NCBI RefSeq assembly: GCF_900169715.1 | Contig: NZ_LT835161.1 | Span: 558,001-622,000 of the forward strand | Reading direction: 5' to 3' | DNA from: Kocuria massiliensis | Lineage (GTDB): Bacteria > Actinomycetota > Actinomycetes > Actinomycetales > Micrococcaceae | Length of the DNA stretch: 64,000 nucleotides | Part shown: piece after piece, positions 1 to 64,000 of the stretch | Numbering within the stretch: the stretch's first letter is position 1 | How the letters are laid out: every line of letters begins with the position of its first letter | Notes under the pieces: generated by a model | What the model was told of the DNA's origin: nothing | Seen by the model: the letters and a program-made list of their open reading frames with translations, nothing else | Database searches by the model: none | Program-made: the position numbers and the translations under genes

Positions 1-497
1 GTGTATGCCTCCTCCAGCTGATCCACGGTAACCTTGTATTCCTGGTCCGAGCCGGCGAAGACTTCGACCGGGCGCCCGCCGGCTAGCCGGATAGCTTCCG
101 GGTAGGTGGTCCAATACGGCGCAGGAAGGAGGACGTCGTCTCCTTCATCGATCACGGTCGCAAACGCCTGATAGACCGCCTGCTTACCGCCATTGGTCAC
201 GATCACCTGCGAGGGGTCCACCGAGTAGCCAGAATCGCGCAGGGTCTTCTCCGCAATGGCGCGCTTGAGTTCCGGCAGGCCCGTGGCGGGCGTATACCGG
301 AAGTTCGAGGGGTCGTTCAGTGCTTCTCGCGCGGCGTCCACGATGGGGGCGGGGGTCGGAAAGTCCGGCTCGCCTGCCCCAAATCCGATCACCGGGCGAC
401 CTTCGGCCTTGAGCGCCTTCGCTTTGGAATCGACGGCGAGTGTGGCAGAGGGTGCGATGGCCGCGATGCGCGAGGAGATGCGCTCGTGAGTGGACAT
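1..497 (-). CDS. Class I aminotransferase, aspartate aminotransferase-like (partial, 3' end cut)
   Basis: PLP-dependent aminotransferase of fold type I, probably aspartate:2-oxoglutarate aminotransferase of the I-gamma group; cytosolic. I translated the minus strand: it starts [13 protein letters not shown] at 497 and stays open to the window edge, giving 165 codons of an expected 400 or so. Seen: the N-terminal GFGAGEPDF substrate-loop motif (about residues 38-46), [10 protein letters not shown] (cofactor phosphate region) and [10 protein letters not shown]. The PLP lysine lies beyond the edge. The start is the first ATG after a plausible promoter; its Shine-Dalgarno (GAAAGTGA) is weak. An aminotransferase divergent from tRNA-Trp and secE is usual in Micrococcaceae. 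The exact amino-acid substrate is inferred from the motifs only. Confidence 0.85.
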
Positions 498-535
498 GAT
501 GTTCACTTTCGTTGAGGACGGGGACGGTGATACCC

Positions 536-564
536 ATCATAGGTGCCAAGGCGGGAACGACACA
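536..564 (-). promoter_or_regulatory. Candidate promoter of the aminotransferase gene
   Basis: Read on the minus strand: TGTGTC, 17 bases, TATGAT. The -10 is good, the -35 poor. It lies about 40 bases before the ATG at 497. Confidence 0.35.
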
Positions 565-638
565 CGCTCGTGACCAGGCTGTGGACGACCGTTCAGGCTT
601 CGCATGGGGCTTCATGTTCCAGAGTGATCCACGGCAAA

Positions 639-667
639 TTGCGATGATTCGGCAAACTCGCTAAAGT
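639..667 (+). promoter_or_regulatory. Promoter for tRNA-Trp (and perhaps secE-nusG)
   Basis: TTGCGA, 17 bases, TAAAGT: a good sigma-70/SigA match at ideal spacing, about 85 bases before the mature tRNA 5' end. The transcript could continue through the tRNA into secE-nusG, since no terminator is seen after the tRNA. Confidence 0.6.
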
Positions 668-752
668 GAACGTTCGGTGCTCGCCACCGCGGATCGCTCA
701 TGCCTGCAAGGCAACGAGGTGATGCGAAACGGCGAACGACGGTCTCCGTCGA

Positions 753-825
753 AGGGCAGTGGCGCAATTGGTAGCGCAGCGGTCTCCAAAACCGCAGGTT
801 GCAGGTTCGAGTCCTGTCTGCCCTG
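753..825 (+). tRNA. trpT: tRNA-Trp (CCA anticodon)
   Basis: A complete cloverleaf reads by eye. The acceptor stem pairs AGGGCAG with CTGCCCT, the D arm pairs GCGC with GCGC, the anticodon arm is GCGGT-CTCCAAA-ACCGC with anticodon CCA at 786-788, and the T arm has GCAGG-TTCGAGT-CCTGT. The discriminator is G825; the 3' CCA is not encoded (GCAT follows), so it must be added after transcription. tRNA-Trp just before secE is the standard actinobacterial arrangement. Confidence 0.97.
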
Positions 826-861
826 CATATTCATCCCCTCACGAAGACCTCATTCGTGGCA

Positions 862-886
862 TATAGTCGAGAACGTTGCACAACGT
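862..886 (+). promoter_or_regulatory. Candidate -10 box and adjoining inverted repeat before secE
   Basis: TATAGT at 862-867 is a good -10 with a poor -35 (TCACGA, 839-844). Just downstream, where transcription would begin, is ACGTTG-CA-CAACGT (873-886), a 6-bp inverted repeat with a 2-base centre. It could be an operator or only chance; no regulator is known to me for it. Confidence 0.35.
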
Positions 887-919
887 CCAAGCCATAACGT
901 CAGAAAGGGGCGGTACCGA

Positions 920-1204
920 ATGGCTAGAGCTGCCGCTACGGGAGCCGCCGAGGAAGATGCCAGCACGAGCAAGCGCGGCTTCTTCGGACGTATTCTTTTA
1001 TTTTTCAAGCAGGTCATTGCCGAACTTAAAAAGGTCGTCAGCCCCACTCGGCGCGAATTGGCAAACTACGTCGTCATCGTCCTGGTGTTCGTGGCCTTCA
1101 TGATGTTGCTGATCTTTGGCCTGGACTACCTCTTCGGCCAGGGAACATTCTGGCTCTTCGGTGACGGAACCTTCGGGCAAAAGCCCGCCGGCGGCCAAGG
1201 CTAA
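920..1204 (+). CDS. secE: Preprotein translocase subunit SecE
   Basis: Small subunit of the SecYEG protein-conducting channel in the cytoplasmic membrane; it clamps SecY, which is encoded at 53648. The 94-aa protein has a charged N-terminal extension (1-20), the amphipathic SecE helix around VIAELKKVVSPTRRE (32-46) and one membrane span at about 49-70. Single-span SecE is normal outside enterobacteria. I chose ATG 920 because AGAAAGGGGCGG stands just before it; the open frame reaches upstream across the tRNA but has no basis there. It is followed by nusG, as in nearly all bacteria, and probably shares its transcript. Confidence 0.96.
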   Translation: MARAAATGAAEEDASTSKRGFFGRILLFFKQVIAELKKVVSPTRRELANYVVIVLVFVAFMMLLIFGLDYLFGQGTFWLFGDGTFGQKPAGGQG

Positions 1205-1288
1205 GTCCAGACCATTCAGACGATCTCGTCTGGCGACCAGGTGTTTGGTTGCGCGGGCGTGAGAACCCCCAAGAAAGCAGGAAACGCA

Positions 1289-2137
1289 GTGTCCGAGCAG
1301 GAACTCGAGAACTCCGCCGAAAACCAGGTTGAAGAGGCCTCGCCCGAGCAGGCTGAGCAGGCCGCGGCTGCGGAGCAGTCCAGCCAGTCCGGATTCGAAC
1401 AAACGGAATCGGCCCTGGTCTCCTCCGCGCAGGAAGATTCCGCGGCCTCTGACGACGCTTCCGATGACTTCGATGACACGGTTCAGGACGCGGCGGATGC
1501 GGCAGACGCAGCCGACGAGGTCGATCCGATGCAGGAATTCCGTTCCAAGTTGCGCCGTCAGGAGGGCGACTGGTTCGTCATCCATACCTACGCGGGCTAC
1601 GAAAATCGGGTGAAAACTAACCTGACCACGCGTGCTCAGTCGATGAACATGGAGGACGATCTCTTCGAGATCCAGGTCCCCATGGAAGAGGTCGTCGAGA
1701 TTAAGAACGGTCAGCGGAAGACCGTGCGCCGTGTGCGCATCCCCGGTTACGTGCTGGTACGCATGAACCTGACCGATGAGTCGTGGGGCGTCGTCCGCCA
1801 CACCCCGGGTGTCACCGGATTCGTGGGCCAAGATGCCTACAACCCGGTGCCGTTGCGACTCGATGAGGTCGTCGACATGCTCGCACCGGTCTTCGAGGCC
1901 GAGCAGGCCGAGGCGGCCAAGGAAGCAGGCGAGCCCATCCCGGAGGCGGTTGCGCCGCAGCTCAATGTCGGCTTCGAGGTTGGCGAATCCGTCATCGTCA
2001 AGGAAGGTCCGTTCGAGACGCTTCCGGCGACGATTTCCGAGATCAAGCCCGAGGCTCAGCAGCTCGTGGTCCTCGTCTCCCTGTTCGAACGCGAGACGCC
2101 CGTGACCTTGAGCTTCAATCAGGTCACCAAGATCTAA
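1289..2137 (+). CDS. nusG: Transcription termination/antitermination protein NusG
   Basis: RNA polymerase-associated elongation factor; its N-terminal domain binds the polymerase clamp and its C-terminal KOW domain contacts Rho or ribosomal S10. The protein is 282 aa, well over the 180 or so of E. coli, because of an acidic, Ala/Glu/Asp-rich N-terminal extension of about 90 residues, usual in actinobacteria. The NGN domain begins near [19 protein letters not shown] (about 93) and the KOW domain covers about 227-282 ([19 protein letters not shown]). The start is GTG 1289 with AGCAGGAAACGCA before it; the frame is open from 1241, but that start lacks a ribosome site. Lies 84 bp after secE. Confidence 0.95.
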
Positions 2138-2160
2138 GATTCCATCTGGAAACCGTCGGC

Positions 2161-2189
2161 GCGGCTCCTTCCCACGTGGGGAGGGCCGC
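2161..2189 (+). terminator. Hairpin terminator after nusG
   Basis: GCGGC-CCTTCCC pairs with GGGGAGG-GCCGC around an ACGT loop, 23 bases after the nusG stop. No good U run follows (GTCGTCGCGTT), so read-through into rplK is possible. Confidence 0.55.
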
Positions 2190-2249
2190 GTCGTCGCGTT
2201 AAAGGGTGAGATTCGTCCCCTCAGGTGGAGAATCAGCGAAGGCAAGGTC

Positions 2250-2255
2250 TAAGAT
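2250..2255 (+). promoter_or_regulatory. Possible -10 box for rplK-rplA
   Basis: TAAGAT in the 240-bp gap between nusG and rplK; no convincing -35 at 16-18 bases upstream. Given as the best candidate only. Confidence 0.25.
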
Positions 2256-2377
2256 GGTGATCGCGTGTGCTCGTTAAGCTTTGGCGAGCCTCCACGCCGG
2301 GTCGCCGCGCCACGGTGACCCACCGCCGCCGTACGCTCCTGTGCGACGGTCAGCCCCGTTTACGAAAAGGACCTCCA

Positions 2378-2806
2378 TTGGCTCCCAAGAAAAAGGTCTC
2401 AGGCCTGATTAAGCTGCAGATCCAGGCAGGCGCCGCTAACCCGGCACCTCCGGTCGGCCCCGCGCTCGGTCAGCACGGCGTCAACATCATGGAATTCTGC
2501 AAGGCATACAACGCTGCAACGGAATCCATGCGCGGAAACGTGATCCCCGTGGAAATCACGGTCTACGAAGACCGTTCCTTCACGTTCATCACCAAGACCC
2601 CTCCGGCCGCCGACCTCATCAAGAAGGCCGCCGGCGTCGCAAAGGGTTCCGGTGTTCCCCACACCAACAAGGTGGGCAAGATTTCGATGGATCAGGTCCG
2701 CGAAATCGCCGAGACCAAGATGCCGGACCTCAACGCCAATGATCTCGACGCCGCGTCGAAGATCGTTGCCGGAACCGCCCGTTCGATGGGCATCACCGTC
2801 GAGTAA
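2378..2806 (+). CDS. rplK: 50S ribosomal protein L11
   Basis: Forms the GTPase-associated stalk base with 23S rRNA and the L10-L7/L12 complex; target region for thiopeptides. The protein is 142 aa, the normal length. The Pro-rich hinge and flexible N domain ([21 protein letters not shown]) are intact, and the rRNA-binding C domain ends with [11 protein letters not shown]. The start is TTG 2378 (then APKKKVSG, as in other L11) with AAAAGGACC eight bases upstream; the longer open frame from 2267 adds an Arg-rich stretch not found in L11. L11 and L1 form a pair, with a 132-base gap before rplA. Confidence 0.95.
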
Positions 2807-2846
2807 TTCCCTACTAGGGATTTCTCGAAATAGACCATAAATTAAG

Positions 2847-2883
2847 CCCGCGTACGTCGCGGGAGGCCCCACACGAAGGGGCC
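2847..2883 (+). promoter_or_regulatory. Two hairpins between rplK and rplA
   Basis: CCCGCG-TACGT-CGCGGG (2847-2863) and GGCCCC-ACACGAA-GGGGCC (2865-2883) stand one base apart in the rplK-rplA gap. L1 is known to repress its own operon in other bacteria by binding mRNA; these stems could be that site or a partial attenuator. The role is inferred. Confidence 0.35.
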
Positions 2884-2938
2884 GGTGGCAGGGCCCGCGC
2901 GGTCCGAGAGACCACAACTGCACAAGGAGAAATAGCAG

Positions 2939-3634
2939 ATGGCACAGCGCAGCAAAGCGTACAAGGAAGCCGCAGCCAAGATTGAGCAGGACAAGCTCTA
3001 CGGCATCGGCGAAGCAATCGCCAAGGCTCAGGAGATCAACTCCTCCAAGGCCGACGCGACCGTTGAGGTCGCCCTTCGCCTTTCGGTTGACCCCCGTAAG
3101 GCGGATCAGATGGTTCGCGGCACCGTGAACCTGCCGAATGGCACCGGTAAGACCGCCCGCGTGGTCGTCTTCGCTCAGGGTGACAAGGCCGCAGCGGCAG
3201 AAGAAGCCGGTGCTGACTTTGTCGGTTCGGACGAGCTCATTGCCAAGGTTGCTGACGGTTGGGTCGACTTCGACGCCGCCGTGGCTACCCCGGACATGAT
3301 GGGCAAGGTCGGCCGCCTCGGTAAGGTCCTCGGCCCCCGTAACCTCATGCCGAACCCGAAGACCGGCACGGTCACGATGGACGTCGTCAAGGCCGTTGGC
3401 GACATCAAGGGCGGCAAGATCGACTTCCGTGTCGACCGCAACGCCAACCTTCACTTCATCATCGGTAAGGCCTCGTTCGATGCCGCTCAGTTGGAAGAGA
3501 ACTTCCGCGCGGCTCTCGAAGAGATCGTTCGTTTGAAGCCGTCCTCCTCGAAGGGCCGCTACATTTCGAAGGTCACCGTGGCTACCACGTTCGGCCCCGG
3601 CGTTCCCGTCGACCCCTCGGTTGCCGAGAAGTAA
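2939..3634 (+). CDS. rplA: 50S ribosomal protein L1
   Basis: Mobile L1 stalk protein at the ribosomal E site, binding 23S rRNA helix 76-78; usually also the translational repressor of the L11-L1 operon. 231 aa, typical. Seen: the signature [22 protein letters not shown] and the C-terminal [24 protein letters not shown] 2939 follows AAGGAGAAATAGCAG, an excellent ribosome site. A strong terminator at 3685 ends the operon. Confidence 0.97.
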
Positions 3635-3684
3635 GACGTTCCCCGCCGCGCCGGAGGTTGCCTGAGCACCTGCGGCACAGCATG

Positions 3685-3719
3685 AAGGCCCCGATCATCG
3701 ATGTGATGATCGGGGCCTT
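3685..3719 (+). terminator. Terminator after rplA
   Basis: Perfect 15-bp stem AAGGCCCCGATCATC / GATGATCGGGGCCTT with a five-base loop, then GTCAT. Marks the end of rplK-rplA. Confidence 0.85.
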
Positions 3720-3791
3720 GTCATATCCAACCGGCGTGGAGAGGTAGGCGACGTAGACTAGAGGGGTTGTACTCGGTGAGGAGTCGGTCGT

Positions 3792-4832
3792 ATGGGCTTG
3801 GAATTCAGGGGCATCGAAAAGAATTTCGGTGGCGAGCCGGTACTGCGCGGCGTCGACCTCACGCTAGAGACCGGCAAGATGCTATCCGTCGTCGGGCCAT
3901 CCGGTGGAGGGAAGACCACTCTTGTGAGACTGGCCGCCGGGTTGGAGCGCCCCGATGCCGGACACGTCACCATCGAGGGTCGCCCGGTGCGCCTGGGCGA
4001 GATTTCCGTGGCATTCCAGGACACCCCGCTCTATCCACACTTGACGGTCTTGGAAAATGTGCTTTTTCCGCTCAAGCTCGCAGCCGGCCGCTCCCAGAAT
4101 GCAGGGGACATAGCGTCTCGGCGTCGTCGGGCTCACCAAGCGCTGGAGATGATGCGCATCGGTGAGCTTGGGCCCCGTCGTATTCACCAACTCTCCGGTG
4201 GGCAGCGTCAACGCGTCGGTATTGCCCGGGCCCTTGTGCGAGACGTCAACCTGTATCTCTTTGACGAGCCGCTGGCCCACCTGGATCCCGCGTTGGCGAG
4301 AGTCATTCGAGAAGATCTTCGTTCCGTTCAGCGTCAGCAAGGGCTCACCATGATGTATGTGACGCATCATTTGGAGGAAGCCTTCGCCTTGGGCGACACC
4401 GTAGCCGTTGTGAGGGACGGAATGGTGGAGCAGCTCGGGACTCCCTGGGAACTGTGGAACCAACCCGCGACGCGATTCGTTGGGGAGTTCCTGGGGAGTT
4501 ACCCCATGAACTTCGTGGAGTCGCCAACGGGAAAGCTTCTGGGTTTTAGACCCGAGCACTGTGTGGTCCGCTCGGTCCCCTCTGCGAGTCACGGCACGTC
4601 GATGACTGACGGGATCAGGACTCGAGTCCGCGTGACCGGATCCAGTTTCCTGGGCGAAGAAACCCTGCTCGATGTGGAATCTGAGTCTCAGCAGCAACGG
4701 CTGCGGGCGATCGTGCCTTCTTCGGAGAAGGCGGCAAGGGCCATGCGAGGGGAATGGGTTGAATTGTCCGTACCGCCAGGCCGCGTCCATGAGTTCGACG
4801 CGAAGACCGGAAACAGAGTTCTGGCATCTTAG
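3792..4832 (+). CDS. ABC transporter ATP-binding protein, sugar (CUT1/MalK-UgpC/MsiK) type, unpartnered
   Basis: Cytosolic ATPase that would power an ABC importer. 346 aa: Walker A GPSGGGKT (35-42), ABC signature LSGGQRQRVGIARAL (from 134), Walker B LYLFDEP (154-160), H-loop His in VTHHLEE (192), then a C-terminal TOBE region with GSYPMNFVE and LGFRPEH, the hallmarks of carbohydrate ATPases. GAGGAGT precedes ATG 3792. No permease or binding protein is adjacent; it stands alone between the rplA terminator and the L10 leader. Shared ATPases such as MsiK serve several sugar importers in actinomycetes, so it may act in trans. It might also serve ModAB at 9.7-11.4 kb, which lacks its own ATPase, but the sequence type does not favour that. 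Confidence 0.85.
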   Translation: MGLEFRGIEKNFGGEPVLRGVDLTLETGKMLSVVGPSGGGKTTLVRLAAGLERPDAGHVTIEGRPVRLGEISVAFQDTPLYPHLTVLENVLFPLKLAAGRSQNAGDIASRRRRAHQALEMMRIGELGPRRIHQLSGGQRQRVGIARALVRDVNLYLFDEPLAHLDPALARVIREDLRSVQRQQGLTMMYVTHHLEEAFALGDTVAVVRDGMVEQLGTPWELWNQPATRFVGEFLGSYPMNFVESPTGKLLGFRPEHCVVRSVPSASHGTSMTDGIRTRVRVTGSSFLGEETLLDVESESQQQRLRAIVPSSEKAARAMRGEWVELSVPPGRVHEFDAKTGNRVLAS

Positions 4833-4913
4833 GCGAGACCACAGAGAGTGAACTACACCGCATCTCAGGGTTCAGGGTGGTCCTCAGGGCACCGATGTGG
4901 TTTACTGGTAACA

Positions 4914-5081
4914 CCAAAGACCGCCGGTCGTATGTTTCTCATGCCCGTCAGGGTGTGTTTATCCGCCATAAGAGTTCCCGCAAGGAACGGCCAGCGCAGG
5001 TGAACGTGACACACTAACCTCCGTGCATTCTCATGTGCGTTGAGGGTTGCTGTGCCCCGCCATCTGCGCGGGGCATTTTTT
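4914..5081 (+). ncRNA. Ribosomal protein L10 leader with attenuator hairpin
   Basis: The leader starts with CCAAAGACCGCCGGTC and contains TTCCCGCAAGGAACGGCC and GCGCAGGTGA, blocks I recognise from actinobacterial L10 leaders; L10-L7/L12 binds this structure and represses its operon. It ends in a terminator-like stem, GCCCCGC / GCGGGGC (5054-5074), followed by ATTTTTT, 43 bases before the rplJ start. That position suits attenuation. The 5' limit is approximate; the region from 4833 to 4913 shows no gene. Confidence 0.8.
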
Positions 5082-5123
5082 GTAGGCTCATGGGCGTCCG
5101 GCAATCAGACCGGAAGGAGTACC

Positions 5124-5663
5124 ATGGCGACACCGGAAAAGGCAGCCGCTGTATCGGAGTTGAAGGAGCTTTTCTCCAACTCGGATGCCGCTGTTTTGAC
5201 TGAGTATCGTGGGCTCACCGTGGCAAAGCTCAAAGAGCTGCGCCGTTCCCTCGGTGAGAACGCTGAATATGCCGTGGTGAAGAACACGCTGACCGCCATT
5301 GCGGCCAGGGAAGCCGGCATCGAAGGCCTGAACTTCGATGACCTCAACGGCCCCACCGCCATCGCCTTCATCACCGGGGAACCGGTCGAGGCGACCAAGA
5401 GCCTGCGTGACTTCGCCAAGGACAACCCCCAGCTGGTCCTCAAGAGCGGTTACTTCGAAGGTAAGACGCTCAACGAGGACGACATCAAGAAGCTTGCGGA
5501 TCTTGAATCTCGCGAGGTGCTTCTGGCCAAGGTTGCAGGTGCCGCAAAGGGCACGCTGTCCAAGGCTGCTGCACTGTTCCAGGCACCGCTCTCCAAGACC
5601 GTTCGCACCGCAGAGGCCCTGCGCGCGAAGGTCGAGGAGCAGGGTGGAGAATCCGCTGCCTAA
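5124..5663 (+). CDS. rplJ: 50S ribosomal protein L10
   Basis: Stalk protein that anchors L7/L12 dimers to L11 and 23S rRNA and recruits translation factors. 179 aa, normal. Seen: the rRNA-binding N domain ([32 protein letters not shown]) and the C-terminal helix that carries the L7/L12 dimers. ATG 5124 has GGAAGGAGTACC just before it; the frame is open from 5040 but that would run through the attenuator. Expression is probably feedback-controlled through the leader. Confidence 0.97.
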
Positions 5664-5783
5664 GACGTCCCCGGACGTCATCAACGGGACACCGTTGGCC
5701 CTGCGCCTCAGCCTGGGGAGCAGGAGAACGCAAGATCCGTTGCGGGAATCCACCGCAACAAGACATGAGAAGGAGCCAAACAC

Positions 5784-6170
<387 letters not shown>

Positions 6171-6192
6171 TTCCTTCCGGAATTCTTTGGTT

Positions 6193-6226
6193 GAAGGCCT
6201 TCCCACCTTGCGGTGGGGAGGCCTTC
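6193..6226. terminator. Terminator between rplL and the convergent moeA
   Basis: Perfect 15-bp stem GAAGGCCTTCCCACC / GGTGGGGAGGCCTTC with a TTGC loop. The following sequence is C/T-rich; as the stem is symmetric it could also stop transcription arriving from the minus-strand moeA, which ends at 6275. Confidence 0.75.
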
Positions 6227-6274
6227 TCCCGTTTAACGGTTAGGCACCCTGCGAGTATCAAGGATCCGCGGGCC

Positions 6275-7474
6275 TCAGAAGGGTGATCGCAGGTGGATCA
6301 TTCCCACGACGGCGCCTTCGTCGGCTCCCTCATGAGGTATGAGAGCGAAGGCGTCGGCTGCGGCCAAGCCTGAGAGCATATGGGATTGAACTCGAGGCAA
6401 AGGCTCGATCATATGGCCTCGAAGGATACTCGGGATCAGCCGGACCCCGGACATGGACAGCGGTCCCACGGTCATCGCTACCCGAGCGTCGTGAACGGCT
6501 GGTTCTTCCCTGCCCATGAGTCCTGCCAGCGCAACCGGGGCGAAGGAATAGAGGGCGGTATACGCGGCCAACGGATTTCCTGGAAGCGCCAGAACGAGGC
6601 GGTCATTCGGGAGCTCGGCCAGCAAGGTGGGGTGGCCTGGCCGCATATCCACGGACGAGGCCAGGATTCGTGTGGCATTCTGCTCAATCACCTGTCGTGC
6701 AAAGTCTTGGCCGGACCCTCCGGAACCACCGGTGAGGATGAGTAACCGTTCCGACGACGTATCGATCCATTGCTCCACGGCGCGATAGTCGTCATGGAGT
6801 CTGTCGCAGTGGTTGACGGCGCCGCCCCACCCGGAGATGAGCGCCGGAAGCGAGTCGGAGAATGCGTCTCGGACCTCGCCAGGACGTGGTATTCCCCGTT
6901 CAATGACTTCGTTCCCGGTGAGGGCAAGAGCAACCGGAGTCGGGCGGAACACCGGTGCCGTATCGACGCCGCAGGCCCCCAGATGGGCGATATGGCGCGG
7001 GTTGAGGAAGGTTCCGGCCGGTAGGAGCAGACTTCCGAGGGGCAACTCTTCGCCTGTTCGTCGGATGTCTCGCCCCGGGACGATGTCGTGCCCGGGCTGA
7101 GGCCGAACATATCCGGAGTTTACGTGCGCGTGCTCCGACCGAAGAATCCCCTCGGTGCCCTCCGGCAAGAGCGAACCGGTGAGCACCGGACAGGCCGTTC
7201 CCGCGGCAACCGAGTGATGGCCACGATGAAGGTTTTCTCGACCGGAGGCCTCGTGGGGAGCGAAAAGAAGCCGCCACGGGGGCGGTCCCGACACCGCGTA
7301 TCCGTCCATCGCGGAAGAATCGAAATGTGGGATGGGTACGGGCGAATGGATGGGTTCGGCGAGGGTGTGGCCTAGAGCCGCGGACACGTCCAGATTCGTG
7401 GTCTCAGCGAGGCCACCGAGTCGCGATGCAGCGGCGTAGAGATCCTGGCGGGCCCCCTCCCAGGACTTCCTCAT
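6275..7474 (-). CDS. moeA: MoeA-like molybdopterin molybdenumtransferase (divergent copy)
   Basis: MoeA proteins insert molybdate into adenylylated molybdopterin. 399 aa. Seen: PHFDSSAMDGYA near 50 (MoeA domain III start), the MPT-binding region with TGGSGGSGQDF and the late PGNPLAAY. In canonical MoeA the first motif reads like SGGVSxGxxD, so this copy has an altered active-site loop; a canonical copy sits at 11376. The ATG at 7474 overlaps the mobA stop (ATGA), which fixes the start over the longer open frame. Last gene of moaA-moaD-mobA-moeA. It may be a specialised or weaker partner of the other MoeA; the enzyme role is inferred from family only. Confidence 0.85.
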   Translation of the reverse strand: MRKSWEGARQDLYAAASRLGGLAETTNLDVSAALGHTLAEPIHSPVPIPHFDSSAMDGYAVSGPPPWRLLFAPHEASGRENLHRGHHSVAAGTACPVLTGSLLPEGTEGILRSEHAHVNSGYVRPQPGHDIVPGRDIRRTGEELPLGSLLLPAGTFLNPRHIAHLGACGVDTAPVFRPTPVALALTGNEVIERGIPRPGEVRDAFSDSLPALISGWGGAVNHCDRLHDDYRAVEQWIDTSSERLLILTGGSGGSGQDFARQVIEQNATRILASSVDMRPGHPTLLAELPNDRLVLALPGNPLAAYTALYSFAPVALAGLMGREEPAVHDARVAMTVGPLSMSGVRLIPSILRGHMIEPLPRVQSHMLSGLAAADAFALIPHEGADEGAVVGMIHLRSPF

Positions 7475-8154
7475 GAGTCCTCCTCGCCGGTGACCGAAGT
7501 AAAGCCCAAAGTCACGGCATCCTCCCACGTATCGACGTCGGCTCCAGCCGCGTGAGGAATCGGCGCCTCCACGAGATTCAGCTTGGAGAGCCGTGACCGT
7601 ATCGACGCTCCAGCGGAATCGGGCCCGAAAGCTTGGAGTGCGGCGCTCCAACGAACCAAGCTCAGAAGCGGTTGCCAATGGTGATCGTCAATGCCGACGG
7701 CGGCGTCCACGGTCGCCTCCGTAGATTCGACTGCCTTGCGTAACGCGGTGAATCCGGGTCCCGACTGGGGCATATCCGCCGCCGTCAGATAAACCCATGG
7801 TTCGGTACGGGATTCTGCGTCGTCCTGCGGCGACAGCAGACGTCCCACAGCGACCAGCCCCGCATGGATTGCGGCGGCCGGCCCCGAAAAGGGCGGGTCC
7901 TCGCGGGTGACTGTGGTGCCCGCAGGCACGGGCAGGTCTTGAGGCCCCACGATGACGCATCGTTCACTGGGTACGTCTGCCCATCGGCTCAGCTCGCGGA
8001 GACTGTGCTCCAGCAAAGTACCCGAAGAATCGCGGAGTAGCGGCTTATCGGGAGTGGGTGCGGGAGCTGTGTGATGAAGGCGCGATGACCGCCCGCCGGC
8101 CAGTATGAGCGCAAAATATTCTCGGCGAATCACGGAGCCGTCATCCACCGGCAA
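7471..8154 (-). CDS. mobA: Molybdenum cofactor guanylyltransferase MobA-like (NTP transferase)
   Basis: Would attach GMP (or another nucleotide) to molybdopterin for dinucleotide-type molybdoenzymes. 227 aa. Seen: the nucleotide-binding start ALILAGGRSSRL at about 15-26, the later DKPLL that contacts the phosphate, and YLTAADMP, the metal-binding Asp motif. The start chosen is TTG 8154, overlapping the end of moaD by 14 bases, so the two are probably coupled; GGAG-like bases are weak here. Substrate specificity (GTP or CTP) cannot be told from the sequence. Confidence 0.85.
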   Translation of the reverse strand: MPVDDGSVIRREYFALILAGGRSSRLHHTAPAPTPDKPLLRDSSGTLLEHSLRELSRWADVPSERCVIVGPQDLPVPAGTTVTREDPPFSGPAAAIHAGLVAVGRLLSPQDDAESRTEPWVYLTAADMPQSGPGFTALRKAVESTEATVDAAVGIDDHHWQPLLSLVRWSAALQAFGPDSAGASIRSRLSKLNLVEAPIPHAAGADVDTWEDAVTLGFTSVTGEEDS

Positions 8155-8419
8155 AGGGGGGCATGATGTCCAGCCGGCCGGTGGACGGGACGGCGTCTTC
8201 CCGACGGGAGGATGTGCCGTCGACCAGGAAGGTGCACCGTGCGAAGACCTCCGTCAAGGTTTTTCCGGAGGCCCGACCTTCCGTGTGCGTGGAGCCAAGA
8301 TGTGCCAAAACATCCGCCAAGGTCGTAGGAGAGCCGTTGCCTAGGGCCGATATATCTAACTCTTCGGTCTCGACGCCGCGGGCCGCCTTGGCAGCGGCAA
8401 AATAGTGGACGGTCAACAC
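8141..8419 (-). CDS. moaD: Molybdopterin synthase sulfur carrier subunit MoaD
   Basis: Small ubiquitin-fold protein that carries the thiocarboxylate sulfur to MoaE to make molybdopterin from cPMP. 92 aa, ending in PPFAGG; the terminal Gly-Gly is the feature that is activated. Start: GTG 8419, reached by GGAGG eight bases upstream; the same frame opens at 8440 but that start would sit before the ribosome site and inside moaA. Four bases separate it from the moaA stop. Its partner MoaE is encoded at 13668 on the other strand. Confidence 0.9.
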   Translation of the reverse strand: MLTVHYFAAAKAARGVETEELDISALGNGSPTTLADVLAHLGSTHTEGRASGKTLTEVFARCTFLVDGTSSRREDAVPSTGRLDIMPPFAGG

Positions 8420-8423
8420 AGCG

Positions 8424-9455
8424 TTATCCTCCGATTGCACTCATGCTTCGATCCGGTTGCACAAATTCGGGGGTGTCCAGCCCCACTGTGTCTTGACCGT
8501 GCGCCTTGGGTTTTACCCACATGGCTGCTTGCCATATTTCGGCGATCTCCTCGTCGGAGGCGTCGGACCGGATCGCGGTCAATAGGTCAGTTTCCTCGTG
8601 AGAAAAGAGGCAACTGCGAATCTTGCCGTCGGCCGTGATCCGAGTGCGACTACACGACTGGCAGAAGGGCTCGGTCACAGAAGCGATGATACCGACTTGC
8701 CCGAGGGGATGGGACGACGGGTCGGAAGCGCCCGGGAACACATCCCACAGTTGAGCCGGGGCCGAGCCACGGGGTTCGGTGTGCGGAGCCAAGGTGAATT
8801 TCTCCGAAAGGAGTTCCCGCATTCGTTCCGCGGTGACCATGCCGTCTCGGGTCCACCCGTGGTCGGCGTCCAATGGCATCTGCTCGATAAACCGGAGTTG
8901 GAACCCCTGATCGAGGCACCATTCCAGCAACTCGGCCGCCTGGTCGTCGTTGATGCCGTTCATGAGTACGGCGTTGATCTTCACCAGGTGAAGGCCGGCC
9001 TCTTTGGCGCCTTCTAGGCCCCGAAGAACCTGAGGGAGGCGTTGTCTCCGGGTCATCTTCGCAAAAGTTTCGGGGCAGATGGTGTCCAAGGAAACATTGA
9101 TGCGTTGCAAGCCCGCCGCGACGAGATCATCGATGCGTTTTTCCAGGCCGATGCCGTTGGTCGTGATCGACATGGGCAAGTTCGGGTGAGCTTGATGTAA
9201 CGAGCCAATAATGTGCTCTAGGTCGCGTCGGACCAAGGGTTCACCTCCGGTGAAGCGAACCTCTCTAATGCCCAAGAGGCGGACTCCGATGTCCGCGATG
9301 CGCACGGCTTCATCCGCGGTGAGCATCTCGTTCTTCTTAAGCCAGTCCAACCCTTCGGCGGGCATGCAATACGTGCACCGGAGATTGCACTTATCGATGA
9401 GGGAAAGGCGCAGATCATGTGCGATGCGTCCGTGGCGATCTTCGAGTAGTCCCAC
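8424..9455 (-). CDS. moaA: GTP 3',8-cyclase MoaA (radical SAM)
   Basis: First Moco enzyme: rearranges GTP to 3',8-cyclo-GTP, which MoaC turns into cPMP. 343 aa. Seen: the radical-SAM cluster CNLRCTYC (Cys23, 27, 30), the second cluster ligands in CQSCSRTR and RSCLF near 265-285, and the C-terminal Gly-Gly (SAIGG) needed in known MoaA. GTG 9455 has AAGGAGGATTC in front. It is the first gene of the minus-strand arm and diverges from modA. Confidence 0.97.
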   Translation of the reverse strand: MGLLEDRHGRIAHDLRLSLIDKCNLRCTYCMPAEGLDWLKKNEMLTADEAVRIADIGVRLLGIREVRFTGGEPLVRRDLEHIIGSLHQAHPNLPMSITTNGIGLEKRIDDLVAAGLQRINVSLDTICPETFAKMTRRQRLPQVLRGLEGAKEAGLHLVKINAVLMNGINDDQAAELLEWCLDQGFQLRFIEQMPLDADHGWTRDGMVTAERMRELLSEKFTLAPHTEPRGSAPAQLWDVFPGASDPSSHPLGQVGIIASVTEPFCQSCSRTRITADGKIRSCLFSHEETDLLTAIRSDASDEEIAEIWQAAMWVKPKAHGQDTVGLDTPEFVQPDRSMSAIGG

Positions 9456-9665
9456 GAATCCTCCTTACGGCCAATTCGTTGGGGTCTTGGCCTTTCTATC
9501 TACGTTACTCGCCGTGTCCAGGCCGAGAGAAAGACCGTTTATGATGCGCCACCCATCGCAGTGGGCCGCGTCACAAAAGTGAAGGGCATTGCCTCGTGCC
9601 TATACTTAAATTTCGGTCCGATCCTTGGGATCGCGATGCATCACCACACCTGCGAAGGAGCACCT

Positions 9666-10526
9666 ATGCATCAGTACAGCTCTATGAATGCCTCGACCAC
9701 AGGGGGCTCGAACCGGAAAACCCGATGGGCTCTGATGGGTGCTTCTACCATGGCGATCGGCGTCTTGGCGCTCTCGGGATGCGGAAGCTCAGGGGCGAGC
9801 GACGCCACTTCCAGCGGAAGCGCGTCCGCCTCAGACGGCGAGCAGCAGAAGACGATTACCGTGTTCGCCGCGGCATCCTTGCACAAGGCCGGGGAGGACC
9901 TCGCTAAGAAGTACGAGGCAGACCACCCGGGCGTCAAGATTTCGTGGAACTTCGCCGGTTCGTCAAAGCTCGTGCAGCAAATGCGTGAGGGAGCTTCCGC
10001 CGACCTTTTCATCTCGGCAGACCAGGCCAATATGAATAAGGCTCTGAAAACGGATGCCTTCCATAATTCGCCCGAGCCCAAAGTCATCGCCAGCAACACG
10101 CTTCAGCTGGTGACGGCTCCGGGCAACCCGGGGCACGTCTCCAGTATCCAGGACGCCGCGGATCGACCGGTGGCGGTATGCGCCCCCGAGGTTCCGTGTG
10201 GCACGTTGGCGAAATCAGCCACGGATGCCGCGGGAGTGCACCTGAATAAGGCGAGCCAGGAAGCCAATGTCTCGGCCGTTTCTACCAAGGTGAGCCAGGG
10301 TGAAGTGGACGCGGGCTTCATCTATTCGACGGACGCACTGAATTTGAAGAATGGTGGCAAGGACGTCACCGCAATCGATCTCCAAGGGATCTCGAATAAT
10401 AAGTACCCGGCGGCCATGACCACCTCCGGTCAGGACCGTTCGGACGTTAAGGACTTCTACCAGTGGTTAGCGTCCAACGATGCCCAGCAGATCCTGAAGA
10501 AGTACGGTTTTGAGCCGGGCGAATAG
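9666..10526 (+). CDS. modA: Molybdate-binding lipoprotein ModA
   Basis: Extracytoplasmic solute-binding lipoprotein for molybdate/tungstate import. 286 aa. Signal peptide with lipobox LALSGC (lipidated Cys39), a Ser-rich linker, then the ModA start ITVFAAASLHKAGEDLAKKYE, with GSSKLVQQMREGASADLFISAD where oxyanion ligands lie in the family. ATG 9666 follows GAAGGAGCACCT; the open frame from 9561 has no ribosome site. TATACT at 9601-9606 is the likely -10, without a clear -35. It overlaps modB by 17 bases. The 210-bp gap to moaA must hold both divergent promoters. Confidence 0.94.
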   Translation: MHQYSSMNASTTGGSNRKTRWALMGASTMAIGVLALSGCGSSGASDATSSGSASASDGEQQKTITVFAAASLHKAGEDLAKKYEADHPGVKISWNFAGSSKLVQQMREGASADLFISADQANMNKALKTDAFHNSPEPKVIASNTLQLVTAPGNPGHVSSIQDAADRPVAVCAPEVPCGTLAKSATDAAGVHLNKASQEANVSAVSTKVSQGEVDAGFIYSTDALNLKNGGKDVTAIDLQGISNNKYPAAMTTSGQDRSDVKDFYQWLASNDAQQILKKYGFEPGE

Positions 10527-11367
10527 TCGCAATTACGCGTTTCCGCTGTGGATGTTTGTCCCAGCCGCCATCGCTGTACTGGTGGTGGTGGGGCCGCTGT
10601 TGGGGTTGGTCATCAAGATTCCCTGGCATCGAGCCGAGGAGCTCTTGTCGGCACCCTCGGCGGTCGCGGCCCTCAAGCTTTCCCTCGGGACGGCGGTCAC
10701 TGCCACGGTGCTGTGCATCCTGGTGGGGCTGCCGCTCTCGTTGCTCTTGGCGCAATGGGCTCGACATCGCAGTGAATCGCGTGGGGGACGTGGTTCAACG
10801 CTTATTCCGGTGATGGGTGGAGGCGTCGCCTTTGTCGTGTACGCCCCATTAGTGCTCTCACCGGTGGTTTCTGGGCTTGCCCTCATGTATTTCTGGGGGC
10901 GCAATGGGCTTCTCGGGCAATTTCTTGCCTCCACCGGATTGAGCGTTTCCTTCACGCCGTGGGCGGTGGTGCTCGCGCAGGTATTTGTTTCCCTTCCCTT
11001 TTTCGTGTCCACTGCCGTGACCGCACTCTCCTCGATTCCTCGTCGATTTGAGGAAATCGCGGCGACGGAGGGGGCCCGGCGCGGAGAGATCATGCGCAAG
11101 GTGCTGTTACCCATTGCGGCCCCCGGCCTGATCACCGCCTCCTTGCTGAGCTTTGCCCGAGCCCTCGGCGAATTTGGGGCAACTATCACCTTCGCCGGCA
11201 ATATAGACGGCGTTACCCGTACCATCCCGCTGAATATTGAGCTGGGCCTGTCCTCCGACGACGTCGACGCCGCGTTGGGAAGTTGCATCATGCTGCTTGC
11301 CCTGTACATCGTCGTGGTGGCGCTGCTAGTGCTGGCCCGCTGGCTCGGCGGCCTCCGTCAACGTTAG
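10510..11367 (+). CDS. modB: Molybdate ABC transporter permease ModB
   Basis: Membrane channel subunit of the molybdate importer. 285 aa with five or six predicted spans, the first at about 12-36 (LWMFVPAAIAVLVVVGPLLG). The EAA loop that docks the ATPase reads EEIAATEGARRGEIMRKVLL, followed by PIAAPGL. The start is taken as TTG 10510 inside the end of modA with GAAGAAG upstream; ATG 10552 is possible but would cut the first span. No modC follows: the next gene is moeA, so the ATPase must come from elsewhere. Confidence 0.92.
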   Translation: MSRANSRNYAFPLWMFVPAAIAVLVVVGPLLGLVIKIPWHRAEELLSAPSAVAALKLSLGTAVTATVLCILVGLPLSLLLAQWARHRSESRGGRGSTLIPVMGGGVAFVVYAPLVLSPVVSGLALMYFWGRNGLLGQFLASTGLSVSFTPWAVVLAQVFVSLPFFVSTAVTALSSIPRRFEEIAATEGARRGEIMRKVLLPIAAPGLITASLLSFARALGEFGATITFAGNIDGVTRTIPLNIELGLSSDDVDAALGSCIMLLALYIVVVALLVLARWLGGLRQR

Positions 11368-11375
11368 GGAGTCTG

Positions 11376-12656
11376 ATGTCCGAACGTCCCTCCAAATCTG
11401 CCACCGAGGCCAGGTCGCCTCGGGAACACCTCGACCGGGTGATCCAACACCTTCGCTCCTTCGGTGCTCGGCCCCGCAGCGAAACCATTCCGGTGGGTCC
11501 GGACGCTCTCGGTCGAGTTCTCGCCGAAGACGTGTTGGCACCGTTGGACTCTCCGCGCTTCGATAACTCCCAGATGGATGGCTTTGCCCTGGCTGCCTCC
11601 GATGTCGAGCGGGAGGACCGGGTATTTCTCGTGGGGCCCGTGGTGGCCGCAGGGTCCGATCCGGAGAAGGTCTACCCGAACGGCCTGGAGCAAGGAACCG
11701 TCTGCCCGATCATGACGGGGGCGAAGCTTCCCGATGGGGTTGGCGCGGTGGTTCCCGTCGAACGCTGCGAACCGCCGGAATTCGTGGAGGCTGGCCGTCG
11801 AGTTTCCGTTCCCAAGGCACCGTCTGGGCAATTCATTCGGACGTCAGGTTCCGACATCATGCGAGGTGAAAGGGTTCTAGGGCGTGGGCAAGCTGTGACG
11901 CCCCATAGACTCGGAATCCTCGCGGGGATGGGATGCCAGGAAGTTGTGGTCCGTGCACAACCGCGGGTGCTGATCTGCACAGGTGGCGAAGAAGTTCTCG
12001 GAATGGACTCGACGGCGGAATCGCTCGGAGCAGCCGGAGTCTTTGACGCTAATGCACCCATGTTGTCGGCTTTGTGCGTCGAATATGGGCTCGACGTCGT
12101 GGGCCGGGTCCATACGAGCGACCGGCCCGAGGATGGCGCGTCTCGACTCCGGGAGGCCGTCCGGCAATACCGTCCTGACGTGATCATCACCTCCGGAGGC
12201 ATCAGCCACGGCGCGTTCGAGGTCATCCGCCAGATCATCGGTTCGAGCGCGACGTCGTGGTTCGGTCACGTATCGCAGCAGCCGGGCGGGCCGCAGGGGT
12301 ACGGTGACTGTGAGGGTGTGCCGGTGATTTGTCTGCCGGGAAACCCGGTCAGCACCCTCGTTTCCTTCCGCGTCGTCATAGCCACGGCCGCGGCGGCGGT
12401 ATGGGGGACACGGCAACCGCAGTCCGTCCAGGCGGTGCTCGAAACTCCGGTGCATGGGGTCGAGGGTAAGACGCAGTTTCGACGGGGCCGAATTGTGAAT
12501 GAAGGATCAGCTCGCAGGGTCGCCGTCGTCGGTGGGGCCGGCTCGCACCTTCTGTCACAGATGGCGGAGGCGGACTGTCTCCTTGAGGTGCCGGCCAACG
12601 CGCAACTGAGCCACGGCGACGTCGTGACAGCGCACTTGCTCAACCTCGGATGCTAG
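11376..12656 (+). CDS. moeA: Molybdopterin molybdenumtransferase MoeA (canonical copy)
   Basis: Inserts molybdate into MPT-AMP to give active cofactor. 426 aa. Seen: SPRFDNSQMDGFALA (domain III), GTVCPIMTGAKLPDG, the MPT-binding loop ITSGGISHGAFE with the usual Ser-Gly-Gly, and LPGNPVST. ATG 11376 follows AGGGAGTCTG, eight bases after the modB stop. It differs strongly from the minus-strand MoeA at 6275, so the cluster carries two paralogues. Located between ModB and MoaC, matching molybdate delivery. Confidence 0.95.
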   Translation: MSERPSKSATEARSPREHLDRVIQHLRSFGARPRSETIPVGPDALGRVLAEDVLAPLDSPRFDNSQMDGFALAASDVEREDRVFLVGPVVAAGSDPEKVYPNGLEQGTVCPIMTGAKLPDGVGAVVPVERCEPPEFVEAGRRVSVPKAPSGQFIRTSGSDIMRGERVLGRGQAVTPHRLGILAGMGCQEVVVRAQPRVLICTGGEEVLGMDSTAESLGAAGVFDANAPMLSALCVEYGLDVVGRVHTSDRPEDGASRLREAVRQYRPDVIITSGGISHGAFEVIRQIIGSSATSWFGHVSQQPGGPQGYGDCEGVPVICLPGNPVSTLVSFRVVIATAAAAVWGTRQPQSVQAVLETPVHGVEGKTQFRRGRIVNEGSARRVAVVGGAGSHLLSQMAEADCLLEVPANAQLSHGDVVTAHLLNLGC

Positions 12657-12695
12657 CCCCCCCGAGCACCACCACTGACTGATGGAGACAACACT

Positions 12696-13187
12696 ATGAC
12701 CGAAGAACCTACCGGGCTGACCCACGTTCGGGCTGATGGAACCGCCCATATGGTTGACGTGACCGCTAAAGGCGTAACGCAGCGCGAAGCCACGGCAACC
12801 GGAACCCTGAAAACTCGACCGGACGTCATCGATCTCGTCTACGCGGCGGACCTGCCGAAAGGCGACGCGTTGCCGGTGGCGCGTATCGCCGGAATCATGG
12901 GTGCCAAGAAGACGTCCGAGCTCATCCCGCTGTGTCATCCCTTGCCGCTTGGCAAAATCACGGTGGACTTCGAACGGTTGGAGGAGGGCATTCGGGTCGA
13001 GGCCACCGTGAAGACCTCGGGGGTGACCGGCGTCGAGATGGAGGCATTGACCGCTGTGAATACGGCCTTACTCGCGCTCTACGACATGATTAAGGCCGTG
13101 GATAAGCACGCGGAAATGCAAGGGATCTACGTTGTGGCGAAATCTGGAGGGAAATCCGGGGATTGGCAGCGGGAGCGCACCTCATGA
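12696..13187 (+). CDS. moaC: Cyclic pyranopterin monophosphate synthase MoaC
   Basis: Converts 3',8-cyclo-GTP from MoaA to cPMP. 163 aa, family length. Seen: [12 protein letters not shown] near the N-terminus, [14 protein letters not shown] around the active site, [11 protein letters not shown], and the catalytic Lys/Asp region [16 protein letters not shown] 12696 follows TGGAGACAACACT. Its stop overlaps the mogA start (ATGA). Confidence 0.97.
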
Positions 13188-13681
13188 GCGATACCCGCAA
13201 GAAGACGGGACTGGTCATCGTGGCCTCTACCCGCGCTGCCCGGGGAATCTATGAAGACCAGTCCGGGCCGATTGCCGTGGAATGGCTTCAAGGCGCTGGG
13301 TTTGAGACCCCTGATGCGCTGGTCGTCGAAGACTCCCAGATCGAGGCGACGTTCGCCCGCGTGATCGAGGATCCGGAAAACCGCCCGACTTTCATTCTGA
13401 CAAGCGGTGGAACGGGTCTGAACAGTGATGATCGAACGGTAGAGGCCGTCGCCCCATACCTTGATCGGCAGATCCCCGGAATCATGCACGCCCTCTGGGA
13501 ACGCGGTTTACGATCCACTTCGACGGCGGTCCTTTCGCGAGGCGTAGCTGGCGTCGTCGGGAGGACTTTCGTGGTGACGTTGCCCGGTTCTCGTGGGGGA
13601 GTCAAAGATGGGATCGCTGTTCTGGACGGCATTTACCCGCATATCCTGAGCCAATTGGAGGATTGCCATGACCACTCATGA
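13184..13681 (+). CDS. mogA: Molybdopterin adenylyltransferase MogA/MoaB family
   Basis: Adenylylates molybdopterin before MoeA inserts molybdenum. 165 aa. Seen: [19 protein letters not shown] (MPT-binding loop), [17 protein letters not shown] (second binding loop). Start ATG 13184 overlaps the moaC stop; the upstream extension from 13163 is not needed. MogA and MoaB cannot be separated on sequence alone; context supports the adenylyltransferase. Confidence 0.92.
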
Positions 13682-14147
13682 GTCAAACGGGGATCCATCG
13701 CGCGTTGCGCAGGAAACGGGGCGAGTTATCCGCGCGGACGTTGTCGAGGAGCCACTGGAGCACCTGCAGATGGAGGGGCGTGCCGCGACCATGACCCGGG
13801 CCATGGGCGCCCTCGTGGTCTTCGACGGTATTGTGCGCGATCACGACGGGGGCCGGGACGTCAGCGGCCTCACGTATACGGCCCACCCTGACGTGGGCGA
13901 GTTCATGAGACGCACGGCGGAAACGGTATCGGCGCGTCACGCGGATGCACGTCTCTGGGCTGTGCACCGCATCGGCCCCTTGGAGATCGGCGAATCCGCG
14001 TTGACGGTCATGGCGGCAGCGGCACATCGAGGGGCAGCCTTTAGTGCGTGCGAGGACCTCGCGGACTCGATCAAGGCCGAGGTTCCGATCTGGAAAGAGC
14101 AGTTTCTCCGGAATGGCTCGATCGACTGGGTAGGTCTCGATTCCTAG
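13668..14147 (+). CDS. moaE: Molybdopterin synthase catalytic subunit MoaE
   Basis: Adds two sulfurs from MoaD to cPMP. 159 aa, with a 40-residue N-terminal part longer than E. coli MoaE. Seen: GALVVFDGIVRDHDGGRDV, LTYTAHPDVGEFMRR, HRIGPLEIGESALTV and the catalytic KAEVPIWKEQF with the conserved lysines. ATG 13668 has GGAGGATTGCC in front and lies inside the last 14 bases of mogA. It closes the plus-strand Moco arm. Confidence 0.95.
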   Translation: MTTHESNGDPSRVAQETGRVIRADVVEEPLEHLQMEGRAATMTRAMGALVVFDGIVRDHDGGRDVSGLTYTAHPDVGEFMRRTAETVSARHADARLWAVHRIGPLEIGESALTVMAAAAHRGAAFSACEDLADSIKAEVPIWKEQFLRNGSIDWVGLDS

Positions 14148-14433
14148 GCCCGAACCGGCACGAAGGCGACCTTCAGGGCTACCCCCGAGGCGCCACCTGC
14201 CATTGGTACACCTATTGCCAACTCAGGTGAATTATCTCTCTGTACGCGCTATCTCGCTGGAGCTGTACCGAGGGTAGCGGCCGGAAAACAGGATTCCTGT
14301 CGCTGCACTCGGCGCCGCCACGAACTCACCTCGAGGTAACGCCGTCGTCGAATCAACCAAGCACCATTCCGGGCACGGTCGAGCAAGGATCATGTAGGAG
14401 CCAGACCGTGCACGGCAGGTGCACCAAATTCAT
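14148..14433. other. Non-coding gap after moaE
   Basis: No supported gene, RNA or repeat in these 286 bases. Open frames here lack ribosome sites and family motifs; in particular no GcvH-like lipoyl-domain protein is present. Confidence 0.6.
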
Positions 14434-14481
14434 CCACCAGCCCCGCTTATCGGTGACCCGACCGAGGAGCGGGGCTGGTGG
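14434..14481. terminator. Long hairpin between moaE and the gcv promoter
   Basis: Perfect 13-bp outer stem CCACCAGCCCCGC / GCGGGGCTGGTGG, with an inner stem TCGGT-GACCCG-ACCGA in the loop. No U run follows. Its right arm ends exactly where the gcv -35 begins. It probably stops Moco transcripts and insulates the riboswitch operon. Confidence 0.6.
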
Positions 14482-14510
14482 TTGGACGTCCCGATGTGGT
14501 GTGGCAAACT
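14482..14510 (+). promoter_or_regulatory. Promoter of the gcvP-gcvT-sdaA operon
   Basis: TTGGAC, 17 bases, CAAACT. Transcription would start near 14517, a few bases before the first glycine aptamer. Confidence 0.6.
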
Positions 14511-14524
14511 TAAGGTCAATTGCC

Positions 14525-14720
14525 GCGAAAGCGCTTTCGGGAGAGATTCGGCTCGACCGGACGCCGAAGGAGCAAACCCTCCCCGGGAAACTCTCAGGCC
14601 CATGAACCGAAAACGTCAGGCAACTCTGGAAAGGGACCCCACGGTCCCGCCGAAGGGGCAAGACGTCGCACCGTCGCGGCGTCGAAAACTCTCAGGTCAA
14701 GGCACAGAGCGGGGAGGGCA
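14525..14720 (+). ncRNA. Tandem glycine riboswitch
   Basis: Two aptamers in a row. The first runs from GGGAGAGATTCGGC through CGCCGAAGGAGCAAA to AAACTCTCAGGC (about 14539-14599); the second from AACTCTGGAAAGGGACC through CGCCGAAGGGGCAAG to AAAACTCTCAGG (about 14621-14697). The repeated GCCGAAGG(A/G)GCAA and ACTCTCAGG cores define the family. It lies 24-50 bases before gcvP, so it senses glycine and presumably turns on the cleavage genes; the expression platform is not clear by eye. Confidence 0.95.
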
Positions 14721-14743
14721 CATTCGCCGACCTCGGAGTACAC

Positions 14744-17614
14744 ATGTCCTTCATCGACCGCCACCTTGGGCCCCGCCCGTCCGACATCGCCTCCATGCTT
14801 AACGAGCTGGGATACGACTCTTTGGCTTCGTTGTCCGACGCGGCCGTGCCCGCCTCGATCAGGCGTTCCGAGCCCATGACTCTTCCCGGGCTTTCCCAGC
14901 CGCTGAGCGAAGACGAGGCAACGCGTCGACTGCGCGGGCTCGCGCACCGAAATCAGGTCAAGGTCCAAATGATCGGTCAAGGATACTCCGAGACCATTAC
15001 GCCGGCCGTTCTGCGGCGAAACATCCTGGAGAGCCCGGGTTGGTATACCTCATACACGCCCTATCAACCGGAAATCTCGCAGGGCCGGTTGGAAGCGTTG
15101 CTCAATTTCCAAAACGCCATCATGGACCTGACCGGCATGGACATTGCCAACGCGTCAATGTTGGACGAGGCAACCTCTGCCGCCGAAGCCGTCGTGATGA
15201 TGCGCCGGGCCAATCGCAAGGTCAAGGGCGGGGCGGTCGCCGTCGACGCCCGGCTCCTACCGCAGACCCTCCGCATTGTAGAGGGTCGTCTGACCGCCCT
15301 CGGTATCGAGCACCGCATCGTCGATCTCTCCGAGGGTCTGCCTGACGAGGAACTTTTTGGGGTGATCGCGGCCCAGATTGGCTCCGAAGGCCAAGTCATC
15401 GACAACACCGATCTCGCGTCCCAAGCCCACGAACGCAACGCCCTCGTGACGATCGCGACCGACCCGTTGGCTCTGACGCTGATCTCTTCTCCGGGCGCCC
15501 AAGGCGCGGACATTGCCGTCGGAAGCTCGCAACGCTTCGGCATCCCCCTCTTCTTTGGCGGACCTCACGCGGCATTTATCGCCGTTCGCCGCGGCTTCGA
15601 GAGGTCCTTGCCCGGCCGTTTGGTGGGCGTGAGCACCGACGCGTCTGGACGGCCCGCCTATCGTCTGTCGCTCCAGACCCGCGAGCAACACATTCGGCGC
15701 GAAAAGGCCACGTCTAACATCTGCACGGCCCAGGCTTTGTTGGCGATCGTGGCAGGGGCGTACGCCGTCTATCACGGTCCGGAGGGGCTTCGTCGCATCG
15801 CCGAAGAGATCCATGACAAGGCTGCATATCTTGCGGCCGGACTCGACGCCGCGGGCATCGAGCTCGCCCACGAAACCTTCTTCGATACCGTGACGGCAGT
15901 GACCCAGGGCCGCGCCGATGAGGTCATGGCCGCCGCCTTGGCCAAGGGCATCAACCTCCGCAAGATCGATAACGACCGGGTGGGCATCAGCATTGGCGAG
16001 CCGCACACGTTTGCTCAACTCGATGACGTTCTGAGCGCATTCGACGCGGCGCCTTCAGACAGCCCCGGTGCGTACGACCTCCCGGAGGAGGTGCTGCGGC
16101 AGGACGACTACCTCCGTCACCCGGTGTTCCACGCACACCGAAGCGAAACTCAGATGATGCGTTATTTGCGGGAGCTGTCCGACAAGGACCTCGCGCTCGA
16201 TCGCACGATGATTCCGCTCGGTTCGTGCACCATGAAGCTGAACTCCGCGGCCGAGATGGAGCCCATCTCGTGGCCGGAATTCGCCTCGATCCATCCGCTC
16301 GCCCCGCGGGATCAAGCGGAAGGCTGGCTTGAACTGATCCAGAACCTGGAGGAGTGGCTGACCGCGGTCACCGGTTATTCCGACGTTTCCCTTCAGCCGA
16401 ATGCCGGCTCTCAGGGGGAGTACGCCGGTCTGCAAGCGATCCGTGACTACCACCGTGACCGAGGTGAATCGGAGCGCGACGTCGTCCTCATTCCGGCTTC
16501 GGCGCACGGAACCAACGCCGCCTCGGCCGTCATGGCAGGACTGCGCGTCGTCTCCGTCGCTACGGCGGAGGACGGTTCCATCAACATCGAGGACCTGACG
16601 GCGAAAATTGAAAAATATGGTGCGCAACTTGCGGCCATCATGATCACGTACCCTTCGACGCACGGCGTGTACGAGGAGACGGTGACCGAGGTGTGCCGCC
16701 TGGTCCACGAGGCGGGGGGACAGGTCTACGTCGACGGCGCCAACCTGAATGCCTTGATGGGATTGGCCGCACCTGGCGAATTTGGGGGCGACGTTTCGCA
16801 CCTGAACTTGCACAAGACGTTCTGCATTCCGCACGGTGGCGGGGGCCCCGGCGTTGGTCCCGTGGCCGTAGCGTCGCAGCTGGCACCGTATCTCCCCGGA
16901 GATGCGGCGGAGATCGATGCCGATTCGGGCGCGGACTCACGCCGCGTCGAGGCGGTTTCTCAGGCCTTCTTTGGATCCGCCGGCGTGTTGCCCATTTCGT
17001 GGATGTACATCGCGATGACGGGAGCGGAAGGCCTCCGCGCCTCGTCGGAAGTCGCGATCCTCAACGCGAACTATCTCGCGAAGAGGCTCAACGACTACTT
17101 CCCGGTTCTGTACACCGGGCCGTCGGGATTGGTGGCTCACGAGTGCATTATCGATGTGCGGGATCTCTCCCAAGCCTCGGGAATCACCGCGGAGGATGTC
17201 TGCAAGCGCCTGATCGACTACGGCTTCCACGCCCCGACCCTGGCCTTTCCCGTAGCGGGAACCCTCATGGTTGAGCCCACGGAGTCGGAATCTTTGGAGG
17301 AACTCGAGCGTTTTATCGAGGCAATGATTCATATCCGTGCGGAAATGATCGAGGTGGCCGAGGGCCGGGTCGACGCCGAACAATCGGTGCTGCGGTTGGC
17401 GCCGCACACGGCCGAGGTCCTGACCGCCGACGAATGGGATCGCCCCTACTCTCGGAGCCTTGCCGCTTATCCGGTGCCGCGTTTGCGTCATTCCAAATAT
17501 TGGGTTCCGGTGGGCCGCATCGACGGCACCGCGGGGGACCGACACTTCGTCTGTGAATGCCCTCCCATGGAGGCTTTTGACCTCGAGGGCCCGCTGGCCG
17601 CCGAAGACGCATAA
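14744..17614 (+). CDS. gcvP: Glycine dehydrogenase (decarboxylating), P protein
   Basis: PLP enzyme of the glycine cleavage system: decarboxylates glycine and passes the aminomethyl group to lipoyl GcvH. 956 aa, the single-chain form. Seen: N-terminal [23 protein letters not shown] in the first half, and the PLP lysine in [18 protein letters not shown] at about 691 in the active C-terminal half. GGAG stands six bases before ATG 14744. Directly under the glycine riboswitch and 29 bases before gcvT. GcvH is not encoded in this operon. Confidence 0.98.
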
Positions 17615-17643
17615 TCGAATCGTTCGATCAGGGAGACACGAAG

Positions 17644-18828
17644 ATGACTGCTCAAAATACCGACTTCATCCCCAATACCGAAGGTCCGCGCACCACGATG
17701 CTCCACGGAGTCCATGAGGAGCTGGGAGCGAGCTTTACCGACTTTGGCGGCTGGGAAATGCCGTTGAAATACGACAACGACGTCGCAGAGCACCGCGCCG
17801 TGCGCGAGGCGGCGGGTCTCTTCGACCTGTCCCACATGGGTGAAATCAGGATCACGGGCCCGGAAGCTTCTGCCCTTCTGGACTACGCCCTGGTCTCGTC
17901 CTTCTCGAAGCTCGCGGTAGGGCGCGCCAAATACTCGGTCATGGCGAATGCCGAAGGCGGCCTCGTGGACGACCTCATCACGTACCGAGTGGGCGAGGAG
18001 GAATACCTCGTCGTGCCGAACGCAGCGAACGCCGACGCCGTCCTTCGGGAGTTTACGGTTCGCGGCGCCGACTTCGATGCGTCCATCCACGAGGAGACGA
18101 GCGCGACCTCGTTGATCGCTCTGCAGGGCCCGGTCTCTGCCGAAGTATTGGCGAGCGTGATGGATAACGTGCGACTTGCGGATGGCAGCGAAGATCTCGC
18201 CGACCTGAAGTACTATGCCGCCGCCCCTGCGACGATTGCCGGAATCGAGGTGCTGCTCGCCCGCACCGGTTACACCGGTGAGGACGGCTTCGAACTTTAC
18301 GTTCCCAATGAGTCGGCCGGGGCCTTGTGGAACGCGCTCCTGGAAGCGGGCCGGGAGCACGGCGTCGTCCCGGCAGGACTGGCGGCACGCGATTCGTTGC
18401 GCCTCGAAGCGGGGATGCCGCTTTACGGTCATGAGCTCGGCCCGAACGTTTCACCATATACTTCCGGGCTAGGTAAGATGGTCGACATTGCCCTGAAAAA
18501 CGGCGCGGACTTCGTGGGCCGCGAAGCCCTCGAAAGGGCCCAGGAACGCGCTCACGAACCACGCCAGCGAGTTCTCGTGGGCCTGCGAGGCTTGTCAAAG
18601 CGACCGGCCCGTGCCGAAGCTAAGCTCGTGACCGGTGACGGCGAGGACCGCCGGGAAGTGGGCGTCGTCACCTCGGGAATTCCTTCTCCGACGTTGGGAT
18701 ATCCGATCGCCATGGCACACGTGGAACGCGAGCAGTCCGACGTCGGCAAGACCATCGCGGTCGATATTCGCGGTAAAACCAACGACTTCGAGGTCGTCGA
18801 ATTGCCGTTTTATCGTCGCTCGAAATAA
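17644..18828 (+). CDS. gcvT: Aminomethyltransferase, T protein
   Basis: Transfers the methylene group from GcvH to tetrahydrofolate, releasing ammonia. 394 aa. Seen: FGGWEMPLKY, the folate-site region LFDLSHMGEIRITGP, LLARTGYTGEDGFELYVP and RDSLRLEAGMPLYGHEL with its conserved Arg/Asp/Glu, and a C-terminal barrel. AGGGAGACACGAAG precedes ATG 17644. Shares the riboswitch transcript with gcvP and sdaA. Confidence 0.97.
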   Translation: MTAQNTDFIPNTEGPRTTMLHGVHEELGASFTDFGGWEMPLKYDNDVAEHRAVREAAGLFDLSHMGEIRITGPEASALLDYALVSSFSKLAVGRAKYSVMANAEGGLVDDLITYRVGEEEYLVVPNAANADAVLREFTVRGADFDASIHEETSATSLIALQGPVSAEVLASVMDNVRLADGSEDLADLKYYAAAPATIAGIEVLLARTGYTGEDGFELYVPNESAGALWNALLEAGREHGVVPAGLAARDSLRLEAGMPLYGHELGPNVSPYTSGLGKMVDIALKNGADFVGREALERAQERAHEPRQRVLVGLRGLSKRPARAEAKLVTGDGEDRREVGVVTSGIPSPTLGYPIAMAHVEREQSDVGKTIAVDIRGKTNDFEVVELPFYRRSK

Positions 18829-18882
18829 CCACTCGAATCCGGCCTGCCGGAACCCCAACTATTGACGGAGGTGTGGAAGGCC

Positions 18883-20331
18883 ATGAAGAGCACCACTGAT
18901 ATCAGCGTCTTCGATCTATTCAGCATCGGCGTGGGCCCCTCGAGCTCACACACCGTGGGCCCGATGCGTGCCGCAAACCGCTTTATCAGCGAGTTGATTG
19001 GTGCGCAGCGTCTCGACGACGTCGCTCGTCTCCAAGTGGACCTCTACGGATCTCTGGCAGCCACGGGAGCGGGCCACGGAACCATGTCCGCAACCGTCAA
19101 GGGGCTCGCCGGATGGATTCCGGAAACCATCGATATCGCCGAATCCGAGCAGATGATCTCCGATAATCAGGCCACCGGAAAGCTCGTTCTGGCGGGTTTC
19201 GCCCCTGACGTCGACCCGTCGACCGCGAACCGGTCCGACATTCAGACGGGGCCCGAGGTGGAGATCAGCGAGGCAGCGATGGTGTTGCGTCCGCTGACCA
19301 TTTTGGAACGCCACACCAACGGCATCCGATTTACAGCCAAAGATTCCGATGGCCTGTTGATTGACGAACGAACCTATTTTTCGGTCGGCGGCGGATTCGT
19401 CATCGAAGAGGGTGAAGAGGCCGCCGGTGGCGACAGCCTGACCGATGTCCCGTATCCCTACGATTCCGCCGAAGAACTCGTGGAATTGGCGAATGCGCAT
19501 CGTCTCTCGATCGCCGAACTGAAGATGGCGAATGAAACGACGGCCCGAACCCGCGAAGAGGTCGAGGCCGGAATTCTGCACATTTATCAGGTGATGCGCG
19601 AATGCATCGGTTCGTCGTTGACTCGTATCGGATACCTCCCCGGCGCCCTCAAAGTTCGGTGTCGAGCCCAAAAATGGCATCGAGAGTTGTTGAGTGAAGA
19701 CCCCAATAAGGATCCGCAATACTCGATCGATTGGGTGAACCTGATCGCCTTGGCCGTCAACGAGGAGAACGCCTTCGGCGGACGTGTGGTGACCGCGCCG
19801 ACCAATGGCGCCGCGGGAATCATCCCGGCCGTATTGCACTATGCCGTCAACTACGTCCCTGAGGTGCGCCACGGCGGCCGAAAGAAGCGCGAACGCGCGG
19901 TCATCGACTTCTTCTTGGCGGCCGCGGCCGTGGGTACGTTGTATAAGAAGCGAGCGTCGATTTCCGGTGCGGAGGTTGGTTGCCAAGGCGAAGTGGGTTC
20001 CGCCTCGTCGTTGGCCGCGGCCGGTCTCTGCCAGGTGCTCGGCGGAAACGTGGAGCAAGTGGAAAATGCCGCCGAAATCGCTATGGAACACAACCTCGGC
20101 CTGACCTGCGATCCCGTGGGAGGGCTCGTGCAAATTCCGTGCATCGAGCGCAATGCGATGGCGGCGGCCAAGGCAGTAAACGCAGCCAAGATGGCGATGC
20201 GTGGTGACGGCGAACATCGGGTCTCATTGGACCAAGTCATCGAGACCATGCGGCAAACGGGCGTGGACATGTCCAACCGATATAAGGAGACCTCACAGGG
20301 CGGTCTCGCCGTCAACGTCGTCGAGTGCTAA
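18883..20331 (+). CDS. sdaA: L-serine ammonia-lyase, iron-sulfur type
   Basis: Deaminates serine to pyruvate. 482 aa, single-chain type with fused beta and alpha domains. N-terminal SVFDLFSIGVGPSSSHTVGPM is the family signature. The three likely [4Fe-4S] ligands are Cys367 (GCQGEVGS), Cys409 (CDPVGG) and Cys420 (IPCIER); their 42- and 11-residue spacing equals that of the Legionella enzyme. Start ATG 18883, with GGAGG upstream; the 7-codon extension is unlikely. Under glycine control it would drain serine made from glycine-derived one-carbon units. Confidence 0.97.
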   Translation: MKSTTDISVFDLFSIGVGPSSSHTVGPMRAANRFISELIGAQRLDDVARLQVDLYGSLAATGAGHGTMSATVKGLAGWIPETIDIAESEQMISDNQATGKLVLAGFAPDVDPSTANRSDIQTGPEVEISEAAMVLRPLTILERHTNGIRFTAKDSDGLLIDERTYFSVGGGFVIEEGEEAAGGDSLTDVPYPYDSAEELVELANAHRLSIAELKMANETTARTREEVEAGILHIYQVMRECIGSSLTRIGYLPGALKVRCRAQKWHRELLSEDPNKDPQYSIDWVNLIALAVNEENAFGGRVVTAPTNGAAGIIPAVLHYAVNYVPEVRHGGRKKRERAVIDFFLAAAAVGTLYKKRASISGAEVGCQGEVGSASSLAAAGLCQVLGGNVEQVENAAEIAMEHNLGLTCDPVGGLVQIPCIERNAMAAAKAVNAAKMAMRGDGEHRVSLDQVIETMRQTGVDMSNRYKETSQGGLAVNVVEC

Positions 20332-20362
20332 TTCAGCGGGGGAGCGGGTTTCGCATAACCGC

Positions 20363-20391
20363 TGGACAAATCAGAATTCCGAGTGTAGAGT
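20363..20391 (+). promoter_or_regulatory. Candidate rpoBC promoter
   Basis: TGGACA, 17 bases, TAGAGT, with TG just before the -10. It lies about 220 bases before the rpoB start, leaving a long leader that shows no coding frame. A second AT-rich patch (TATAGC, near 20429) is less convincing. Confidence 0.55.
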
Positions 20392-20609
20392 AAAAATTTG
20401 CGCTTTCCCTAAATTTTTGTGCCTTCATATAGCGGTGGGTACAACTGATGGATCCAGCTCACGCTTCCAGGCAACCACGACCACCGACTCACCAAGATCG
20501 CTCATCATAGGGGCGGTCCTTGTGCGCGTCAGATCGCCAGCCGGAATGCGCGAGAACGTGGATCCGGGCAAGCCTTCGTGTACCGACAGGTCTGTGGAAG
20601 GATCCAATC

Positions 20610-23600
20610 TTGGTCGCCTCGAGCACCTCTAATTATGACGCCGCTCTCGCGGAGGGAAACCCGCACGACGGTTCCGCCTCACGCATCTCTTTTGCAAAGA
20701 TTCACGAACCACTGAGCGTTCCTAACCTGCTTGCCTTGCAGACGGACAGCTTTGACCGCCTCGTCGGAAACGACCGCTGGAGCCAGCGCGTCGTCGAAGC
20801 CGAAAAGACCGGCGATGCCTCGGTCGAGCGCGTGTCCGGCCTGACCGAAATCTTCGAGGAGATCTCACCGATCGAGGATTTCCAGGGCACGATGTCCCTG
20901 TCCTTCTCGGAACCCGAATTCGCTGATCCGAAGTACACCATGGAGGAGTGCAAGGATCGCGATGCCACCTACTCGGCGCCGCTATACGTCAAGGCCGAGT
21001 TCATGAACAACGAAACCGGCGAGATCAAGCAGCAGACCGTGTTCATGGGCGATTTCCCGCTCATGACCGAGTCCGGCACGTTTGTGATCAACGGTTCCGA
21101 GCGCGTCGTCGTCTCGCAGCTCGTGCGTTCCCCGGGTGCCTACTTTGAGAAGGCCGCCGACCGTACGTCTGACAAGGACATCTACTCGGCCCGCATCATC
21201 CCTTCCCGCGGTGCTTGGTTTGAGCTGGAGATCGACAAGCGCGATCAGGTTGGCGTTCGCCTCGACCGCAAGCGCAAGCAGTCGGTCACCGTCCTGCTGA
21301 AGGCCTTAGGCTGGACCGACTCCAAGATCTTGGAAGAGTTCGGCGAATTCGACTCGATTCGCGCGACCCTCGAGAAGGACACCGTCGAGACCCGCGACGA
21401 AGCCCTGATCGATATCTACAAGAAGCTTCGTCCCGGTGAGCCCCCGACGGTCGATGCAGCTCAGTCGCTGCTCGACAACATGTACTTCACCCCGAAGCGC
21501 TACGACCTGGCCAAGGTCGGTCGTTACAAGATCAACCGCAAGCTCGGCCTCGACAAGGCGCTGTCCGATAACGACTCCTCGGTTCTGACCCAGGACGACA
21601 TTGTCGCCATGATCCGCTACCTCGTGACCCTTCACGCCGGCGGCAAGACCATCAAGGGCAAGCGCGACGGCGTCGACACCGACATCTACGTCAGCACCGA
21701 CGACATCGACCACTTCGGTAACCGCCGTATTCGTGCGGTAGGCGAGCTGATCGAGAACCAGATCCGTACGGGCCTTTCCCGTATGGAGCGCGTCGTGCGC
21801 GAGCGGATGACTACCCAGGACGTCGAGGCCATCACGCCTCAGACCCTGATCAACATCCGCCCGGTGGTCGCCTCCATCAAGGAGTTCTTCGGCACCTCCC
21901 AGCTCTCGCAGTTCATGGATCAGAACAACCCGCTCGCCGGGCTGACCCACAAGCGTCGCCTGTCTGCGCTCGGCCCGGGAGGCCTCTCCCGCGACCGCGC
22001 CGGCATGGAGGTCCGAGACGTGCACCCGTCCCACTACGGACGCATGTGCCCGATTGAGTCCCCTGAAGGCCCGAACATCGGTCTGATCGGATCGCTCGCG
22101 ACCTTCGCGCGCATCAACCCCTTCGGTTTCATCGAGACTCCGTATCGCGAAGTCGTCGACGGCAAGGTCACCGAGAAGGTCATGTACCTGACCGCGGATG
22201 ACGAAAAGGGCAAGATCATCGCGCAGGCAAATGCTCCTCTCACCGAGGACCAGCACTTTGCCGAAGAGTACGTCCTGTGCCGCGCCGCAGACGGTTCCGG
22301 TGAAGCCGAGGCCAAGCCGGCCGCCGACGTCGAGTTCATGGACGTTTCCCCGCGCCAGATGGTGTCCGTGGCGACGTCGTTGATTCCTTACCTCGAACAC
22401 GACGACGCCAACCGCGCGCTCATGGGTGCCAACATGCAGCGTCAGGCGGTGCCGCTGCTCGAATCCGAGTCACCGGTCGTCGGCACGGGCATGGAAGGCT
22501 ACGCCGCGATGGACTCGGGCGATTCCGTGCTGGCCAAGAAGGCCGGTGTGGTCCGCGAGGTTTCCGCCGATCTCGTCGTCATTGCGAACGACGACGGCAC
22601 CACGACCTCGTACCCGATCGCCAAGTTCCAGCGCTCCAACCCGGGTAACTGCTACAACCACCGTGTTGTGGTTTCCGAGGGAGACCGCGTGGGATACCGC
22701 GGCTTGATTGCCGACGGCCCCTCGACCGACAAGGGCGAACTTGCCCTCGGTAAGAACCTCTTGGTCGCATACATGTCCTGGGAAGGCCTCAACTACGAGG
22801 ACGCGATCATCCTCTCGCAGCGTATGGTCTCGGACGACGTCTTGACTTCGATCCACATCGAGGAGCACGAGATCGATGCCCGCGACACCAAGCTGGGCGC
22901 CGAAGAGATCACCCGGGATATCCCGAACGTCTCGGAAGAGGTCCTGTCCGCACTGGACGAGCGCGGCATCATCCACATCGGTGCCGAGGTCGAGGCCGGC
23001 GACATCCTGGTGGGTAAGGTCACGCCGAAGGGTGAGACCGAGCTGACCCCTGAGGAGCGCTTGCTCCGCGCGATCTTCGGTGAGAAGTCCCGCGAGGTTC
23101 GTGACACCTCCTTGAAGGTTCCCCACGGCGAGTCCGGAACCGTCATCGGCGTCCGCGTGTTCGACCGCGACGAAGACGACGAGGACATGCCTCCCGGAGT
23201 CAACCAGCTGGTTCGTGTCTACGTGGCTCACAAGCGCAAGATCACCGACGGTGACAAGCTCGCAGGCCGTCACGGTAACAAGGGCGTCATCTCCAAGATC
23301 CTTCCGGTCGAGGACATGCCGTTCATGGCCGACGGAACTCCGGTGGACGTCATCCTGAACCCGCTCGGTGTGCCGGGCCGTATGAACATCGGCCAGGTGC
23401 TCGAGGTCCATACCGGTTGGTTGGCCAAGCAGGGTTGGAAGATCGAGGGCAATCCCGAGTGGCTCGAGAATCTGCCGAACTTCCCGAAGGAATCCGGCCC
23501 CACCAAGGTCGCGACTCCGGTGTTCGACGGTGCGGAGGAGAACGAAATCTTCGACCTCCTGGACCACACGACGCTGAACCGGGACGGCGAGCGTCTGATC

Positions 23601-24125
23601 GACCGCTCCGGCAAGGCGATGTTGTTCGACGGACGTACCGGTGAGCCGTTCCCCGAGCCGATTTCGGTGGGCTACCAGTACATCCTGAAGCTGCACCACT
23701 TGGTGGACGACAAGATTCACGCCCGTTCGACCGGTCCTTACTCGATGATTACCCAGCAGCCGCTGGGCGGTAAGGCACAGTTCGGCGGACAGCGTTTCGG
23801 CGAGATGGAGGTGTGGGCACTCGAGGCGTATGGCGCCGCCTACACGCTGCAGGAAATCCTGACCATCAAGTCCGACGACGTCCACGGACGCGTCAAGGTC
23901 TACGAGGCCATCGTGAAGGGCGACAACATCCCCGAACCGGGTGTCCCCGAGTCCTTCAAGGTGCTCATCAAGGAAATGCAGTCTCTGTGCCTGAACGTCG
24001 AGGTCCTCTCGACCGAAGGCAATGCGATCGAAATGCGCGACTCGGAGGACGAAGGATTCCGGGCTGCCGATGAATTGGGTATTGACCTCTCCCACAACGA
24101 GCCCAGCTCGGTCGAGGAAGTCTAA
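20610..24125 (+). CDS. rpoB: DNA-directed RNA polymerase subunit beta
   Basis: Catalytic-core subunit of RNA polymerase. 1171 aa. The start is TTG 20610 (VASSTSNYD) behind GGAAGGATCCAATC; the frame is open from 20520 but MVASSTS is the start known in relatives. The rifampicin pocket at about 428-454 ([31 protein letters not shown]) carries only wild-type residues. Later hallmarks: [24 protein letters not shown] and [13 protein letters not shown]-terminus EPSSVEEV is as in Arthrobacter. rpoC follows after 54 bases. Confidence 0.99.
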
Positions 24126-24179
24126 ACACCCCTCATCCACACCAGATCCTTCTAGAGTTTTTTGAGAGAAAAGGACCCC

Positions 24180-27100
24180 ATGTCCAACGAATCTTCACTT
24201 GGTTTGATGCGGATTGGCCTGGCCACCGCGGAAGATATCCGAAACTGGTCGTACGGTGAGGTCAAGAAGCCGGAGACCATTAACTACCGAACCCTGAAGC
24301 CGGAGAAGGAAGGCCTGTTCGACGAGCGGATCTTCGGTCCGACCCGCGACTGGGAATGCTACTGCGGTAAGTACAAGCGCGTGCGCTTCAAGGGCATCAT
24401 CTGTGAACGCTGCGGCGTCGAGGTGACTCGCGCCAAGGTGCGCCGTGAGCGGATGGGCCACATCGAGCTGGCCGCACCGGTCACCCACATTTGGTACTTC
24501 AAGGGCGTTCCGTCGCGCTTGGGTTACCTCCTGGACCTCGCGCCGAAGGATCTCGAGAAGATCATTTACTTCGCCGCGTACATGATTACGTGGGTTGATG
24601 AGGAAGGCCGTCACGACGACCTGCCGAATCTTCAGGCCGCGCACGATAAGGACAAGAAGTCCCTGGAATCCGAGCGCGACGCCGATATTGCGGCGATTGC
24701 CAAGGAGACCGAGGAAGAGCTCGCGCGCATCGAAGCCGAGGGTGGCAAGGCCGCGGAGAAGCGCAAGCTGCGCGATTCCTCGGAGCGCCAGATGGCTCAG
24801 GTTCGCAAGCGCGTCGACGCCGAGATTTCTCACCTCGACCAGGTCTTTGACCGCTTCAAGAACCTCAAGGTCAGCGACCTCGAGGGCGATGAAGCTCTGT
24901 ACCGTTCGATGGTCGACAAGTACGGCATGTACTTCGAGGGGTCGATGGGCGCCGAGTCCATCAAGCGTCGTCTCGAGAACTTCGATATGGAGGCCGAAGC
25001 TGAGGCCCTCCGCGAGGTCATCCAGAACGGCAAGGGACAGCGCAAGACTCGTGCGCTCAAGCGCCTCAAGGTCATCAACGCCTTCCTGACCACGGATAAC
25101 TCGCCGCTCGGCATGGTTCTGGACGCCGTCCCGGTCATTCCGCCGGAGTTGCGCCCGATGGTGCAGCTCGATGGTGGACGCTTTGCGACGTCGGACCTGA
25201 ACGACCTCTACCGCCGTGTGATCAACCGCAACAACCGCCTGAAGCGTCTGTTGGATCTTGGTGCCCCCGAGATCATCGTGAACAACGAGAAGCGCATGCT
25301 CCAGGAGGCCGTTGACTCACTGTTCGACAACGGCCGTCGCGGTCGCCCCGTGACGGGTCCGGGCAACCGCCCGCTCAAGTCGCTCTCCGACATGCTCAAG
25401 GGCAAGCAGGGACGCTTCCGTCAGAACCTGCTCGGTAAGCGCGTCGACTACTCGGGCCGTTCCGTGATCGTCGTTGGTCCCCAGCTCAAGATGCACCAGT
25501 GTGGTCTGCCCAAGCAGATGGCTTTGGAGCTGTTCAAGCCCTTCGTGATGAAGCGCCTCGTGGAGCTGAACCACGCGCAGAACATCAAGTCGGCCAAGCG
25601 TATGGTCGAGCGTTTCCGCCCGCAGGTTTGGGACGTCTTGGAAGAGATCATCACGGAGCACCCCGTGTTGCTCAACCGTGCGCCAACCCTGCACCGTCTG
25701 GGCATTCAGGCGTTCGAGCCGCAGCTCGTCGAGGGCAAGGCCATTCAGCTTCACCCGCTCGTGTGCTCGGCCTTCAACGCCGACTTCGATGGTGACCAGA
25801 TGGCCGTGCACCTTCCCCTGAGCCCCGAGGCGCAGGCGGAAGCTCGCGTGTTGATGCTCTCCTCGAACAACATCCTGAAGCCCTCCGACGGCCGTCCGGT
25901 GGCGGTTCCGTCGCAGGATATGATCATCGGTCTGTACCACCTGACCACGGTTCGTGACGGCGAAAAGGGAGAGGGCCACGCCTACTCCTCCCTCGCCGAG
26001 GCGATCATGGCCATGGAGCGTCACGAGATCCACCTCAACTCCCGAGTGAAGATCATCCTCAACGACTTCGTGCCGTACGAAGGATGGGAAGCACCGGAGG
26101 GTTGGGAGCAGGGACAGCCCGTCCTGGTCGAGTGCACCGTGGGACAGGTGCTGTTCAACGAGACTCTTCCGGCCGATTACCCGTGGTTCCGCGGCGTCGC
26201 CGACAAGAAGGGCCTCGGACAGCTGGTCAACGACCTCGCCGAGAACTACCCGATGGTCGAGGTTGCCCGCACTCTGGACAACCTCAAGGACACCGGTTTC
26301 TACTGGGCTTCGCGCTCCGGCGTGACCGTCGCCGTCTCCGACATCGCGACGCCGCCGAGCAAGCCCCAGATCATGGCAGGCTACGAGCAGCAGGCCGACG
26401 AGATCCAGGGCCAGTACGAGATGGGTCTGATCGACGACGACGAGCGTCGTTCCGAGCTGATCGACATCTGGACGAAGGCGACCGACGAGGTGGCCGAGGC
26501 GATGCGCGACAACCTCACCGACCTCAACACGATCAACCGCATGGTGTCTTCGGGCGCCCGTGGTAACTGGATGCAGGTCCGTCAGATTGCGGGTATCCGT
26601 GGTCTGGTGGCGAACACCCGTGGCGAGATCATGCCCCGCCCGATCAAGTCCTCGTACCGCGAGGGCCTGTCGGTTCTGGAGTACTTCATCGCGACGCACG
26701 GTGCTCGTAAGGGCCTTGCCGATACCGCGTTGCGTACCGCGAACTCGGGTTACTTGACCCGTCGTCTCGTGGACGTTTCGCAGGACGTCATCGTTCGCGA
26801 ACTCGACTGCCAGACCCGTCGTGGCCTGGTGCTCCCGTTGGTGCAGGTCGATCCGGATACCGGCTCTATCTCGCTGCATGAGGACGTCGAGAACTCGATC
26901 CACGGCCGTATCCTTGCGGTCGATGTGAAGGACGAGGACGGCAACGTTCTGGTCCCCGCGGGCGAGGACGTTTCGGATTCCGTCATCCAGACGATGTACA
27001 AGGCTGGCGTCCAGGAAGTTCGCGTCCGTTCGGTGCTGACCTGTGAGTCCGCCGTCGGTGTGTGCGCCAAGTGCTACGGCCGTTCGATGGCCTCGGGCAA

Positions 27101-28073
27101 CCTGGTGGACATTGGTGAGGCCGTGGGCATTATCGCTGCGCAGTCGATCGGTGAGCCGGGTACCCAGCTGACCATGCGTACCTTCCACACCGGTGGTGTT
27201 GCCTCCGCCGAAGACATCACCCAGGGTCTGCCCCGTATTCAGGAGCTCTTTGAGGCACGAACCCCGAAGGGCGTGGCTCCGATCTCCGAGATCGCCGGTC
27301 GCGTGACCATCGAGGACACCGAGAAGGCCTTGAAGATCATCGTGACGCCGGACAGCAAGGACGACGAGGCCATCGCCTACCCGATCCTGCGCCGTGCTCG
27401 CCTGCTCGTGGAAGACGGCGAACGCGTCGAGGTTGGCCAGCAGTTGGTCTCCGGTGCCGTGGATCCGAAGGAAGTTCTGCGTATCCGTGGTCCCCGCGAG
27501 GCGCAGAAGCACCTGGTGGACGAGGTCCAGGGCGTGTACCGCTCGCAGGGTGTGGGCATCCACGACAAGCACGTGGAAGTTATCGTCCGTCAGATGACCC
27601 GCCGCATCACGGTGATCGAATCCGGTGAGACCGATCTGCTTCCGGGCGAATTGGTGGAGACCGTGCAGTTCCAGCAGGCGAATAAGAAGGCCGTGACGAC
27701 GCAGCAGCGTCCGGCGGCCGGTCGTCCGGAGCTCATGGGCATCACCAAGGCCTCGTTGGCGACCGACTCGTGGCTCTCTGCGGCCTCCTTCCAGGAGACC
27801 ACTCGCGTCCTCACGCAGGCCGCGATGGAGGGCAAGTCCGACCCGCTGGTTGGCCTCAAGGAGAACGTCATCATCGGTAAGCTCATCCCCGCCGGTACCG
27901 GTTTGGACCGTTACAACGACATCGAGGTTGAGCCGACCGAGGAAGCACGCGAGAAGATGTACGCCAACTCCACCGGTTTTGGCGACTTCAGCTACGCTGC
28001 CGAAAATGACGCTTCCGTGGCCGCCGAGTTCCAGGCCATCCCGTTGGATGACTACGACTTCGGCAATAACTAA
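24180..28073 (+). CDS. rpoC: DNA-directed RNA polymerase subunit beta'
   Basis: Largest polymerase subunit, holding the active-site magnesium. 1297 aa. Seen: the N-terminal zinc site [19 protein letters not shown], the catalytic [15 protein letters not shown] (from about 533), the second zinc ligands [13 protein letters not shown], and the trigger-loop region [21 protein letters not shown] 24180 follows AGAAAAGGACCCC. The operon ends at a 20-bp perfect terminator. Confidence 0.99.
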
Positions 28074-28112
28074 ACACTGAGTTGCGGACCTGCCTGAGGG
28101 CGATCCGCACCG

Positions 28113-28157
28113 AACGACGGCCGGCCCCCTCCTATCTGGAGGGGGCCGGCCGTCGTT
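28113..28157. terminator. Perfect 20-bp terminator after rpoC
   Basis: AACGACGGCCGGCCCCCTCC pairs without mismatch to GGAGGGGGCCGGCCGTCGTT around TATCT. It begins 39 bases after the rpoC stop and separates rpoBC from the pca operon. Confidence 0.9.
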
Positions 28158-28221
28158 AAAGGTGGGGTAGCTTCGTGCCTGTCACCAGGGCCTCCCTCGG
28201 ACCCTGAATCGCCCTCTCGAG

Positions 28222-28262
28222 GTTCGCATCGCGCACACAAATTCTGAGAGCGAACTTTTCGC
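28222..28262. promoter_or_regulatory. Candidate PcaR (IclR family) operator region
   Basis: GTTCG-CATCG-CGCAC at 28222-28236 keeps both five-base arms of the site I recall for PcaR/PobR-type IclR regulators in Pseudomonas (GTTCG-N5-CGCAC). A second element, GCGAA-CTT-TTCGC at 28250-28262, lies between the likely -35 and -10 and repeats the GTTCG/CGAAC arm. The operon encodes such a regulator (pcaR, 34893). The assignment rests on this match and on context. Confidence 0.5.
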
Positions 28263-28271
28263 CGATAGATT
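28242..28271 (+). promoter_or_regulatory. Candidate promoter of the pca operon
   Basis: TTCTGA, 18 bases, TAGATT, about 50 bases before pcaH. It overlaps the inverted repeats described for PcaR. Confidence 0.45.
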
Positions 28272-28321
28272 GACCATGGCGCGGATCACGAGCGGATTCG
28301 GGAACAGGAAGGGAGGACGGC

Positions 28322-29158
28322 ATGACACAGGAGTCACACGCCGAAAAGAATCTGGACGAGGAGAACTTCACCCAGCCGGTGGTGTTGAATTCCGACGCCG
28401 CCGCGGACAGCCAAGACGCGATCAATCGAGAGATCGATCGGGTTCATCAGGCGGCTCGAAGCGGTGGATCGGTTGAAACGCAACCCCGTCTGGATTTTCC
28501 CCCGTATCGGAGTTCGGTGTTGCGGCACCCGACCAAGGACCTCCACCACACGGACCCGGAGCTCATCGAGCTCACGTCACCGGCTTTCGGACATCGCGAC
28601 GTTCACGAGCTCGAATCCGATCTGACGATCCAGGGCGGCGGAGAACCCGTGGGCGAGAGGATCAAGATCACCGGCCGGGTCATGGACGCCGCTGGTCGAC
28701 CGGTCCGTCATCAGCTCGTGGAAATTTGGCAGGCCAACGCCGCAGGACGCTACATCCACAAAAGGGATCAGCATCCGGCCCCGATCGACCCGAACTTCAC
28801 GGGCGTCGGTCGGTGTCTCACCGACGAAGCCGGAAATTACGAATTCACCACCATCAAGCCGGGGCCGTACCCGTGGAAGAACCACCGCAATGCCTGGCGC
28901 CCGGCGCACGTGCACTTTTCGCTGTTCGGCACGGACTTTACACAACGCATGATCACCCAGATGTACTTCCCCGGTGATCCGCTGTTCAGTCTGGATCCGA
29001 TCTACCAGTCGATTACGGATCAGAAGGCGCGTGATCGTCTGGTCGCGACCTACGACCACGGCGTCTCGGAACACGAATGGCTTTTAGGCTACCGGTGGGA
29101 CATCGTCCTCGGTGGCAGCCAGCGGACCTGGATGGAACCCGAGGAGGAGCAGCGATGA
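28322..29158 (+). CDS. pcaH: Protocatechuate 3,4-dioxygenase beta subunit
   Basis: Intradiol ring-cleaving subunit with the non-haem Fe(III) site; turns protocatechuate into 3-carboxy-cis,cis-muconate. 278 aa. Iron ligands are visible: Tyr144 (GRYIH), Tyr183 (GPYPW), His196 and His198 (RPAHVHF); the 39-13-2 spacing equals that of the Pseudomonas enzyme (Tyr108, Tyr147, His160, His162). The first 40 residues are an acidic/polar extension. GGGAGGACGGC precedes ATG 28322. First gene of the operon, overlapping pcaG by four bases. Confidence 0.98.
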   Translation: MTQESHAEKNLDEENFTQPVVLNSDAAADSQDAINREIDRVHQAARSGGSVETQPRLDFPPYRSSVLRHPTKDLHHTDPELIELTSPAFGHRDVHELESDLTIQGGGEPVGERIKITGRVMDAAGRPVRHQLVEIWQANAAGRYIHKRDQHPAPIDPNFTGVGRCLTDEAGNYEFTTIKPGPYPWKNHRNAWRPAHVHFSLFGTDFTQRMITQMYFPGDPLFSLDPIYQSITDQKARDRLVATYDHGVSEHEWLLGYRWDIVLGGSQRTWMEPEEEQR

Positions 29159-29799
29159 CCCGCGACACGACGACGCGTCCCACCAGCATAGGGCGGCCCC
29201 TGGCCGATCACCCGCAGGATCTCACGCCCACCCCTGGGCAAACGATTGGCCCCTTTTTCGGTTATGCCACCGCAGCCGAAGCGGTCGGACTGCCGTACCG
29301 TGGAGGCAACGAGCTCGTGGACCGCTCTCGACCGGGCGCGGTGCGTCTGACCGGGCAGGTCTACGACGGCAATGGTGACGTTGTCCCCGATGCCATGATC
29401 GAGATCTGGCAGGCGGCCGAGGACGGCTCGATCCCCGAGGAGACCGGGTCGCTACATCGCGACGGTTACACCTTCACAGGGTGGGGGAGGGACGCCGTCG
29501 ATCGGCTCGGAACCTATTCCTTTACGACCGTCAATCCCGGTCCCACGGACCGCGGACATGCCCCTTATTTCCTCATGGTCGTATTCGCCAGAGGCCTCCT
29601 CAATCGCTTGTTCACCCGCGTCTACCTGCCGGACGATGCCGAGGCGCTGGATGCGGATCCGCTCTTGGCGTCCTTGCCGGCCGATCGTCGTGCGACGCTT
29701 ATCGCAGATCGCGAGCCGGACGGCACCTTGCGGCATGACATTCGCCTTCAGGGAGAGGGAGAGACCGTGTTCCTTTCGTACCCCGGAATCGACGGCTGA
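29155..29799 (+). CDS. pcaG: Protocatechuate 3,4-dioxygenase alpha subunit
   Basis: Structural partner of PcaH; pairs with it to build the active site but binds no iron. 214 aa. Seen: TPGQTIGPFFGYA near the N-terminus, IEIWQAAEDG and YSFTTVNPGP, parallel to PcaH but without the iron tyrosine and histidines. ATG 29155 overlaps the pcaH stop (ATGA), overriding the longer open frame from 29077. Confidence 0.97.
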   Translation: MTRDTTTRPTSIGRPLADHPQDLTPTPGQTIGPFFGYATAAEAVGLPYRGGNELVDRSRPGAVRLTGQVYDGNGDVVPDAMIEIWQAAEDGSIPEETGSLHRDGYTFTGWGRDAVDRLGTYSFTTVNPGPTDRGHAPYFLMVVFARGLLNRLFTRVYLPDDAEALDADPLLASLPADRRATLIADREPDGTLRHDIRLQGEGETVFLSYPGIDG

Positions 29800-29800
29800 C

Positions 29801-31024
29801 ATGACCTTCAGTGATCTCCTCATCCCCGGCGGGCAACGCGCCGACTCCGTGGTCGGGGACGATGCGGTGCTTCGAGCGCTGGTGTCCGCGGAAGCCGAGT
29901 GGGTCCGGGCGCAGGCCGACGCCGGTGTGCTGGATCCGCCTTTGGCCGCTCGCATCGCCTCCGCGATCGAGCAGGCCGAGATAGATCCTGAGGCCCTCGC
30001 GAGCGGGGCCGAAGGTGGGGGCAACCCCGTGATTGGTCTGGTCGCGATATTGCGTCGGTCAGTCGCGCAGCGGGTTTCGGAAGAGGCCTCCATGGCCGTC
30101 CACCGGGCGTTGACCAGCCAAGACGTGATGGACACGGCCCTCATGAGTGTTGTCTCCTCGGCGTTGGCGGGATGCCACGAAGCCTTGGGCCGCACCGGTG
30201 ACTCCTTGGCTCGCCTGAGTGCCGAACACGCCGACACGGTGATGGTGGCCCGGACGCTGGGCCAGCATGCGTTGCCGACGACCTTTGGTGCCCGGGCCGG
30301 TCGGTGGCTCGACGGCGTCGCGGCCGCATACCGGGAGACGGACCCCGACCACACGTGGTTGCCCGTATCCGGGGGAGGCGCCGCAGGAACCCACCGCGCG
30401 GCGTTGGCGCTCGAATCCATGGCCGAAGACTCGGCCCTGGACATGTCGTTGGGGGATCGGCTCGGGCTCTTCTGGGCGCGGCGATTGGGCCTCAATGGGC
30501 CAGTCGCCGATCAGGTCTGGCACACGCGGCGTCGCCCCATGATCGACGCGGTCGAGCCCCTGGCCCGAGCCGCCGTCGCGTGCGCCAAGATGGCCGGCGA
30601 CGTCGTGATCTCCTCGCGCAATGAAATTTCGGAGCTTGCAGAGCCGGCCGCCGAAGGCCGGGGCGGATCCTCTGCGATGGCGCATAAGAAAAATCCGACC
30701 CTGTCGATTCTGATCCGCCGGTCCGGGGTCACGGCCTCGCGTGCGGTCGGTGCTCTGATGGAGTCAGAGGCCCTCGCGGTCGAGGAACGGTCGGAGCTCG
30801 CCTGGCACCTGGAATGGGAGCCGATTCGAACAGTTGCTCGTCACGGGCTGATCGCGACGTCCCTTGCGGCGGAACTAGCGGAAGGGCTGATCGTCGATCC
30901 CGAGGCGATGACCCGAAATCTCAATCTCGACGGGAATTCGTCCGCGAGCCGGGACACAGGAAATAGCGCGGACCAGGCCCGTGCGGCCGCCCGTCGATGG
31001 GACACAGCAAAGGAGCAATCATGA
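29801..31024 (+). CDS. pcaB: 3-carboxy-cis,cis-muconate cycloisomerase
   Basis: Fumarase/aspartase superfamily enzyme that lactonises carboxymuconate to gamma-carboxymuconolactone. 407 aa, somewhat shorter than the 450 of Pseudomonas. Seen: TSQDVMDTAL (active-site His replaced region), GARAGRWLDGV, and the superfamily signature GGSSAMAHKKNP. ATG 29801 comes one base after the pcaG stop, and its end overlaps the next gene by ATGA. Confidence 0.95.
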   Translation: MTFSDLLIPGGQRADSVVGDDAVLRALVSAEAEWVRAQADAGVLDPPLAARIASAIEQAEIDPEALASGAEGGGNPVIGLVAILRRSVAQRVSEEASMAVHRALTSQDVMDTALMSVVSSALAGCHEALGRTGDSLARLSAEHADTVMVARTLGQHALPTTFGARAGRWLDGVAAAYRETDPDHTWLPVSGGGAAGTHRAALALESMAEDSALDMSLGDRLGLFWARRLGLNGPVADQVWHTRRRPMIDAVEPLARAAVACAKMAGDVVISSRNEISELAEPAAEGRGGSSAMAHKKNPTLSILIRRSGVTASRAVGALMESEALAVEERSELAWHLEWEPIRTVARHGLIATSLAAELAEGLIVDPEAMTRNLNLDGNSSASRDTGNSADQARAAARRWDTAKEQS

Positions 31025-32280
31025 CGGTGCCGGACCTGATGTCGGTGGCCCTCGGAAGCAATCTGGACGGCGGCGAACCATCCTCGCGGCATGCGAAACC
31101 TCTGTTGGTCGTCGGTCCCTCCCTTGGGACGTCCGTGACGCCGCTGTGGGCTCCGGCCGCGGAACACCTGCGAGAAGAATACGACGTCGTCGGGTGGGAA
31201 CTGCCCGGGCACGGACGGGGCACGCCCGTGAGCGAGCCGTTCACGGTCGAGGAGCTTGCCGAAGGCGTCCACCGATTGGCCGACCGGATCCGTGCCGAAC
31301 GAGGTCGCCCCGAGGAGAGCTACCTCTATGCGGGGGTCTCGGTCGGCGGAGCAGTCGGTCTCGCTCTGGCACTGGCACACGGGGATGAGCTCAGGGGACT
31401 GGCGGTGATCTGCACGGGCGCGAAAATCGGCACGGCGGAGAGCTGGATCGGCCGCGCGGAACTGGTGGAGGGTTCAGGCACTCCCACACAGATCATCCAT
31501 TCCGCGAAGACCTGGTTTGCCCCCGGGTTCCTCGACCAACAGCCCGTGGTAGGCACCGAACTTCTGCACAGCCTGCAGGAGGCCGACCGAGCCAATTACG
31601 GCCTGGTGTGTCGAGCCTTGGCGGTCTTCGACGTCCGCGAGAGGCTGTCCGAGATCGACGTCCCGGTGCTGACCATCGCGGGCGGACACGATCCCGCAAC
31701 CCCGCCCGAATCCCTTCAGGAAATCGCCGAAGGGGTCCAGTCCGGACGCTCCACGGTCTACCTCGACGCCTCGCACCTCGCGGTCGCCGAGGTCCCGGAC
31801 CAGGCGGCGGCGGACCTGACAGAGTTCTTCGGCGACCTGCCTAAAAACGCCGCAAGTGGGACCGCGGCGGTATCCGATTTGCCGGATCCTTCGAAAACCC
31901 GCGACGAGGTCAAGGCGGACGGTATGGCGGTTCGCCGCCAGGTCCTTTCCGATGAGCACGTGGACCGAGCGGTATCCGCGACCACGTCCTTTACCGAGCC
32001 CTTCCAAGACCTCATCTCCCGGTACGCCTGGGGAGAGATCTGGACCCGTCCAGGATTGGATCGTAAGACGCGCAGCGCCATCACGCTGACCGCGATGATC
32101 GCCTTGGGCCACTGGTCCGAATTCGAGATGCACGTCAAGGCGGCTCGCCGCAACGACGTCAGCGTCGCGCAGATACAGGAGATCATCTTGCAATCGGCGA
32201 TCTACTGCGGCGTTCCTGCCGCCAATACCGCATTCGCCCACGCACAGACCGTCCTTCGTGATCTCGGCGAGATCAGCTAA
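31021..32280 (+). CDS. pcaL: Fused beta-ketoadipate enol-lactone hydrolase / 4-carboxymuconolactone decarboxylase
   Basis: Two consecutive pathway steps in one 419-aa chain (PcaD then PcaC, often named PcaL or PcaDC). Residues 1-270 are an alpha/beta hydrolase: GVSVGG with nucleophile Ser107, an acid in GGHDPATPPES and a His in DASHLAVAEVP. Residues about 295-419 are the carboxymuconolactone decarboxylase: YAWGEIWTRPGLDRKTRS, LGHWSEFEMHVKAARRN and IYCGVPAANTAF. The fusion is common in actinobacteria. Starts inside the pcaB stop. Confidence 0.97.
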   Translation: MTVPDLMSVALGSNLDGGEPSSRHAKPLLVVGPSLGTSVTPLWAPAAEHLREEYDVVGWELPGHGRGTPVSEPFTVEELAEGVHRLADRIRAERGRPEESYLYAGVSVGGAVGLALALAHGDELRGLAVICTGAKIGTAESWIGRAELVEGSGTPTQIIHSAKTWFAPGFLDQQPVVGTELLHSLQEADRANYGLVCRALAVFDVRERLSEIDVPVLTIAGGHDPATPPESLQEIAEGVQSGRSTVYLDASHLAVAEVPDQAAADLTEFFGDLPKNAASGTAAVSDLPDPSKTRDEVKADGMAVRRQVLSDEHVDRAVSATTSFTEPFQDLISRYAWGEIWTRPGLDRKTRSAITLTAMIALGHWSEFEMHVKAARRNDVSVAQIQEIILQSAIYCGVPAANTAFAHAQTVLRDLGEIS

Positions 32281-32305
32281 ACCTGCGCTTACCAGGAGGA
32301 ACCTC

Positions 32306-33508
32306 ATGACCGACCCCACCGCAACATTCATCTACGACGCGGTCCGGACGCCCTTTGGGAAATATGGAGGCGCCCTGTCCGGGACTCGCCCCGATGACTT
32401 GGCGGCCTTTGTGGTGCGCCGGGTCGTCGAGCGCTCCGAGGCCCTCGACGCCGCGGAGGTTTCCGAGGTCATGCTCGGCAACGCCAACGGGGCGGGGGAG
32501 GAGAACCGCAATGTGGCCCGAATGGCGGCGCTCCTGGCCGGAATGCCGGTATCGACGCCGGGAACCACGATCAACCGTCTCTGCGGCTCCTCATTGGACG
32601 CCGCAATGCAGGCGAGCCGATCCATTGCGGTCGGTGACGCCGAGATCGTCGTCGCCGGCGGCGTCGAATCAATGTCTCGAGCGCCCTGGGTCCTGCCCAA
32701 AACCAGCAAGCCATTCCCGGCGGGGGACCTCAACCTGGCCTCGACCACGCTGGGGTGGCGGCTCGTGAACCCCAAGATGGAAGAGGACTGGACCGTGTCC
32801 TTGGGAGAGGCCACGGAACGCCTGGCGGAACGGTACGGCGTCGAGCGCGAGGACATGGACGAGTTCGCCGCGACCTCGCATCAGCGCACGGCCTCGGCCT
32901 GGGACGAGGGCTTCTACAACAACCTGGTCGAGCAGATGCCAGGGACCGACCTCGAACGTGATGAGTCGTTGCGACCGGGGAGCACCCCAGAGACTCTGGC
33001 CGGCCTTAAGACGGTCTTCCGCCGGGATGGCGGACGGGTCACCGCGGGAAACGCCTCGCCTCTCAACGACGGCGCGTCGGCCGTTCTGCTTGGCAACGAG
33101 AGGGCAGCCGATCGCATCGGGCGTGCGCCTATCGCCCGTTTGGCGGGGCGCGGGACCGCGGCCAACGAACCGCAATTTTTCGGATACGCGCCGGTCGAGG
33201 CGGCTGACCGCGCGCTCGAACAGGCGGGGATTGATTGGGGGCAGGTCGGGGCCGTCGAACTCAACGAGGCCTTCGCCGCACAATCCCTCGCGTGCATTCG
33301 TGCCTGGGACATCGATCCGGCGATCGTGAACCGCCACGGCGGGGCCATTGCGATCGGGCATCCCCTGGGTGCTTCCGGTACCCGCATTCTGGGCACGCTC
33401 GCGCGTTCGCTCCAGGCATCGGGACGGCGATGGGGCGTCGCGGCGATCTGCATCGGCGTCGGCCAGGGATTGGCCGTCGTCCTCGAAAACGTTGAAGGGA
33501 AGAACTGA
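32306..33508 (+). CDS. pcaF: Beta-ketoadipyl-CoA thiolase
   Basis: Last pathway step: splits beta-ketoadipyl-CoA to succinyl-CoA and acetyl-CoA. 400 aa thiolase. Catalytic Cys93 in NRLCGSSLDA, His in NRHGGAIAIGHPLGASG, and the second Cys in AICIGVGQG. GGAGGAACCTC precedes ATG 32306. Sequence alone does not separate it from other acetyl-CoA acyltransferases; the operon does. Confidence 0.95.
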   Translation: MTDPTATFIYDAVRTPFGKYGGALSGTRPDDLAAFVVRRVVERSEALDAAEVSEVMLGNANGAGEENRNVARMAALLAGMPVSTPGTTINRLCGSSLDAAMQASRSIAVGDAEIVVAGGVESMSRAPWVLPKTSKPFPAGDLNLASTTLGWRLVNPKMEEDWTVSLGEATERLAERYGVEREDMDEFAATSHQRTASAWDEGFYNNLVEQMPGTDLERDESLRPGSTPETLAGLKTVFRRDGGRVTAGNASPLNDGASAVLLGNERAADRIGRAPIARLAGRGTAANEPQFFGYAPVEAADRALEQAGIDWGQVGAVELNEAFAAQSLACIRAWDIDPAIVNRHGGAIAIGHPLGASGTRILGTLARSLQASGRRWGVAAICIGVGQGLAVVLENVEGKN

Positions 33509-33511
33509 ACC

Positions 33512-34198
33512 ATGACAGAGTTCGCGCAGACCGCGACCGAGGCCGTCCGACATATCGCCGATGGATCGACCGTGATGATCGGCGGATTTGGGGTGGCCGG
33601 GCAACCCGTGGAACTGATCGATGCGTTGATCGACCAGGGTGCACAGAACCTGACCGTGGTCAACAATAACGCCGGCAATGGGGACGTGGGCTTGGCCCGT
33701 TTAATTCAGCTCGGTCGCGTCAGCAAGGTCATTTGTTCCTTCCCCCGACAAAAAGACTCTTGGCACTTTGACGAAAAATACCGGGCCGGGGAGATCGAAC
33801 TCGAGCTGGTGCCACAAGGCAACCTTGCCGAGAGAATTCGCGCGGCTGGGGCGGGAATCGGTGGTTTCTTCACGCCGACCGGCTACGGCACCCAACTCGC
33901 GGAAGGAAAAGAGACCCGAGAGATCGACGGCGTCCACTACGTCCTGGAGCAGCCTTTGCGGGCCGATTTCTCCCTGACCAAGGCGCAGACGAGCGACGGC
34001 GTCGGCAACCTGACCTATCGCAAGACCGCCCGGAACTTCGGGCCGATCATGGCCGCCGCCGCGCAGCATTCCATCGTTCAGGTGGCAGAGAGGGTCGAGA
34101 CCGGCCAAATGGATCCGGAAGCGGTCGTGACCCCGGGAATCTACGTGGATACCGTCGTCGCGATCGACTCCCAGACGCAGAAAGGTGACCAGGCATGA
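33512..34198 (+). CDS. pcaI: 3-oxoadipate CoA-transferase subunit A
   Basis: Activates beta-ketoadipate with CoA from succinyl-CoA, together with PcaJ. 228 aa. Seen: the glycine-rich CoA site GSTVMIGGFGVAGQP, LTVVNNNAGNGDVGL and the substrate region GIGGFFTPTGYGT. ATG 33512 is three bases after the pcaF stop, with GAAGGGAAG upstream, and the gene overlaps pcaJ by four bases. Confidence 0.96.
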   Translation: MTEFAQTATEAVRHIADGSTVMIGGFGVAGQPVELIDALIDQGAQNLTVVNNNAGNGDVGLARLIQLGRVSKVICSFPRQKDSWHFDEKYRAGEIELELVPQGNLAERIRAAGAGIGGFFTPTGYGTQLAEGKETREIDGVHYVLEQPLRADFSLTKAQTSDGVGNLTYRKTARNFGPIMAAAAQHSIVQVAERVETGQMDPEAVVTPGIYVDTVVAIDSQTQKGDQA

Positions 34199-34896
34199 GC
34201 ACGGTGACAGAGACTCCTCAGACGCGCGAGTCGGCCCTGACCCGCGATGACATGGCACGGATGGTGGCTCGCGACATCCCGACGGGGGCCTTCGTGAACC
34301 TCGGGATCGGCCAGCCGACCAAGGTCTCCGATTACCTCGACGTCGACCAGGGAGTGACCCTCCACACTGAGAACGGCATGTTGGGCATGGGGCCGGAGGC
34401 TCATGGTGACGATATTGACCCTGACCTGATCAACGCGGGCAAAATTCCGGTTCTGGAGACCCCGGGGACCTCGTATTTCCATCACGCGGATTCGTTTGCC
34501 ATGATGCGCGGAGGCCACTTGGATATCTGCGTTCTGGGAGCCTTCCAGGTCGCGGCCAACGGCGACCTTGCCAACTGGTCCACCGGGGAGCCCAGCGCAA
34601 TTCCCGCAGTCGGAGGGGCCATGGATCTGGCGATCGGCGCCAAACAGACGTTCGTCATGATGAACCTTCGATCCAAAGATGGTTCGGCCAAGTTCGTCCC
34701 GGAGTGCACCTTTCCGCGGACCGGGGTGGGGTGCGTGTCACGGGTCTACACGGAAGCGGCCGTCTTCGACATCGCCGCCGACGGCGTGCACGTGCGCGAG
34801 ACCTTCGGTGTGAGTGTGGCGGAACTCGCCGAAGAGCTGGACGTCGAACTCCTGGGCCCCCTCGAAGGCGCCTCGGAAGAAGCTTCGGTTCGATGA
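34195..34896 (+). CDS. pcaJ: 3-oxoadipate CoA-transferase subunit B
   Basis: Partner of PcaI; holds the catalytic glutamate in the motif HTENGMLGMGP (about residue 61). 233 aa. Also seen: NLGIGQPTKVSDYL near the N-terminus and GGHLDICVLGAFQV. Both ends overlap neighbours by ATGA, so PcaI, PcaJ and PcaR are translationally coupled. Confidence 0.96.
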   Translation: MSTVTETPQTRESALTRDDMARMVARDIPTGAFVNLGIGQPTKVSDYLDVDQGVTLHTENGMLGMGPEAHGDDIDPDLINAGKIPVLETPGTSYFHHADSFAMMRGGHLDICVLGAFQVAANGDLANWSTGEPSAIPAVGGAMDLAIGAKQTFVMMNLRSKDGSAKFVPECTFPRTGVGCVSRVYTEAAVFDIAADGVHVRETFGVSVAELAEELDVELLGPLEGASEEASVR

Positions 34897-35678
34897 GCGA
34901 CGCCTTTGTGCAGTCGCTGGCCCGCGGGATCTCGGTTCTACGGGCCTTCGACGCCGAGCACGCCAGCATGTCGCTGTCTGAGGTGGCCCAGCGGACGAAC
35001 CTTACACGGGCGACGGCCCGGAGGTTTCTGCACACCCTGGTCGACCTCGGCTACGTTCACCAGATCGACAAGGAATTCCGGCTGAGTCCTACTGTATTGA
35101 GCATCGGCTATTCCTACCTGTCGAGCCTCTCCCTGCCCGACCTGGCATACCCGCATCTCCGGGAACTCTCGGGCCGGATCGGCGAGTCGACGTCGATGTC
35201 GGTCTTGGAGGGCGACGACATCATCTACGTCGCCCGGGTCCACGCGCGCCGCATCATGCACGTGGCGATCAGCGTCGGGACGAGCTTTCCGGCCCACGCG
35301 ACCTCTATGGGCCGCGTTCTTCTGAGCGGACTCTCCGAGGACCGCCTCGAGGAATACTTGGCCCGCCAGCGTCCGGAGAGCATTACGGACCGGACCATCA
35401 CCGACGTTCAAGATCTGCGCACCCGCATCCGGCGTGCGCGGGAGCGGGGCTGGGAAATGGTCGATCAGGAGCTCGAGATGGGGCTTCGGTCCGTCGCCGC
35501 GCCGGTTAAGGACGCTAGAGGTGCGCACATTGCGGCCATCAACGTGTCCATGCGTGTTGGCACGGAGAATGCTCGCGCGGACACGATGGTCGAGCGCATC
35601 GTTCCACGCTTGGAAGAAACCGCCCGACGGATCGGGCATGCGTACCGATCAGGCGTTGGTCTCAGCGTCCATTCCTGA
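34893..35678 (+). CDS. pcaR: IclR-family regulator PcaR
   Basis: Likely activator/repressor of this operon responding to a pathway intermediate. 261 aa: winged helix-turn-helix at about 8-65 (SLARGISVLRAFD, SLSEVAQRTNLTRATARRFL), then the IclR effector domain from about 85 (PHLRELSGRIGESTSMSVL, FPAHATSMGRVLLSGL). The start overlaps the pcaJ stop, over a longer frame from 34704. Being the last gene of the operon it regulates, it is autoregulated; a candidate operator is at 28222. Confidence 0.93.
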   Translation: MSDAFVQSLARGISVLRAFDAEHASMSLSEVAQRTNLTRATARRFLHTLVDLGYVHQIDKEFRLSPTVLSIGYSYLSSLSLPDLAYPHLRELSGRIGESTSMSVLEGDDIIYVARVHARRIMHVAISVGTSFPAHATSMGRVLLSGLSEDRLEEYLARQRPESITDRTITDVQDLRTRIRRARERGWEMVDQELEMGLRSVAAPVKDARGAHIAAINVSMRVGTENARADTMVERIVPRLEETARRIGHAYRSGVGLSVHS

Positions 35679-36018
35679 ATAGTGGGCGTTGTGTGTGCCA
35701 CATGCGTTCGCCAAGTCGCGGGATCTGGGGTATCGTTGCACGTGAAGTACTCAGTCTCAGTGCGAGTGTGCTGTGCGACGTGGCTCCAACCAGGATGTTG
35801 ACGGTTTCTCTCCGTGCAATGTGGTTGGCGGAAACATCGCGGTACGCGTTCGGGACGGGCTTCAGAATCAATGGCAGGTATGGATACGGTCCTCTGACGC
35901 ACATTTTTTATTTTTTGCGTCAAAATGCCATCAATTAACTGTGCCCATTTCCCAATACCGCTAGACCGGACATCAGTGCTCTCAGCGCGGCTCACACCGC
36001 ACGAGGCATACATTTCAA
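35679..36018. other. Gap between pcaR and the str operon
   Basis: No supported gene. It holds GACGCA-(T-rich loop)-TGCGTC at 35896-35921, a six-bp stem around a T-rich 14-base loop that may end the pca transcript. The best promoter guess for rpsL is TTTTTG, 17 bases, TTAACT (35912-35940), which is weak. Confidence 0.4.
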
Positions 36019-36038
36019 GGTGACCCGCGAGGGTCGCC
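36019..36038 (+). promoter_or_regulatory. Leader hairpin before rpsL
   Basis: GGTGACCC-GCGA-GGGTCGCC: eight pairs (one G-U) capped by a GNRA tetraloop, 23 bases before the rpsL start. S7 represses the str operon in E. coli through a different site; a local control role here is inferred. Confidence 0.45.
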
Positions 36039-36061
36039 AAGATCAAACGGAGAACTCGAAA

Positions 36062-36436
36062 TTGCCTACAATTCAGCAGCTGGTCCGCAAGGGTCGGACT
36101 CCCAAGGTCATTAAGACCAAGGCGCCCGCTCTTAAGGGCAACCCTATGAAGCGCGGCGTCTGCACCCGCGTGTACACCACCACCCCCAAGAAGCCGAACT
36201 CCGCTCTGCGTAAGGTCGCCCGCGTCAAGCTCAACGGCGGCGTCGAGGTTACGGCATACATTCCGGGTGAGGGCCACAACCTCCAGGAGCACTCCATCGT
36301 GCTCGTTCGCGGTGGTCGTGTGAAGGACCTCCCCGGTGTTCGTTACCGCATCGTCCGTGGCGCGCTTGATACCCAGGGTGTCAAGAACCGTGGCCAGGCT
36401 CGTTCGCGCTACGGCGTCAAGAAGGAGAAGAAGTAA
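36062..36436 (+). CDS. rpsL: 30S ribosomal protein S12
   Basis: Decoding-centre protein and streptomycin target. 124 aa, exact family length. The start is TTG 36062 (then [11 protein letters not shown]) with CGGAGAACTCGAAA before it; the open frame from 36020 is not real. Lys43 (TTPKKPNS) and Lys88 (GRVKDLPG) are wild type, so streptomycin sensitivity would be expected from this gene. Its stop overlaps the rpsG start by one base (TAATG). Confidence 0.98.
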
Positions 36437-36906
36437 TGCCTCGTAAGGGTCCCGCTCCCAAGCGTCCTCTCGTCGTCGATCCCGTTTACGGATCGCCGCT
36501 CGTGACGCAGTTGATCAACAAGGTCCTGCAGGACGGCAAGAAGTCCACCGCCGAGCGCATCGTTTACGGTGCCCTCGAGGGTGTCGCCCAGAAGACCGGC
36601 TCCGACGCCGTCACGACCCTCAAGAAGGCTATGGATAACATCAAGCCTTCCCTCGAGGTTCGTTCCCGCCGAGTTGGCGGTGCAACCTACCAGGTGCCGG
36701 TTGAGGTCCGTTCGGGCCGTTCGACCGCCCTGGCCCTGCGCTGGCTCGTGGGCTTCTCCAAGCTTCGCCGAGAGAAGACCATGACCGAGCGTCTGATGAA
36801 CGAGATCATGGATGCGTCCAATGGTCTCGGTGCCGCTGTGAAGCGTCGCGAAGATACCCACAAGATGGCCGAGTCCAACAAGGCCTTCGCACACTATCGC
36901 TGGTAA
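36436..36906 (+). CDS. rpsG: 30S ribosomal protein S7
   Basis: Primary binder of the 16S 3' domain and usual autoregulator of the str operon. 156 aa, typical. Seen: [20 protein letters not shown], the arm [15 protein letters not shown] and the C-terminal [23 protein letters not shown] shares one base with the rpsL stop, which implies coupled translation. fusA follows after 66 bases. Confidence 0.98.
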
Positions 36907-36972
36907 TTTCATCCTGTTGGCCCGCTCGATCCGGGCGGGCCTTCCGGTTGATCCACCTGAAAGGGACACATC

Positions 36973-39087
<2,115 letters not shown>

Positions 39088-39147
39088 TTCCCCGCATGGC
39101 GGCTCTTCTGGGCCGCTGACCTAATCCATTCAATACAGCCTCGGAAG

Positions 39148-39238
39148 CTTGCGCTGGTTTTCGTACGGGAAGTCTTTTCCGTTATTGTTGACCAGGAATC
39201 CGTCTTCAACCACGGACTGCGCAGAAAGCCAGCGCAAG
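39148..39238 (+). promoter_or_regulatory. Structured leader of tuf with a 10-bp long-range stem
   Basis: CTTGCGCTGG (39148-39157) pairs perfectly with CCAGCGCAAG (39229-39238), enclosing 71 bases that contain a small stem TCCGT-CTTCAACC-ACGGA. The closing arm ends 29 bases before the tuf GTG. A TTGACC at 39188 could be a -35 inside. The element may be a leader RNA or a structure around an internal promoter. Confidence 0.4.
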
Positions 39239-39267
39239 TTTCCATCAAACGTTCTAGGAGGAACATA

Positions 39268-40458
39268 GTGGCTAAGGCAAAGTTCGAGCGCTCCAAGCCG
39301 CACGTCAACATCGGTACCATCGGTCACGTTGACCACGGTAAGACCACGTTGACTGCTGCCATCTCGCAGGTTCTGGCGAACAAATTCCCGGACCTCAACG
39401 AGAAGAAGGACTTCGGTATGATCGACTCCGCTCCTGAGGAGCGGCAGCGCGGTATTACCATCAACATTGCTCACATTGAGTACCAGACCGACAAGCGTCA
39501 CTACGCACACGTTGACGCCCCCGGTCACGCTGACTACGTCAAGAACATGATCACCGGTGCTGCCCAGATGGACGGCGCTATCCTCGTGGTCGCCGCCACC
39601 GACGGCCCCATGGCCCAGACTCGCGAGCACGTCCTGCTCGCCCGCCAGGTTGGCGTTCCCTCCCTCCTCGTCGCGCTGAACAAGTCCGACATGGTTGAGG
39701 ACGAGGAACTGCTCGACTTGGTCGAGATGGAGGTTCGCGAACTGCTGTCCTCGCAGGAGTTCGACGGCGACAACGCCCCCGTCATCCGCGTGTCCGCTCT
39801 CAAGGCCCTCGAGGGCGACGAGAAGTGGGTCAAGTCGGTTGAGGACCTCATGGAGGCCGTGGACGAGTTCATCCCGGATCCGGTTCGCGACAAGGACAAG
39901 CCCTTCCTCATGCCGATCGAGGACGTCTTCACGATTACCGGCCGCGGCACCGTCGTGACCGGCCGTGCAGAGCGCGGTACCCTGAAGCTCAACTCGGATG
40001 TCGAGATCATCGGTATCCGCGACCTTCAGAAGACCACCGTGACCGGTATCGAGATGTTCCACAAGCAGTTGGACGAGGCCTGGGCCGGCGAGAACTGTGG
40101 TCTGCTCCTTCGTGGCCTCAAGCGCGACGACGTCGAGCGTGGCCAGGTTGTTGCAGCCCCCGGCTCGATCACCCCGCACACCAACTTCGAGGCGAACGTT
40201 TACATCCTCTCGAAGGATGAGGGTGGCCGTCACAACCCGTTCTACTCGAACTACCGTCCGCAGTTCTACTTCCGCACCACGGACGTTACCGGCGTTATCA
40301 CTCTGCCCGAGGGCACCGAGATGGTTATGCCCGGCGACAACACCGAGATGAGCGTTGAGCTGATCCAGCCCATCGCTATGGAAGAGGGCCTCGGCTTCGC
40401 TATCCGTGAGGGTGGCCGCACCGTTGGTTCGGGTCGCGTCACCAAGATCACCAAGTAG
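39268..40458 (+). CDS. tuf: Elongation factor Tu
   Basis: Brings aminoacyl-tRNA to the ribosome. 396 aa. G1 [12 protein letters not shown]3 [13 protein letters not shown]4 NKSDMV; domains II and III end [14 protein letters not shown] 39268 has AGGAGGAACATA before it, an ideal ribosome site. Elfamycin and kirromycin contact residues were not checked. The operon ends at the terminator at 40514. Confidence 0.99.
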
Positions 40459-40513
40459 TCATATCTGGTGATTTCGACGTGGGAATGATCACTCGTTCCT
40501 GACGTCAAACCCT

Positions 40514-40543
40514 AAAGGGCCCCGGCTATGCCGGGGCCCTTTT
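40514..40543 (+). terminator. Terminator after tuf
   Basis: AAAGGGCCCCGGC-TAT-GCCGGGGCCCTTTT: perfect 13-bp stem with a short T run. Ends the str operon. Confidence 0.9.
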
Positions 40544-40674
40544 GCGTACTCAGAGGCGCATTATTGTCGATCTCAAGCGACGTGACATCCCGGTCTGGGG
40601 GACCCGCGGCCGCTTCGTCGCTGGAACCTGAGAGTATTCTTGAATGTGCAAAGTCCAAATTTGAACAAGAACCC

Positions 40675-40696
40675 GTTGGGGGATCTTTCCCTCAAC
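40675..40696. promoter_or_regulatory. Inverted repeat before the cholesterol oxidase gene
   Basis: GTTGGGGGA-TCTT-TCCCTCAAC, nine pairs with one G-U, 40 bases before the GTG. It could be an operator or leader hairpin. TATTCT at 40635 is a possible -10 upstream. Confidence 0.35.
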
Positions 40697-40736
40697 GCGG
40701 GTCGGTCTAGGCACAGTAGTCAAGAAAGTAGCCGAA

Positions 40737-42353
40737 GTGTCCCCGTCAGTCTCTCGCCGAACATTTGTCACTGCCTCATTAGCCACCGGTGCCGCGGTAG
40801 CTGTCGGTTCGGAGGCGAGTCCAGCGCTAGCTGCGCCGCCCGCCGAAGTTCGGAGTGGCCCGCGTATTGCGGTCATCGGTTCGGGGTATGGCGGGGCCGT
40901 CGCAGCCCGAAGTCTTGCCGAAGCGGGGCGTCGGGTTGACCTCATTGAAATGGGCGCGGACTGGGAAGCCATGTCGAGTTCTTCCGGTCCGGTCTTTCCG
41001 GGTATGCGCTCACCCAATGAACGGTCGATGTGGTTTAAGAATCGAACGGATATGCCGTTCAGCTACTTGGGCGGCCTGGACATTATCAACCGTCCCATCA
41101 GGCGTGCCGCCGGCGTTCTCGATATCGAAACCTTTGCCGGAATCAAGGTGTACCTGGGGCGGGGCGTCGGGGGTGGTTCGCTGGTCAACGGCGGCATGGC
41201 CGTGACGCCGTCGCGCTCCTTCTTCGAAAAGGTGCTTCCGTCGGTCGATGCCGCGGAGATGTATGACACCTATTTCCCGCGGGCTCGGCAACAGCTGCTC
41301 GTCACCGAGCCGCCTTTGGACATCGTGATGAACTCTCCGTGGTACCAATTTGCGCGGGTCAGTGCGCTGCAGGCCAAGAAAGTGGGGTACCGACACCAAC
41401 TGGTCCCCAATGTCTACGATTTCGACTACCTGCGTAAGGAAACGTTCAAGCAGGTTCCGCGCTCTGCCCTCGTTGGTGAGGTGATGTTTGGGAATAACTA
41501 CGGCAAACGATCGTTGCCCAAATCTATTCTCCGGACGGCGTTGGCAACGAACAGAGTGAACCTCATTCCTATGACGGAGGTGACGCAGCTATCCCAGCGC
41601 CCGGATGGAACCTTTGAGCTTTCACTGCGAACCATTGACTTCTGGGGCAAAGAAACTGAGCGGCGGACGGCGGTCTACGACCGCGTCGTGCTCGCCGCCG
41701 GTTCTGTGGGGACGTCTCGTTTGCTGCTCAAGGCCAAGCGTTACGGCACGGTGAAGGGTCTGCCGGATGCGATTGGTCAGTACTGGGGCCCCAACGGCAA
41801 TGTGATGCTGGCTCGGCGGATGTGGGGATACCCCACGGGCATGCATCAATCGACGATTCCTGTCCTGGGCGTGAGCAACTGGGATGACTCGGAACGATCC
41901 GTCTTCGCTGAAATCGCGCCGTTCCCCACCGGCATCGAGCTGCATACCGGCGTGTACTTGGCGATCACCAACAACCCCAACACAGGGAAATTCACGTGGG
42001 ATGACCAGCGGAGAAATGTGCACCTCGACTGGGGGCCGAGTCACGCGAAACCAGGGGTCGACGCCGTTCGGGCATTCTTTGACCCGATCAACAGAGCACA
42101 TTCGGGTACTTCGTACCGCGCCGATGTCTTCGAACGTCGGCAGCAATTCGCCGACTACTTCACGTACCACCCGCTTGGCGGGGCCGTGCTGGGGGAGGCC
42201 ACGGATCTTTCGGGCGAGGTTAAAGGCGTACCAGGGCTATTCGTCATGGACGGTTCGTTGATCCCGGCGAAGATCGGCGTCAACCCCTTTGTCACCATCA
42301 CGGCATTGGCCGAACGCAATATGGACCGGCTCCTTGCGGGCCACCGATTCTAG
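40737..42353 (+). CDS. choA: Cholesterol oxidase (class I, GMC flavoprotein), Tat-exported
   Basis: FAD enzyme that oxidises and isomerises cholesterol to cholest-4-en-3-one, releasing H2O2; probably secreted. 538 aa. Tat signal SRRTFVTASLATGAAVAVG (6-24), then the FAD fold IAVIGSGYGGAVAARSL (44-60). Glu392, His478 (YHPLGG) and Asn516 (GVNPFVT) have the same 86- and 38-residue spacing as Glu361, His447 and Asn485 in the Streptomyces enzyme. GTG 40737 follows AAGAAAGTAGCCGAA. Other sterols may be substrates. Sits between the tuf terminator and an unknown exported gene 14 bases downstream. Confidence 0.92.
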   Translation: MSPSVSRRTFVTASLATGAAVAVGSEASPALAAPPAEVRSGPRIAVIGSGYGGAVAARSLAEAGRRVDLIEMGADWEAMSSSSGPVFPGMRSPNERSMWFKNRTDMPFSYLGGLDIINRPIRRAAGVLDIETFAGIKVYLGRGVGGGSLVNGGMAVTPSRSFFEKVLPSVDAAEMYDTYFPRARQQLLVTEPPLDIVMNSPWYQFARVSALQAKKVGYRHQLVPNVYDFDYLRKETFKQVPRSALVGEVMFGNNYGKRSLPKSILRTALATNRVNLIPMTEVTQLSQRPDGTFELSLRTIDFWGKETERRTAVYDRVVLAAGSVGTSRLLLKAKRYGTVKGLPDAIGQYWGPNGNVMLARRMWGYPTGMHQSTIPVLGVSNWDDSERSVFAEIAPFPTGIELHTGVYLAITNNPNTGKFTWDDQRRNVHLDWGPSHAKPGVDAVRAFFDPINRAHSGTSYRADVFERRQQFADYFTYHPLGGAVLGEATDLSGEVKGVPGLFVMDGSLIPAKIGVNPFVTITALAERNMDRLLAGHRF

Positions 42354-42367
42354 GAGCACCACGAATA

Positions 42368-43000
42368 ATGCAAGATCTTGTCACCACCCGGCGGCACCAT
42401 GGCACGGTGAAGAGAGCACTTCTCTGGGCGGCACCGGTCGTTGCGGCATCCACGATGATTCCGGCCGTCGCGGCCAGCGCACAGCCTGGGCGGGTTCGGT
42501 TTATCGTCGCTGACCCCTCCGTGAACTTCGGAACGTTTAGACCGGAATGGGATGTGCCGGTGTATCGATTCGCTTCAGGTAATGCGCAACGCACCAAAGC
42601 GTCCCTTCCGTCGTCGTTCATCATCCGCAACGACGGTTCGGTCCCGGCGGAGAACCCCACAGGCCAATTGACTCTCACCATGCGGGACTATGACACGGAC
42701 TATGCACCGGTGGGAGCTAACCAGATGAAGGTGACTTCTCCGTCGAGTGCGGTGAGTATTCGGGAAGAGCGAACGCCGATCGGATCCCGTGAAGGCTCAC
42801 GGTTTAGGGTTTCTTACCGGGGGATCATCCAACCGGGACAAAGTGTGAACGTTCCGTTGCGATACTTCGTGAACCCGCCATTTCGCAACGTCACCTTCAA
42901 CCTCTTGGTCTCCGCGCTGGCTGATTCACCTGGAGGCGAGGTGCCGGGGGAGCGAAGTGAACGCATGGGCCACGTGCCAGGCTTTGGTGGATGGCTCTAA
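42368..43000 (+). CDS. Exported protein of unknown function downstream of cholesterol oxidase
   Basis: 210 aa, family not recognised. Residues 1-38 look like an export signal with a basic start (RRHHGTVKR), a hydrophobic stretch (ALLWAAPVVAASTMIPAVAA) and a probable cut after ASA. The rest has no Cys or membrane span and is rich in beta-type residues, Pro, Asn and Ser (FGTFRPEWDVPVYRF, SFIIRNDGSVPAENP, VNVPLRYFVNPPF), which suggests an Ig-like beta sandwich. GGAGCACC precedes ATG 42368. With a gap of 14 bases it is almost surely co-transcribed with choA. Confidence 0.8.
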   Translation: MQDLVTTRRHHGTVKRALLWAAPVVAASTMIPAVAASAQPGRVRFIVADPSVNFGTFRPEWDVPVYRFASGNAQRTKASLPSSFIIRNDGSVPAENPTGQLTLTMRDYDTDYAPVGANQMKVTSPSSAVSIREERTPIGSREGSRFRVSYRGIIQPGQSVNVPLRYFVNPPFRNVTFNLLVSALADSPGGEVPGERSERMGHVPGFGGWL

Positions 43001-43031
43001 GGAGCCTTGTTCTCGTTGACGGTTACCCGAC

Positions 43032-43071
43032 GTCCGTGCGGGGCAGGCGATCACGCAGGCCTCGTGCGGAC
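43032..43071. terminator. GC-rich hairpin after the choA operon
   Basis: GTCCGTGCGGGGC pairs with GCCTCGTGCGGAC (13 pairs, three G-U) around 14 bases. There is no U run; actinobacteria often terminate at such stems. Confidence 0.5.
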
Positions 43072-43486
43072 ATCTCGCCCATCAGGCGAAACGTGCATGT
43101 GTCTCTGACCACTTCGTGAATTATGGGTTGCCAAGACTTTGCGGCCTCTGGCAAGATAGAGGACGTTGTTCAAGCGCTTGTTGGCGTTGAATTGCCCGAA
43201 TAGGCCTTATGGGCCGCCCGGGCGATCCGCACAAGCCCAAAATGACCCGGTCCGAAAGCTCAACGGCAGTCTGCGCGAACAAAGCGCGACACGCCCGAGT
43301 ACGGGGGTCGGTGCTTCTGCGAATTGAGGAACCCGGGAATGCCGGATTCAGTTCGTGTGAGGCGGCGCCGGAAATTCAGGATAAATCCGCAACGGCGGAT
43401 ACCTGAGTGACTGCCTGAAGACGCCATACAGAGGAGCCCTTGAGGTTCCTACACAGGGAAGTACTTGAAGAAAGAGAGTCCGACAG
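43072..43486. other. Leader region of the S10 operon
   Basis: 415 bases without a supported gene. Candidate promoter elements are TTGCCA (43128) with AAGATA (43153), and TTGTTG (43178) with TAGGCC (43201); neither is strong. CAAGCGCTTG at 43171-43180 is a perfect 10-base palindrome. In E. coli L4 controls this operon through its leader; no such element can be assigned here. Confidence 0.4.
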
Positions 43487-43795
43487 ATGGCGGGACAGAA
43501 AATCCGCATCCGGCTGAAGTCGTATGACCACGAGGTCATCGATTCTTCGGCCCGGAAGATTGTTGAGACGGTGACGCGTGCAGGCGCGACGGTTGTTGGC
43601 CCCGTGCCGCTGCCCACCGAGAAGAACGTGTACTGCGTGATCCGCTCGCCGCACAAGTATAAGGACAGCCGCGAGCACTTTGAGATGCGTACGCACAAGC
43701 GGCTGATCGACATCGTCGACCCCACGCCCAAGGCAGTTGACTCGCTCATGCGCCTGGACCTGCCGGCAGACGTGAACATCGAAATCAAGCTGTAA
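43487..43795 (+). CDS. rpsJ: 30S ribosomal protein S10
   Basis: 30S head protein and NusE, the partner of NusB and of the NusG KOW domain in antitermination. 102 aa, typical. Seen: [17 protein letters not shown] and the loop [21 protein letters not shown] 43487 follows AAAGAGAGTCCGACAG. First gene of an unbroken S10 operon reaching rpsQ. Confidence 0.98.
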
Positions 43796-43811
43796 AGAGG
43801 ATCGCATCCCA

Positions 43812-44468
43812 ATGACTACCAAATTCGAGCGCCAGGTGAAGGGCCTGCTGGGCACCAAGCTTGGCATGACCCAGGTCTGGGACGAGAACGGCAAATTTGT
43901 GCCGGTTACCGTCGTCAAGGCCGATTCCAATGTCGTCACCCAGCTGCGCGGCCAAGAGTCCGACGGCTACAACGCTGTCCAGATCGGCTATGGTGCGATC
44001 GACCCCCGCAAGGTCACCAAGCCCATGGCCGGACACTTCGAGAAGGCCGGGACCACCCCGCGTCGTCACCTCGTCGAAATCCGCACCTCTGACTCCGCTG
44101 AGTACTCCCTCGGACAGGAACTGTCCGTCGAGATCTTCGAGGTCGGCCAGCGTGTCGACGTTGTGGGCAAGACCAAGGGCAAGGGCTTTGCCGGTGTTAT
44201 GAAGCGTCACGGCTTCAAGGGCGTCAGTGCTTCGCACGGTGCGCACAAGAACCACCGCAAGCCGGGTTCCATCGGCGGCGCGTCCTACCCTGCTCGCGTG
44301 TTCAAGGGAATGCGCATGGCGGGACGTATGGGCAACAACCGTCACACCACCCAGAACCTCACGATTCAGGGTGTCGATACCGAGAACAACGTTCTGCTGA
44401 TCAAGGGCGCCATCCCCGGCCCCAAGAATGGCGTGGTTCTGGTTCGCACCGCTGTGAAGGGAGCCTAA
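43812..44468 (+). CDS. rplC: 50S ribosomal protein L3
   Basis: Early assembly protein; its long loop reaches the peptidyl transferase centre. 218 aa. Seen: [15 protein letters not shown] at the start and the loop [20 protein letters not shown] with [31 protein letters not shown] precedes ATG 43812, 16 bases after rpsJ. Confidence 0.98.
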
Positions 44469-44473
44469 CTCCA

Positions 44474-45097
44474 ATGGCTACTGAAACCGTTAAGGTCGAC
44501 CTGCCGGCCGATGTCTTCGGTGTTGAGCCCAATGAGGCGTTGATGCACCAGGTCGTCATCGCCCAGTTGGCCGCTGCCCGCCAGGGTACGCACAAGGCGA
44601 AGAACCGCGGCGAGGTCGCTGGTTCGGGCCGCAAGCCGTTCAAGCAGAAGGGCACCGGCCGTGCCCGTCAGGGTTCGGTCCGTATGCCGCAGCACACCGG
44701 CGGTGGCGTCGTTCACGGCCCCGTGCCGCGTGACTACTCGCAGCGCACCCCCAAGAAGATGAAGGCCGCGGCTCTCCGCGGTGCTCTCTCCGATCGCGCG
44801 AACCATGGCCGCATCCATGTGGTCAGCTCGCTCGTCGAGGAGATCTCCACCAAGGCAGCCAAGGCAGCCCTGAGGGACCTCACCTCTCGCAATAAGGTGC
44901 TGGTGGTTATCGACCGCAAGGAAGATAACGTCGCCCTGTCCGTCCGCAACCTCGAGTTTGCCCACGTACTGTACGCCGATCAGCTCAACACTTACGACGT
45001 GTTGCGCGCCGACGACGTGGTCTTCACCAAGGATGCGTACGACGTATTTGTGGCATTCGCCAGCAAGGCTGGAAAGAACCAGGAGGACGCCAAGTGA
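44474..45097 (+). CDS. rplD: 50S ribosomal protein L4
   Basis: Lines the exit tunnel and, in E. coli, represses the S10 operon. 207 aa. The tunnel loop has the signature [19 protein letters not shown]. Only five bases separate it from rplC, whose last codons (GTGAAGGGAGCC) supply the ribosome site. The stop overlaps the rplW start. Confidence 0.98.
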
Positions 45098-45396
45098 GCG
45101 CCACCATCAAGGATCCCCGCGACGTCATCATTGCGCCTGTCGTTTCGGAGAAGAGCTACGGGTTGATCGACGAAGGTAAGTACACCTTCGAGGTCGATAC
45201 CCGTTCGAATAAGTCGGAAATCAAGGATGCCGTGGAGCGTATCTTCGGCGTCAAGGTTTCGACCGTCAACACCATCAACCGTGCCGGCAAGCGGAAGCGC
45301 ACGCGCTTCGGCTGGGGCTCCCGCAAGAACACCAAGCGTGCGATTGTGACCCTGCGCGAAGGCACCATCGATATCTTCGGCGGTCCGCAGGCCTAG
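45094..45396 (+). CDS. rplW: 50S ribosomal protein L23
   Basis: Exit-tunnel rim protein and docking site for trigger factor and SRP. 100 aa. Seen: [35 protein letters not shown] and the basic loop [22 protein letters not shown] 45094 overlaps the rplD stop (GTGA), with AGGAGG nine bases upstream. Confidence 0.98.
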
Positions 45397-45430
45397 CGCC
45401 GCGGAGACCACTTTAACGAGGAACTAAATT

Positions 45431-46270
45431 ATGGCTATCCGTAAATACAAGCCGATAACGCCGGGCCGTCGCGGTTCGAGCGTTGCCGACTTTGCAGAAA
45501 TCACGCGTGCGACTCCCGAAAAGTCGTTGATCCGCCCGCTCTCTAAGACCGGTGGACGCAACAACAGCGGTCGCATCACTACCCGTCACAAGGGCGGCGG
45601 ACACAAGCGGGCCTACCGTTTGATCGATTTCCGTCGTCACGACAAGGACGGCGTGAATGCTCGCGTCGCACACATCGAATACGATCCCAACCGCACGGCG
45701 CGCATCGCGCTCCTGCACTATGTCGATGGCGCTAAGCGTTACATCGTTGCCCCGAATCGCTTGAAGCAGGGCGACGTCGTCGAATCCGGTCCGAATGCGG
45801 ATATCAAGCCCGGCAATAACTTGCCGTTGCGGAATATCCCCGTCGGTACCGTGATCCACGCCGTTGAACTACGTCCCGGTGGCGGTGCCAAGTTGGCTCG
45901 CTCCGCAGGCGCTTCCGTGCAGCTCGTTGCTAAGGAAGGCAAGTACGGCCAGCTCCGTTTGCCCTCCGGCGAGATCCGCAACGTTGACGTTCGTTGCCGC
46001 GCGACGATTGGCGAGGTCGGCAACGCCGAGCAGACCAACATCAACTGGGGCAAGGCCGGCCGTAACCGCTGGAAGGGCATCCGCCCGACCGTCCGCGGTG
46101 TCGTCATGAACCCCGTCGATCACCCCCACGGTGGTGGCGAGGGCAAGACGTCCGGTGGTCGTCACCCCGTCAACCCGAACGGCAAGCCCGAGGGACGCAC
46201 CCGTCGCCCCAACAAGGAAAGCGACAAGCTCATTGTGCGTCGTCGTCGTACTGGCAAGAACAAGCGCTAA
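45431..46270 (+). CDS. rplB: 50S ribosomal protein L2
   Basis: Large 23S-binding protein close to the peptidyl transferase centre, needed for subunit joining. 279 aa. Seen: [18 protein letters not shown] and the conserved [20 protein letters not shown], whose His lies nearest the centre. ATG 45431 follows AACGAGGAACTAAATT. Confidence 0.98.
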
Positions 46271-46282
46271 GGAGCCTGAAAC

Positions 46283-46564
46283 ATGCCTCGTAGTTTGAAA
46301 AAGGGCCCTTTCGTCGACCAGCACCTCTTCCTGAAGGTAGCCGCTCAGAACGATAAGGGCAGCAAGAACGTCATCAAGACGTGGTCCCGTCGCTCGATGA
46401 TCATCCCCGACATGCTCGGGCACACGATTGCCGTGCATGACGGACGCAAGCACGTCCCCGTGTTCATCACCGAGTCGATGGTCGGGCACAAGCTCGGCGA
46501 ATTCGCTCCCACGCGGACTTTCCGCGGCCATGTGAAGGACGACCGCAAGGGTAAGCGTCGCTAA
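46283..46564 (+). CDS. rpsS: 30S ribosomal protein S19
   Basis: 30S head protein pairing with S13 near the A site. 93 aa. Seen: [38 protein letters not shown] and [30 protein letters not shown] precedes ATG 46283. Confidence 0.98.
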
Positions 46565-46622
46565 GTCGGGAAACCGACTAGCAACGTTCACTCTTCGGCA
46601 TAAGACGAAAGAGAGATAGGCA

Positions 46623-46988
46623 ATGGAAGCCAAGGCATCTGCGCGCTACGTTCGCGTGACGCCTATGAAGGCCCGGCGCGTCGTCAACCTGATTCGTGGC
46701 AAGCAGGCGAATGAGGCACTGGCGATTCTGAAGTTTGCCCCGCAGGGCGCTTCGGAACCGGTCTTCAAGATCGTCGAGTCGGCTGTGGCAAATGCCCGCC
46801 AGCTCGCGGATCGCGACAGCGTCGCTTACAAAGAAGAAGAACTCTTCATCAGCGAAGCGTACGTGGACGAAGGCCCGACCATGAAGCGGTTCCAGCCGCG
46901 TGCTCAGGGTCGTGCATACCGCATCAACAAGCGAACCAGCCACATCACCGTGGTGCTCGCTACCCCGGAGAACGAGGAGGACCGCTAA
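46623..46988 (+). CDS. rplV: 50S ribosomal protein L22
   Basis: Tunnel protein that forms the constriction with L4; macrolide-related site. 121 aa. Seen: [20 protein letters not shown] and the hairpin [21 protein letters not shown] 46623 follows AAAGAGAGATAGGCA. rpsC starts at the very next base after the stop. Confidence 0.98.
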
Positions 46989-47819
46989 GTGGGACAGAAA
47001 ATCAACCCGCACGGATTCCGACTGGGGATCACCACGGACCACAAGTCACACTGGTTCGCTGACTCCAACAAGGAAGGCCAGCGCTACAAGGACTTCATCC
47101 GCGAGGACGTGAAGATCCGTGAGCTCATGTCGAACGGCATGGAGCGCGCCGGCATCGCCAACGTCGAGATCGAGCGTACCCGTGACCGTGTCCGTGTGGA
47201 TATTCACACCGCACGCCCCGGTATCGTCATCGGCCGCCGTGGCGCCGAAGCTGATCGCATCCGCGGCGAGCTCGAGAAGCTCACCGGCAAGCAGATCCAG
47301 CTGAACATCCTTGAGGTTTCGAACCCCGAGGTCAACGCCCAGCTTGTAGCTCAGGGTGTTGCGGAGCAGCTCGCTTCGCGTGTGGCTTTCCGCCGCGCGA
47401 TGAAGAAGGCCATCCAGTCCGCAGAGCGGGCCGGAGCCAAGGGCATCCGTATTCAGTGCTCGGGTCGTCTTGGCGGCGCGGAAATGTCCCGCTCGGAGTT
47501 CTACCGAGAGGGTCGCGTGCCGCTGCACACCCTTCGCGCCAACATCGATTACGGCTTCTTCGAGGCCAAGACCACCTTCGGTCGCATCGGTGTCAAGGTG
47601 TGGATCTACAAGGGTGACTTGACTGATAAGGAACTTGCTGCTCAGCAGGCCGCGCAGGGTAACCGCCGCGGTAACAACGATCGCCGCCCCGGTGGTGGCG
47701 AGCGTCGTCGTCGTAACGCCGGTGGAGCCGGTCGTCGCGGTGGACGCAACGAGCAGCAGAATGGCGCTTCGGAAGCTCCGGCGGCCGAAGCCAAGACTGC
47801 AGAAAACGGTGAGGCATAA
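46989..47819 (+). CDS. rpsC: 30S ribosomal protein S3
   Basis: 30S mRNA-entry protein with helicase-like role. 276 aa. KH domain with [20 protein letters not shown] (about 77-96), then [20 protein letters not shown]. From about 218 the protein adds a 58-residue tail, first Gly/Arg/Asn-rich ([19 protein letters not shown]), then Ala/Glu-rich; E. coli S3 stops at 233. GTG 46989 with GAGGAGGACCGCTAA upstream inside rplV. Confidence 0.97.
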
Positions 47820-48236
47820 ATGCTGATTCCCCGTCGCGTAAAATACCGCAAGCAGCACCACCCGAAGCGTAGCGGCGTCGCCAAGGGCGGCACCACCGTG
47901 ACCTTCGGTGACTGGGGCGTTCAGGCGTTGGCACCCGCGTATGTGACCAACCGCCAGATCGAGGCTGCTCGTATCGCCATGACCCGCTACATCAAGCGTG
48001 GCGGTAAGGTCTGGATCAACATCTTCCCGGACCGCCCGCTGACCAAGAAGCCTGCCGAAACCCGCATGGGTTCCGGTAAGGGTTCCCCCGAGTGGTGGGT
48101 CGCCAACGTCAAGCCCGGTCGCGTTGTCTTTGAACTGGGTGGCGTCAGCGACGAAGTCGCTAAAGAGGCGCTTCGCCTGGCAATCCACAAGCTCCCCATG
48201 AAGGCACGCATCGTGCGTCGCGAAGGTGGTGAATAG
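47820..48236 (+). CDS. rplP: 50S ribosomal protein L16
   Basis: Supports the A-site region of the large subunit. 138 aa. Seen: [20 protein letters not shown] and [19 protein letters not shown] 47820 follows directly on the rpsC stop, with GGTGAGGC as a weak ribosome site, so it probably depends on coupled translation. Confidence 0.98.
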
Positions 48237-48238
48237 AA

Positions 48239-48565
48239 ATGGCAGTAGGATCCAAGGATCTCTCGATCGATCAGCTCGCTGAGCTGGATAACGGGGCCCT
48301 CACCGAGAAGCTGCGTTCGTCCAAGGAAGAGTTGTTCAACCTCCGTTTCCAAAAGGCCACGGGGCAACTCCAGAATGCAGGTCGCTTCGCGGCTGTCAAG
48401 CGCGATATCGCACGCATCTACACGGTGCTGCGTGAGCGTGAATTGGGCATCCGCCCCGAGGCAACGCCTGCCGGTGACGCCTCTGACAAGAAGGCCGATA
48501 AGAAGGCTGCAAAGGCAGCGAAGAAGGCCGAGAAGGCTAGCGCTACCGAAGGTGATGCCAAGTGA
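48239..48565 (+). CDS. rpmC: 50S ribosomal protein L29, with C-terminal extension
   Basis: Exit-site protein next to L23. 108 aa instead of the usual 63-80: residues 8-72 are the L29 fold ([39 protein letters not shown]), and the last 35 are a Lys/Ala-rich tail ([17 protein letters not shown]). Similar tails occur in other actinobacteria. Two bases after the rplP stop; overlaps rpsQ by GTGA. Confidence 0.95.
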
Positions 48566-48834
48566 GTGAACAGAAGACGGAAGAGCGTAATCTCCGCAAG
48601 ACCCGTCGCGGCTTCGTCGTGTCCGACAAAATGGACAAGACGGTCGTCGTCGAGGTGGAAGATCACGTCAAGCACGGCCTGTACGGCAAGGTCATGCGTC
48701 GCAGCAACAAAGTGAAGGCGCACGACGAGCAGAACACCGCCGGTGTTGGTGACTTCGTGCGCATCATGGAGACCCGACCCCTGTCGGCTTCCAAGCGCTG
48801 GCGCATCGTCGAGATCTTGGAGCGCGCTAAGTAA
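48562..48834 (+). CDS. rpsQ: 30S ribosomal protein S17
   Basis: OB-fold protein binding 16S helix 11. 90 aa. Seen: [20 protein letters not shown] and [22 protein letters not shown] 48562 overlaps the rpmC stop. It is the last gene before a strong terminator, so S10 and spc operons are split here. Confidence 0.97.
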
Positions 48835-48858
48835 AAAGCGAGCTGTGATCTCATGATC

Positions 48859-48893
48859 AAAGGCCCCTTCCCGTCACTCGGGGAGGGGCCTTT
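48859..48893. terminator. Terminator of the S10 operon
   Basis: AAAGGCCCCTTCCCG / CGGGGAGGGGCCTTT, 15 pairs with one G-U, loop TCACT, followed by GTGTG. Separates rpsQ from rplN. Confidence 0.85.
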
Positions 48894-49354
48894 GTGTGCC
48901 CTTCTGCGTGCACAACGGCTGGTGAGATCAGGCCGTACGAATGCATGAGCAGAGTCACTAGTGGTAGGCCAAGGGCCCCTATGCCATGGGCAAATTGCGT
49001 GGTAAAGTATTGACCTTGTGTGGACTTTTCGTGCCCACTGTGCGTTGCCTCGTGCGACGTCATGTGGAGCGAAATTCGCACATGTTCCACGGAATTCTTC
49101 CGTGCCAGTGCATAATGACGCGGGCATGAGCCATGGATGGCAAAGTAGCCGGCGGTTCACGATGTTCCTGGCATGAAGAATTCCTAGGCGTACCGCTGAC
49201 CCTCGATCACCTAGCCAGGCAGTGCCTCACTGGGTGACGACACGGGGAAACGGTGCGTCATCAACCCCGACCAGCTGTTCCGCAAGGCCCACGGCGAGCG
49301 AGTAGGCATGACCTACCGGCGGCGTGAGAACCGGTGAGACGACAGGAGTAACTA
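48894..49354 (+). promoter_or_regulatory. Long structured leader of the spc (rplN) operon
   Basis: 461 bases without a supported gene. TAAAGT at 49003-49008 is a possible -10 (weak -35 TATGCC at 48980). Downstream are CATGT-GGA-GCGAA-A-TTCGC-ACATG (49061-49084), CACGGAA-TTC-TTCCGTG (49088-49104), a stem pairing TGACG with CGTCA around a CAC/GTG inner stem (about 49236-49261), and ACCGG/CCGGT (49315-49335) close to the ribosome site. S8 controls spc in E. coli at rplE; a leader like this is not one I know. Confidence 0.45.
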
Positions 49355-49726
49355 GTGATTCAGCAGGAGTCACGGCTGAAGGTTGCCGACAACACGGGTG
49401 CCAAGGAAATCCTTGCCATTCGCATTCTCGGTGGATCTGGCCGTCGCTACGCAGGTATTGGCGACATCATCGTCGCCACCGTCAAGGACGCAATTCCTGG
49501 CGGAAACGTCAAGAAGGGTGACGTCGTCAAGGCCGTCATCGTTCGCACCAAGAAGGAGACCCGTCGCTCGGACGGCTCTTACATCAAGTTCAACGAGAAC
49601 TCAGCAGTGATCCTCAAGAACACCGACGGCGAGCCCCGCGGTACCCGTATCTTCGGGCCGGTTGGGCGCGAGCTCCGCGATAAGAAGTTCATGAAGATCA
49701 TTTCGCTTGCTCCGGAGGTGCTCTAA
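49355..49726 (+). CDS. rplN: 50S ribosomal protein L14
   Basis: Contacts the 30S at an intersubunit bridge. 123 aa. Seen: [19 protein letters not shown] and [38 protein letters not shown] 49355 follows ACAGGAGTAACTA. First gene of a second long operon that reaches rplO. Confidence 0.98.
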
Positions 49727-49729
49727 CTT

Positions 49730-50065
49730 ATGGCTAAGATCAAGAGCGGTGACCTGGTACAGGTCATTTCAGGTTCCGATAAGGGCAAGCAGGGCAAGGT
49801 CCTGAAGGTATTCCCCGAGACCAACCGCGTTCTCGTCGAGGGCGTCAAGGTTGTCACCAAGCACACCAAGGCCAACCCGAACACCGGTGAGGGTGGCGGC
49901 ATTCAGAAGGTTGAAGCATCGATCCACGTTTCCAACGTTGCGATCGTTGATCCCGAGACCAAGAAGCCTAGCCGCGTTGGCCACCGCGAAGAGACCGTTG
50001 AGCGAGACGGACGCACCCGCACCGTTCGCGTGCGCGTGTCCAAGAGCTCGGGTAAGGACCTCTAA
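49730..50065 (+). CDS. rplX: 50S ribosomal protein L24
   Basis: Assembly initiator with a KOW motif ([19 protein letters not shown]). 111 aa. GGAGGTGCTCTAACTT precedes ATG 49730, three bases after rplN. The stop overlaps the rplE start by one base (TAATG). Confidence 0.97.
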
Positions 50066-50625
50066 TGACCGAAACCAAGATCACCCCCCGCCTCAAGACC
50101 AAGTTCAAGGACGAGGTTGTTCCGGCACTGCAGAGCGAGTTCTCCTATGGGAACCCGATGCAGTCCCCGAAGCTCGTCAAGGTCGTCGTCAACATGGGTG
50201 TTGGAGACGCCGCGCGCGATTCCAAGCTCATCGATTCGGCCGTCAAGGATCTGACCCTCATCACGGGTCAGAAGCCCCAGGTCACCCGCGCCAAGAAGTC
50301 GATCGCGCAGTTCAAGCTGCGTGAGGGTCAGCCCATTGGCTGCCACACGACCCTGCGTGGAGACCGCATGTGGGAATTCCTGGACCGCCTGATTTCTCTG
50401 GCATTGCCCCGCATCCGCGACTTCCGCGGCTTGTCGGATCGCCAGTTTGACGGCAACGGGAACTACACGTTCGGTCTGACCGAACAGTCGATGTTCCACG
50501 AAATCGATCAGGACGCGATCGACCGCGTGCGTGGCATGGACATCACCGTGGTCACGACCGCCAAGACCGACGACGAGGGTCGCGCGCTGCTTCGCCAGCT
50601 CGGCTTCCCGTTCAAGACCAACTAA
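50065..50625 (+). CDS. rplE: 50S ribosomal protein L5
   Basis: Binds 5S rRNA and contacts P-site tRNA. 186 aa. Seen: [38 protein letters not shown] and [20 protein letters not shown]. After it comes rpsH, with no rpsN between, unlike the classical spc order. Confidence 0.98.
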
Positions 50626-50695
50626 CTGCTACGTTTCAGGTCCGCCCCCGGCTTCCGGGGATCGGAAACCGTGACGAGGAAGGGCTAGTGCCCAC

Positions 50696-51094
50696 ATGAC
50701 CATGACAGATCCTGTCGCAGACATGCTGACGCGTCTGCGCAACGCAAATTCGGCACATCACGATTCTGTGTCCATGCCGTACTCCAAGCTCAAAGGCCGG
50801 ATCGCTGACATCCTCAAGGCCGAGGGCTACATCAAGGATTGGCACGAGGAAGAGGCTCAGGTCGGTAAGACCTTGACCCTCGAGCTCAAGTTCGGTCCGA
50901 ACCGCGAGAATTCCATTGCTGGTGTTCGCCGCATTTCCAAGCCGGGCCTGCGCGTTTACGCGAAGTCCACCAACCTTCCTCAGGTTCTCGGTGGACTCGG
51001 CATCGCCATCCTGTCCACCTCTTCGGGACTGCTTACCGACAAGCAGGCTTCCAAGAAGGGCGTGGGCGGCGAAGTCCTCGCCTACGTCTGGTAG
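50696..51094 (+). CDS. rpsH: 30S ribosomal protein S8
   Basis: Central-domain 16S binder and spc repressor in E. coli. 132 aa. Seen: [20 protein letters not shown] and [31 protein letters not shown] lies about 12 bases upstream of ATG 50696; ATG 50702 is a possible alternative, two codons in. The 70-base gap after rplE holds CCGG-type repeats but no rpsN. Confidence 0.97.
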
Positions 51095-51121
51095 TCGGTC
51101 ACAAGAGAAAGGAAGAGAAGA

Positions 51122-51658
51122 ATGTCACGTATTGGACGTCTCCCCATCTCGGTGCCGGCTGGTGTTGAGGTAAAGATCGACGGCTCCCTCGTGAGCGTGA
51201 AGGGTCCCAAGGGAGAGCTCTCCCAGGAGATCGCTTCGCCGATCACCGTCACTCTCGACGGCGACACCCTCACCGTCAATCGTCCCGACGATGAACGCGA
51301 GTCCCGCTCGCTCCATGGCTTGAGCCGCACGCTGATCAACAACATGATCATCGGCGTTTCTCAGGGCTACAACAAGAAGCTCGAGATCGTTGGTACCGGT
51401 TACCGCGTTCTGGCAAAGGGCTCGGACCTCGAGTTCGCGCTGGGCTACAGCCACCCTGTGTCTGTGAAGGCTCCCGAAGGAATCACCTTCACGGTTGAGG
51501 GCAACAACAAGCTCACCGTCTCGGGTATTCACAAGCAGCAGGTCGGCCAGGTGGCCGCCAACATCCGCAGCCTCCGCGCTCCCGATCCCTATAAGGGCAA
51601 GGGTGTTCGCTACGAGGGCGAGCAGATCCGCCGCAAGGTCGGAAAGGCTGGTAAGTAA
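51122..51658 (+). CDS. rplF: 50S ribosomal protein L6
   Basis: Binds near the sarcin-ricin loop and factor site. 178 aa. Seen: [26 protein letters not shown] and the C-terminal [32 protein letters not shown] precedes ATG 51122. Confidence 0.98.
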
Positions 51659-51660
51659 AC

Positions 51661-52023
51661 ATGGCTAACAAGACGAAGTTCGCTGCTCGCAAGCGCCGCC
51701 ACGCGCGCGTTCGCAAGCACGTCTCCGGTACCGCGGCGCGTCCCCGTCTCTCGGTGTTCCGTTCGACCAAGCACATGTTCGTGCAGGTCATCGACGACGC
51801 CCAGGGCAACACGCTGGCCTCGGCTTCCACGCTGGAAGCCGAGTTGCGTTCCGCAACCGATATGGACAAGACCGCAAAGGCCAAGCGCGTCGGTGAATTG
51901 ATCGCCGAACGTGCCAAGGCTGCGGGCGTCGAGTCCGTTGTATTCGATCGTGGCGGCAACAAGTACCACGGCCGCGTGGCCGCTGTTGCTGAAGGCGCCC
52001 GGGAAGGTGGGCTGGCACTGTGA
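51661..52023 (+). CDS. rplR: 50S ribosomal protein L18
   Basis: 5S rRNA-binding protein. 120 aa. Seen: [20 protein letters not shown] and [23 protein letters not shown] 51661 follows the rplF end GGAAAGGCTGGTAAGTAAAC. Its stop overlaps the rpsE start (GTGA). Confidence 0.98.
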
Positions 52024-52730
52024 GCGAGCAGACTGCAAACGAAAAGGAAAATCAGGTGGCAGAGAACAACGCTGCAACTGAGAACTCCGAGACCGAGAAC
52101 TCCTCGAAGCGCGACGACCGTCGCGGCGGCAACCGCGGTGAACGCGGCGGCCGTGGTCGCAATGACCGCAACGATCGCGGAGGCCGCGGTGGACGTGGCG
52201 GCCGCGACGAGGAGAAGGACAAGTACATCGAGAAGGTTGTCACCATCAACCGCGTCTCGAAGGTCGTCAAGGGCGGCCGTCGCTTCAGCTTCACCGCTCT
52301 CGTCGTCGTAGGCGACGGTAACGGTTTGGTCGGCGTCGGCTACGGAAAGGCCAAGGAAGTTCCCTCGGCTATTTCCAAGGGTGTCGAGGAAGCAAAGAAG
52401 AACTTCTTCCGCGTGCCCCGCGTCGAAGACCGCACGATCCCGCACCGTGTGCAGGGTGAAGCGGCCGCAGGTGTCGTTATGCTCCGTCCCGCTACCGCTG
52501 GTACCGGTGTTATCGCCGGTGGTCCGGTGCGTGCGGTACTCGAGTGTGCGGGTATCCACGACGTGCTGTCCAAGTCCCTCGGTTCCTCGAACCAGATCAA
52601 TATCGTGCACGCGGCCATTGAGGCCCTGCGTATGCTCGAAGAGCCCGTTGCCGTTGCGGCCCGCCGTGGTCTGCCGAACGACGAGGTTATCCCGAGCTAC
52701 CTGCTGCGCGATGAAAAGGCAGGTGCGTAA
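52020..52730 (+). CDS. rpsE: 30S ribosomal protein S5, with Arg/Gly-rich N-terminal extension
   Basis: Guards decoding accuracy and mRNA entry; spectinomycin site. 236 aa against 167 in E. coli. Residues about 1-65 are an extension: acidic at first, then Arg/Gly/Asp/Asn-rich ([20 protein letters not shown]). The S5 fold begins at [20 protein letters not shown] with [12 protein letters not shown] and [18 protein letters not shown] 52020 overlaps rplR. Extensions here are usual in actinobacteria; this Gly/Arg density is high. Confidence 0.97.
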
Positions 52731-52939
52731 TGACCGGAAAGCGTATTCAGCCCAGCGATTCCAAGCTGGAGATCACGCAGTTGAAGTCCTACGTTGGCCA
52801 GAAGCAGAACATGCGCGACACCCTGCGCTCACTGGGACTCAAGCGTCCGGGCAACAAGGTTGTTCGCACCGCCGATCCGGTGACCTGCGGTATGGTCAAC
52901 ACCGTCGCTCACCTCGTGAAGGTTGAGGAGGTCAAGTAA
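52730..52939 (+). CDS. rpmD: 50S ribosomal protein L30
   Basis: Small large-subunit protein. 69 aa. Seen: [20 protein letters not shown] and [18 protein letters not shown] shares one base with the rpsE stop (TAATG). rplO starts two bases after its stop. Confidence 0.97.
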
Positions 52940-52941
52940 AA

Positions 52942-53412
52942 ATGGCAGATACGAACGAAGAACGCCAGGCCATCAAGCTCCACGACCTGCGTCCCGCTCA
53001 GGGATCCCATAAGGCTAAGACCCGCGTGGGTCGCGGTGAGGGATCGAAGGGTAAGACCGCAGGCCGAGGAACCAAGGGCACCAAGGCTCGTTACCAGGTC
53101 AAGGCAGGCTTCGAAGGTGGGCAGCTTCCGTTGCACATGCGCCTTCCGAAGCTCCGTGGCTTCAAGAACCCGTTCCGTGTTGAGTACCAGGTGGTTAACC
53201 TGGAGCGCATCTCGGAGCTGTTCCCCGAAGGTGGCGACGTCACCGTCGAGAACCTCGTGGCCAAGGGTGCGGTTCGCAAGAACCAGCCGGTCAAGGTTCT
53301 CGGTCAGGGTGAATTGACCGTCAAGGTCAACGTCACGGCCGATAAATTCTCCACCTCCGCGGCGGAGAAGATTGAGGCTGCCGGCGGCACCGTGACCGTC
53401 ACCGGCAAGTAG
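52942..53412 (+). CDS. rplO: 50S ribosomal protein L15
   Basis: Late assembly protein of the large subunit. 156 aa. Seen: [40 protein letters not shown] and [31 protein letters not shown] precedes ATG 52942. Ends the operon; secY has its own region after the terminator. Confidence 0.98.
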
Positions 53413-53451
53413 AATCGAAGTTGAGCTAGTGCTCAGCGACTTTTCATAGCA

Positions 53452-53488
53452 ACAAGGTCCCTTCCCGAACACAGGGGAGGGACCTTGT
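53452..53488. terminator. Terminator of the spc operon
   Basis: ACAAGGTCCCTTCCC / GGGGAGGGACCTTGT, 15 pairs with one G-U, loop of seven bases. Lies 40 bases after rplO. Confidence 0.85.
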
Positions 53489-53559
53489 CGCGTCGGTTGG
53501 CCTTTCGGAACATTCCGCGGGCTGGCTCACAGAATCGGGTGCCAGGACCGTAATGCCGT

Positions 53560-53565
53560 TAGACT
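53560..53565 (+). promoter_or_regulatory. Possible -10 box for secY-adk
   Basis: TAGACT about 80 bases before secY, without a clear -35. Needed in principle because a terminator stands upstream. Confidence 0.3.
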
Positions 53566-53647
53566 GACCAAGGACTAGTGGGGTCATCCCGTCTCGATGC
53601 GAGTCGGTTGTTGATTTCCATAGGAATAAACTTTTACAGGAGGCCAA

Positions 53648-54958
53648 GTGCTCGGCGCTTTCGGACGGGCGTTCAAGACCCCCGATCTACGACGCAAGCT
53701 GCTGTTTACCCTCGCGGTCATCGTGATCTACCGTGCCGGAACCTTCATTCCGGCGCCGGGTGTCGACTACGGGAACGTGCAGCAGTGCATCGCCATGGGC
53801 GGTACCACCGGTGGTATCTACGACATGGTCAACCTCTTTAGCGGTGGAGCGCTCCTCCAGCTTTCGATTTTCGCCTTGGGCGTCATGCCGTACATTACGG
53901 CGTCGATCATTGTTCAACTTCTGCGCGTGGTCATCCCCAGGTTCCAGGAGCTCCATGAGGAGGGTGGCCAAGGCCAGCAGAAGCTGACGCAGTACACGCG
54001 ATACTTGACGATCGGCCTGGCGCTGTTGAACGCAACCACCATCATTTCACTGGCACGTTCCGGCGCTTTGCTGGGGAATTGCCCGTTGCCCGTGATCCCT
54101 GACGACTCGATTTTGATGATCATCCTCATCATCGTGACGCTGACGGCGGGAACCGGCATCATCATGTGGCTCGGCGAGCAGATCACTGAACGCGGCGTCG
54201 GCAACGGTATGTCGTTGCTGATTTTCACGTCGATTGCGGCCTCTTTCCCCACAGCCCTCGGACAGATCTTCAAGACCCAAGGTTGGGGCGTCTTTGCGGC
54301 CATCCTTGCCATCGGACTCGTCGTGATCATTGCCGTGGTTTACGTGGAACAGTCGCAGCGACGAATCCCTGTTCAGTACGCCAAGCGCATGGTGGGACGT
54401 CGCACCATCGGAGGCACCACCACGTACATCCCGTTGAAGGTCAACATGGCCGGCGTGATCCCCGTGATCTTCTCGTCCTCCCTCCTGATGCTGCCCGGAC
54501 TCCTCGCACAGTTCTCGACGCCGAAGGATGGCACGCCGCCGCCGGAGTGGGTCAACTGGATTAACGCGAACCTCGTCAAGGGCGATCATCCGATCTACAT
54601 GATCGCGTACTTCCTGCTCATCGTGGCCTTTGCGTACTTCTACGTGTCGATCACGTTCAACCCGCAGGAAGTCTCCGACAACATGAAGAAGTACGGCGGA
54701 TTTATCCCCGGCATTCGTGCAGGACGTCCCACAGAGCGGTACCTTGCTTACGTGCTCAACCGCATTACGTTGCCCGGTTCGTTGTATCTGGGAATCGTGG
54801 CGCTCATTCCGTTGATCGCGTTGGTCATGTTCAACGCCAATCAGAATTTCCCGTTTGGCGGTACCTCGTTGCTGATCGTGGTCGGCGTCGGATTGGATAC
54901 GATCAAGCAGATCGACGCGCAGTTGCAACAACGACACTATGAAGGACTCCTAGGATGA
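53648..54958 (+). CDS. secY: Preprotein translocase subunit SecY
   Basis: Ten-span channel of the Sec translocase in the cytoplasmic membrane, partner of SecE (920). 436 aa. Seen: the first span LLFTLAVIVIYRAGTFIPAPG, the plug region after it, NLFSGGALLQLSIFALGVMPYI, and the cytoplasmic loop VEQSQRRIPVQYAKRMVGRR that binds SecA and ribosomes. GTG 53648 follows ACAGGAGGCCAA. Stop overlaps adk (ATGA). Confidence 0.98.
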   Translation: MLGAFGRAFKTPDLRRKLLFTLAVIVIYRAGTFIPAPGVDYGNVQQCIAMGGTTGGIYDMVNLFSGGALLQLSIFALGVMPYITASIIVQLLRVVIPRFQELHEEGGQGQQKLTQYTRYLTIGLALLNATTIISLARSGALLGNCPLPVIPDDSILMIILIIVTLTAGTGIIMWLGEQITERGVGNGMSLLIFTSIAASFPTALGQIFKTQGWGVFAAILAIGLVVIIAVVYVEQSQRRIPVQYAKRMVGRRTIGGTTTYIPLKVNMAGVIPVIFSSSLLMLPGLLAQFSTPKDGTPPPEWVNWINANLVKGDHPIYMIAYFLLIVAFAYFYVSITFNPQEVSDNMKKYGGFIPGIRAGRPTERYLAYVLNRITLPGSLYLGIVALIPLIALVMFNANQNFPFGGTSLLIVVGVGLDTIKQIDAQLQQRHYEGLLG

Positions 54959-55518
54959 ATCGATTGCTCATCATTGGCCCTCCCGGGGCCGGTAAAGGTA
55001 CTCAGGCCTCCAAGATCTCAGAGGAGCTGTCCATCCCGGCGATTTCCACGGGGGACATCTTCCGCTCAAATATCAAAGAGCAGACGGATCTTGGTCGGGA
55101 AGCGAAGCAGTACATCGATGCGGGCAACCTGGTGCCTGACTCGGTCACCAACCGCATGGTTCGGGATCGCCTGGCGCAGTCGGATGCCGCCAACGGATTC
55201 CTTCTGGACGGTTACCCCCGAAACGTGGCGCAGGTGGAGGAGCTCGACGTCATCCTCACTGACCTCGGCCAGAAGATTGACGGCGTCCTCTTGCTGACCG
55301 CCGACAACGAGGAGCTCGTCCAGCGGCTGTTGGGTCGCGCGGCCGAACAGGGCCGTAGCGACGACACCGAGGACGTGATTCGCCACCGTCTCGATGTCTA
55401 CGCATCCGAAACGGAGCCGATCGTCGATGTCTATGAGGCCCGGGGCATCGTGACCCGCGTTGACGGCCTCGGCACGATCGATGAGGTCACCGAGCGCCTT
55501 CTGTCGGCTGTTCGGTAG
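54955..55518 (+). CDS. adk: Adenylate kinase
   Basis: Interconverts AMP + ATP and 2 ADP. 187 aa: P-loop GPPGAGKGTQA (8-18), AMP site AISTGDIFRSN and FLLDGYPRNVAQ. It is the short form without the zinc-type LID (E. coli has 214), common in actinobacteria. The ATG overlaps the secY stop, so it is translated in step with it. Confidence 0.97.
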   Translation: MNRLLIIGPPGAGKGTQASKISEELSIPAISTGDIFRSNIKEQTDLGREAKQYIDAGNLVPDSVTNRMVRDRLAQSDAANGFLLDGYPRNVAQVEELDVILTDLGQKIDGVLLLTADNEELVQRLLGRAAEQGRSDDTEDVIRHRLDVYASETEPIVDVYEARGIVTRVDGLGTIDEVTERLLSAVR

Positions 55519-55551
55519 TTTTCGTCGCGTTCCCTGAGAATGCTTTTTGGC

Positions 55552-55579
55552 GGGCCCCCGACCACCATGTCGGGGGCCC
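55552..55579. terminator. Terminator between adk and map
   Basis: GGGCCCCCGAC-CACCAT-GTCGGGGGCCC, perfect 11-bp stem, followed by CTGCTTTTCCC. Makes secY-adk and map separate units, or partly so. Confidence 0.75.
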
Positions 55580-55641
55580 CTGCTTTTCCCGGGCGGCACA
55601 CGGTCCGCCCAACTCAACCCCTGGCTACAAGGAAGTGCGGA

Positions 55642-56469
55642 ATGTTCGGCCGACGAAAGATCGAGTACAAAACGAACGATCAACTCCGGAAGATGGTGCG
55701 TGCAGGTGTGGTCACCTCTCGCGCACTGGACGCCGCGGTGTCAGCCACGGCGGTGGGGGCCAGCACCCTAGACATCGACCGGGCCTTCCGTGAAGTCTTG
55801 GAGAGCCACGGTGCGAGTTCCAACTTCTTGGGGTATTACGGCTACCCAGCAACCGTGTGCGCCTCGCCTAACGACGTCGTCGTGCACGGAATCCCTAACG
55901 ACGAGCCGCTGGCCGATGGGGACATCATCTCGATTGACGGGGGAGCGATCGTCGACGGGTGGCACGGTGATTCCGCCCGGACCGTTTTGGTCGGAAACGC
56001 TTCGCGGGAGGACCGAGATCTCTCCGAAATGACTCGTGCGGCCATGTGGCGCGGTATCGCTGTAGCGGCTCGTGCCGAGCGGGTAGGGGAGATCGGCAAC
56101 GCCATTGAGGCGTTTGTTCGGCAAGAGTCGGGCGGGACCTACGGCATTATTGAAGATTTCGTAGGTCACGGCATTGGAACCCAAATGCACATGGCGCCTG
56201 ACGTCTTGAACTACCGAGCCCGCGACCTGGGTCCCAAACTCAAGCCGGGAATGGCCCTGGCCATCGAACCGATGCTTGTGACAGGATCAACGGAGACCGT
56301 GACCCTCGACGACGACTGGACCGTCAAGACCGTGGATGGCTCTCACGCCAGCCAATGGGAACACTCGGTCGCTTTTCATCGGGACGGGATCTGGGTGCTG
56401 ACCGCAGAAGACGGCGGCGCTTCGGAACTTGGACCGCTCGGGGTTACCGTCGCCCCCATTCCCGACTGA
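55642..56469 (+). CDS. map: Methionine aminopeptidase, type I
   Basis: Removes the N-terminal methionine from new proteins; two-metal enzyme. 275 aa. Metal ligands sit in [18 protein letters not shown] (two Asp), [10 protein letters not shown] (His), MALAIEPML (Glu) and SQWEHSVAF (Glu). ATG 55642 ([11 protein letters not shown]) follows CAAGGAAGTGCGGA; the longer frame from 55540 crosses the terminator and is rejected. No clear promoter seen in the 120-base gap. Confidence 0.96.
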
Positions 56470-56500
56470 CCACACGCACACAGGAAGTAGGGGCCTCATC

Positions 56501-57676
56501 ATGTCCTCAGAGACGTCGACGCCGGTCGAAATCACGACGCGGCCGGAACCTGGAAAGATTCTCCTCAAAGCACCACGCCGTGGGAAACCTCCGCGCCACA
56601 TCGCGGATTTCGACCTGAAGGGGCGTAAGGAGTTCCTCAAAGAACTCGGCTATGAACCGTTCCGAGCCACGCAGCTTTCCAAGCACTACTTCGAAAGGCT
56701 CGTGACCGATCCCGAGGAGATGACCGATCTCCCGGCGGCCTCCCGTGCCGACATGGTTGCTGAAGCCATGCCCACCCTATTGACCACCGTCAATACCTTA
56801 GAAGCCGATGGTGGCGACACCCTAAAGATGGTGCACCGTCTCTTCGATGGCGCGCTCGTCGAATCCGTGATCATGCGGTACTCGAACCGTGTCACCATGT
56901 GTATCTCTTCCCAAGCCGGTTGCGGCATGAACTGCCCCTTCTGCGCGACGGGCCAGGCCGGACTGACTCGCAACCTGTCCACCGCAGAAATCGTTGAGCA
57001 GGTTGTGGCGGGCGCCCGTATGGTCAAGAACATGAAGGGCTTGGAAGGCGCCGAGGACGGTCCCGAGGAAACGAAACCGTTGAGGATTTCCAACATCGTG
57101 TTCATGGGCATGGGGGAGGCCCTCGCGAATTACAAGTCATCGTTGGGCGCTGTTCATCGACTCATCGATGCGCCTTCTGAAGGGATGGGCATTTCGGCTC
57201 GTGGCATTACGATGTCGACCGTCGGACTCGTTCCGGGCATGTATAAGTTCACCCAAGAGAACCTTCCGGTGACTCTGGCATTGTCTTTGCACGCGCCTGA
57301 TGACGAATTGCGTGATGAGCTCATCCCGATCAATAACCGGTGGAAGGTCGACGAGGCCCTGGACGCTGCGTATGACTACTACCGCCAGACCGGGCGGCGC
57401 GTTTCCATCGAATACGCGCTCATCCGCGACATCAATGACCAAGGGTGGCGGGCGGACCTTCTCGGCAAGAAACTTGCCCAGCGTGGCCGGGGTTGGGTGC
57501 ACGTTAACCCGATTCCGCTGAACCCAACTCCCGGTTCAAAATGGACGGCGTCGCGACCTGGTGTCGAACAGAACTTCGTGGAGAGACTGCGCGCGCATGG
57601 CATTCCCACCACGGTTCGAGACACCCGTGGCTCCGATATTGACGGCGCCTGCGGTCAGCTGGCTGCCGCAAGTTAG
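56501..57676 (+). CDS. rlmN: 23S rRNA (adenine2503-C2)-methyltransferase RlmN
   Basis: Radical SAM enzyme that methylates A2503 of 23S rRNA, and A37 of some tRNAs. 391 aa. Seen: cluster motif CGMNCPFC (Cys141, 145, 148), GMGEALAN, the late methyl-carrying Cys384 in [12 protein letters not shown] 56501 lies 31 bases after map with CAGGAAGTAGGGG upstream. Cfr differs in details I could not test; RlmN is the safer call. Its place between map and infA is not the usual one in actinobacteria as I know them. Confidence 0.95.
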
Positions 57677-57774
57677 CAGGGATGACGTTTCGCCCTCCTG
57701 CCCGCGTGTCGAGGAGCAAACCCGGACACTACCACGGCGACTAACGTCACAGGGGGCAGTTCCGGAATTCTGGG

Positions 57775-57803
57775 TTAACTTACAGCGGGGTATGGCGTAC
57801 ACT
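57775..57803 (+). promoter_or_regulatory. Promoter of infA-rpmJ-rpsM-rpsK-rpoA-rplQ
   Basis: TTAACT, 17 bases, TACACT: a good sigma-70 match at exact spacing, about 105 bases before infA. Confidence 0.65.
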
Positions 57804-57912
57804 TGACTGTTGGTTGTGTCTGCCGTCCGTGTGTTTTAGTGCTCGGACGAGCGGAAAGAATCAAAAGCATGCCTCGCGCGCACCGTGCGTGGCACCGACG
57901 TTAGCGGAGGAT

Positions 57913-58134
57913 ATGGCCAAGAAAGACGGCGTAATCGAGATTGAAGGCGCAGTGGTGGAAGCCCTGCCCAACGCTATGTTCCGTGTGGAGCTGGACAATG
58001 GCCACAAGGTTCTTGCACACATCTCCGGAAAGATGCGTCAGCACTACATCCGCATCCTCCCTGAGGATCGGGTTGTTGTTGAACTCTCTCCGTACGATCT
58101 GTCGCGTGGTCGCATCGTCTACCGCTACAAGTAG
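57913..58134 (+). CDS. infA: Translation initiation factor IF-1
   Basis: OB-fold factor that blocks the A site during initiation. 73 aa, exact family size. Seen: [48 protein letters not shown] precedes ATG 57913; the longer frame from 57814 is not needed. First gene of the alpha operon. Confidence 0.98.
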
Positions 58135-58267
58135 ATCTCATGTCGCCGCCTCGCGCGGCGTGTGAAGGGCGCTACCCGAATGGGTGGTGCCTGTCTGCGT
58201 GAAAGGGAACTGGAGTAACACCCGGGACCCGGAACAACTACAAGTTGCAACAACGCAAAGGAATGCG

Positions 58268-58381
58268 ATGAAGGTTCAGCCGAGCGTGAAGCCGATCTGC
58301 GATAGCTGCAAAGTGATCCGCCGCCACGGCGTGGTCATGGTTATCTGCAGTAACCCGCGCCACAAGCAGCGTCAGGGCTAA
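58268..58381 (+). CDS. rpmJ: 50S ribosomal protein L36
   Basis: Smallest large-subunit protein. 37 aa: [20 protein letters not shown] then [16 protein letters not shown]; the CxxC and following Cys/His are the zinc-binding (C+) form. CAAAGGAATGCG precedes ATG 58268. Lies 133 bases after infA. Confidence 0.97.
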
Positions 58382-58535
58382 TAGCCCGTTCGACGCACGC
58401 CGGCTTTGGTCGGCACATCACACAAGGTACCGCTCCCCATCAGTGGGACACCTCCGGATACAGAGGCCGGAGACCGGGGAAACCCGGGAAGCGATGCCAC
58501 AAACCTCTGGATCAACTACAAGGAGAACCGCCACT

Positions 58536-58904
58536 ATGGCTCGTCTCGCAGGAGTAGATCTTCCCCGCGAAAAGCGCGTGGAAATTGCTCTCACGTACAT
58601 CTATGGCGTGGGTAAGACCCGTGCCGACGAAGCCTTGGCAGCGACCGGCGTCAGCCCGGACATTCGCGTCAAGGACCTTTCCGACGCCCAGCTCGTGCAG
58701 CTGCGCGACTACATCGAAGGCAACTTCAAGGTTGAGGGTGACCTCCGCCGCGAGGTGGCCGCCGATATCCGCCGCAAGGTTGAAATCGGTAGCTACCAGG
58801 GACTTCGCCACCGCCGCGGTCTTCCCGTTCACGGCCAGCGCACCAAGACCAACGCTCGCACCCGCAAGGGCCCGAAGCGCACGGTCGCCGGTAAGAAGAA
58901 GTAA
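58536..58904 (+). CDS. rpsM: 30S ribosomal protein S13
   Basis: 30S head protein contacting P-site tRNA and the 50S. 122 aa. Seen: [69 protein letters not shown] precedes ATG 58536; the longer frame from 58443 is rejected. Confidence 0.98.
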
Positions 58905-58932
58905 GCACCCTTTCGCGTAGGAGAAGTATTCA

Positions 58933-59337
58933 ATGCCCCCAAAGACACGTGCTGCGGCCGCTCGTAAGCCCCGCCGCAAGGACAAAAAGAACATTGCCGC
59001 CGGTCAGGCGCATATCAAGTCGACGTTCAACAACACCATCGTTTCGATCACTGACCCCTCGGGTGCTGTGATCTCCTGGTCTTCCGCCGGTGAGATGGGC
59101 TTCAAGGGTTCGCGTAAGTCGACCCCTTACGCCGCTCAGATGGCTGCGGAGACCGCCGCCAAGCGTGCTCAGGAGCACGGCGTGCGCAAGGTCGACGTGT
59201 TCGTCAAGGGTCCCGGTTCCGGTCGCGAGACCGCCATCCGTTCCCTTCAGGCCACTGGCCTCGAGGTTGGCTCCATTTCGGACGTCACCCCGAGCGCGCA
59301 CAACGGTTGCCGCCCCCCGAAGCGTCGCCGCGTCTAA
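58933..59337 (+). CDS. rpsK: 30S ribosomal protein S11
   Basis: 30S platform protein near the mRNA exit. 134 aa. Seen: [39 protein letters not shown] and [33 protein letters not shown] precedes ATG 58933. rpsD, often next, is absent. Confidence 0.98.
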
Positions 59338-59395
59338 TAGAGGCGTTGCCGTTCACCAGGCTGGTGTCTCCCGAGTGGGAATCGCAAGCCTGGGG

Positions 59396-59418
59396 GTTTG
59401 TGGCCAACGACCACAAAC
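59396..59418 (+). promoter_or_regulatory. Hairpin in the rpsK-rpoA gap
   Basis: GTTTGTGG-CCAACGA-CCACAAAC, a perfect eight-bp stem with a seven-base loop, 93 bases before rpoA. There is no U run, so it is more likely a processing or control stem than a terminator. Confidence 0.35.
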
Positions 59419-59510
59419 TATCCGGGTGCCGCAACCGCGGCCCCTTCATCCCTTGTTTTCCCCAACCTGTGTTGCGTCATATAGCGGATGCTCGCTGAAA
59501 GGAAACATCA

Positions 59511-60518
59511 GTGCTCATTGCACAGCGCCCCTCCCTGAGTGAAGAAGTCGTCGAGAATCACCGCTCGCGCTTCACGATCTCGCCTCTCGAACCCGGATTC
59601 GGCTACACGCTGGGTAACTCCCTGCGTCGCACGCTTTTGTCCTCCATCCCCGGTGCAGCCGTGACCAGTATCCGTATCGACGGTGTACTGCACGAGTTCT
59701 CCACCGTGGACGGTGTGAAGGAAGATGTCACCGAGATCATCCTGAACATCAAGCAGCTCTCGGTCTCTTCGGAGAACGACGAGCCGGTCATCGCCTACCT
59801 GCGCAAGCAGGGCCCGGGCGAGTTGACCGCGGCGGACATTGAGGTGCCCGCCGGTGTGGAGATCCATAACCCGGAGCTGCACATCGCGACCCTCAACGCC
59901 AAGGGATCCTTCAACGCCGAGCTGACCATCGAGCGTGGACGCGGTTACGTGTCTGCCTCGCAGAATAAGGTCGGTGCCGGTGAATCGGAGATCGGCCGGA
60001 TTCCGGTTGACTCCATCTATTCGCCGGTTCTCAAGGTGACCTTCCGCGTCGCGGCAACCCGTGTGGAGCAGCGTACCGACTTCGACAGCCTCGTGCTCGA
60101 CGTCGAGACCAAGGAAGCCATCGCCCCGCGCGATGCCGTGGCCTCCGCCGGTAGCACCCTGGTTGAGCTCTTCGGTTTGGCCCGTGAGCTCAATACTGAA
60201 GCTGAAGGCATTGAGGTTGGACCGTCGCCCGCCGACGAGTCGATGGCCGCTGATATGGCGTTGCCCATCGAGGACCTCGACATGTCCGTGCGTTCGTACA
60301 ACTGCCTCAAGCGCGAGGGCATCCACACCGTGGGTGAGCTCGTGACTCGTTCCGAAGCCGATTTGATGGACATCCGAAACTTCGGTGCCAAGTCCATCGA
60401 CGAGGTCAAGGACAAGCTGGCTGAGTTGGGGATGTCGCTCAAGGATTCGCCCGCCGGATTCGACCTTGCGGCACGCGCCGCTGAGGACGAAGAGAGCGAA
60501 GAGGAAGAGTCGTTCTAA
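59511..60518 (+). CDS. rpoA: DNA-directed RNA polymerase subunit alpha
   Basis: Assembly platform of RNA polymerase; its C-terminal domain binds UP elements and activators. 335 aa. N domain: [21 protein letters not shown] domain: [20 protein letters not shown] and [20 protein letters not shown], then an acidic tail ([11 protein letters not shown]). GTG 59511 follows GAAAGGAAACATCA. Confidence 0.99.
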
Positions 60519-60614
60519 CGTCGGACGGCAACGAGCCGACCACAATTCACACCACAATCTTTGGTCCCCGCGAGATCCTAAAGCGGGAACCGTGACCACT
60601 GGAGAAACAGTCAT

Positions 60615-61322
60615 ATGCCTACTCCCACCAAGGGGCCGCGCCTCGGCGGTAGCCCCTCGCACCAGCGCCTGATTCTGGCGAACATGTCCCAGCAGCTCTT
60701 CGAGCACAAGCGCATCACCACCACGGTGACCAAGGCCAAGCGTCTCCGCCCGGTTGCCGAGCGTCTCATCACGTTCGCCAAGCGTGGAGACCTCGCCGCT
60801 CGCCGTCGCGTGATGCGTAGCCTCACGGACAAGTCCGTGGTGCACGAGCTGTTCACCACCATCGCCCCGGCCATGGCCGAGCGTCCCGGTGGATACACCC
60901 GCATTACCAAGATCGGTTACCGTTCGGGCGACAACGCCCCGATGGCCGTTATCGAGCTCGTCATGGAGCCGGTCGCGTCCAAGTCGGTTGTCAACGAGGC
61001 GACTCAGGCCGCTAACGCCGCCGCCGCTTCGAACCAGGCAACTGAGGCACCCGTCGTCGAAGAGCCCGCCGCTGAAGAGCCCGCCGCTGAGGAAGTTCCC
61101 GCTTCGGATCTCCCCGCCGGTTCGCACGCTCCTTTGGAGTCCGGCGAGGCTCCCGAGGGCTTCCAGATCAAGGGCAACCGCGATTCGATGAAGTACCACG
61201 TTCCCGGTTCGCGCTGGTATGAAAACACCCGCGCCGAGATCTGGTTCGACACCGCGGACTCCGCCATCGCGGCCGGTTACGCACCGGCCGGCGGCGCCGC
61301 CGCTCAGAAGGTCTCCGAGTAA
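60615..61322 (+). CDS. rplQ: 50S ribosomal protein L17 with an added C-terminal module
   Basis: Residues 1-120 are a complete L17 ([20 protein letters not shown], ending near [17 protein letters not shown]), which binds near the exit tunnel. The other half of the 235 aa is extra: an Ala/Glu/Pro linker (about 121-172), then a compact module with [20 protein letters not shown] and [20 protein letters not shown] (about 182-229). That module resembles the short IKGN...YHxPG...WF...A-G-(F/Y) domain found at the ends of some actinobacterial nucleases and exported proteins, which has been called a sunset domain. Its role is unknown to me. ATG 60615 follows TGGAGAAACAGTCAT. Confidence 0.96.
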
Positions 61323-61347
61323 GAGGTCGTTCTCGAGTAGCGTTACC

Positions 61348-61388
61348 ACTCAAGCCCCGTTCACCTATGTGGTGAGCGGGGCTTGAGT
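61348..61388. terminator. Terminator after rplQ
   Basis: ACTCAAGCCCCGTTCACC / GGTGAGCGGGGCTTGAGT, 18 pairs with one G-U, loop TATGT, then ATTCT. Confidence 0.9.
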
Positions 61389-61429
61389 ATTCTGTAGAGG
61401 CTGTGGGTCGAGTGGAGCAAGGAGAAGCA

Positions 61430-62446
61430 ATGACGGACGGTCGACGGGAGCCGGGGCGCTCAGGGCAGGCGGAATCGGGCCACCCCCTCGGCGCTGTGGT
61501 CGAGGGCATCTCGGCGCGGGACGCCGAGGAGCGAGTCCGTGTCAGACTCGATTTCGGCTACGACGGCGGCCCCTTTTCGGGCTGGGCGAAGCAGCCTGGC
61601 CTTGTGACGGTGGAAGGCTGTCTGGAGGAAGCCCTCAGCCTCGTCTTACGGCGTCCGATCAAGTTGACGGTAGCCGGACGCACCGACGCCGGAGTTCACG
61701 CCGACCATCAAGTCGTCCATGTCGATATGCCTGGGGACGTCTGGCGGAATCTCCCAGGGCGTCGAGGGCCGGATGGGCCCGGTACGGATGACCCGTCGTC
61801 GTCCCTGGTGAGGAAGGCGAATGGGGCGCTCACCCGGATTCTTTCTCGCGCTTTTCCGCCGTTGCGCCCGGGTGCACCGTCGCACGCTGTGGGTGCCATT
61901 TTGGTCTGGAAGGCCCAAAGAGTCGACGTCGGCTTCGATGCGCGCTTCTCGGCACTGTCCCGATCGTACGTGTATCGAATTGCGGATGGTCTGGACCATC
62001 AATCGCCGCTGAACCGGACCACGTCGTACTGGGCCAAGTCTCGACTGAGCCTTGAGACCCTCAACGCAGCAGGGGAGCGGTTGGTGGGCCTCCACGATTT
62101 CCTGTCCTTCTGCAAGCCCCGTGAGGGTGCGACGACGGTGCGTGACGTCCGTTCGGTGACTTTCGACAGAACGTCCACCGGTCTGATTGAGGCCCGGATC
62201 AGCGCGGATGCGTTCTGTCACAACATGGTTCGAGCGATGGTGGGCTCTTGCCTGCTGGTTGCGGAGGGGAAGAGAGATATGGCGTGGCTGGACTCGCGCC
62301 TGGAGGATCCCATTAGGGACTCCTCGGTTCGTCTTGCGCCGCCGGAGGGGCTGGTCCTCGAAAGTGTGCGGTACCCGGAAGACCCGCTGCAATGGGCCGA
62401 AAGGGCGCGGCAAACCCGAGCCAAACGGTCTGAAGGCCCCGCTTAA
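61430..62446 (+). CDS. truA: tRNA pseudouridine(38-40) synthase TruA
   Basis: Makes pseudouridine at positions 38-40 of many tRNAs. 338 aa, longer than the 270 of E. coli through an N-terminal extension of about 35 residues and a loop rich in Gly/Asp after residue 100. Catalytic Asp86 is in AGRTDAGVHA; SFCKPREGATTVRD and AFCHNMVRAMVGSCL are also typical. ATG 61430 follows AGCAAGGAGAAGCA; a GTG at 61403 is less likely. Confidence 0.95.
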   Translation: MTDGRREPGRSGQAESGHPLGAVVEGISARDAEERVRVRLDFGYDGGPFSGWAKQPGLVTVEGCLEEALSLVLRRPIKLTVAGRTDAGVHADHQVVHVDMPGDVWRNLPGRRGPDGPGTDDPSSSLVRKANGALTRILSRAFPPLRPGAPSHAVGAILVWKAQRVDVGFDARFSALSRSYVYRIADGLDHQSPLNRTTSYWAKSRLSLETLNAAGERLVGLHDFLSFCKPREGATTVRDVRSVTFDRTSTGLIEARISADAFCHNMVRAMVGSCLLVAEGKRDMAWLDSRLEDPIRDSSVRLAPPEGLVLESVRYPEDPLQWAERARQTRAKRSEGPA

Positions 62447-62501
62447 AGCCACGGTAGCTCCGAAGATGTGGGGCATCTCGCGCCGCGGATTCCCACAGCT
62501 G

Positions 62502-62530
62502 TGGATTAAGGCTGGCTACTTGGGTATAGT
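62502..62530 (+). promoter_or_regulatory. Promoter of rplM-rpsI
   Basis: TGGATT, 17 bases, TATAGT; strong -10, moderate -35. Leaves a leader of about 200 bases before rplM with no clear structure seen. Confidence 0.55.
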
Positions 62531-62734
62531 TACTAGCTGTTGTGCGTGTCCCACCTCGGTTCATGCGCCCGGATCATTCGCCCAGTTGCAGGGCCTATGG
62601 ATGATGAGGGCGGCGAGACTTCGGGACGGAACGGATGTTGTCTGGCCCTCACCCAGACCCCTTCGAGCGCACCTGACCTGGCGCGAAACCCAACTAGCGC
62701 CAATGAAGTAATTCCGACACGAAGGCAAATTAAC

Positions 62735-63178
62735 GTGCGTACGTACACTCCGAAGCCCGGCGACATCGATCGCCAGTGGCATGTCATCGACGCCACCGAC
62801 GTTGTCCTGGGTCGTCTTGCCAGCCAGACCGCAACACTGCTGCGCGGCAAGCACAAGCCGACCTTTGCTCCTAACGTGGACACCGGTGACTTCGTCATCA
62901 TCATCAATGCAGAGAAGGTTGCCTTGACCGGCGCCAAGCTCGAGAAGAAGCGGGCCTACCGTCACACCGGTTACCCGGGTGGCCTTCGTTCCGTGTCCTA
63001 CATGGAGCTGCTCGACAAGAACCCGACCAAGGCCGTCGAGAAGGCTGTTAAGGGCATGTTGCCCAAGAACAAGCTGGCCGCCGAGCAGATCAAGAAGCTC
63101 AAGGTCTACGCGGGTGCCGAGCACCCCCACGCTGCTCAGCAGCCGAAGACCTACGAATTTGACCAGATCGCCCAGTAA
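62735..63178 (+). CDS. rplM: 50S ribosomal protein L13
   Basis: Early assembly protein of the large subunit. 147 aa, typical. Seen: [51 protein letters not shown] and [17 protein letters not shown] 62735 follows CGAAGGCAAATTAAC; the long frame from 62540 is rejected for lack of motifs. Confidence 0.98.
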
Positions 63179-63210
63179 TCGGGCCTACGAAGAAACTACA
63201 AGGAGAAATC

Positions 63211-63714
63211 GTGGCTCAGAATACTGAAGACCAGATCAACCCCGAGGGCGAGGAGATGACCTCGTACACCTCCGAGTCCACCGAGACCGTTTCGGCTGCC
63301 GCTCCCGTTGAGCGTCCGGCCCTCACCGTTTCCGGCGCAGCTGTGGGACGTCGCAAGCAGGCTATCGCCCGCGTCCGCGTGGTTCCCGGTTCCGGTAAGT
63401 GGAGCGTCAACGGCCGCGAGCTGGATGTCTACTTCCCGAATAAGCTGCACCAGCAGGAAGTCAACGATCCGTTCAAGCTCCTCGAGCTTGAGGGTTCCTA
63501 CGACGTCATCGCCCGCGTGCACGGTGGTGGCCCTTCCGGCCAGGCCGGCGCCATGCGTCTCGGCGTTGCCCGTGCGCTGAACGAGATCGATCTCGAGAAC
63601 AACCGTCCGGCTCTCAAGAAGGCAGGCTTCTTGACTCGTGATGCTCGCGTCATCGAGCGCAAGAAGGCCGGTCTCAAGAAGGCCCGCAAGGCTTCGCAGT
63701 TCTCCAAGCGTTAA
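63211..63714 (+). CDS. rpsI: 30S ribosomal protein S9
   Basis: 30S head protein whose C-terminal tail reaches P-site tRNA. 167 aa against 130 in E. coli; the first 42 residues are an acidic, Ser/Thr/Glu-rich extension common in actinobacteria. The fold starts [20 protein letters not shown] and ends [20 protein letters not shown] 63211 follows CAAGGAGAAATC. Confidence 0.97.
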
Positions 63715-63731
63715 TTCGCCCGGTTCTGCCC

Positions 63732-63764
63732 GAACCCCTCTACGCATCACGCGTGGAGGGGTTC
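63732..63764. terminator. Terminator after rpsI
   Basis: GAACCCCTCTACGC / GCGTGGAGGGGTTC, 14 pairs with one G-U, loop ATCAC, then GTCGTTT. Confidence 0.85.
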
Positions 63765-63768
63765 GTCG

Positions 63769-63796
63769 TTTAAGCGAGGGCTCTTCGGGATAAAAT
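63769..63796 (+). promoter_or_regulatory. Promoter of the last, partial gene
   Basis: TTTAAG, 16 bases, TAAAAT. A good -10 placed about 34 bases before the GTG; weak -35. Confidence 0.45.
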
Positions 63797-63829
63797 GAGG
63801 AGGTTGATGCCGATGAGAAGGAGTTTGCG

Positions 63830-64000
63830 GTGTCTGCCCACAATGATCACACCGGAGTGCAAGAATCCGATCGGACCGTTGAGGCCACGGAGCCTCGAGA
63901 GCCGAAAAACGGACAGCCCAAGCAAGGTAAGCGCCCCTCGGAACGGAGCCGTCAGGCCGCACGAGTCATGGTCGGAAAAACGAAGCCCGGACAGGAGGAA
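63830..64000 (+). CDS. Unrecognised gene, N-terminal 57 codons only (cut by the window edge)
   Basis: Starts GTG 63830 after GAGAAGGAGTTTGCG, a clear ribosome site, and stays open to the edge. The visible 57 residues are hydrophilic, first acidic (HNDHTGVQESDRTVEATEP) then basic (KNGQPKQGKRPSERSRQAA). No motif or signal peptide is seen. glmM often follows rpsI in related genomes, but its MxRLFGTDGVRG start is absent. A second reading frame from ATG 63795 is also open, but has no ribosome site. Confidence 0.55.
   Translation, partial: MSAHNDHTGVQESDRTVEATEPREPKNGQPKQGKRPSERSRQAARVMVGKTKPGQEE

Follow-up and report, generated by a model that had tools for sequence, protein, structure and literature searches.

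A ribosomal protein with a long second part raises the question of what this part is and what it may be for. In the 64,000-nucleotide stretch of Kocuria massiliensis DNA that was analysed (the window), ribosomal protein L17 comprises 235 amino acids, and the Pfam family Ribosomal_L17 (PF01196) covers aa 21-116 of it (profile search, E 1.5e-38); about half of the protein thus lies beyond the L17 fold, as had been stated in the original prediction. The gene, rplQ, is flanked by a reading frame at 59511-60518 on the upstream side, which we take to be rpoA, and by one at 61403-62446, presumably truA. Its segments, and two ribosomal protein genes of the same window that served as controls, are as follows:

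60615..61322, + strand: rplQ, L17 with sunset tail, 235 aa plus stop (open reading frame; NF051448, 362.1 bits)
60615..60965, + strand: L17 core, aa 1-117 (PF01196 on aa 21-116; pLDDT 87-96 at aa 11-120; dN/dS 0.101)
60966..61106, + strand: Ala/Glu/Val/Pro-rich linker, aa 118-164 (by composition, pLDDT and low identity within the genus)
61107..61166, + strand: arm on the N-terminal side of the module, aa 165-184 (pLDDT 88-89 when the tail is modelled alone, 53-71 within full-length L17)
61167..61292, + strand: sunset domain, aa 185-226 (NF051437, E 8.1e-20)
61293..61319, + strand: conserved C-terminal peptide, aa 227-235 (dN/dS 0.109; low pLDDT at the very end)
44474..45097, + strand: uL4, 207 aa, no sunset tail, in-window control (open reading frame; named by recall and likeness)
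46623..46988, + strand: uL22, 121 aa, no sunset tail, in-window control (open reading frame; named by recall and likeness)

Two further reading frames of the window have terminal extensions: that at 46989-47819, taken for S3, has a C-terminal tail rich in Gly, Arg and Asn, and that at 52020-52730, taken for S5, an N-terminal extension rich in Arg and Gly. After the L17 stop an inverted repeat (ctcaagccccg ... cggggcttgag, 61349-61387) is found with no T run behind it; a terminator scan 3' of L17 called nothing.

The tail had been predicted to be a "sunset"-type domain, and this identification was borne out: the NCBIfam model NF051437 ("sunset", a 42-position domain) matches aa 185-226 of 235 at E 8.1e-20 with 70.6 bits (cut-off 27), and both sequence strings quoted in the prediction lie inside this segment. 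Five sunset models match the L17 tail, namely NF051437 and the models of the L4, L20, S2 and ArfC variants (NF051449, NF051450, NF051451 and NF051433, respectively), which describe the same C-terminal domain on different hosts. The entire protein is matched by NF051448, "50S ribosomal protein L17, sunset domain variant" (E 1.2e-108; 362.1 bits versus a cut-off of 280), end to end over profile positions 1-229 of 229. Judged by these profile matches, the tail is the NCBIfam sunset domain and not a chance match, and the window protein is a member of an already known L17-sunset fusion; the NF051448 entry, from which the window protein shows no difference, names this variant and gives no function for it. 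No Pfam model matches the tail. The preceding linker consists largely of four residues (15 Ala, 9 Glu, 6 Val and 5 Pro in 47), and there is no cysteine between aa 118 and 235. The window's own genome contains a single sunset match at E <=0.001; with the protein as query a second, insignificant match came up (E 0.68).

Within the genus, NF051448 was matched in 34 of 35 genomes and its cut-off passed in 33; the sole genome without a match is 65% complete. All 32 good-quality genomes match the model, with only one (G198) below the cut-off: here, at G198:C1:2359255-2359912, the match to L17 and its sunset tail is split over two frames, of 186 and 71 aa, which points to a frameshift or an assembly error. 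The dN/dS ratio, computed by segment from 30 L17 genes of the genus, is 0.117 for the sunset domain (42 codons) and 0.101 for the L17 core; it amounts to 0.109 for the terminal peptide (aa 227-235), 0.168 for the arm (aa 165-184) and 0.233 for the linker, where dS is near saturation and identity has fallen to 57% with 21% gaps. The sunset domain is under strong purifying selection, almost as strict as that on the L17 core, and the linker drifts. The contrary outcome considered with the original prediction, a tail related to no domain family and varying freely in close relatives, is contradicted twice, by the NF051437 match and by the low dN/dS of the domain. The conserved module exceeds the 42-position NCBIfam model: the arm and the short C-terminal peptide are also kept, and arm and sunset domain together span about 62 residues. 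Across 64 modules from ribosomal hosts 15 positions are invariant, and visual inspection shows a similar arm in the L4, S2, S16 and NuoE hosts and in membrane-anchored ones.

According to the AlphaFold models, the module is predicted to fold on its own behind a disordered linker, as a folded bead on a string. With 64 related modules as input, aa 165-235 (arm included) were modeled at pLDDT 86 and pTM 0.75. In the model of full-length L17, block means were 87-96 for the core (aa 11-120) and 76-84 for the sunset domain, whereas the linker contained a helix at aa 123-141 (pLDDT about 70) and fell below 50 at aa 142-165 (predicted disorder); confidence in the arm was 88-89 in the tail-only model versus 53-71 (aa 161-180) in the full-length model. 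The sunset domain of the full-length model consists of three strands (aa 185-188, 193-195 and 209-211) and a helix (aa 214-219).

Inspection of a ribosome structure for density of the tail had been proposed as a check, and could be followed for one relative: in the PDB, only uL4 of Cutibacterium acnes (8crx chain e) clearly matches the sunset query, at about residues 242-293. This extension also bears a sunset domain, but on L4 and not on L17; C. acnes L17 (187 aa) ends in an Ala-rich tail, and no chain other than L4 matched the query. In the available part of the paper to which entry 8CRX belongs (PMC10085706), no density is reported for the uL4 extension of the C. acnes 70S ribosome, and its authors called the extension likely disordered. 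Such a gap would be expected of a loosely tethered folded domain, and equally of simple disorder; a tethered bead is thus an alternative reading to disorder throughout. In the open-licence literature searched, no paper on the sunset domain was found, and the passages of a review (PMC10931766) consulted for L17, L20, actinobacteria and C-terminal extension contain nothing on it. The same searches yielded no publication on four points taken up below: the putative relationship to Ada, the additional hosts, the exchange of the domain between ribosomal proteins and the copying of tails.

The distribution of the domain was followed in 365 open reading frames, 341 of them distinct, with hosts assigned by BLAST to one reference each and some checked by HMM. 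The distinct frames comprise L17 (80), L20 (61), L4 (38), L22 (6), S16 (4), S2 (4), NuoC (2) and one each of NuoE, NusA, AtpG and aquaporin, together with 101 cysteine-containing hosts and 41 other cysteine-less ones, some of them tails of truncated genes. Among the cysteine-less hosts, HMM searches confirmed S16 (L019, L037, L129, L263), L22 (L193, L238, L240, L242, L265), S2 (L241), L20 (L049, L191), L4 (L033, L038, L219, L237) and L17 (L046), and outside the ribosome NusA (L220), ATP synthase gamma (L239) and NuoE (L015). Of the two NuoC-like hosts, L224 scored over the Pfam cut-off and L232 below those of NCBIfam; the aquaporin-like host (L264) exceeded the Pfam MIP cut-off and stayed below that of NCBIfam. 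For L22, S16, NusA, AtpG, NuoC-like, NuoE and aquaporin-like hosts, there was no sunset-variant model among the NCBIfam families returned. The domain had been described as familiar from exported nucleases and surface proteins, and such hosts were indeed recovered: exported-looking proteins, often with a cysteine pair at the domain, include SNase-type (L048, L198, L399), choline-binding-repeat (L057) and GmrSD_C (L066) proteins. Further hosts are membrane-anchored, some of them resembling mycobacterial ArfC by eye. The mean net charge is -3.6 in 175 cysteine-less modules and +0.7 in 62 with cysteines; the acidic nature of the former fits contact with protein rather than with rRNA.

Judged from these host assignments in Actinomycetota, the sunset domain is specific neither to L17 nor to ribosomes. 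Ribosomal proteins seldom exchange parts, and here one domain is found on six of them (L4, L17, L20, L22, S2, S16) and on other complexes as well. At the level of the order, 53 of 198 genomes have a sunset match; for the phylum the figure is 39 of 396 (34 above the cut-off), and for the order to which G338 belongs 29 of 59. A scan of viral contigs gave no relative and no support for a phage origin; this origin was also rejected on the 20 phage records listed of the 22 that match full-length L17, all of which align within aa 7-120 and never to the tail. Two tandem sunset modules occur in one reading frame in L266 (G627) and L366 (G676), and in the control genome of Bacillus subtilis the sunset model matches above its cut-off. 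Some sequence titles seem at odds with their content: L110 (titled Sporosarcina beigongshangi) and L132 (Acidobacteria bacterium G2_11) encode L4 with an Arthrobacter-type sunset tail and are probably mislabelled or mixed assemblies, and L081 (titled Curtobacterium sp. S6), whose module is 98% identical to that of the window, probably derives from a near relative of the window's organism and has been misnamed.

The belief that L17 of other Micrococcaceae has comparable tails was correct as far as it went: they were found in Rothia, Kocuria, Micrococcus and Pseudarthrobacter among the best 80 relatives, but in the family as a whole L17 is not the most frequent carrier. The family of the window is taken to be Micrococcaceae, and the genus g1 in it to be Rothia-like, from the named loci that group with them in the module tree. 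A sunset domain is present in 107 of 149 genomes of the family, and 42 have no match at E 1e-5. Among the matches listed, 80 of the 107 have exactly one ribosomal host, with L20 (46 genomes) outnumbering L17 alone (27) and L4 (7); L17 and L4 are combined in 3 of the 107, L17 and L20 in none, and in 24 the script assigned no ribosomal host, although two of these do have one (in G736 a contig end cuts the tail, whose sequence is the same as that on L17 of L294; in G753 an L20 frame lies upstream and the tail in another frame). All ribosomal sunset hosts of the family, among the matches listed, are 50S proteins. That the L17 and L20 forms never occur in one genome is suggestive only (P 0.043 by genus, with no correction for descent). 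Sunset-bearing genomes of one genus share their host, or have L17 with and without L4 (g372). Presence also varies within genera: in g2 the L20 form was found in 2 of the 7 genomes listed, and in g372 three genomes have a sunset domain and two listed have none. Such patchy presence across the family indicates that the function is dispensable there. A strict rule of one sunset domain per ribosome was considered and rejected; 80 of the 83 family genomes with a ribosomal host fit it, but it is broken elsewhere (L4 and L17 in Knoellia; L4, L17 and S16 in Janibacter), which leaves a tendency.

How one domain may have come to sit on different subunits is suggested by genomes in which the tails of unrelated genes are nearly identical. 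Twelve genomes with at least two hosts that are not membrane-anchored were picked by hand; G322 and G571, whose hosts are L20-type and NuoC-like, were set aside, as was the tandem fragment L266. In G094, where both genes lie on one contig, the L4 and L17 tails are identical at 250 of 255 nt along an ungapped tract that starts inside the linker and ends with the domain, and 2 of the 64 shared codons differ synonymously; in G136, the S16 and L17 tails agree at 189 of 210 nt, and in G657, a many-contig draft and therefore less sure, those of L4 and S16 at 278 of 287 nt. The cross-host identity inside the genome is 0.95 (G094), 0.88 (G136) and 0.98 (G657), and the nearest same-host module in the other genomes of the set reaches 0.51-0.76. 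By this comparison of tails, the tail DNA has been copied between unrelated genes within the genome, and recently, in these three genomes; the shared Ala/Glu linkers may have been the crossing point. Within-genome copying as a general rule was rejected, since the best cross-host identity is 0.52-0.78 in the other nine of the 12 genomes. At least 31 host changes are needed in a module tree (153 sequences after thinning at 90% identity per host; 60 columns; only starred forks used), of whose 149 inner branches 76 are left open; in it, the family's L20 copies group together (97*), and those on L17 of the Rothia/Kocuria type make up a separate clade (98*).

Taken with the predicted shape, these observations suggest as the leading reading that the sunset domain is a tethered, portable and interchangeable protein-protein docking tag of large complexes with a common putative partner, to which we assign a probability of roughly 0.42. 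The reading is drawn from the coincidence of features: a folded, tethered bead ends proteins of big assemblies, is held by selection, is acidic and sits on subunits that vary between lineages. The module would be recognised by a common partner, which could be a scaffold, an anchor on the membrane side or another sunset domain, and the long linker would extend the module's reach beyond the complex; as a rule, a single tagged 50S protein might suffice for each ribosome in the window's family, and the choice of L17, L20 or L4 as the tagged subunit would seem to matter little. Against the docking tag, the window's own genome has a single sunset match and thus does not require several sunset proteins to form a network; the reading is further weakened by the patchy presence, by the several ribosomal hosts outside the family and by the nine of 12 genomes without near-identical tails. 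Should the tag reading hold, the partner would reveal how some bacteria position their ribosomes or link them to membrane complexes, and the patchy, swappable attachment makes the function genetically testable.

The best rival, which we consider rather unlikely, is a C-terminal cap: a compact domain that would block processive proteases (Tsp/Prc, ClpXP, the Mpa-proteasome) at the loose end of a tail. The position of the domain is in keeping with this, as it lies within 25 aa of the end of the reading frame in 331 of the 341 distinct frames and thus near the extreme C-terminus of unrelated hosts (nine lie further off and one is cut by the end of its locus), mostly after a low-complexity stretch, which in the window protein is predicted to be disordered. 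In C. acnes, L17 has an Ala-rich tail for which the PDB search gave no sunset match, so that a cap could be a later addition to such tails. However, the two NuoC-like hosts extend 118-123 aa past the domain, and capping would leave unexplained both the 15 invariant positions and the relatives that do without the module.

Improbable, in our estimate, is docking specific to the ribosome, by which the module would bind a nascent-chain factor or a hibernation factor, or mediate ribosome pairing, on the side of the 50S subunit where the tunnel opens. L4, L17 and L22 surround the exit tunnel, the commonest identified cysteine-less hosts are ribosomal and those listed for the family all belong to the 50S subunit, but the 30S proteins S2 and S16 as well as NusA, AtpG, NuoE, NuoC-like and aquaporin-like proteins bear the same kind of module. 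Of the roles guessed at in the original prediction, those confined to the ribosome are weakened by these hosts and by the density missing for C. acnes uL4 (PMC10085706); membrane contact may still play a part, as the identified non-ribosomal cysteine-less hosts except NusA are membrane proteins or parts of membrane complexes. A comparably low probability is given to a selfish or neutral tail, in which Ala/Glu codons would supply the homology for recombination and the module would spread without use. The copied tracts do start inside the linker, hosts are varied and absence is common; such a tail, however, would hardly keep a dN/dS so near that of the core (0.117 versus 0.101, with 0.233 in the linker), nor would 33 of 35 genus genomes be expected to pass the L17-sunset cut-off.

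A possible structural relationship emerged from comparison with the PDB: the top three Foldseek hits of the module were chains of the N-terminal zinc domain of Ada (N-Ada; 1u8b with probability 0.85, TM 0.51 and E 0.25, followed by 1wpk and 1zgw), none at E <=0.001, and the same three gave VIA-align Z scores of 3.9, 3.8 and 3.6, all other chains of the 41 remaining below 2. Profile comparison by hhalign of 61 varied sunset domains with 22 Ada-type domains yielded a probability of 96.2 (E 2.7e-9, 44 columns); with a window-centred sunset set the values were 85.0 and 6.3e-6. The Pfam family Ada_Zn_binding (PF02805) weakly matches 4 of the 61 sunset members (best 0.006) and does not match the window tail up to E 10. 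The likeness is seen in the profile and tentatively in the fold: three cysteines are invariant in the 22 aligned Ada-type domains, whereas the window domain is without the zinc cysteines and is not called by Pfam. Based on these models and profiles, sunset may be a distant, cysteine-less kin of the Ada zinc domain that has lost the metal site, and not a member of that family. A role of the window domain in DNA repair is not expected, and nucleic-acid binding in the manner of the Ada zinc domain on the DNA backbone, for which the likeness to N-Ada and the RNA-binding nature of several hosts might speak, is very improbable given a tail with no cysteine for an Ada-type zinc site, a mean net charge of -3.6 in the cysteine-less modules and hosts such as AtpG, NuoE and aquaporin.

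Returning to the docking tag, a wider form of it would make the cysteine-less Ada-like fold a general tag of Actinomycetota, read by one partner system on channels, complex I, ATP synthase and NusA as well as on ribosomes; translation would thereby be coupled to membrane machines, with lineages switching the tagged subunit by copying tail DNA. In this breadth it is doubtful. Three sequences appear intermediate between sunset and Ada-type domains, with Ada-like cysteines: L235 (G309), G275:C2 and G284:C8. The latter two are matched by both the sunset and the PF02805 models, with sunset below its cut-off; among the three, the sunset cut-off is passed in G309 only.
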